Source: Bifidobacterium breve
GTDB taxonomy: Bacteria; Actinomycetota; Actinomycetes; S36-B12
Assembly: GCA_945901095.1 (NCBI GenBank)
Contig: CAMDKQ010000007.1
Location: 1 to 35,685 of the forward strand
DNA length: 35,685 nt
Reading direction: 5' to 3'
Positions 1-35,685 of this stretch are shown here, in pieces (within the stretch, counting starts at the first letter, position 1; the number at the start of each line of letters is the position of its first letter). The position numbers and the translations under genes were made by a program. The notes beneath the pieces are model-generated. The model was not told the origin of the DNA. It did no database searches and was given only the letters and a program-made list of their open reading frames with translations.

Positions 1-9
1 CGTCAGGCG

Positions 10-906
10 TCAGGACCAGCCGAGTGAGTCGGCAAGCTCTACTAGGTATCGGTAGCTGATGCGGCAGTCCTCGACAGGTCCTTGTCCCTCGGGCGGGTTC
101 TCGGTGAGGAAGCAGTCCTGCTCGATGGCGTACCAACCGCGGTAGCCCGAGTCTTCAAGTGCTCCGATGACTCCGGCGAGGTCGACGTCGCCTGTCCCCA
201 GCGGAAGGAATAGACCGTCCTTGACGGCAGCCCCGAAACTCACCTCCCCGGTCGAGATTCGGTTGGCCAAGGGCACCGAAATGTCCTTGAGGTGTACGTG
301 CGCAACCCTCGATGGGTCAGCCCTGACTACAGTCAATGGATCGATTCCTGCTGAGAGCATGTGCCCGGTGTCGACACAGAGTTTCACCCCGGAGTTGCTG
401 AGGAGACGATCTAGGTCGGATTGGTCCTCGATCACCGTTCCGATGTGCTGATGGAGAGCCGTCTGCAGGCCGTGCTCGGTTGCGATGGTGTCGACGAGTT
501 CTAGATTTTGGAAGAATGTCACCCACTCATCGGCATCAAGAACACCGCGCTTCTCGTATCCCAGGTAATCCCACACTGGTCCGAGGACGAGCACGTCGGC
601 GCCGGCGCGCTGGAATTGTCGGCAGGCCCGGCGGAGGTATTCAAGACTCTCGTCGAACATGCCTTGAAATGCCATGGCCATGGGGACCCAGCCTCCGACG
701 ACCAAGAGGTCGTGCTCCTTGAGGTAGGCGTCGAGTTCGTCGGGGTCAGAGGGCAGATACCCGTCGGGGCCGAGTTCAGTTGCATGAAGACCCAGGGAGG
801 TCATCTCTCGCACGTAGCGCTCCCGGGAAACCAAATAGCCCCATCCGGGTGACCCGTCGACACCCCAGGTGATTGGGGCAGCAGCGACGCGATCGATAAG
901 ACTCAC
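10..906 (-). CDS. Sugar phosphate isomerase/epimerase, IolE (inosose dehydratase)-like TIM barrel
   Basis: 298 aa ORF; N-terminus APITWGVDGSPGWGY...ATELGPDGYLP and VDTGHMLSAGIDP / HVHLKDI motifs resemble the IolE/AP-endonuclease 2 family. Confidence 0.8.
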   Translation of the reverse strand: MSLIDRVAAAPITWGVDGSPGWGYLVSRERYVREMTSLGLHATELGPDGYLPSDPDELDAYLKEHDLLVVGGWVPMAMAFQGMFDESLEYLRRACRQFQRAGADVLVLGPVWDYLGYEKRGVLDADEWVTFFQNLELVDTIATEHGLQTALHQHIGTVIEDQSDLDRLLSNSGVKLCVDTGHMLSAGIDPLTVVRADPSRVAHVHLKDISVPLANRISTGEVSFGAAVKDGLFLPLGTGDVDLAGVIGALEDSGYRGWYAIEQDCFLTENPPEGQGPVEDCRISYRYLVELADSLGWS

Positions 907-1108
907 GAGGTTTCTCCTTGCAGTCGATGGGCTCGGTGTATGTCGGAGCCTCAGGTCATTGCCACGATACTGCTGACAGTTTGCATTAGCAAGGAATCCA
1001 CCCGCTATATTGTCAACAGTCGGCCATCAATGGTCGGTGGGAACGCGCTTGGTCTCAGCAGCATGTTGACGCTCGCAAGAGTGTTCGTGCCCTCGTCAAG
1101 GAGGTCCA

Positions 1109-1891
1109 ATGAATCCTCAGCTGGAGTTGTTGGCTGGTCCACTTGCAGGCAGGGTCGCCATCGTCACGGGCGGATCCAGAGGCCTAGGCGAGGCGTACGT
1201 TCGGATGCTCGTTGAAGAGGGCGCGCGAGTGGTGGTAGCTGATTTGCTCGAGACTGAGGGAAGGGCACTTGTCGACCATCTCGGTGAGCGAGCAACCTTT
1301 CGGCGCTTGAACGTGACCGATCAGTCAAACTGGCAGGCATTGGTTGGTGAGGTGAGCACGGAATTGGGAGTGCCGTCCATTCTCATTAACAACGCTGGCG
1401 TGCACTCATTCGGGACGGTGATCGGCGATACCTACGAGAACTGGCGCCGAGTTCAGGACATCAATCTCAACGGACCATTCCTCGGCATCAACACCGTTGG
1501 CGCGGCGATGGCGAACGCTGGTAATGGCGGAGTCATCATCAACATCTCATCGACCTGCGGAATCATCGGATATGCGGATCAGGCTGCCTATGTCGCGAGC
1601 AAATGGGCGGTTCGAGGCCTGACAAAGGCGGCCGCACTTGATCTCGCCCCGTATGGCATCCGAGTGCACGTGGTAGTGCCCGGCCCCTTCTTGACGCCGA
1701 TGACCGAGCCCTTCCATGCAGAATTGACTGAGTTGGTGAAGTCCCAGCCAGTTCAGCGCATTGGCGATCCGCCCGAGGTGGCACGTCTGATTCGGTATCT
1801 CATTTTGGAGGCCACCTACTCAACTGGTTCGGAGTTCTTCGTCGATGGGGGAGCCATGACCGGCATGAGCCTTCCAACAGCGGGGGAGTGA
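1109..1891 (+). CDS. SDR family NAD(P)-dependent oxidoreductase
   Basis: 260 aa; TGGSRGLGEAY cofactor motif, NNAG, S...YxASK catalytic motif; AAGGAGG ribosome site just upstream. Confidence 0.9.
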   Translation: MNPQLELLAGPLAGRVAIVTGGSRGLGEAYVRMLVEEGARVVVADLLETEGRALVDHLGERATFRRLNVTDQSNWQALVGEVSTELGVPSILINNAGVHSFGTVIGDTYENWRRVQDINLNGPFLGINTVGAAMANAGNGGVIINISSTCGIIGYADQAAYVASKWAVRGLTKAAALDLAPYGIRVHVVVPGPFLTPMTEPFHAELTELVKSQPVQRIGDPPEVARLIRYLILEATYSTGSEFFVDGGAMTGMSLPTAGE

Positions 1892-1897
1892 CAAGGA

Positions 1898-2137
1898 ATG
1901 AGACGTGACGTAGCGCTTCCGCCCTTCCATGGCGAGCCAACGGATATCTACGTCGTTGAATGGCTGATAGGAATTGGCGAGGAGGTGGCCGAGGGGGCGC
2001 CGCTTCTCGTCGTCGAAGCAGACAAGGCGCAGGTGGAGATCCCGGCGCCGGCATCGGGGCGACTTGATTCCGTGCTCGTCCTTGCAGATGACCCGGTCAA
2101 GGTGGGTCAGGTCATCGCCATTTTGGAAGTCATGTGA
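1898..2137 (+). CDS. Stand-alone lipoyl (biotinyl)-domain carrier protein
   Basis: 79 aa; single lipoyl domain with VVEADKAQVEIPAPASG motif; no PSBD or acyltransferase domain. Confidence 0.8.
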   Translation: MRRDVALPPFHGEPTDIYVVEWLIGIGEEVAEGAPLLVVEADKAQVEIPAPASGRLDSVLVLADDPVKVGQVIAILEVM

Positions 2138-3099
2138 TCGAGCCGATCGGTTTGGCGGTGATCGGCCCGGGATCCATTGCCGATGCACACCTAGGGGCAT
2201 TCGAACAGATAGGAGGTGTCGCGCCGCTCTGGTCTGTTGGTCGGACCTTGGAAGGCGCGAGACTCTTTGCTGATCGCTGGGGGTTTGCACACTTCGGCGA
2301 CTCGGCCGAGGATGCACTGGCAGATCCCAAGGTGAGCATGGTGCTCATCTGCTCCCCAAATGCCCTACACGCCGAGCAGGCTCGGGGAGCGATCCTGGCC
2401 GGAAAAGATGTCCTCCTCGAGATTCCGATAGCCATGAGCGGTGCGGATGCTCGGGAATTGGTGGAACTCGCTGATGCGACAAGGCGCCGTCTCTTTGCCC
2501 TTCATACGATGCGGTCCTTCGACGGCATCAGATACATGCGAAACCTCCTTGCATCCGGTGAAGACACCATCTCTCAGATCGTTGGATTCTTCGCGATTCC
2601 CAGGCGAAACAATGAGGGGTTCACTGGAACGCGGACGTGGGCTGACAATCTGCTTTGGCATCATGCGTGCCACCTTGTGGATGCGAGCCTGTGGGTGACC
2701 GAATCCGATGGCATAACCAATGAGTCCCTGCTGCAGGGACGAACTCATCCCGAATTCGGCGCAACGATGGATATCTCTATGTCATACATGCTCAATTCTT
2801 CGTCTTTCATGCTCAATACTTCGGTCCTCGTAACCCATGCCCTCACCTACAACGCATCGTCCCTTTGCTGGCAGATGCGCATGGTCGCGGACCGTGGTGA
2901 TTACCTCTTTGACGGTGGCACGCTCTACGGCGTCAATGGTGAGGTTCTCGTGGCTGGTGCCTCGGTCAGGGACCTGAGGGCTCAGAACTCGCAAATCCTC
3001 GGAGGGATGCGGACCGGGGAGCCAACTGATTTTGATGCACGCGGGGTGCTTCCAGCCATGGATTCACTAGATCTCCTGCAGAAGGCGAGCCATCCGTGA
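2134..3099 (+). CDS. Gfo/Idh/MocA family protein with non-canonical EIP in place of EKP
   Basis: 321 aa; N-terminal Rossmann GLAVIGPGSIADAHL, CSPNALHAEQA, LLEIPIAMS; overlaps upstream stop (ATGTGA). Confidence 0.8.
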   Translation: MIEPIGLAVIGPGSIADAHLGAFEQIGGVAPLWSVGRTLEGARLFADRWGFAHFGDSAEDALADPKVSMVLICSPNALHAEQARGAILAGKDVLLEIPIAMSGADARELVELADATRRRLFALHTMRSFDGIRYMRNLLASGEDTISQIVGFFAIPRRNNEGFTGTRTWADNLLWHHACHLVDASLWVTESDGITNESLLQGRTHPEFGATMDISMSYMLNSSSFMLNTSVLVTHALTYNASSLCWQMRMVADRGDYLFDGGTLYGVNGEVLVAGASVRDLRAQNSQILGGMRTGEPTDFDARGVLPAMDSLDLLQKASHP

Positions 3100-3842
3100 T
3101 CATCGATGCTTACACCCATTGCGGAATCGAGAAGTTCCGCCCCCTCCCGGAGGTTCAGGAGATGATGGCTGCTGTCGGGATAGACCGGGCGGTGCTCGCT
3201 CAGCATCTCGGTCAGTATGACAACTCCTACATAGCTAGTTGCGTGAAGTTGGCGCCGGATGCCTTCGCCGGGGTGGCCATGATCGACACTACGGATCCGG
3301 GGGCCCACGATGCCCTTACTGCGGTGATCGAAACCGGTGCCTTCCGCGGTCTACGGATGACCGCCGACATGTTGGCGGCCGCCCCCGTGATCGCCTCAGC
3401 GGCTATCGAGGCGGGGCTGAACGTCACCTTGTTCTGCCCTGACGGTACCGAGCCCATTGAGTCGGTTCTGCCACTGCTGGCGGCCGGCCCGGGGCGAATC
3501 GTGGTGACGCATCTGGGATCCCCCGCGGTTGAAAAGGGCGTATTGGTGCGGGGACAGGGGGTTTTGCGACTTGCGGCCGATGAGCGGGTCATGATCACGC
3601 TCTCGGGGGCGGGCATGGTCTGCGACTCACCACACCGGCCATTGCAGCAACTCGTTCGTGATGTCGTCTCGGGGTTCGGGCCGGATCGCGTGATGTGGGC
3701 ATCAAACTTTCCTGTGGTTGGTGATCCGGCAGCAGTGGCTGCGGATCTCGCATTGCTCACCAGCAATATCTGGGGTCTTTCTAAGGAGTCGATCAAGATG
3801 ATCAGTGGCGTGGTTGCTCAGCGCACGTGGTTCGATTCGTGA
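3096..3842 (+). CDS. Amidohydrolase-related (amidohydrolase 2 type) protein
   Basis: 248 aa; IIDAYTHCG start, VVTHLGSP, DRVMWASNFPV motifs. Confidence 0.75.
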   Translation: MIIDAYTHCGIEKFRPLPEVQEMMAAVGIDRAVLAQHLGQYDNSYIASCVKLAPDAFAGVAMIDTTDPGAHDALTAVIETGAFRGLRMTADMLAAAPVIASAAIEAGLNVTLFCPDGTEPIESVLPLLAAGPGRIVVTHLGSPAVEKGVLVRGQGVLRLAADERVMITLSGAGMVCDSPHRPLQQLVRDVVSGFGPDRVMWASNFPVVGDPAAVAADLALLTSNIWGLSKESIKMISGVVAQRTWFDS

Positions 3843-6094
3843 ACGGGCTGGATGGGCTTGACTCGATGCTGGAGGTCGCGCCAGATCTGACCGCTCATCA
3901 GAACCTGCCCTGGGAGTCGTACCCCAACCTGATGCGGGTGGATGCGACCGTCGAAGGACTGGGCAAGGCCGAGGCTCAGTTCATGCTCTATGAATTGGCG
4001 CTTATCCGCAGACTTGAGCAGTGGCTAGTCGACCACGAATCACTTGTCCATGGTCCAGTGCACTCCAGCATCGGACAGGAGGCCGTTGCCATCGGAGCGA
4101 TTGCTGCACTGAAACCCGGGGACCAGATCGCCTCCACCCATCGCGCGCATCATCACGTGCTTGCTCAGGTGGTGACCAATGCCGTGCGAGCCTTGGGCGA
4201 CTTCGATCCAGCTGGAGCGGCCGCGACGCCGCAGCCGGTCACCTTGGCAATCCTGCAAACCTTGGCGGAGATACTCGGCTTGCGACAGGGTTTCGCGGGC
4301 GGGAGGGGCGGCTCCATGCACCTCGGCAGCATCGAGGCAGGAGTGCTTGGAACGAGTGCCATCGTCGGAGGCGGCATCCCCATGGCCACCGGAGCCGCGT
4401 TCAGCTTTGCCCAGCGGGGGACCGGCGGTGTAGCCCTTGCGTTCTTCGGTGATGGTGCCTCTTCGATCGGTGCCCTGCATGAATCCATGGCTATCTCCCG
4501 GGTCATGGCACTGCCGATGATCTTCGTTGTCGAGAACAACCTCTATTCAGTGGCCACGACGGTCGCAGAAACGGTCGGATTCCCGGACATTGCCATCCGG
4601 GCGTCTGGGCACGACATGCCGGGCATCATCGTCGATGGGATGGATCCTCTGGCCATGCGCGCCTCGGTAATGCGAGCGAGGGGGCACGCAGCAGCCGGAC
4701 TCGGTCCGGTACTCATCGAGGCGAAGACCTACCGGTACCTTCACCAGTCAGGGCGTCTGCCCGGGAGCGACTACCGATACCGCACCAAGGATGAGGAGGC
4801 GCTCTGGCAGGAGCGCGACCCCATCACTCATTTTCCGGCGGCACTCGCGGTCGCGGGTCTGGTCGACGCCGCCGCTGCCCGGCGTATCGAAGCCCGCGCA
4901 GTCGACGACCTAGCGCGGGTCCTGAGCGAGGTGATCGAGGAGGGTCCCGACGGACCGCGAATCATCGATACCGGCTGGCCTGATCCGCTTGACGCTCCTC
5001 GCGGAGTTCGATCTGACGCTTCTCGCGGGGTTCGATCCGCGGGGGAGAGGACTCCAGTTGACGGTGCATCGGAGCCGATGCTGCCAGTTGGTGAAGACGT
5101 GACGTTCCAAGAGGCGATCTCGCTTGTGACCGACCGCGCCATGCGGCGTGATCCTGAGGTCTTCGTCATCGGCGAGGAGGTCGGCCACCTTCGCGGAGGT
5201 GCCTATGGGACAACTCGGCATGCGTGCAAGAACTTTCCAGAGCGGGTCTTCAGTGCACCCATCTCGGAGAATGGATTCAGCGGGCTTGCACTCGGTGCGG
5301 CATTGCTCGGTATGCGCCCGATCGTCGAACTGATGTTCCCGGACTTTGCACTTGAAGCGGCTGATCAACTCTTCAATCACGTCCCGAAGGCCCGGCATAT
5401 GTTCGGCGGAAATATTGACGTACCAGTCGTCGTGCGAACCCGGACGGCGCAGGGACGCGGCTTCGGTCCGCAGCACAGCAGCGATCCAGCGGCTCTCTTT
5501 GCACTATTTCCAGGCTGGCGCATCATCGCGCCCTCGACACCGGCGGACTATGTCGGAATGTTCAACACGGCCATCAGCGGCGCTGATCCCGTCCTCATCA
5601 TCGAACACCACCGACTTTGGAACACGACTGGAGCGATCCCGGATCTCGATGCCCGGATTCCATTGGGCATTGGCAGGGTCGCGAGATCAGGAAAGGATCT
5701 GACCGTGCTCACTTGGTCTCACCCGGTGCACCGGGTGATCGCCATCGCCGAGCGACTGGCCGCCGAGGGGATCGATGTGGAGGTAATTGACCTACGGACG
5801 ATAGACCCAACTGGACTCGATGTGGATCTCATTGACGAGTCCGTCGCCCGTACCGGTGCCGCCATCATCGTCGAGGACGCGACTGCGTCGCACTCGATCG
5901 GACCCCGAATCTCGCAGTTGATCCACGAGCGGCATTTCGGGCGACTGCGTGCGCCGGTTCGACTCGTTACCGGGTTGGACGTCCCCACTCCCGTCTCAAG
6001 GGTGCTGGAGGAGGGTGTACTCCTCTCCGATGATGACATTGAGAAGGCGATTCGCGAACTTCGCACGGAGGTCGGAAGCGTGGAGAAACTCTGA
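3827..6094 (+). CDS. Fused 2-oxoacid dehydrogenase-type E1 alpha-beta (ThDP-dependent)
   Basis: 755 aa; E1 alpha motifs (GRGGSMH, FFGDGASSIGALHESM...VVENNLYSVAT), then a linker, then E1 beta (VTFQEAISLVTDRAMRRDPEVFVIGEEVG...). GTG at 3839 is an alternative start. Confidence 0.88.
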   Translation: MVRFVNGLDGLDSMLEVAPDLTAHQNLPWESYPNLMRVDATVEGLGKAEAQFMLYELALIRRLEQWLVDHESLVHGPVHSSIGQEAVAIGAIAALKPGDQIASTHRAHHHVLAQVVTNAVRALGDFDPAGAAATPQPVTLAILQTLAEILGLRQGFAGGRGGSMHLGSIEAGVLGTSAIVGGGIPMATGAAFSFAQRGTGGVALAFFGDGASSIGALHESMAISRVMALPMIFVVENNLYSVATTVAETVGFPDIAIRASGHDMPGIIVDGMDPLAMRASVMRARGHAAAGLGPVLIEAKTYRYLHQSGRLPGSDYRYRTKDEEALWQERDPITHFPAALAVAGLVDAAAARRIEARAVDDLARVLSEVIEEGPDGPRIIDTGWPDPLDAPRGVRSDASRGVRSAGERTPVDGASEPMLPVGEDVTFQEAISLVTDRAMRRDPEVFVIGEEVGHLRGGAYGTTRHACKNFPERVFSAPISENGFSGLALGAALLGMRPIVELMFPDFALEAADQLFNHVPKARHMFGGNIDVPVVVRTRTAQGRGFGPQHSSDPAALFALFPGWRIIAPSTPADYVGMFNTAISGADPVLIIEHHRLWNTTGAIPDLDARIPLGIGRVARSGKDLTVLTWSHPVHRVIAIAERLAAEGIDVEVIDLRTIDPTGLDVDLIDESVARTGAAIIVEDATASHSIGPRISQLIHERHFGRLRAPVRLVTGLDVPTPVSRVLEEGVLLSDDDIEKAIRELRTEVGSVEKL
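4991..5038 (+). repeat. Tandem 24-bp duplication in the E1 alpha/beta linker (DAPRGVRS-DASRGVRS)
   Basis: gacgctcctcgcggagttcgatct / gacgcttctcgcggggttcgatcc, 3 mismatches. Confidence 0.85.
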
Positions 6095-6107
6095 TGCGGA
6101 GGTCCGA

Positions 6108-6269
6108 GTGAGCCCGAGAGCCCTGGCGCATCATTCACTGCGCGAACTTATCGTCGTCAACCTTCACCAGGCCATGGTCGACACCATCGAAGCACGCGAT
6201 GGATCTGCGATCCGAGAGTCGGTCAGTCCCGACCACGACCGTTTGCGCACGTTCATCAGTCACAAATGA
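6108..6269 (+). CDS. Small ORF (53 aa), possible FCD/GntR C-terminal-like remnant
   Basis: GTG start; MSPRALAHHSLRELIVVNLHQAMVDTIEARDGSAIRESVSPDHDRLRTFISHK resembles the last helices of FCD-domain regulators; fills the gap between two genes. Confidence 0.35.
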   Translation: MSPRALAHHSLRELIVVNLHQAMVDTIEARDGSAIRESVSPDHDRLRTFISHK

Positions 6270-6276
6270 GGATTCA

Positions 6277-7353
6277 ATGAGTGATCACGGATTCGATGGT
6301 GTGCCTACAGCGGCCGAGGTTCTGCTAGATCTGGTGGATGCCGAACTTGTTCGAGGAAGCGGGGAGCTAACACCTCTCACCGGTGGCGTTTCCTGCGAGG
6401 TGTGGCGCATCGCTGCCGGCGACCTAGAAGCGGATGTCAGGGAGCGGAATCCACATGGCCTGGTTGTCAAGGCTCCCCTTGCGACCCTGCGCACGCCATC
6501 CCTTTGGCAGGCTGATATCTCGCGGGGATTCGCCGAGGCGATTGCCCTGCAATGCTTCGGCCAACTGACACCGAGCGCTGTTCCGCGAGTGGTGTGGCGC
6601 CATCCTGAGGTTCCCGTCCTTGTCATCGAGGCTGCGCCGCAGACGTGGCAGGATTGGCGCGAGCAGATGCTCAATGCCGAATCCGGATCGCCGGAGCTCG
6701 CTGGCGCACGACTTTCCGCCATGGCAACGCACCTTGGCGACACACTCGCAACGTGGCATGTGCGCACTCAAGACATCGATGAGCTTCCTGAGGTTCTGCG
6801 TAGCGGCGACCGGTTGCGGACCCTGCGCACCGATCCCTTCCACCGGGCAACAGCGCGGGAGGTACCGATGATCGGGTCGCGATTGCAGGAGTTGGCGACC
6901 GAGCTGGAGAGCGCGCGGACCTGTCTGGTGCACGGAGATTTCTCACCGAAGAACGTTCTTGTGAGCCCCCCGGAGGCCGTGGAATTGGAGGCTTGGATGC
7001 TGGATGCGGAGGTAGCACATGTTGGTGACCCTGCCCTTGACGTTGCCTACTTTTCAGCGCACCTCGCGTGCAAGGCCGTCGCAAGGCCGGAACTTGCGGG
7101 GCCATTAAACGTGGCCAGACAAGCATTCGAGGAGGCCTACCGCGCGCAAAGTTCACTCGTCGACGCGCGGCGATGGGATGAGCACACCGGCGCCATCCTC
7201 GCTGCGCGAATACGCGGTGTATCGCGTGTGTCATACCTTTCGGCGGAGGCCGAGGTCTTCGTTCTCGCGGAGGCATGCCAGTTGGTGGGCGGACAGGGCA
7301 CCTTGGACGAAACGTGGGCAGCTATTTCTCGCCGTGCGAGCGGGTCGACCTGA
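6277..7353 (+). CDS. Phosphotransferase/kinase, APH (aminoglycoside phosphotransferase-like) family
   Basis: LVHGDFSPKNVLV and LDAEVAHVGDPALDVAY motifs; ATG at 6277 preferred over upstream start in the ORF track. Confidence 0.8.
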   Translation: MSDHGFDGVPTAAEVLLDLVDAELVRGSGELTPLTGGVSCEVWRIAAGDLEADVRERNPHGLVVKAPLATLRTPSLWQADISRGFAEAIALQCFGQLTPSAVPRVVWRHPEVPVLVIEAAPQTWQDWREQMLNAESGSPELAGARLSAMATHLGDTLATWHVRTQDIDELPEVLRSGDRLRTLRTDPFHRATAREVPMIGSRLQELATELESARTCLVHGDFSPKNVLVSPPEAVELEAWMLDAEVAHVGDPALDVAYFSAHLACKAVARPELAGPLNVARQAFEEAYRAQSSLVDARRWDEHTGAILAARIRGVSRVSYLSAEAEVFVLAEACQLVGGQGTLDETWAAISRRASGST

Positions 7354-7365
7354 TTTCGGCTAGCC

Positions 7366-8256
7366 CTAGCCCACGCTGAAGATCCGCTCGGGGACTCCAC
7401 GGGTCTGGGAGTCTACGACGAGGACACGGCCAGCGTCCGGTTCATCATCGAACACCGGGTAGTTGCCGCCACCGCCGATGGTGGTGATGAACATCGTCGT
7501 GAGGTCGGGCCCGCCGAAGGTTGGGCAGGTTGGCCTGCGCACCGGAAGTTCGTGTTGCTCCGTAAGGGTGCCTCCCTCAAATCTGGCTAGCGTCGACCCG
7601 TGAACGCACGCTATCCAGGTGCCGCCAGCTTGATCCATACAGGCGCCATCAGGGCCGCCCGCGAGATTTGAGCTCTGAAAGTCGATGAGCGGCGCGCCCT
7701 GTCCGCTGATCATCGGTGCGCCGGCGACGAGGTCGTCGTCAGCGAGCCAACACCGGCCGAGCAGGGTGTCGGCCCACTGCATACCCAAGGGTGTGCACGC
7801 TAGGCCGTTCGCTACCCCCACCCTGTCGACGACGAGGTCCCAAGTCCAGTCTGGGTGAACCCGGTAGAGGCTACCGATGAACTTGCGGTCGCTTGCGGGC
7901 ACGTGCATTGTTCCAACCCAGAAATCTCCGCTCGGGCTCACGCGGCCGTCATTCAGCCTGACAGTGGGATGAATGATCGGGAGAGACACCTTCCATACGA
8001 CCTCGCCGCTGGGCCAGTGGAGGAGGCCGATGCGCTGCTCGCTGGCGAGCACCAAGGTGTCTGGATCGGGGGTGAGGGCGATACTCCCTGGGCGACCCAC
8101 CGTCGTGACAGACTCGACGAGCTCACTCGCCCAGTGCCAACGATGCACCTGACGGCCATCGACATCCACCCAGGTGAGGTTGCCGGAGCGGTCGTCCCAT
8201 AGTGGGGATTCGCCAAGGATTGCTCGCGGACCGATCGCGCGAACGACGGTTGCCAC
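7366..8256 (-). CDS. SMP-30/gluconolactonase/LRE family protein
   Basis: 296 aa; LGESPLWDDRSGNLTWVDVDG, RLNDGRVSPSGDFWVGTM, GPDGACMDQAGGTWIA. Confidence 0.88.
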   Translation of the reverse strand: MATVVRAIGPRAILGESPLWDDRSGNLTWVDVDGRQVHRWHWASELVESVTTVGRPGSIALTPDPDTLVLASEQRIGLLHWPSGEVVWKVSLPIIHPTVRLNDGRVSPSGDFWVGTMHVPASDRKFIGSLYRVHPDWTWDLVVDRVGVANGLACTPLGMQWADTLLGRCWLADDDLVAGAPMISGQGAPLIDFQSSNLAGGPDGACMDQAGGTWIACVHGSTLARFEGGTLTEQHELPVRRPTCPTFGGPDLTTMFITTIGGGGNYPVFDDEPDAGRVLVVDSQTRGVPERIFSVG

Positions 8257-9872
8257 TAGTTCCCTCCCATGAATCGTTGCAGCACGTTGTGGGTGATGAT
8301 GCTGCAGGCGAGGTCACCACTGGCAAGGCTGGCCGGCCACTCAGTAGTACCAGCGCAGAAGACCATCCCAGATCCAGCCGGGTAGGACATTGAGGTGATC
8401 ATGCCGGCACCGTAACGGCACCGGTCGCGATGCTCGGGGGTGTCCGAGCCGTAGCGCAGCACCGCGATCCCAGCGAGGTCGCTTTCGAGTGGGTCGAACA
8501 TTGAGCCGGGATTGCCATGGTCCTCCTCGAATGCGACCGTTGGCGTGAGCGCGAGGATCTCCAGAGAGTCTGGAGTTCCGTCTGAACCCGTGGGATACGG
8601 CAGTCCGTTGACCATGGTGTAGTCGACTCCGTCGACCTCGTAGCTCACCAGGTTGCTGCCTGACCCGATGACCTCGCCGTAGTAGGCATCGAGCCCCTGG
8701 AACGCCCAGTGTCGCGGGCGGAAGATCGTGAAGCCGCGTGAGCCCCGGATCGATGCTCCGCCCCAGCCCGCGTACATGCCCCGGGTAGCGTTCCCTCCGA
8801 ACTCCGTGACAGGGGGACGGTTAATCGCCAACCCCTCGAAGGCCCCGGTGCGCTGTTCAACTGGTCCATTCCGTGAAGGATCCTCATCGGCCGCGAACTT
8901 GTAGCACTCAGTCGTCTGCGTTCGGTCATCGGCGCGGACCTGCCACATGATGTTGCCGCCGAAGCGGGCATGATGCCCGCCTCGGGCGAGATGGGTGGCA
9001 AGAGAAGCGCGGCCGCCCGCTGACCAGTACTCGTCGTGACCGCTCGTGATGACGCAGGTGTATCCGTCGAGTATTTGGGAATCGCGGTCCAAATCCCATT
9101 GGGTCACCACATCGAATGCGATGCCCTCTGACTCCAGCCACCTGGCCATGAGCCCGTCATACCTGGCCCAACCTGCGGAGGCGGACCAGTGAGCGTAGCC
9201 ATTGGCGAAGGCCCACTCGGTCCATTCGTGACGTACGGCCCAACCAATTGGGGGATTGATGACGGATCCGAATCGCGGGGCGCCAACCGGGCAGCGCACC
9301 TGTCCGCGGGACCATGGGCGCTGCAGGCTCAGGACCGGGGAGAAGGCTCTGGGGAATCGGTCGCGCAGAGCCGTGTATGAACTGGCTCCCCCCCAGTCGT
9401 TGTAGGCATTCCACGTGTAGGTCGACAGGATGAGCGCTAGGGGACTGCGGCGTTCAGGCGAGGCTCGTACTGCGAAGAATGCATCCTGGCTGACCTCCTC
9501 GCTCCCTCGTACAGCACGGGCGCATACGAGGTACCCGCCGGAAGGCCAGTCGTCACCGATCGTGAGTGCGAAGTTCGCTGGCCAGCCGCAGCCTGCGCTG
9601 GGTGCATCGGCGGGTGTGTCGATCCAAGCACCTTGCTGCGGTCCTAGCCGCGCCAGAACACGCGGCGTCGCACCGTCGTGAACGATCGTGATCTCGATTT
9701 CGTCGGCGTTCGTGCTGGTGTGGATACCCACGATCTCGCCGGGTTGGTAGGACGGTTGCCCCGCATAAGCCCAGACCTGCAGTCGTGAAGCGTCGGGGAC
9801 CTCTGACCACTGAACCTCCTGCCAGGTGCGCCACTGTCCACAAGCCAATGGTGGGCAGTCCCCATCCATCAT
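8256..9872 (-). CDS. N,N-dimethylformamidase large-subunit-like protein
   Basis: 538 aa; STYTWNAYNDWGG, VITSGHDEYWS, GGNIMWQVR motifs characteristic of the DMFase beta-like family. Confidence 0.75.
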   Translation of the reverse strand: MMDGDCPPLACGQWRTWQEVQWSEVPDASRLQVWAYAGQPSYQPGEIVGIHTSTNADEIEITIVHDGATPRVLARLGPQQGAWIDTPADAPSAGCGWPANFALTIGDDWPSGGYLVCARAVRGSEEVSQDAFFAVRASPERRSPLALILSTYTWNAYNDWGGASSYTALRDRFPRAFSPVLSLQRPWSRGQVRCPVGAPRFGSVINPPIGWAVRHEWTEWAFANGYAHWSASAGWARYDGLMARWLESEGIAFDVVTQWDLDRDSQILDGYTCVITSGHDEYWSAGGRASLATHLARGGHHARFGGNIMWQVRADDRTQTTECYKFAADEDPSRNGPVEQRTGAFEGLAINRPPVTEFGGNATRGMYAGWGGASIRGSRGFTIFRPRHWAFQGLDAYYGEVIGSGSNLVSYEVDGVDYTMVNGLPYPTGSDGTPDSLEILALTPTVAFEEDHGNPGSMFDPLESDLAGIAVLRYGSDTPEHRDRCRYGAGMITSMSYPAGSGMVFCAGTTEWPASLASGDLACSIITHNVLQRFMGGN

Positions 9873-10804
9873 GTCCCGAGCGCGTAGAAGTCCTGAGCAG
9901 TGCCTGCGAAGAGCCGAGCCCGCTCGTCGGTGGTGAAGTCCGCAGTGATCTCGGAGAACGCGCGAAAGATGCTGGCGTAGTCGGAGTAGAGCTTGTCAAC
10001 GGGGAAGTTGCTCGCAAACATGCACCGATCGACACCGAAGATCTCGATGGTCTCCAAGACAATGGGTCGAATGCTGTCGGCTGTCCACTGGTGGTCCAGC
10101 ATCCCGAGACCTGAGATCTTGACGAACACGTTGGGCTGCGATGCCAGCGCACGCATACCGTCGCGCCACAACTGCATCGACGCCTCATCCCGATCGATAG
10201 GGAAGCCGGTGTGGTTGAGGGCCACGCGAGCGTCCTCATGCGACGCGACGAGGCCGGTTGCCTCCAGCATTTGGTTCGGCCAGATCTGCATATCGAAGCG
10301 CAGGCCCATCCGAGCCAAGAGCGCGAATCCGGAACGCCACTGTTCGCTGGACATGTGGTCGCCATGCTCAGCGAAGGAGCGTCCGGGCAAGGTATCCCAG
10401 TTGAGCATGTGACGGACGCCACGGAACCTTGAGAACTCGGCATGCGCCTCAAGCAAGCCCTGCACATTCGGACTCGACAGATCAGCGAAGCCAACGATCC
10501 CGGTCGGGAAGCCAGTTTCCTCCGCCTGTCGTGTCAGCCAGGCGGTTTCGCCCACCGGATTGGCAGGGTCGAACTCCGCCTGCACGTGAACCGAAGCCAC
10601 GAGCGGCAATCCGCTTGTATCCGCGAGGTAATCGGTCGCCTGGTAGTCGCGGCAGATGGCCTCATAGTCACCGACGAAGTTGATGATTCGCGGGTCGGCA
10701 TGGATCCATACGTGGTAGTCGTTCATGTCCCACAGATGATGATGGGCATCCGCGATAGGGGGGATGCTGGTCATGCTTGTTTGCTCCGGGCTTGTCATTG
10801 ACAT
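9869..10804 (-). CDS. Amidohydrolase family 2 (lactone-hydrolase-like)
   Basis: IADAHHHLWDMNDYHVW, FRGVRHMLNWD, ALNHTGFP, CMFASNFPVD; ATG at 10804 with GAGGAG upstream preferred over the longer ORF. Confidence 0.85.
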   Translation of the reverse strand: MSMTSPEQTSMTSIPPIADAHHHLWDMNDYHVWIHADPRIINFVGDYEAICRDYQATDYLADTSGLPLVASVHVQAEFDPANPVGETAWLTRQAEETGFPTGIVGFADLSSPNVQGLLEAHAEFSRFRGVRHMLNWDTLPGRSFAEHGDHMSSEQWRSGFALLARMGLRFDMQIWPNQMLEATGLVASHEDARVALNHTGFPIDRDEASMQLWRDGMRALASQPNVFVKISGLGMLDHQWTADSIRPIVLETIEIFGVDRCMFASNFPVDKLYSDYASIFRAFSEITADFTTDERARLFAGTAQDFYALGT

Positions 10805-10869
10805 CGGTCTCCTCGAATTGACGCGGAGTGTTGTGAATCGGCTCAGTCCAGCAGTTCGCAACATGTAGA

Positions 10870-10886
10870 TTGTTTATCGTTAACAA
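10870..10886. promoter_or_regulatory. Candidate operator: imperfect palindrome in AT-rich divergent intergenic region
   Basis: TTGTTTATCGTTAACAA, arms TTGTT/AACAA, between divergent amidohydrolase and VOC genes; TATCCT -10-like element at 10901-10906. Confidence 0.45.
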
Positions 10887-10932
10887 ATTTATGCTGAGGC
10901 TATCCTAAAGTAGGGCCGAAAGGAGCACATTC

Positions 10933-11388
10933 ATGCAGGTTCGGGCGCTCAACCACATTGCCGTCACCGTGAGTGACACTCAGCGATCGCTGGACTTTTA
11001 TGTCGGAAAACTCGGCCTGATTCAGGTCGAGCAACATCACCTCCCCATGTCGTCGATCGACACGGTGTTTGGATTGACCAGTGCTTCGGGGACCTCGACC
11101 CGACTACAGGTGCCGGGGCAACCGGAGATCCTGATCGACATCATGGAACTCAGTGGTGCCCAAGACGGAACATCGGTGCAACCTCTCGGCTCGATCGGCT
11201 CAACGCACATGGCTTTCACCGTCGAGGACTTGCAGTCCGCAGTCGCAGAATTGCGGGCAAAGGGGGTGTCGTTCATTTCCGATCCAGTCACCTTCCATCT
11301 GACCGATGGCTCGGCGACGGTGTGCTTTATGCGTGACCCGGACGGCAATTACGTTGAACTCGAGGAAGTGCACGGCGGGGGCCACTGA
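10933..11388 (+). CDS. VOC (glyoxalase/extradiol dioxygenase-like) family protein
   Basis: 151 aa; LNHIAVTVSDTQRSLDFYVGKLGL, FMRDPDGNYVELEE; AAAGGAG upstream. Confidence 0.9.
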   Translation: MQVRALNHIAVTVSDTQRSLDFYVGKLGLIQVEQHHLPMSSIDTVFGLTSASGTSTRLQVPGQPEILIDIMELSGAQDGTSVQPLGSIGSTHMAFTVEDLQSAVAELRAKGVSFISDPVTFHLTDGSATVCFMRDPDGNYVELEEVHGGGH

Positions 11389-11391
11389 GTC

Positions 11392-12444
11392 ATGTCACGG
11401 TTGCGCTGGGGACTGCTCAGCACTGCGCGCATCAACGAGCGCTTCATTGATGCCGTCCGTCGCTCGGACCGGTCCGAACTGGTTGCGGTCGCGTCTCGAG
11501 ATGTGCAACGAGCGAAGGCGTACGCCAATCGCCACGATATCTATTCCTCATACGGCACCTACGAGGAGTTGGTCAAGGCGCCGGAGGTTGACGCGGTGTA
11601 TGTCTCGCTACCAAATCATTTACATGCCGAGTGGGCCATGCGACTATCCGAGGCTGGCAAGCATGTCTTCTGTGAGAAGCCGCTCGCACTCACCGTAGCG
11701 AATGTGGACGGGATGGCCCAGGCTGCTCAGCAGGCCGGGGTCGTCCTTCAGGAAGCCTCGGCAACGCGCTTTCATCGGCAGACCTCAGACATCGCGGAGA
11801 TCATCTCCTCCGGCCGGTTGGGCAGGATTTTGTTCTGTCACGCGACATTCGAATTCACGTTACCTGCGGCCGCGGATATTCGGCTCAATGCCGACATGGG
11901 CGGTGGCGCGTTGTGGGATGTCGGATGCTATCCGGTTGCCTTCTTTCAAGCGGTCCTTCGAGCGAACCCGATCAGCGCGTATGCGCGCGCGGTCACCGGG
12001 CGGACCGGTGTCGACCTAGCATTCAGCGGGTTGCTCGGATACGAGTCCGGCACTGCAGTGCAATTCACGGTGAGCATGGCAACTCCGATGGCCCGTCAGG
12101 CGCGAATTGTGGGTGAGCAAGGCAGCCTTGAACTTGACCAACCTTGGCTTACCAATACGGGGGCCGTGGCTACGGTGCGTCAGCAGTTGATGCGGTCGAC
12201 GGCTGGGGCAGGAACCTTTGGTGACGATCCTGATCAACTCGAAGAAGCGACGTGGGACTACGGACTCATTGATGCTTACTTCGATGAAGTGCGTGGGTTC
12301 GAGAAACTCGTTCTTGATGGTGAACAGTCGCCGTACCCCCTGTCGGACAGCCGGATGAATGTGCAGGTCATCACCGCCTTGCATGAGTCAGCACGGACGG
12401 GGCGCGAGGTCCTTATCGACCCCTCATCGATTACAAATGAATAG
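11392..12444 (+). CDS. Gfo/Idh/MocA family oxidoreductase
   Basis: 350 aa; LRWGLLSTARINERF, HVFCEKPLAL, GGGALWDVGCYPV. Confidence 0.9.
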   Translation: MSRLRWGLLSTARINERFIDAVRRSDRSELVAVASRDVQRAKAYANRHDIYSSYGTYEELVKAPEVDAVYVSLPNHLHAEWAMRLSEAGKHVFCEKPLALTVANVDGMAQAAQQAGVVLQEASATRFHRQTSDIAEIISSGRLGRILFCHATFEFTLPAAADIRLNADMGGGALWDVGCYPVAFFQAVLRANPISAYARAVTGRTGVDLAFSGLLGYESGTAVQFTVSMATPMARQARIVGEQGSLELDQPWLTNTGAVATVRQQLMRSTAGAGTFGDDPDQLEEATWDYGLIDAYFDEVRGFEKLVLDGEQSPYPLSDSRMNVQVITALHESARTGREVLIDPSSITNE

Positions 12445-12489
12445 CGCTGACGCACGAAGGACCCGGGCAGATGCAAACCAAGGAGAATC

Positions 12490-13689
12490 GTGAAGGAGAA
12501 CCACTTCGACCAGTCCGCTTTGCCAAAGGACCGCCTTGGCTATGGAGTCATTGGCGCAGGGTGGATGGGGCATGTTCATGCGCGCGCGGTGGTTCGGCTG
12601 GCCCATCACTATGGGGATCTGTCACTGCGGCCGGTGCTGATGGCGGTGGCCGACACATTGCCTGAGCACCGGGATGCCTTCGTAAATCAACTCGGACCAG
12701 TGAGGGCATACGAGGACTGGCGGTCGATCGTGGACGATCCAGAAATCGGCATCGTCAGTGTGACCGTTCCGAATGCACTTCACGCGGAAATCGGTGAGGC
12801 GGTGGCCCGAGCGGGCAAGCACCTTTGGGTTGAGAAGCCGGTTGGGCTTGGTGCCGCCGATTGCCAGCGGGTAGTGAAGGCAGTACGCGCCGCCGGTGTA
12901 CAGGCCGCCGTGGGCTTCAACTACCGCAACTTCCCAATGGTTGAGCGGGCTCGCGAACTCATCGATTCAGGGGCAATTGGCACACCAACCCATGCGAGCT
13001 TCCGCACCCTTTCGGACTACGCGGCCGATCCCGGCGGGACCTTGTCGTGGCGGTACACCTACGCCCAAGGTGGCCATGGGATCCTCGCCGATCTTGGTTC
13101 CCACGGATTCGACATGATTCGCAACCTTCTTGGAGACATCGACGAACTTGTAGCGGACACCTCCACGTTCATCGACCGAAGGCCGATTGCCGCGCCTGGC
13201 TCGAGCCACTTCGCGACGGTGGATGTGCACGACGTGGGCATCGACTTCGGAGAGGTCGAGAATGAAGACTTTTTCTGCGCGATTGTTCGGATGGTCAATG
13301 GAGCGCAGGTCACCTATGAGGCTGGTCGCACAGCGGTCGGGGACCAGTGCAATTACGGATTCCAAGTTCACGGCTCGCAGGGTTCATTGAGTTGGGACTT
13401 TCGGCGCTCGGATGAATTGTCCATTTGTGTTGGAGACGGTTATCAGGGCCGGTCAACACAGGTTGCCTACGGTGGTCCGGGAGACGGTGAGTACGGACGA
13501 TTCCAGCCTGGGGCAGGAGTTGCCATCGGCTATGACGACTCCAAGGTCATTGAGTTGGCTCGTTTGCTGCAGTCGATAGCGCTCGGCAAACCCATTGGTG
13601 CCACGATTGAGGATGCCCTCTGGGCAGCACGGGCCAACGAAGCAGTGGTGGCTTCGGCAGCGACGCGGAGTTGGGAGAGTGTGAGATGA
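12490..13689 (+). CDS. Gfo/Idh/MocA family oxidoreductase
   Basis: 399 aa; GVIGAGWMGHVHARA, HLWVEKPVGLG, ADLGSHGFDMIR; AAGGAGA upstream of GTG. Confidence 0.9.
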   Translation: MKENHFDQSALPKDRLGYGVIGAGWMGHVHARAVVRLAHHYGDLSLRPVLMAVADTLPEHRDAFVNQLGPVRAYEDWRSIVDDPEIGIVSVTVPNALHAEIGEAVARAGKHLWVEKPVGLGAADCQRVVKAVRAAGVQAAVGFNYRNFPMVERARELIDSGAIGTPTHASFRTLSDYAADPGGTLSWRYTYAQGGHGILADLGSHGFDMIRNLLGDIDELVADTSTFIDRRPIAAPGSSHFATVDVHDVGIDFGEVENEDFFCAIVRMVNGAQVTYEAGRTAVGDQCNYGFQVHGSQGSLSWDFRRSDELSICVGDGYQGRSTQVAYGGPGDGEYGRFQPGAGVAIGYDDSKVIELARLLQSIALGKPIGATIEDALWAARANEAVVASAATRSWESVR

Positions 13690-14576
13690 CCGAGATGGCA
13701 TTGCTGCCCAGCGGCCTTGGAGAGGTGCCGAGTCCGATTCCCGTCGTCGTTTACGGCGAAGATATCAGCGCGGATGACCTGCAGCGAGCCACGTTTTTCG
13801 TGCCGATCTACATGGGTCCGGAGGCGAATCTCGCACTCATGAATCGAATGCCACGATTGCACACCTGCCAGATGTTGACAGCAGGATTTGAAAACGCCCT
13901 GCCGCACTTGCCCAGCGGCGCGAGGCTCTACAACGCCGCGGGAGTGCATGATGCCAGCACGGCGGAATTGGCCGTTGGCCTGATCATTGCGAACCTTCGC
14001 GGTATTGATGAGGCGGCTCGCGATATGAAATTGGGGATGTGGCGGCACCGGCAACTTCCCGCACTGGCGGACAAGCAGGTGCTGATCATCGGTGCGGGGG
14101 GTGTCGGTGAGGCTATTCGCCGACGACTTGAGCCATTCGAGGCAGAAATCATTATGGTCGGACGCACTGCGCGCGCGGGCGTGAGTGCGAGCAGCGAACT
14201 AGACGCCCTGCTTCCCCTTGCGGATGTGGTGATCTTGGCGATCCCCTTGGACGACGTGACAACCGGCATGGTGGATGCCACGTTCCTAGGCCGAATGAAG
14301 GACGGGGCGTTGCTCGTGAACGTGGCGCGAGGTCGAGTCGTGCGTTCAGACGACCTACTTGCAGAACTCGCATCCGGGCGGATTAGGGCGAGCCTAGATG
14401 TCACTGATCCCGAACCCCTTCCCGTAGAGCACCCCCTGTGGAGCGTCCCTGGCCTACTGGTGACCCCGCATCTGGGGGGAAACTCATCTGCATTCCTGCC
14501 ACGCGCTCGCCGGCTCGTCGAAGGTCAACTCGACAGACTCGGTCGAGGTGATCCGCTGATAAACCAGGTGTCATGA
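13686..14576 (+). CDS. D-isomer-specific 2-hydroxyacid dehydrogenase
   Basis: IIGAGGVGEAIRRRLEPFEAEI, ALLVNVARGRVV, DVTDPEPLP, TPHLGGNS; ATG at 13686 overlaps preceding TGA. Confidence 0.88.
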   Translation: MTEMALLPSGLGEVPSPIPVVVYGEDISADDLQRATFFVPIYMGPEANLALMNRMPRLHTCQMLTAGFENALPHLPSGARLYNAAGVHDASTAELAVGLIIANLRGIDEAARDMKLGMWRHRQLPALADKQVLIIGAGGVGEAIRRRLEPFEAEIIMVGRTARAGVSASSELDALLPLADVVILAIPLDDVTTGMVDATFLGRMKDGALLVNVARGRVVRSDDLLAELASGRIRASLDVTDPEPLPVEHPLWSVPGLLVTPHLGGNSSAFLPRARRLVEGQLDRLGRGDPLINQVS

Positions 14577-14651
14577 GCAGGACAGGTTGGCAACGCCCGT
14601 CCGGAACAAATCTGGGCCGCCGGGCGAATATGGCATAGGCACGTCGTTCGG

Positions 14652-14680
14652 ATGACAGGGAGTCGAAGTGCCGCTAGTGT
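14652..14680 (+). promoter_or_regulatory. Predicted promoter of ilvB leader (ATGACA - 17 bp - TAGTGT)
   Basis: -35-like 14652-14657 and -10-like 14675-14680 spaced 17 bp; expected start coincides with the leader GTG at 14688. Confidence 0.6.
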
Positions 14681-14687
14681 ATGTTGC

Positions 14688-14726
14688 GTGGCAAAGAATC
14701 TTGTAGTTATTTGGCGCGCGGGCTGA
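14688..14726 (+). CDS. ilvB leader peptide [12 protein letters not shown] (BCAA attenuator)
   Basis: GTG GCA AAG AAT CTT GTA GTT ATT TGG CGC GCG GGC TGA; consecutive Leu-Val-Val-Ile codons upstream of an intrinsic terminator and ilvB. Confidence 0.82.
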
Positions 14727-14747
14727 CATACGTCGACCGGCGCGCCG

Positions 14748-14780
14748 CCCTCCGTTACCCAGCCGGGTCGGGGGGTTTTT
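14748..14780 (+). terminator. Attenuator terminator upstream of ilvB
   Basis: CCCTCCG-tt-ACCC-agcc-GGGT-CGGGGGG followed by TTTTT. Confidence 0.8.
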
Positions 14781-14847
14781 CATTGGGACGGTCACGCGTC
14801 AGCGACTGGATCAAGTATCACCGACACGAGAGATTGGCGACAACAGG

Positions 14848-16590
14848 ATGGGCGAGCAGATAACCGGGGCGCAGAGCCTGGTCTATGCGCTGGAGACGGC
14901 AGGGGTCACCGACGTGTTCGGTATCCCAGGAGGGGCAATCCTTCCCTTATACGACCCGCTGATGGACTCGTCATCGATTCGGCACATTCTCGTCCGTCAC
15001 GAGCAGGGCGCCGGTCACGCGGCGGAGGGCTACGCCTATGTGAGCGGCAAGGTCGGCGTATGCATGGCGACGAGCGGACCAGGGGCCACCAACCTCGTCA
15101 CGCCCCTTGCCGATGCGAACATGGATTCGGTGCCGATGGTCGCGATCACCGGGCAGGTGCCAAGCCCATCAATTGGGACCGATGCCTTCCAGGAGGCCGA
15201 TATCCGAGGCATCACGATGCCGATCACGAAGCACAGTTTCCTCGTGACGAACCCCGACGATATCCCCCGTGCGATCGCCGAGGCCTTCCATCTGGCCTCG
15301 ACGGGTCGCCCTGGCCCCGTGCTCGTCGATGTGTCAAAGGACGCCCTTCAGGGGAGTACGACGTTCGTATGGCCGGCGAGTCTGGACTTGCCTGGGTATC
15401 ACCCCGTCACTCGTCCCCACGCGAAGCAGATTCGCGAGGCGGCCCGAATGATCATCGAGGCCAAGTCGCCTGTGCTGTATGTCGGCGGCGGTGTCATGCG
15501 CGCTCGGGCATCGCAGGCGCTCATGCGCCTCGCGGAACTCACCGGGATCCCGGTGGTCACGACCCTCATGGCGCGAGGTGCCTTCCCTGACTCGCACCCC
15601 CTGCATCTGGGCATGCCAGGTATGCACGGGACGGTCGCAGCCGTCGGAGCGCTACAGAAATCCGATCTACTCATCACCCTCGGTGCGCGATTCGACGACC
15701 GGGTCACCGGAAAACTCGCCACCTTCGCGCCCGATGCAGCGATCATCCACGCCGACATAGACCCGGCCGAGATCGGGAAGAACCGCGACGCCGATGTTCC
15801 GATCGTCGGAGACCTTGGTGAGATCATTCCGGATCTCGTCACGGCCATCGAGGCCGAATATGCCGCTGGTCGCCGCGGAGACTACGAGGCCTGGTGGTCG
15901 GTCGTTGGCCGCTGGCGCGAGACGTACCCCCTCGGCTACGACTTGCCCGACGACGGATCGCTTTCACCGCAGTACGTCATTGAGCGTCTCGGAGTGATCT
16001 CTGGCCCTGAGTCCATCTACGCTGCGGGCGTCGGCCAGCATCAGATGTGGGCGGCTCAGTTCGTCAAATACGAGCGCCCAGACAGTTGGATCAACTCAGG
16101 TGGCCTCGGCACCATGGGCTTTGCAGTGCCGGCCGCCATGGGGGCAAAGGTTGGAGCGCCGGATCGCACCGTGTGGGCGGTCGATGGGGATGGCTGCTTC
16201 CAGATGACGAATCAGGAACTCGTCACGTGCGCGATCAACGACATCCCGATCAAGGTCGCGCTCATCAATAACAGCAGCCTTGGCATGGTGCGCCAGTGGC
16301 AGACCCTGTTCTACAACGAGCGCTACTCGAATACCGATCTCCACTCGCACCGGATTCCGGACTTTGTGAAGCTCGCTGATGCCTATGGCTGCCATGGTCT
16401 GCGCTGCGAATCACCGGAGGAGGTTGACGCGACGATCGAGAAGGCGATGGGCATGAATGACGCTCCGGTCGTCATCGACTTTGTTGTGCATCGAGATGCG
16501 ATGGTGTGGCCGATGGTGGCCGCGGGCACGAGCAACGATGACATCATGGTCGCCCGATCGATGGCTCCGCAGTGGGGAAGTGACGACTGA
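14848..16590 (+). CDS. ilvB: Acetolactate synthase large subunit
   Basis: 580 aa; [51 protein letters not shown]...[12 protein letters not shown]. Confidence 0.97.
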
Positions 16591-17114
16591 TGTCCAGGCA
16601 TACGCTCTCGGTCCTCGTTCAAGACCAGCCGGGTGTTCTCGCTCGCGTTGCTGGCCTATTCTCGCGTCGCGGCTTCAACATCGAGTCGCTGGCCGTCGGC
16701 CCGACCGAGATCCCATCAGTCTCTCGAATGACGATCGTCGTCAATGTCGAGGGACTCGTACTCGAGCAGGTCACGAAACAGTTGAACAAGCTCATCAACG
16801 TTCTGAAGATCGTCGAACTCGATGAGGCCTCGTCTGTGCAGCGCGAGATCATGCTGGTGAAGGTGAAGGCCGATGCTGAAACCCGCTCGCACATCTTGGA
16901 GACCGTGCAGCTCTTTCGAGCTAAGGTCGTTGACGTGGCGAGCGATGCGGTGACGATCGAGGCGACCGGCAAGCATGAGAAGCTAGAAGCACTGCTTCGT
17001 GTCCTTGAGCCCTACGGCATCAAGGAACTCGTGAAGTCTGGCCTAGTGGCGGTGGGCCGGGGTCCGCGCTCGATCACTGATCGATCGGTCCGGTCGCTCG
17101 ACCGAACGGGCTGA
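16590..17114 (+). CDS. ilvN: Acetolactate synthase small subunit
   Basis: 174 aa; HTLSVLVQDQPGVLARVAGLFSRRGFNIESLAVG; overlaps ilvB stop. Confidence 0.97.
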   Translation: MSRHTLSVLVQDQPGVLARVAGLFSRRGFNIESLAVGPTEIPSVSRMTIVVNVEGLVLEQVTKQLNKLINVLKIVELDEASSVQREIMLVKVKADAETRSHILETVQLFRAKVVDVASDAVTIEATGKHEKLEALLRVLEPYGIKELVKSGLVAVGRGPRSITDRSVRSLDRTG

Positions 17115-18212
<1,098 letters not shown>

Positions 18213-18282
18213 CGGGCTGGTGATGTTCATCGCAATTGGCGTTCTCGGCGAACGATGAATCGTGGGGTGCCCGAGCCACCGG

Positions 18283-18295
18283 TAGGCTCCGTGGA
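18283..18295 (+). promoter_or_regulatory. -10-like TAGGCT six nt upstream of the serA start (leaderless architecture)
   Basis: TAGGCT-ccgtgg-ATG. Confidence 0.5.
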
Positions 18296-19878
18296 TGACC
18301 AAGCGCCGTGTCCTCATTGCCGAAGAGCTCTCCCCAGCGACCGTTGAGGCCCTCGGCCCCGACTTCGAGATCATCGAATGTGATGGGGCGGATCGGGCGT
18401 CGCTGCTGTCGGCGATCACGGATGTCGATGCGATCCTCGTGCGGTCAGCGACCCTCGTTGACGCCGAGGCGATCGCGGCAGCGAAGTGCCTCAAGGTCAT
18501 CGCTCGCGCTGGTGTGGGGCTTGATAACGTTGATGTGAAGGCGGCGACGCAGGCCGGAGTGATGGTCGTGAACGCGCCGACTTCGAACATCGTTTCAGCT
18601 GCTGAACTGGCGGTCGCCCTGCTGCTGGCGTGCGCGCGCAACGTGGTGCCGGCGAGCGAGGCGCTGCACCGCGGTGAGTGGAAGCGTTCCAAGTACACCG
18701 GCGTTGAGGTCTCCGACAAGGTTGTCGGCATCGTCGGTCTAGGCCGCATTGGCATCTTGGTGGCCCAGCGGCTCAGTGCGTTCGGGGTCCAGCTCATTGC
18801 CTACGACCCATATGTCCAGCCGGCCCGGGCGTCACAACTTGGGGTCCGAATGGTCACCCTTGACGATCTTCTCGTCGAAAGTGACTTCATCACCGTCCAC
18901 CTCCCCAAGACGCCGGAAACGGTCGGATTGATCGGCGATGCTGAACTTCGAAAGGTCAAGCCGACCGTCCGCATCATCAACGCGGCCCGCGGAGGTATCG
19001 TCAATGAGGCTGCCCTCTACGAGGCGCTCGTCGATGGCCGGGTGGCGGGGGCAGGTCTTGACGTTTATGCCAAAGAGCCATGTACCGATTCGCCGCTGTT
19101 CACCCTGGAAAACGTGGTGGCGCTCCCGCACCTAGGCGCGTCCACGGATGAGGCCCAGGAGAAGGCGGGCATCTCGGTGGCTCGATCGGTCCGCCTTGCG
19201 CTCGCTGGCGAACTCGTACCGGATGCGGTCAACGTTCAGGGTGGGCAGCTTGCCGACGCAATTAAGCCGCTGCTTCCGTTGGCTGAGCAGATCGGATCGA
19301 TTGCCTGTGCCCTGGCGAGCGCTGCCGTGCAACGGGTTGATGTTGAGGTCCTTGGTGACATTGTGGACCACGATGTCCGGGTCTTGGAACTCTCCGCTCT
19401 CAAAGGTGTTTTTCAAAAATTGGTCCACGATCCGGTCTCGTTCGTGAACGCCCCCGTCCTCGCCGAGCAGCGTGGTGTCGAGGTCGCGATGACCACCGAC
19501 CGTACGAGCGCGGATCACAGATCCGTTGTTCGCGTCATTCTGACCCTCACCGATGGACAGAAGGTGAGTGTTGCTGGCACCGTGACCGGTGCGCGCCACA
19601 CGTCCAAGGTCGTTGGCGTCGATGGCTTCGAGGTCGATGTTCCCGTAAGCGATCACATGGCCTTCTTCCGCTATCACGATAAGCCAGGTGTCGTGGCGGT
19701 GGTGGGGGGAGTTCTCGGTGACGCCGGCATCAATATCGCCGGTATGCAGGTGGCGCGTGACGACTCAGGTCTGGCCCTCATCGTGCTCACGGTTGACTCC
19801 CCGATCCCGGCTGGCGCGATCGCCACGATCACCGAGCGGATCGCCGCGCATTCCGGGCGTGCCGTCGACTTGATCTAG
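18295..19878 (+). CDS. serA: D-3-phosphoglycerate dehydrogenase
   Basis: 527 aa; VGIVGLGRIGILVAQRL, INAARGGIVNEAAL, C-terminal ACT-like region FFRYHDKPGVVAVVGGVLGDAGINIAGMQV. Confidence 0.95.
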   Translation: MTKRRVLIAEELSPATVEALGPDFEIIECDGADRASLLSAITDVDAILVRSATLVDAEAIAAAKCLKVIARAGVGLDNVDVKAATQAGVMVVNAPTSNIVSAAELAVALLLACARNVVPASEALHRGEWKRSKYTGVEVSDKVVGIVGLGRIGILVAQRLSAFGVQLIAYDPYVQPARASQLGVRMVTLDDLLVESDFITVHLPKTPETVGLIGDAELRKVKPTVRIINAARGGIVNEAALYEALVDGRVAGAGLDVYAKEPCTDSPLFTLENVVALPHLGASTDEAQEKAGISVARSVRLALAGELVPDAVNVQGGQLADAIKPLLPLAEQIGSIACALASAAVQRVDVEVLGDIVDHDVRVLELSALKGVFQKLVHDPVSFVNAPVLAEQRGVEVAMTTDRTSADHRSVVRVILTLTDGQKVSVAGTVTGARHTSKVVGVDGFEVDVPVSDHMAFFRYHDKPGVVAVVGGVLGDAGINIAGMQVARDDSGLALIVLTVDSPIPAGAIATITERIAAHSGRAVDLI

Positions 19879-19929
19879 TGGGCCGGCGCTGAGCACACCT
19901 GGCGCGGCTGCCTGGGCCATGATGAGCCC

Positions 19930-20841
19930 GTGACCGACCAAGCGGCAGTCGTGCGAGTTGGACTCGCGTGGGCGCTCCTCGGTGTCGTCCTGTTCTCGTT
20001 CTCGGTTCCGCTGACGAAGGTGGCGGTGGGCGGATTCAGCCCATTCTTCACGGCAACGGGGCGCGCGGTCATCGCCGGATCCATCGCGGGCCTGTTCCTT
20101 CTGGTGTGCCGGGTTCCCTGGCCGCAGCGATCCTCGATCCGTCCGCTCGTGTTCACCATGATTGGTGCAGTGTTCGGGTGGCCGATCCTCATGGCCCTTG
20201 CGCTCGAGCGAACGACTGCTGCGCACGCTGCCGTCATCGCGGCGTTCATGCCACTCACGACCGCCCTGTTCGCAGTCATGAGGTCCAAGGAGCGAGTCTC
20301 CCGGCAGTTCTGGTGGGCGGCTTCCGCTGGCACGCTTGCCCTTGTCGTATTTGCGCTGTCAAAGGGTGGCGCGGAGGGAGGCGACTTCGCCGCGGACTTG
20401 CTCATCGTCGGCGCGGTGCTGTCATCGTCATGGTGCTACGTGGAGGGTGCGGCCATCACGAGGGTGATGCCGGGGTGGCAAGTCATCTCGTGGGTGGTGG
20501 TGCTCGCACTCCCGGTGACAGTGCCAGCATCCCTCATCTTGTGGTGGCTCACCGGTGGTTCCTACGACACGAGTGCTGCCGAATGGTGGTCGCTCGTGCT
20601 CCTCGGCGTCTCTTCTATGTACCTCGGCTTCTTCGCTTGGTATCGAGGGTTGTCGCTCGCCGGAGCAGCGCATGGAGGGCAGGTACAGCAACTCCAGGCG
20701 CTCCTTACCCTGCTGTGGTCAGCACTGCTTCTGGGCGAGCAGGTGTCAGTCGGCACGATCCTCGCTGCCGTGGCAGTCATTGGCTGCGTCGTTTGGGCTC
20801 AGCGAAGCCGCGGTACGGTGACGACTGTGCCCGAGGAGTAA
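19930..20841 (+). CDS. EamA/DMT family transporter
   Basis: 303 aa hydrophobic multi-TM protein with two EamA-like repeats. Confidence 0.85.
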   Translation: MTDQAAVVRVGLAWALLGVVLFSFSVPLTKVAVGGFSPFFTATGRAVIAGSIAGLFLLVCRVPWPQRSSIRPLVFTMIGAVFGWPILMALALERTTAAHAAVIAAFMPLTTALFAVMRSKERVSRQFWWAASAGTLALVVFALSKGGAEGGDFAADLLIVGAVLSSSWCYVEGAAITRVMPGWQVISWVVVLALPVTVPASLILWWLTGGSYDTSAAEWWSLVLLGVSSMYLGFFAWYRGLSLAGAAHGGQVQQLQALLTLLWSALLLGEQVSVGTILAAVAVIGCVVWAQRSRGTVTTVPEE

Positions 20842-20899
20842 CGAGCGCAACGGTGCCAGTAGGCGGTGACGATGACCGCAGGGGAGGGGAGGATTCGGA

Positions 20900-22660
20900 A
20901 TGACGCTGCTTCTGCGCGAGTACTTGCGTCCCCATCACGCGGTGCTCGTCCTCGTCAGCGGACTGCTCCTCATCCAGGCGTTCACGAGCCTCTACCTACC
21001 CAACCTCAATGCTGACATCATCAACAACGGTGTCATCAAGGGTGATGTTCCCTACATCCTGCGCGTGGGGATGATCATGCTCGCGGTTTCAGCCGCTCTC
21101 CTCGTGGCCTCGGTTGTGACGGTCTACTACAGCGCGCGAACCTCGATGCGACTCGGACGCGATATTCGGGCGAGCCTGTTCAGGAGAGTCGAGTCGCTGT
21201 CGCTCAGCCAAGTTCACTCGGTCGGCGTTCCCTCGCTCATCACTCGAAGCACGAACGACGTGCAGCAGATCCAGATGCTTGTCATGACGGGCCTGACCAT
21301 GATGATCCTCGCTCCAGTCATGGCTATCGGCGCCATCATCATGGCCATCCGAGAGGATGCCCAACTCTCCCGGATCCTGTTCGTCATCATCCCGGTCATG
21401 CTTGCGGTGATTACGGTGATGGTGGTTCGAACGATGCCGCTGTTCAAGGCCATGCAGTTGAAGATCGACCGGGTGAACCAGGTCCTGCGTGAGAATCTCA
21501 CGGGGATCAGGGTGGTGCGCGCCTTCAATCGCACCGAGACAGAGCGGGCGCGCTTCGCCGAGGCAAATGCGGGTCTCACGGACACGTCGCTCAAGGTGAC
21601 CATGATGTTCGCCATCATGATGCCGGTGCTCATGCTCATCATGAACATGTCATCGGTCGCGGTCATCTGGTTCGGCGGGCACCTTGTTGATAGCGGTGAC
21701 ATGCCTATTGGGAACCTCTCTGCGTTCCTCGCCTACATCATGCAGATCCTCTTCTCGGTGATGATGGCGGTGATGACCCTCATGATGATCCCTCGGGCAG
21801 CTGCGTCGGCTGAGCGGATCAACGAGGTGCTTGGAACTCAGCCCGACATGCTCGATCCTCCTTCCGCTGAGTGCCGAGAGGGTCTGTGGTCGGCGCGGGC
21901 GGAGTCGAACCTCGGGCAGGGGCGCATCGAGTTGGTGGGGGTGGGGTTCCGCTATCCGGGGGCGCAGGCGAGCGTCGTTCAGGACGTGTCACTTGCCTTC
22001 GTGCCGGGTCAGGCAACCGCGATCGTCGGCGGCACCGGGTCAGGGAAAACTACCCTGCTCAACCTCATCCCGAGACTTCTGGATACGACCGAGGGGAAGG
22101 TTTTCGTCAATGGTGTTGACGTACGTCACGTTCCGATGGAGGAACTGTGGCAGGGCTTCGGGATCGTTCCTCAGAAGTCATTCCTGTTCTCTGGAACTGT
22201 TGCGAGCAATATCCGATTCGGCAGGCCGGATGCGACCGATGACGAGATCTGGTGTGCACTTGAGATTTCGCAGGCGGCCGACTTCGTCAGGCGGATGCCC
22301 GATCAACTTGGATCGACAATCGATCAGGGTGGGGCGAATCTTTCGGGCGGTCAGCGCCAGCGGCTCTCGATAGCCCGTGCCGTAGTTCGTAGACCGGCGG
22401 TCTACCTCTTCGACGATAGTTTCTCGGCGCTGGACTACTCCACCGATGCCCGCCTACGCGCGGCTCTTGCCAAGGAGACGACCGGGTCAACCATGATCAT
22501 GGTTGCGCAGCGTGTCAGTTCGATCATGCATTGTGACCAGATTGTGGTCATGGACTACGGGCGGGTGGTCGGTATTGGCACGCACGCTGATCTCATTGGC
22601 TCCTGTGAGACCTACCGGGAGATCGCCCTCTCGCAGGCTGAATTGGGTAGTCCGGTATGA
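20900..22660 (+). CDS. ABC transporter ATP-binding/permease protein (exporter half, Walker B DD variant)
   Basis: 586 aa; GGTGSGKTTLLNLIPRLL, LSGGQRQRLSIARA, VYLFDDSFSALD. Confidence 0.92.
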   Translation: MTLLLREYLRPHHAVLVLVSGLLLIQAFTSLYLPNLNADIINNGVIKGDVPYILRVGMIMLAVSAALLVASVVTVYYSARTSMRLGRDIRASLFRRVESLSLSQVHSVGVPSLITRSTNDVQQIQMLVMTGLTMMILAPVMAIGAIIMAIREDAQLSRILFVIIPVMLAVITVMVVRTMPLFKAMQLKIDRVNQVLRENLTGIRVVRAFNRTETERARFAEANAGLTDTSLKVTMMFAIMMPVLMLIMNMSSVAVIWFGGHLVDSGDMPIGNLSAFLAYIMQILFSVMMAVMTLMMIPRAAASAERINEVLGTQPDMLDPPSAECREGLWSARAESNLGQGRIELVGVGFRYPGAQASVVQDVSLAFVPGQATAIVGGTGSGKTTLLNLIPRLLDTTEGKVFVNGVDVRHVPMEELWQGFGIVPQKSFLFSGTVASNIRFGRPDATDDEIWCALEISQAADFVRRMPDQLGSTIDQGGANLSGGQRQRLSIARAVVRRPAVYLFDDSFSALDYSTDARLRAALAKETTGSTMIMVAQRVSSIMHCDQIVVMDYGRVVGIGTHADLIGSCETYREIALSQAELGSPV

Positions 22661-24627
22661 GCATGCATGGGCCCGGGGGCGGGGGGCGACCTAGCGGCCC
22701 GATGGCGGGCGGACCCGGCATGGGATTGGCGCCGGCGGCGCAGAAGGCTACTGACTTCAATGCGGCGATTCGTCGAATCGCGGCTCGCCTTCACCCGGAG
22801 CGATGGCTCATCACGGCCGTTTTCGTCCTCGGAAGCGTGAGTGTGTTTCTGGCGGTCCTCGGTCCCAAGCTGCTCGGCAATGCTACGAACGTCATCTTCG
22901 CGGGCGTCATCTCGTCGCGAATTCCAATCGGGATGACCCAGGATCAGGCCATTGAGGCCATGCAGGCATCCGGCGATGACAGTCAGGCCGCGATGGTCGG
23001 CGCAATGACGCTGAACCCGGGCGCGGGAGTCGACTTCGGTGAGTTGGCGAGGATCATCTCGCTCGTCGCTGTCGTCTACTTTGTGAGTGCGGTTCTTTCC
23101 TGGGCGCAGAACGCCCTCATGGCGGGGGTGACGCAGCGAACGATCTACCGCTTACGGGAGGAGGTCGACCACAAACTCGGGCGCCTGCCACTCAAGTACT
23201 ACGACTCGACCCCTCGGGGGGACCTGCTGAGCAGGGTAACCAACGACATCGACAACATTGCGACAACGCTTCAGCAGACGCTCACCCAACTCGTGACGTC
23301 GATCCTTACGGTCATCGGCGTGTTGGCGATGATGGTGTGGATCAGTCCGTTGCTCGCCATCATCTCCGTCCTCACTGTGCCGCTCTCATTCTTCGTGGCG
23401 ATGCTCATCGCTAGACAATCAAAGCCGCACTTCGTGGCACAGTGGTCCTGGACGGGCAAGGTGAACTCGCATGTGGAGGAGACCTTCTCCGGACACGAAT
23501 TGGTCCGGGTGTACGGTCACAGACATCAGGCGATCGTCGATTTCGACGCGGCGAATGAGCGGATGTACGAGAGCAGTTTCCGTGCCCAGTTCATCTCGGG
23601 TCTCATCCAACCTGCACTCACCTTCGTCTCAAACCTTAACTACGTCGCGATTGCCGTGTTCGGAGGACTTCGCGTCGCCAGCGGGACGATGTCGCTCGGC
23701 GATGTGCAGGCGTTCATCCAGTACTCGCGCCAGTTCTCAATGCCGATTATGCAGATCGCCGGAGTGGCAAACCTGCTCCAATCGGGCGCTGCTTCAGCCG
23801 AGCGGGTGTTCGAGATCCTCGATGCTCCCGAGGAGTTACCCGACAGCACCTCACCCGCCCGCATCGTCGATCCCACTGGACGAATCCGCTTCGAGAACGT
23901 CCGCTTCCGTTATCTCGACGACGTCCCCCTCATCGAGGATCTCAGCCTCGACGTGGAGCCGGGGCAGACCATCGCGATCGTCGGACCGACCGGAGCAGGA
24001 AAGACAACCCTCGTGAACCTGCTCATGCGCTTCTACGAGGTGCAGTCCGGCCGGATTCTCATCGACGGCGTCGACACCCGCGATGTGACCCGAGAGGATG
24101 TGAGACGTTGCTTCGGAATGGTCCTTCAGGATGCATGGCTGTTCGAGGGCACGATCTTCGACAACATCGCCTACGGTGCGCAGAATCCGACGCGTGAGGA
24201 GGTCGAGCGAGCAGCGCGGGCGTCATTCGCGGAGCACTTCATTCAGACCCTGCCCGACGGGTACCAGTCCAGGCTCACCGATCTCGCGGAAAACGTAAGC
24301 TCGGGTGAGCGTCAACTCCTCACCATTGCTCGGGCATTCCTTGCCGATCCGGCGGTCCTCATCCTGGACGAAGCGACGAGTTCGGTCGACACGCGCACCG
24401 AAGTGCTCATCCAGCGGGCGATGGCCGAGCTCCGGCGAGGGCGAACGAGCTTCGTCATCGCTCATCGGCTCTCGACCATTCGGGCGGCTGATGTCATCCT
24501 CGTTATGGTCAAGGGCAGCATCATCGAGCAGGGCTCCCACGAGGAACTCATGGAGCGCAAGGGTTTCTACTACGAACTGTACGAAAGCCAATTCGCGCAG
24601 AGTTCCGACGAGGTCGTCGCGGGCTAG
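22657..24627 (+). CDS. ABC transporter ATP-binding/permease protein (exporter half, degenerate signature)
   Basis: 656 aa; GPTGAGKTTLVNLLMRFY, VSSGERQLLTIARAF, LILDEATSSVD; overlaps previous gene. Confidence 0.92.
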   Translation: MSMHGPGGGGRPSGPMAGGPGMGLAPAAQKATDFNAAIRRIAARLHPERWLITAVFVLGSVSVFLAVLGPKLLGNATNVIFAGVISSRIPIGMTQDQAIEAMQASGDDSQAAMVGAMTLNPGAGVDFGELARIISLVAVVYFVSAVLSWAQNALMAGVTQRTIYRLREEVDHKLGRLPLKYYDSTPRGDLLSRVTNDIDNIATTLQQTLTQLVTSILTVIGVLAMMVWISPLLAIISVLTVPLSFFVAMLIARQSKPHFVAQWSWTGKVNSHVEETFSGHELVRVYGHRHQAIVDFDAANERMYESSFRAQFISGLIQPALTFVSNLNYVAIAVFGGLRVASGTMSLGDVQAFIQYSRQFSMPIMQIAGVANLLQSGAASAERVFEILDAPEELPDSTSPARIVDPTGRIRFENVRFRYLDDVPLIEDLSLDVEPGQTIAIVGPTGAGKTTLVNLLMRFYEVQSGRILIDGVDTRDVTREDVRRCFGMVLQDAWLFEGTIFDNIAYGAQNPTREEVERAARASFAEHFIQTLPDGYQSRLTDLAENVSSGERQLLTIARAFLADPAVLILDEATSSVDTRTEVLIQRAMAELRRGRTSFVIAHRLSTIRAADVILVMVKGSIIEQGSHEELMERKGFYYELYESQFAQSSDEVVAG

Positions 24628-24634
24628 GCGCCCG

Positions 24635-26425
<1,791 letters not shown>

Positions 26426-26468
26426 CTAAGCCTGTGACCGGCAAAGGTGCCTGTGACCGGCGAACGAC

Positions 26469-26511
26469 AAAACCCGCGACGAGGAGGCCGGTGGTCTAGG
26501 CCTCGCCGCGG
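26469..26511 (-). terminator. Terminator-like hairpin of the leuA attenuator, 5' arm inside the leader ORF
   Basis: minus strand CCGCGGCGAGG ... CCTCGTCGCGG (11 pairs, one G-U) followed by GTTTTG; nested AGGCC/GGCCT. Confidence 0.65.
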
Positions 26512-26537
26512 CAGCGAAGGAGGAGGGCTCGCGTCAT
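26496..26537 (-). CDS. leuA leader peptide MTRALLLRCRGEA
   Basis: ATG ACG CGA GCC CTC CTC CTT CGC TGC CGC GGC GAG GCC TAG on minus strand upstream of leuA; TACAGT -10-like element at 26547-26552. Confidence 0.8.
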   Translation of the reverse strand: MTRALLLRCRGEA

Positions 26538-26647
26538 GATGCGGTGACTGTAGCAGGTGTCGGGCGGGTTCACGTCTGTGCAGGAGGCAGGTTTTTGCAG
26601 GAGGCTGGTTTGCGTATCGGGCAGTTGATGTCTGGTAGAGATGTTTC

Positions 26648-27061
26648 ATGACCGCATCCACCGCCCTGGACATCCTCGGCTCGGCTAAGTACATCTCCCT
26701 GACGACCTATCGCGCGGACGGCACCGCAGTCGCGACTCCGGTTTGGCTCGCTCGTAGCGGCGATGCCCTCATCCTCATCACTGATCCGAACTCCGGCAAG
26801 GTGAAGCGGTTGCGAAGCAACCCCGCGGTCCTAGTCTCCCCATGCGATATGCGTGGTCGCGTAAAGCCCGGGGCTGTGGTCGCGTCGGGGGTTGCGAGCC
26901 TTCAGGATGCGGAGCAGACGGAGGTGAGCGTGGCTGTCATCACCCGTAAATACGGGTTGCTTGGACGAATCCTCACCCACATGAGCGAGCGGAGGGCGCG
27001 CAAGTCAGGGAGCGGTGGGGTCGCGCATTGTGGAATCACGGTCAGGCTCACGGCTGACTGA
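26648..27061 (+). CDS. PPOX class (F420-dependent-type) oxidoreductase
   Basis: 137 aa; [42 protein letters not shown]. Confidence 0.88.
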
Positions 27062-27104
27062 TCCGGGGATGTGTTGCCATTCGGCGACAACTACTCTTCT
27101 GTTC

Positions 27105-28166
27105 ATGTCACGCACACTGAACCTTGCACTCATTCCCGGCGACGGCATCGGGACGGAGGTTGTGGCCGAGGCCATGAAGGTCCTCCTTGCGATCGCTCCG
27201 CTAGCTGAGGTCACCGTCGAGACGACCGAATACGACCTTGGTGCGCGTCGCTACAACGCGACCGGCGAGTTGCTGCCGGATTCGGTGGTGGAGGAACTGC
27301 GCGGCTACGACGCCATCCTGCTCGGTGCGATTGGTGACCCGTCCGTGGCTCCAGGGATTCTCGAGCGGGGGGTACTGCTCCCGCTCCGCTTCGTCATGGA
27401 CCATCACGTGAACCTGCGCCCCGTGAAGCTGTACCCGGGCGTGACAGGGCCGATCGCTGGTAAGGGTCCTGCAGAGATCGACTTCGTTGTCTGCAGGGAG
27501 GGGACCGAGGGCCCATATGTGGGTTCAGGCGGCGTCCTTCGCAAGGGGACCGTCCATGAGGTCGCAACCGAGGAGAGCATCAACACAGCATTCGGTGTCG
27601 AACGGATTGTGCGCGATGCATTCGAGAGGGCAGGCCGGCGGCGCGGCAAGGTCACCCTCGTGCACAAGACGAATGTGCTCGTCCACGCTGGGTCCCTGTG
27701 GCAGCGGACCTTCGATCGCGTCGCCAAGGATTACCCCGACATCGCCACCGACTACTGCCACGTGGACGCCGCGTCAATGTTTTTCCTCACGAACCCCGAG
27801 CGCTTCGATGTCGTCGTCACCGACAATCTGTTCGGCGACATCCTCACCGACATCGGGGCCGCGATCGGCGGGGGCATCGGCCTTGCCGCGAGTGGCAATA
27901 TCGACCCGAGCCGTGCGAATCCGAGCATGTTCGAGCCCGTCCATGGGTCGGCGCCGGACATCGCCGGACAGGGCAAGGCCGATCCGACCGCGACCGTCAT
28001 GTCACTTGCAATGCTCCTCGACCACGTCGGCCTCGCCGATGCATCGGGATGGGTCGAGACCGCCGTGGCCGCCGACCTAGCGACCCGGGGAAGTGCGGTT
28101 CGGTCGACGAGCGAGATTGGCGATGCACTTTCTTCGGGCGCTGTCGCAGCGTCGGGTCTAGGCTGA
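27105..28166 (+). CDS. leuB: 3-isopropylmalate dehydrogenase
   Basis: 353 aa from ATG 27105; [77 protein letters not shown]. Confidence 0.96.
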
Positions 28167-28207
28167 GCCCAAGGGCACTTGTGGAACCTTTCGATGAGGA
28201 GTCGAGC

Positions 28208-29362
28208 ATGAGCGCGGTGGCTGAAGAGGGCGTGGCTGAACATGGCACGGCTGAACATGGCACGGCACTGTGGCCAATCGCGATCACCGAGAACGCGTCG
28301 CCCGTCACGTCCGTGCGTCGGGCTGAAATCCTTGCCAATCCCGGATTTGGGCGCTACTTCACCGACCACATGGTCACCGCACAGTGGACATCGGATCATG
28401 GATGGCACGAGGCTGAACTCGTCCCGTACGGGCCGATCAGCCTTGACCCTGCGACGAGTGTTCTCCACTACGGTCAAGAGATTTTCGAAGGGCTGAAGGC
28501 ATATCGCCACGCTGATGGTTCGGTCAAGACCTTCCGACCGATGCGTAATGCCGCCCGATTCGCCGCCTCGGCCCGGCGTCTGGCGATGGCGGAGCTTCCA
28601 GAGGAATTGTTCCTCGGGTCGATCGAGGCGCTCGTTCGTCAGGATCGCGCCTGGGTTTCCGGGGAGGACGAGCGATCGCTCTACCTGCGTCCGTTCATGA
28701 TTTCCACCGAGGTGGGTCTTGGTGTACGGCCAGCCAACTCCTACCAGTACCTGCTCATCGCCTCACCGGCGGGCGCATATTTCCCCAACGGGATTAAGCC
28801 AGTCTCGGTATGGCTCTCCGACGACTATGTGCGCGCGGCACCGGGTGGAACCGGCGAGGCAAAATGCGGCGGAAACTACGCTGCGTCCCTCGTGGCGCAG
28901 GCTGAGGCCGCGCAGCATGGCTGCGATCAGGTGGTCTGGCTCGATGCGGTCGAACGGACCTGGATCGAGGAGATGGGCGGCATGAATCTCTACTTCGTGC
29001 GGGGCTCCGGTGATTCCGCACGGCTCGTCACTCCTCGACTCACCGGCTCGCTCCTTCCCGGCATCACCCGGGATTCACTCCTTACCGTGGCGATGGACCA
29101 CGGCATCCGTGCCGACGAGGAGCCGATCAGTGTCGGCGATTGGCGTGACGGATGCCAGAGCGGCGAAATAACCGAGGTATTCGCCTGCGGCACGGCTGCG
29201 GTCATCACGCCTGTTGGCCACGTGAAGTCGCGGCAGAGCGGCGCCTGGTCGATCTCAGGCGGGCTGACCGGGCCGGTGACAACGCTGCTTCGTCAGGCAC
29301 TCCTCGACGTTCAAACAGGCGCTGCGCCCGATCCCCACAACTGGATGCACACCATCTGCTAG
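28208..29362 (+). CDS. ilvE: Branched-chain amino acid aminotransferase
   Basis: 384 aa from ATG 28208; [43 protein letters not shown]. Confidence 0.96.
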
Positions 29363-29371
29363 GTTTAGGCT

Positions 29372-29401
29372 GTGCATTACATCACCATCATTATTTCCTA
29401 G
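29372..29401 (+). CDS. cimA leader peptide MHYITIIIS (Ile attenuator)
   Basis: GTG CAT TAC ATC ACC ATC ATT ATT TCC TAG: 4 Ile of 9 codons, directly upstream of two hairpins and cimA; TAGGTT -10-like element at 29360-29365. Confidence 0.8.
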   Translation: MHYITIIIS

Positions 29402-29425
29402 CGCGTCGACCACCGGTCGACGCGC
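29401..29425 (+). promoter_or_regulatory. Perfect 11-bp RNA hairpin overlapping the leader stop codon
   Basis: GCGCGTCGACC-acc-GGTCGACGCGC. Confidence 0.85.
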
Positions 29426-29427
29426 AG

Positions 29428-29453
29428 CCCTTCGCATCCGCGGGGGGTTTTTT
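29428..29453 (+). terminator. Attenuator terminator upstream of cimA
   Basis: CCCTTCGC-atcc-GCGGGGGG (8 pairs, two G-U) followed by TTTTTT. Confidence 0.82.
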
Positions 29454-29484
29454 CATGTGCAGAGCACCGCACGAAAGGCGCATC

Positions 29485-31077
29485 ATGAGTCGTCCAGATG
29501 GATTCCACGTGTTTGACACGACCTTGCGCGATGGCGCCCAGCGGGAGGGCATCTCGTTCTCGGTCCACGACAAGCTTGCCGTTGCACGGCTTCTTGACGA
29601 GTACGGGGTCGGATTCATTGAGGGCGGCTGGCCGGGTGCGATGCCGAAGGACACTGAGTTTTTCGCGAGGGCGCAGTCCGAGTTGACCCTGCGCAACGCC
29701 CAACTCGTGGCATTCGGTGCCACCCGTAAGGCGGGCGTGAAGGTAGAGGAGGACCTTCAGGTACGAGCGCTGCTGGACTCGGGGGCGCCGGTGGTGACGC
29801 TCGTGGCGAAGTCCGATGTTAGGCATGTCTTGGAGGCGCTGAAGACCACGCTGGACGAGAACGTCGCGATGGTGAGTGACACTGTGCGGTTCATCGTTGG
29901 CGAAGGCCGGCGCGTATTCGTCGACATGGAGCACTTCTTCGACGGCTACAAGCACGATCCCGACTACGGGGTCCGACTGCTCGTCGCGGCATTCGAGGCG
30001 GGTGCCAGCGTCGGCGTCCTCTGCGATACGAACGGCGGCATGCTTCCGAGTGGTATCCATGCGACGGTCAACGATGTCCGTGAGCGTTCCGGCGTCCGGA
30101 TCGGGATTCACTGCCAAAACGACACGGGCTGCGCGGTCGCGAACACGATCTCGGCGGTTGAGGCCGGTGCCACCCATGTTCAGTGCACCGCCAATGGCTA
30201 TGGGGAGCGCACGGGCAACGCCGACCTGTTCCCGGTTGTTGCGAATCTCGAACTCAAGCTCGGCATTGAGTGCCTACCGGAGGGCAATCTGCGAGAGACC
30301 GTCCGGGTATCGCATGCGATCGCCGAGATCACGAACATCGCGCCCGATACCCATCAGGCCTATGCCGGCGTCTCGTCATTCGCGCACAAGGCGGGGCTCC
30401 ATGCGAGCGCCCTAAAGGTGAATGCCGAGCTTTACAACCACATTGACCCGGCACTCGTCGGCGGCAACCAGCGGGTCCTCATCACAGAGATGGCTGGTCG
30501 GGCATCTGTTGAGCTCAAGGGACGCGAGCTTGGCTACGACCTCTCCGAGGACCCAGAGCTCCTCACGAGGGTCGTTGAGCAGGTGAAGGAACTCGAGTCC
30601 AAGGGGTGGACGTTTGAGGCGGCTGATGCGTCGTTCGAACTTCTGCTTCGCGGGGAGGATGGCCTCGCCAAGGCGTTCGAGGTCGAGTCCTGGCGCACTA
30701 TCGTCGAGCAGTTGCCCGACGGTGCAGTGAAGAGCGAGGCGACGGTCAAGGTCTACGCAGGCGGCGAGCGCATTATCTCGACGGCCGAAGGGAACGGGCC
30801 GGTGAATGCGCTGGACAAAGCCTTGCGCGCCGCGGTCATGCAGATCTACCCGGAGCTCGAGGCCCTGAGGCTGGTCGACTACAAGGTTCGAATCCTTGAG
30901 GGCGCAACGGGAACGGGAGCGGTCACTCGAGTCCTCGTCGGCACGACCGATGGCACGAGCGAATGGTCCACCGTTGGAGTCCACGAGAATGTCATCGCGG
31001 CGTCTTGGCGAGCGCTCGAGGATGCAGTGATGTTCGGGCTGCTGAGGAATAAGCGTGCGTCCGAGGAGCCTGCCTGA
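29485..31077 (+). CDS. cimA: Citramalate synthase
   Basis: 530 aa from ATG 29485; FDTTLRDGAQREGISFSVHDKLAVARLLDEYGVGFIEGGWPGAMPKDTEFF, LCDTNGGMLP, GIHCQNDTGCAVAN. Confidence 0.93.
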   Translation: MSRPDGFHVFDTTLRDGAQREGISFSVHDKLAVARLLDEYGVGFIEGGWPGAMPKDTEFFARAQSELTLRNAQLVAFGATRKAGVKVEEDLQVRALLDSGAPVVTLVAKSDVRHVLEALKTTLDENVAMVSDTVRFIVGEGRRVFVDMEHFFDGYKHDPDYGVRLLVAAFEAGASVGVLCDTNGGMLPSGIHATVNDVRERSGVRIGIHCQNDTGCAVANTISAVEAGATHVQCTANGYGERTGNADLFPVVANLELKLGIECLPEGNLRETVRVSHAIAEITNIAPDTHQAYAGVSSFAHKAGLHASALKVNAELYNHIDPALVGGNQRVLITEMAGRASVELKGRELGYDLSEDPELLTRVVEQVKELESKGWTFEAADASFELLLRGEDGLAKAFEVESWRTIVEQLPDGAVKSEATVKVYAGGERIISTAEGNGPVNALDKALRAAVMQIYPELEALRLVDYKVRILEGATGTGAVTRVLVGTTDGTSEWSTVGVHENVIAASWRALEDAVMFGLLRNKRASEEPA

Positions 31078-31082
31078 GTCGA

Positions 31083-31095
31083 TAGGCTCCGCTCG
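31083..31095 (+). promoter_or_regulatory. -10-like TAGGCT six nt upstream of the FAA hydrolase GTG start
   Basis: TAGGCT-ccgctc-GTG. Confidence 0.5.
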
Positions 31096-31886
31096 TGCGT
31101 ATTTGCCGAGTTTCTGTTGATGGCGACCTGTTCTTTGCCCTCATCGAGGGGTTGTCGGACGCAGGGGAGATCGGTGAGGGCACCCTCGTTGCACTGCTTG
31201 ATGGTCACCCGTTCGGCGAACTGGCCCCAGAGGGACGCATCCTGAAGGCGTCCGATGTGCGATTCATCGCCCCGGTGCTGCCGAGCAAGATCATCGCCGT
31301 CGGGCGCAATTACGCGGCCCATGCAAAGGAAATGGGGAACGAGGTTCCCGTGTCCCCGATGATCTTCCTCAAGCCGAGTACCTCGATCATCGGCCCGGGT
31401 GAGCCCATCGCTCTCCCCTGGCAGTCCGAACAGGTCGAGCACGAGGCTGAACTCGCCGTGGTGATCGGCAGGCTCTGCAGTGACGTGCCGGTTGACCGCG
31501 TGCCCGAGGTCATCCTCGGCTACACATGCGCCAATGACGTGACCGCTCGCGACCTGCAGAAATCCGATGGTCAGTGGGGCCGGGCTAAGGGTTTCGACAC
31601 GTTCTGCCCCCTCGGGCCCTGGATCGCGACCGATCTCGAGGCCGACGCTGCTTCGATTGCCTGTCACGTGAATGGCGAGGTCAGGCAGGAGGGCTCGACA
31701 GGTGACATGGTGTTCGACGTAGCCGAACTGGTGTCGTGGATAAGTTCGGTGATGACCCTGTTGCCGGGGGATGTCATCCTTACAGGCACCCCGGCTGGAG
31801 TGGGCCCGATTCGGGCCGGAGATGAGGTATCAGTGACGATCGCAGGTGTGGGGACGTTGACGAATCCGGTGATTGACCGTGGCTGA
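31095..31886 (+). CDS. Fumarylacetoacetate hydrolase family protein
   Basis: 263 aa; [72 protein letters not shown]. Confidence 0.93.
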
Positions 31887-33378
31887 CGCAACCGGGGCAG
31901 GGGAACGGGTTCGCGTCCGATTCTGCCCATCGCCTACTGGCAACCCGCACGTCGGGATGATTCGCACCGCTCTGTTCAACTGGGCCTTTGCGCGTCACAT
32001 GCAGGGGACCTTTGTCTTCCGTATCGAGGACACCGATTCGGCCCGCGACAGTGAGGAGTCCTACGACGCCCTCCTCGATGCGCTGCGCTGGTTGGGCCTC
32101 ACCTGGGATGAGGGCCCCGAGGTGGGGGGTGCCCACGGTCCCTACCGACAGTCCCAACGGCTCGACATCTATGCGGACGTCGCTGCGCGACTGCGTGATG
32201 CAGGCTATGCCTACGCGTGCTACTGCTCCCAGTCCGAACTCGAGGAGCGACGCGACCTCGCCAAGGCGGAGGGCCGAACACCGGGATATGACGGGCAGTG
32301 CCGGGATCTCACGGACACCGAGGCTGCTGCCTATATCGCCGAGGGCCGCGACTTCGTCCTTCGATTCAAGATGCCGGACCGCGACTGCACCTGGGATGAC
32401 CTCGTCCGGGGTGAGATCACCTTCGGCAAGGAGCACGTACCCGACTACGTGCTCGTCCGCGGGAATGGCGAGCCGCTCTATACGCTCGTAAACCCGGTTG
32501 ACGATGCGCTCATGCGGATCACGCACGTGCTGCGCGGCGAGGACCTACTGTCGTCGACGCCGCGCCAGATTGCCCTCTACGAAGCCCTCGCCGCCATCGG
32601 AGTGAGCGATGGCACGACGCCTCGATTCGGACATCTGCCCTATGTCATGGGGGAGGGGAACCGAAAGCTTTCGAAGCGTGATCCCGAGTCGGCGCTGCAG
32701 ATGTACCGGGATCACGGCTACCTGCCAGAGGCGTTGCTCAACTACCTCGCTCTGCTCGGCTGGTCGATGGGCGACGACCAGGAATTCTTTAGCAAGGAGC
32801 AGATGGCCGAGCGCTTCACCTTGAACCGGGTGAATCCCAACCCGGCCAGGTTCGACCTGAAGAAGTGCACGGCCATCAACGGCGATTGGATCCGCGCCCT
32901 AGGTGACGATGACCTGATCGATCGAATCGTGCCCTTCCTCGTGGAGGCACACGTCATCGACTACCCGCCGACCGCTGGCCAGCGGGGTGTCCTTCGGGCG
33001 GCTGTGCCGCTCGTTCAGGAGCGGATGGAAACCCTGAGCCAATCGGCCGGAATGCTCGCTTTCCTCCTGGTGCCGAACGAGCGTTTCGAGATGGACGTCA
33101 CTGACGCGCAGGCCGTGCTCTCACCTGAGTCCACCGTGGTGATCGATGCCGCGGTAGCGGCACTCAACGGCCTTGATGCGTGGACGACAGCTGGCATCGA
33201 GGAGGCCCTTCGCACCGCGCTCATCGATGGCCTCTCGCTGAAGCCCAAGGTAGCCTTCGGTCCCGTGCGCGTTGCCGTGACTGGGCGCCGGGTGTCGCCC
33301 CCGCTCTTTGAGTCGATAGAGATCCTTGGCAAGGAGGTCACGATCGCCAGACTTGGAGCGGCTCGCCGGACGATCTAG
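31873..33378 (+). CDS. gltX: Glutamyl-tRNA synthetase
   Basis: 501 aa; [22 protein letters not shown] (HIGH-type), [16 protein letters not shown]; start may be GTG 31879. Confidence 0.96.
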
Positions 33379-33467
33379 GTGTCCCCTCTAGTCCACCGGC
33401 GCCGAGTAATCGGGGTGAACCAGGGACGCAAGATTGAGCCAAGCATGTGGTTGCTGCATGTGAGTTT

Positions 33468-33510
33468 TAGGGCATGGGGTCATCGGTAGCCCTGCTGATT
33501 CTGGTGTCAA
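33468..33510 (+). other. Possible decayed tRNA-Gln 5' half
   Basis: TAGGGCA TG GGG TCATCGGTAG CCC T GCTGA TTCTGGT GTCAA: D-arm-like stem and CTG anticodon-loop-like segment, but no T-arm and no 3' acceptor strand. Confidence 0.25.
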
Positions 33511-33649
33511 GCCCGTACCATCAGCCCCGAGTACCACACGCATAACGCATGCAGCGCAAGGACTATTCCCGCAGTCCCGCGTGTAAAAACTTTGTCACCG
33601 GCTGTCACCGGTCTCCCCATGGCGAACGGTGATGACGGGAGTTCAGTAA

Positions 33650-34700
33650 TGGCATATGCAGTGAAGCGTGCCGGTGGGTACGCAGGGTATTACCGGGCCC
33701 TCCCGGCGGATGAGTACCCCGCGATCAGCACCCTGGGTCCCGGGCTCTATCCGTCGAGCAGTGGCTGGTCGACGTTCGCGGGCTCATGCCGCCCACGATC
33801 ATTCATTACGAGAACGAGATCCGCAACCACGTCCTGCCGCTCATCGGCCACCTGCCGGTGGCGTCGCTCATGAAGCGGAAGATGACGGAGATGTTCGAGA
33901 TGCTGGAGCGGCAGGGGCTGGGCGCGCACACGCGGATCCAGTGCAAGTGCGCGGTCGGGCGGTCGCTGCGACCGCTGGTCCCAGACCTGCTCCCGTTCAA
34001 CCAGACCCACGGGATCATCATCGACTCGCCGCCCGGGGAACCGTTCCGTCTGCTCACCCGGAGGACTTCGCGAAGATCTGGGCGCACCTGTAACAGGAGG
34101 AGGGGCGCTGTTCGCGGCGATCCTCGTCTCGACCGGAGCGCGCTACGGGGAGGCCGCGGAGATCCGGGTAAGGGACGTGAACTTCCGGACCAACGAGTTC
34201 TCGATCAGTCGCAGGCTGGTCCAGATGGGCGGCAAGAACAACGACGGGTCGCGGTTCGCCGTCTTCGACGAGACCAAGGCCGGGAAGAAGTACGGGCGTA
34301 CGATCGTGCTTCCACAGCAGGTCGCGGACGACCTGCGCCAATGGATCGAGGGCAACGGGCTGACCGAGTTCGCCCTCATCTTCCCGCCGAGGCTCATCGC
34401 AACCGAGAAGCGGGCGGTCGACCTCGGCAGGACCGGCAAGTCGTTCACGTCAGCCGGTCGCACCTACCACCACGGCACCCCCTACGGGGACACCGGCAGC
34501 GGGTGCCGCTGCGCGCAATGCCTGCTCACCGGCCACACGGCCGACGACCACTGGCGAGACATCTGGTACGCGGCGTGTGATGCGTCCGGCATCGGGTGGC
34601 GCCCGAGGATCCACAACTGCGGGCATGCCAGGTATCGACTCTCTGTGGCGTCCGTCGGGGCAGGAACACGGGTCGTGGGATTGCCCGTTGCCGGATAGCT
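33650..34700 (+). pseudogene. Tyrosine recombinase/integrase, frameshifted remnant
   Basis: Pieces in three frames: VEQWLVDVRGLMPPTIIHYENEIRNHVLPLIGHLPVASL; SAHPEDFAKIWAHL; ALFAAILVSTGARYGEAAEIRVRDVNF...; degenerate HxLRH (IHNCGHA). Confidence 0.8.
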
Positions 34701-34914
34701 GTGATTAGCATCGCGGAGGACGATTCCGCGCATCCCGGTGAGGAGCGGGGTGACGTTTGCAACTTCGACCGCGTGCAGGTGCCGGTCTGCGGACACTGGC
34801 CCGGGTTCACCCGCCGATTCAACGGCGCGCGTGACCCACCTCGCCACTAAGAGCGACAACACCGACAGCATCCACATCCTGCGGGCGGACTGGGGTCTGC
34901 AGGGCGATCGTATG

Positions 34915-35440
34915 GACGGCTCGCCGCCGACGACCTTGACCATGTCGATGTCTGCGTACTGCTTGGCGACGTCCTTGCGACCGAACCCGTATTCCTTGGA
35001 GGAGTCGATGAGGAAGCCCGCGATCATGGTGTCTGCGTTCGACCCGACCGGAATGCCACCGATGTACTTGGCGACGCTGCCGAGGTCGAAGGACAGGTTG
35101 TGTCCGACCTTGAGGATCGACGGGTCAAGAAGCAGCAGCTTGGGTGCCTTGAACACCTGCGTACGACTCAACTGTGCGGGGGCAGGAGTGGACATCTTGA
35201 CCTCGTTTGCTGTGAGGGTCGAGTAGTCGGACGGCCGCAGCGGGAGGCCCTTGGCTTCGCGGATCTTCCCGGAGTCCTTGAGAGGGTACTTGGACTCGAT
35301 GTAGTCACCGTTGAGGTGGCCCATGGGGATGACGAATGATTGAGTGGAGGAGGCGACGCTGATCCACACGACGGTGTTGCGCCACGTATCGAGCCGGGTT
35401 TCACTGTGGGAGTCGAACGCCGGGAACGGTGAGATCGTTG
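34915..35440 (-). pseudogene. Fragment of phage-like DNA polymerase I 3'-5' exonuclease domain
   Basis: LDTWRNTVVWISVASSTQSFVIPMGHLNGDYIESKYPL ... LLLDPSILKVGHNLSFDLGSVAKYIGGIPVGSNADTMIAGFLIDSSKEYGFGRKDVAKQY; polymerase domain absent. Confidence 0.65.
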
Positions 35441-35604
35441 CTGTAGGCGACGCCGACGACACGCCCGCCGCGGCGAAGGAAGGCTGCGGTGCGGTGCAGC
35501 GTGCCGCAGACGGAGCGACCATCCTCGAGGCTGACAACTAGTGGTCTGTCTTTGAATTGATCTGGCGGTTTAGTGTGGCGCGGTCTCGTTGGACTGTTTC
35601 GATG

Positions 35605-35685
35605 ACGGCGGTCGCGGTACGCGAGCCACTTGGTGATCTCGGGGGTCTTGTGGGCGGAGAGGTTGCCCGTGATGACGTGGACGGC
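35605..35685 (-). pseudogene. IS630-family-like transposase fragment running off the window edge
   Basis: minus strand AVHVITGNLSAHKTPEITKWLA resembles the NLSxHKT region of IS630 transposases; downstream conserved region missing. Confidence 0.55.

Follow-up and report, generated by a model that had tools for sequence, protein, structure and literature searches.

The citramalate synthase gene cimA of the genome studied here is preceded by a short leader that is best explained as an isoleucine-responsive, leader-peptide transcription attenuator. Judging from sequence and comparison, we place the probability of this full explanation at roughly 0.86, and the broader statement that the element is an isoleucine-responsive attenuator of cimA appears slightly more secure still. 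The leader lies in a window of 35,685 nucleotides, the whole stretch of DNA that was analysed, and every feature located below is on its forward strand. Comparison among genomes reveals that a short open reading frame (ORF), its isoleucine codons, its frame, two hairpins, the contiguity of these hairpins and their link to cimA recur together. A first-pass annotation had proposed an isoleucine-rich leader peptide and attenuator at this site. It was right about what is present and very probably right about the function as well.

Organization of the cimA leader

The leader is located between ilvE, encoding a branched-chain aminotransferase (28208-29362; NCBIfam PRK13357 and TIGR01123, above cut-off), and cimA (29485-31077). 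The downstream gene had been taken for citramalate synthase, and a TIGR00977 score of 603 bits against an NCBIfam cut-off of 450 bears this out. A threonine ammonia-lyase gene is present in the genome as well; cimA is therefore probably not the sole source of 2-ketobutyrate but one of two routes to it.

The leader ORF (29372-29401) has the codons GTG-CAT-TAC-ATC-ACC-ATC-ATT-ATT-TCC-TAG and translates as MHYITIIIS, the nine-codon peptide with four isoleucine codons that had been described earlier. These codons begin at 29381, 29387, 29390 and 29393. The first is a single ATC (29381-29383), and the others form the run ATC ATT ATT (29387-29395), the last two codons of which are the conserved sensor positions. 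A -10-like box, TAGGTT (29360-29365), stands six bases ahead of the GTG, and the TAG stop codon of ilvE is part of it. The spacing is as expected for a leaderless mRNA and suggests that the transcript is one, with a putative transcription start at the leader. The ilvE stop codon is likewise used in the -10-like box of six relatives (L003, L005, L006, L007, L020 and L046).

The stop codon of the ORF overlaps a perfect 11-bp hairpin, as first noted. This hairpin, H1 (29401-29425), has arms at 29401-29411 and 29415-29425 and the loop ACC, and its first base is the G of the TAG. It is contiguous with an intrinsic terminator hairpin (29426-29449), and both are supported by folding and by covariation. 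The terminator stem covers 29428-29447, or 29426-29449 if A-U and G-U closing pairs are included. The gap of 2 nt that had been reported between the hairpins is correct when the closing pairs to the U-run are left uncounted, and it shrinks to 0 nt in the minimum free energy fold. The six Ts said to follow the terminator are found as a conserved U-run at 29448-29453, and a Shine-Dalgarno-like GAAAGG (29473-29478) precedes cimA. Folding of the 84-nt leader gives a z score of -7.3, with none of 200 shuffles as good. The window contains the motif Ile-Ile-Ile-X-TAGCGC a single time, against 0.01 expected. H1 and the terminator both form together in the free RNA, so the switch is not thermodynamic.

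Conservation of the leader and its isoleucine codons

Eighty cimA loci were gathered by protein similarity rather than by the leader, and 79 of them had enough upstream DNA. The leader is present at 73 of the 79, and conservation of the ORF and its isoleucine codons, on which the first-pass annotation had staked its reading in advance, is thereby borne out. Leaders from beyond the order were detected by means of a model trained on cimA leaders and carry that bias, from which the figure of 73/79 is free. Six loci are without the leader (L063, L064, L067, L071, L080 and L081), and in the first four of these the ilvE-cimA gap is just 57-60 nt. A leader-free cimA is also seen in some lineages: family f31, whose small genomes are mostly 1.2-1.8 Mb, keeps cimA and has almost no model matches, which counts against the explanation. 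Five metagenome-assembled records titled Bifidobacterium breve (L003, L004, L005, L037 and L067) have cimA loci that are 73-97% identical in protein to that of the Nanopelagicales-like window, and their titles are probably wrong.

The consensus order of elements is a start codon, a short peptide, Ile-Ile, one variable codon, TAG, a hairpin beginning GCGC, the terminator and the U-run. Ile-Ile stands at the two fixed codons in 98 of 105 cimA leaders and in 0 of 25 ilvB leaders (p ~ 1e-20, uncorrected for relatedness), and the 25 ilvB leaders have Val at one of these positions and Leu, Val or Ile at the other. The proposal of an isoleucine-only sensor for cimA is supported by this difference. 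At one fixed position the cimA leaders use ATC 60 times and ATT 42 times, and at the other ATT 86 times and ATC 15 times. Because the two codons interchange, it is the amino acid that is conserved rather than the base. Isoleucine accounts for 27% of the residues after the start codon in cimA leaders.

The frame is conserved together with the codons. When a -10-like box plus ATG or GTG was sought regardless of frame, 83 leaders yielded just one candidate, and in every one of them it was in frame with the isoleucine codons, where one third would be expected, relatedness being uncorrected here too. A box of the form [TC]ANNNT lies 4-8 nt ahead of the in-frame start in 97 of 104 cimA leaders, and the spacing is 6-7 nt in 87 of these 97.

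The hairpins sit just 3' of ilvE in the window, as they would if they were merely the terminator of the ilvE operon and the small ORF had arisen by chance. The comparative data reject such an origin, which we consider extremely improbable: the isoleucine codons, the frame and the putative leaderless start are all conserved, the leader accompanies cimA even at loci with no ilvE or with ilvE at a distance of over 700 nt, and the covariance model of the leader picks out the leaders of cimA and ilvB and does not pick out the ends of other genes.

Covariation within the hairpins and the search for a third helix

Compensatory stem changes, which the first-pass annotation had suggested looking for in alignments of relatives, were found in both hairpins. 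Changes on both sides with pairing kept occur at 10 of 19 pairs among 48 sequences, in an alignment not fitted to the structure, and at 14 of 19 pairs among 91 sequences, in an alignment that was fitted to it. In the larger set they are divided between H1 (7/10 pairs) and the terminator (7/9 pairs), and 0 of 500 shuffles equal the observed counts. Sliding the partner column by one to three positions abolishes the signal. H1 and the terminator adjoin directly (0 nt) in 107 of 122 leaders and are never more than 2 nt apart in the others, with some closing pairs using the U-run. Of 25 further terminator-like sites in the DNA that was fetched, none is preceded by a contiguous hairpin, a sample too small to weigh much.

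A classical trp-type attenuator would have an antiterminator that shares bases with both hairpins, formed from the 3' arm of H1 and the 5' arm of the terminator. C. glutamicum ilvBNC is an established case of the classical model, with a GCC as the overlap (PMC11857589), and a weak GCG/CGC mini-hairpin could form in some cimA leaders. No co-evolved H1-terminator pairing was detected in duplex energies, as cognate strands bind no better than strands swapped between species. Shuffled strands form the stronger duplexes in three of four comparisons, a pattern that looks like avoidance of pairing. No third helix emerged from mutual information across the 91 leaders (about 37 effective), and the ten best covarying pairs all fall within H1 or the terminator. 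These results speak against a shared-base antiterminator that the tests have missed, and we regard one as unlikely. Pairing with CGC or CGT of the terminator was also considered as the reason for the invariance of GCGC in H1, and was rejected; 3-5 pairs are possible in some leaders, with energies no better than those of cross-species strands. The attenuator reading as first put forward holds for the ORF, the codons and the hairpins, and a shared-base antiterminator of the classical type is unsupported.

The leader could instead control the translation of cimA or the stability of its mRNA, and translational attenuation by a leader ORF is mentioned for cysteine genes of M. smegmatis (PMC13236596). 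We consider this highly improbable for cimA, in view of the conserved intrinsic terminator and U-run that intervene between leader and gene. The leader hairpins, moreover, have no conserved stable pairing with the Shine-Dalgarno region of cimA, and H1 and the terminator are self-contained.

A model for isoleucine-responsive termination

We infer stalling, readthrough and the polarity of H1 from the arrangement of these parts. A promoter ending in TAGGTT would produce a leaderless mRNA that starts at the leader GTG, as its position and conservation suggest. When charged tRNA-Ile is ample, the ribosome would reach the TAG, with the 5' arm of H1 entirely covered, and RNA polymerase would be stopped by the terminator ahead of cimA. 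When isoleucine is scarce, the ribosome would halt at the first isoleucine codons, H1 would be free and formed, and polymerase would continue into cimA. With H1 touching the base of the terminator, closure of the last terminator pairs inside RNA polymerase may be blocked, with no bases shared between the two hairpins.

This polarity is derived from a geometry model in which the ribosome reaches about 12 nt beyond the first base of the A-site codon. The predicted median coverage of the 5' arm of H1 is 0% for a ribosome at the first isoleucine codon, 40% at the last and 100% at the stop codon. In about 16 leaders the stop is shifted into H1, and the distance from the last isoleucine codon to H1 is still near 5 nt. 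Taken with the ribosome geometry, these leaders indicate that a well-fed ribosome would remove H1 and a starved ribosome would leave it. In the model of M. tuberculosis ilvB1, for which the polarity is experimentally supported, the antiterminator is masked when the ribosome has reached the stop codon and left free when the ribosome stalls (PMC13236596). The polarity obtained from geometry matches this model, and on that analogy H1 is taken as an antitermination hairpin, an assignment to which we give even odds.

The opposite role for H1 is a serious, though less likely, alternative. H1 would then aid termination as a stacking or pause hairpin, whose lower, invariant GCGC would be opened by a ribosome at the last isoleucine codon, and termination would be cut. 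Such a ribosome does cover about 40% of the 5' arm, the pairs at the foot of H1 hardly vary, and the abutting terminator permits stacking. However, starved ribosomes are expected at the first isoleucine codon, where H1 is left untouched, and H1 is fully covered once a well-fed ribosome has reached the stop, even more so in the displaced-stop variants. A helper role also leaves the leader with no antiterminator whatever.

Distribution of the scaffold and its sister leaders

A covariance model of the cimA leader has two matches in this genome, the cimA leader itself (82 bits) and a leader of ilvB (30 bits, E 4e-4). The latter is a second copy of the scaffold before ilvBNC, consisting of a leader of 12 residues, H1 and a terminator (14688-14781; covariance match 14700-14781, supported by the fold). 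Its region (14675-14781) resembles that of cimA in being apparently leaderless, with a TAGTGT box, a stop inside H1 and the same hairpin-terminator scaffold. A GGGC in H1 of this ilvBNC leader could pair with GCCC of the terminator, as in Corynebacterium.

Within the class, the model matches 187 of 297 genomes. Among 58 class-wide matches that were fetched, 40 lie before cimA, 13 before ilvB, 1 before leuS, 2 before threonine ammonia-lyase and 2 before a possible ACT-domain protein. Outside the class, matches elsewhere in the phylum lie mostly before ilvB; at two of them the gene is cimA and the codons are ATC ATC ATT. The scaffold is conserved over dozens of actinobacterial families. By sequence, its matches are concentrated on branched-chain genes, and the candidate sensor codons change with the gene. 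The description of the attenuator as dedicated to cimA is accordingly apt for the sensor codons and too narrow for the architecture, which is also found before ilvB, leuS and ilvA-like genes.

Several individual leaders illustrate the range of the scaffold. In two genomes (L207 in G200; L208 in G182) it precedes an ilvA-like threonine ammonia-lyase gene, the other route to 2-ketobutyrate, and the leaders end in M-A-I-T and M-G-I-T. In two others (L184 in G228; L189 in G155) an isoleucine-rich leader and scaffold, with the isoleucine codons of L189 in the sequence RIII, precede the gene of a protein of ~100 amino acids that has a weak, sub-threshold ACT-domain match. Leucine codons occur in the leader MNRALLA before leuS (L194, G254) and in MSQNLLLT before a LeuA/CimA-like synthase gene (L224, G377). 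In the large Streptomyces-like genomes G274 (L209) and G075 (L220), a long extension at the apex of H1 makes the cimA leader easy to overlook.

A combined picture would have an antitermination hairpin that excludes the terminator by contact alone, so that the outcome would depend solely on where the ribosome stands, on a scaffold whose sensor codons are swapped among cimA (Ile), ilvB (Leu/Val), leuS (Leu) and ilvA-like genes (Ile) across Actinomycetota. As a whole, we regard this picture as rather doubtful.

Novelty and significance

To our knowledge, little has been reported on how bacteria control the citramalate route to isoleucine. No published leader or attenuator of cimA was found in the literature searched, which covered few of the subscription journals, and the cimA attenuator is apparently a widely conserved element that is undescribed so far. 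The well-studied genera Mycobacterium and Corynebacterium are, as far as we know, without cimA, which may explain why its leader was missed. The isoleucine-specific switch of cimA appears to have been kept in many actinobacterial families, Streptomyces-like genomes included. The scaffold is short and modular and its sensor codons are interchangeable, which should make it easy to test and reusable as a biosensor. It also raises the testable question of whether an attenuator can work without a base-sharing antiterminator.

Comparison with known attenuators

At curated thresholds, none of 4227 Rfam families matches in the window. The best relaxed match, to the tandem hairpins of Streptomyces-metH RNA (RF03076), reaches 22.9 bits against a gathering threshold of 50 with a six-base deletion and is taken as chance.

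The trp, his and ilv attenuators of Enterobacteria operate through alternative hairpins that share bases. The cimA leader resembles them in having codons for the end product in a leader peptide and a terminator before the structural gene, and differs in its putative leaderless start and in having no detectable base-sharing antiterminator. Since a shared-base antiterminator found no support, the cimA leader is not classed as a classical trp-type attenuator.

The ilvB1NC leader of M. tuberculosis likewise has a short ORF with branched-chain sensor codons (LVVI) and an intrinsic terminator, and changing LVVI to AAAA abolished induction (PMC13236596). That leader is 166 nt long, senses leucine, valine and isoleucine for acetohydroxyacid synthase, and has a mutually exclusive antiterminator and terminator (PMC13236596), whereas the cimA leader is shorter, would sense isoleucine only and has an H1 that shares no bases with the terminator. 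In Corynebacterium, the ilvBNC leader and the ilvB-II motif also have a terminator controlled by an upstream ORF, with adjacent antiterminator and terminator bases. The ilvBNC leader has a GCC overlap and an anti-antiterminator, in contrast to the cimA leader, where neither an overlap nor a third helix is supported (PMC11857589, PMC10272879).

A similar layout is seen in the ilvB leaders of Streptomyces and other Actinobacteria, which combine a leaderless peptide, branched-chain amino acid codons, a hairpin and a terminator (PMC8079986, PMC1262725). The peptide IlvL of S. lividans, MRTRILVLGKRVG, is one such Streptomyces ilvB leader (PMC8079986). The sensor codons of the Streptomyces ilvB leaders are Leu-Val-Val/Leu, whereas those of the cimA leaders are Ile-Ile. 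In the S. coelicolor ilvB leader, mutation of the candidate codons was reportedly without effect, which counts against a codon-sensing attenuator (PMC1262725). The catalogued actinobacterial leaders include those of ilvB, leuA, leuS, trp, cys and others, and cimA is not among them (PMC8079986, PMC1262725). By the sequence features compared here, the cimA leader belongs with the leaderless actinobacterial branched-chain amino acid leaders of ilvB (PMC1262725, PMC8079986, PMC10272879, PMC11857589).
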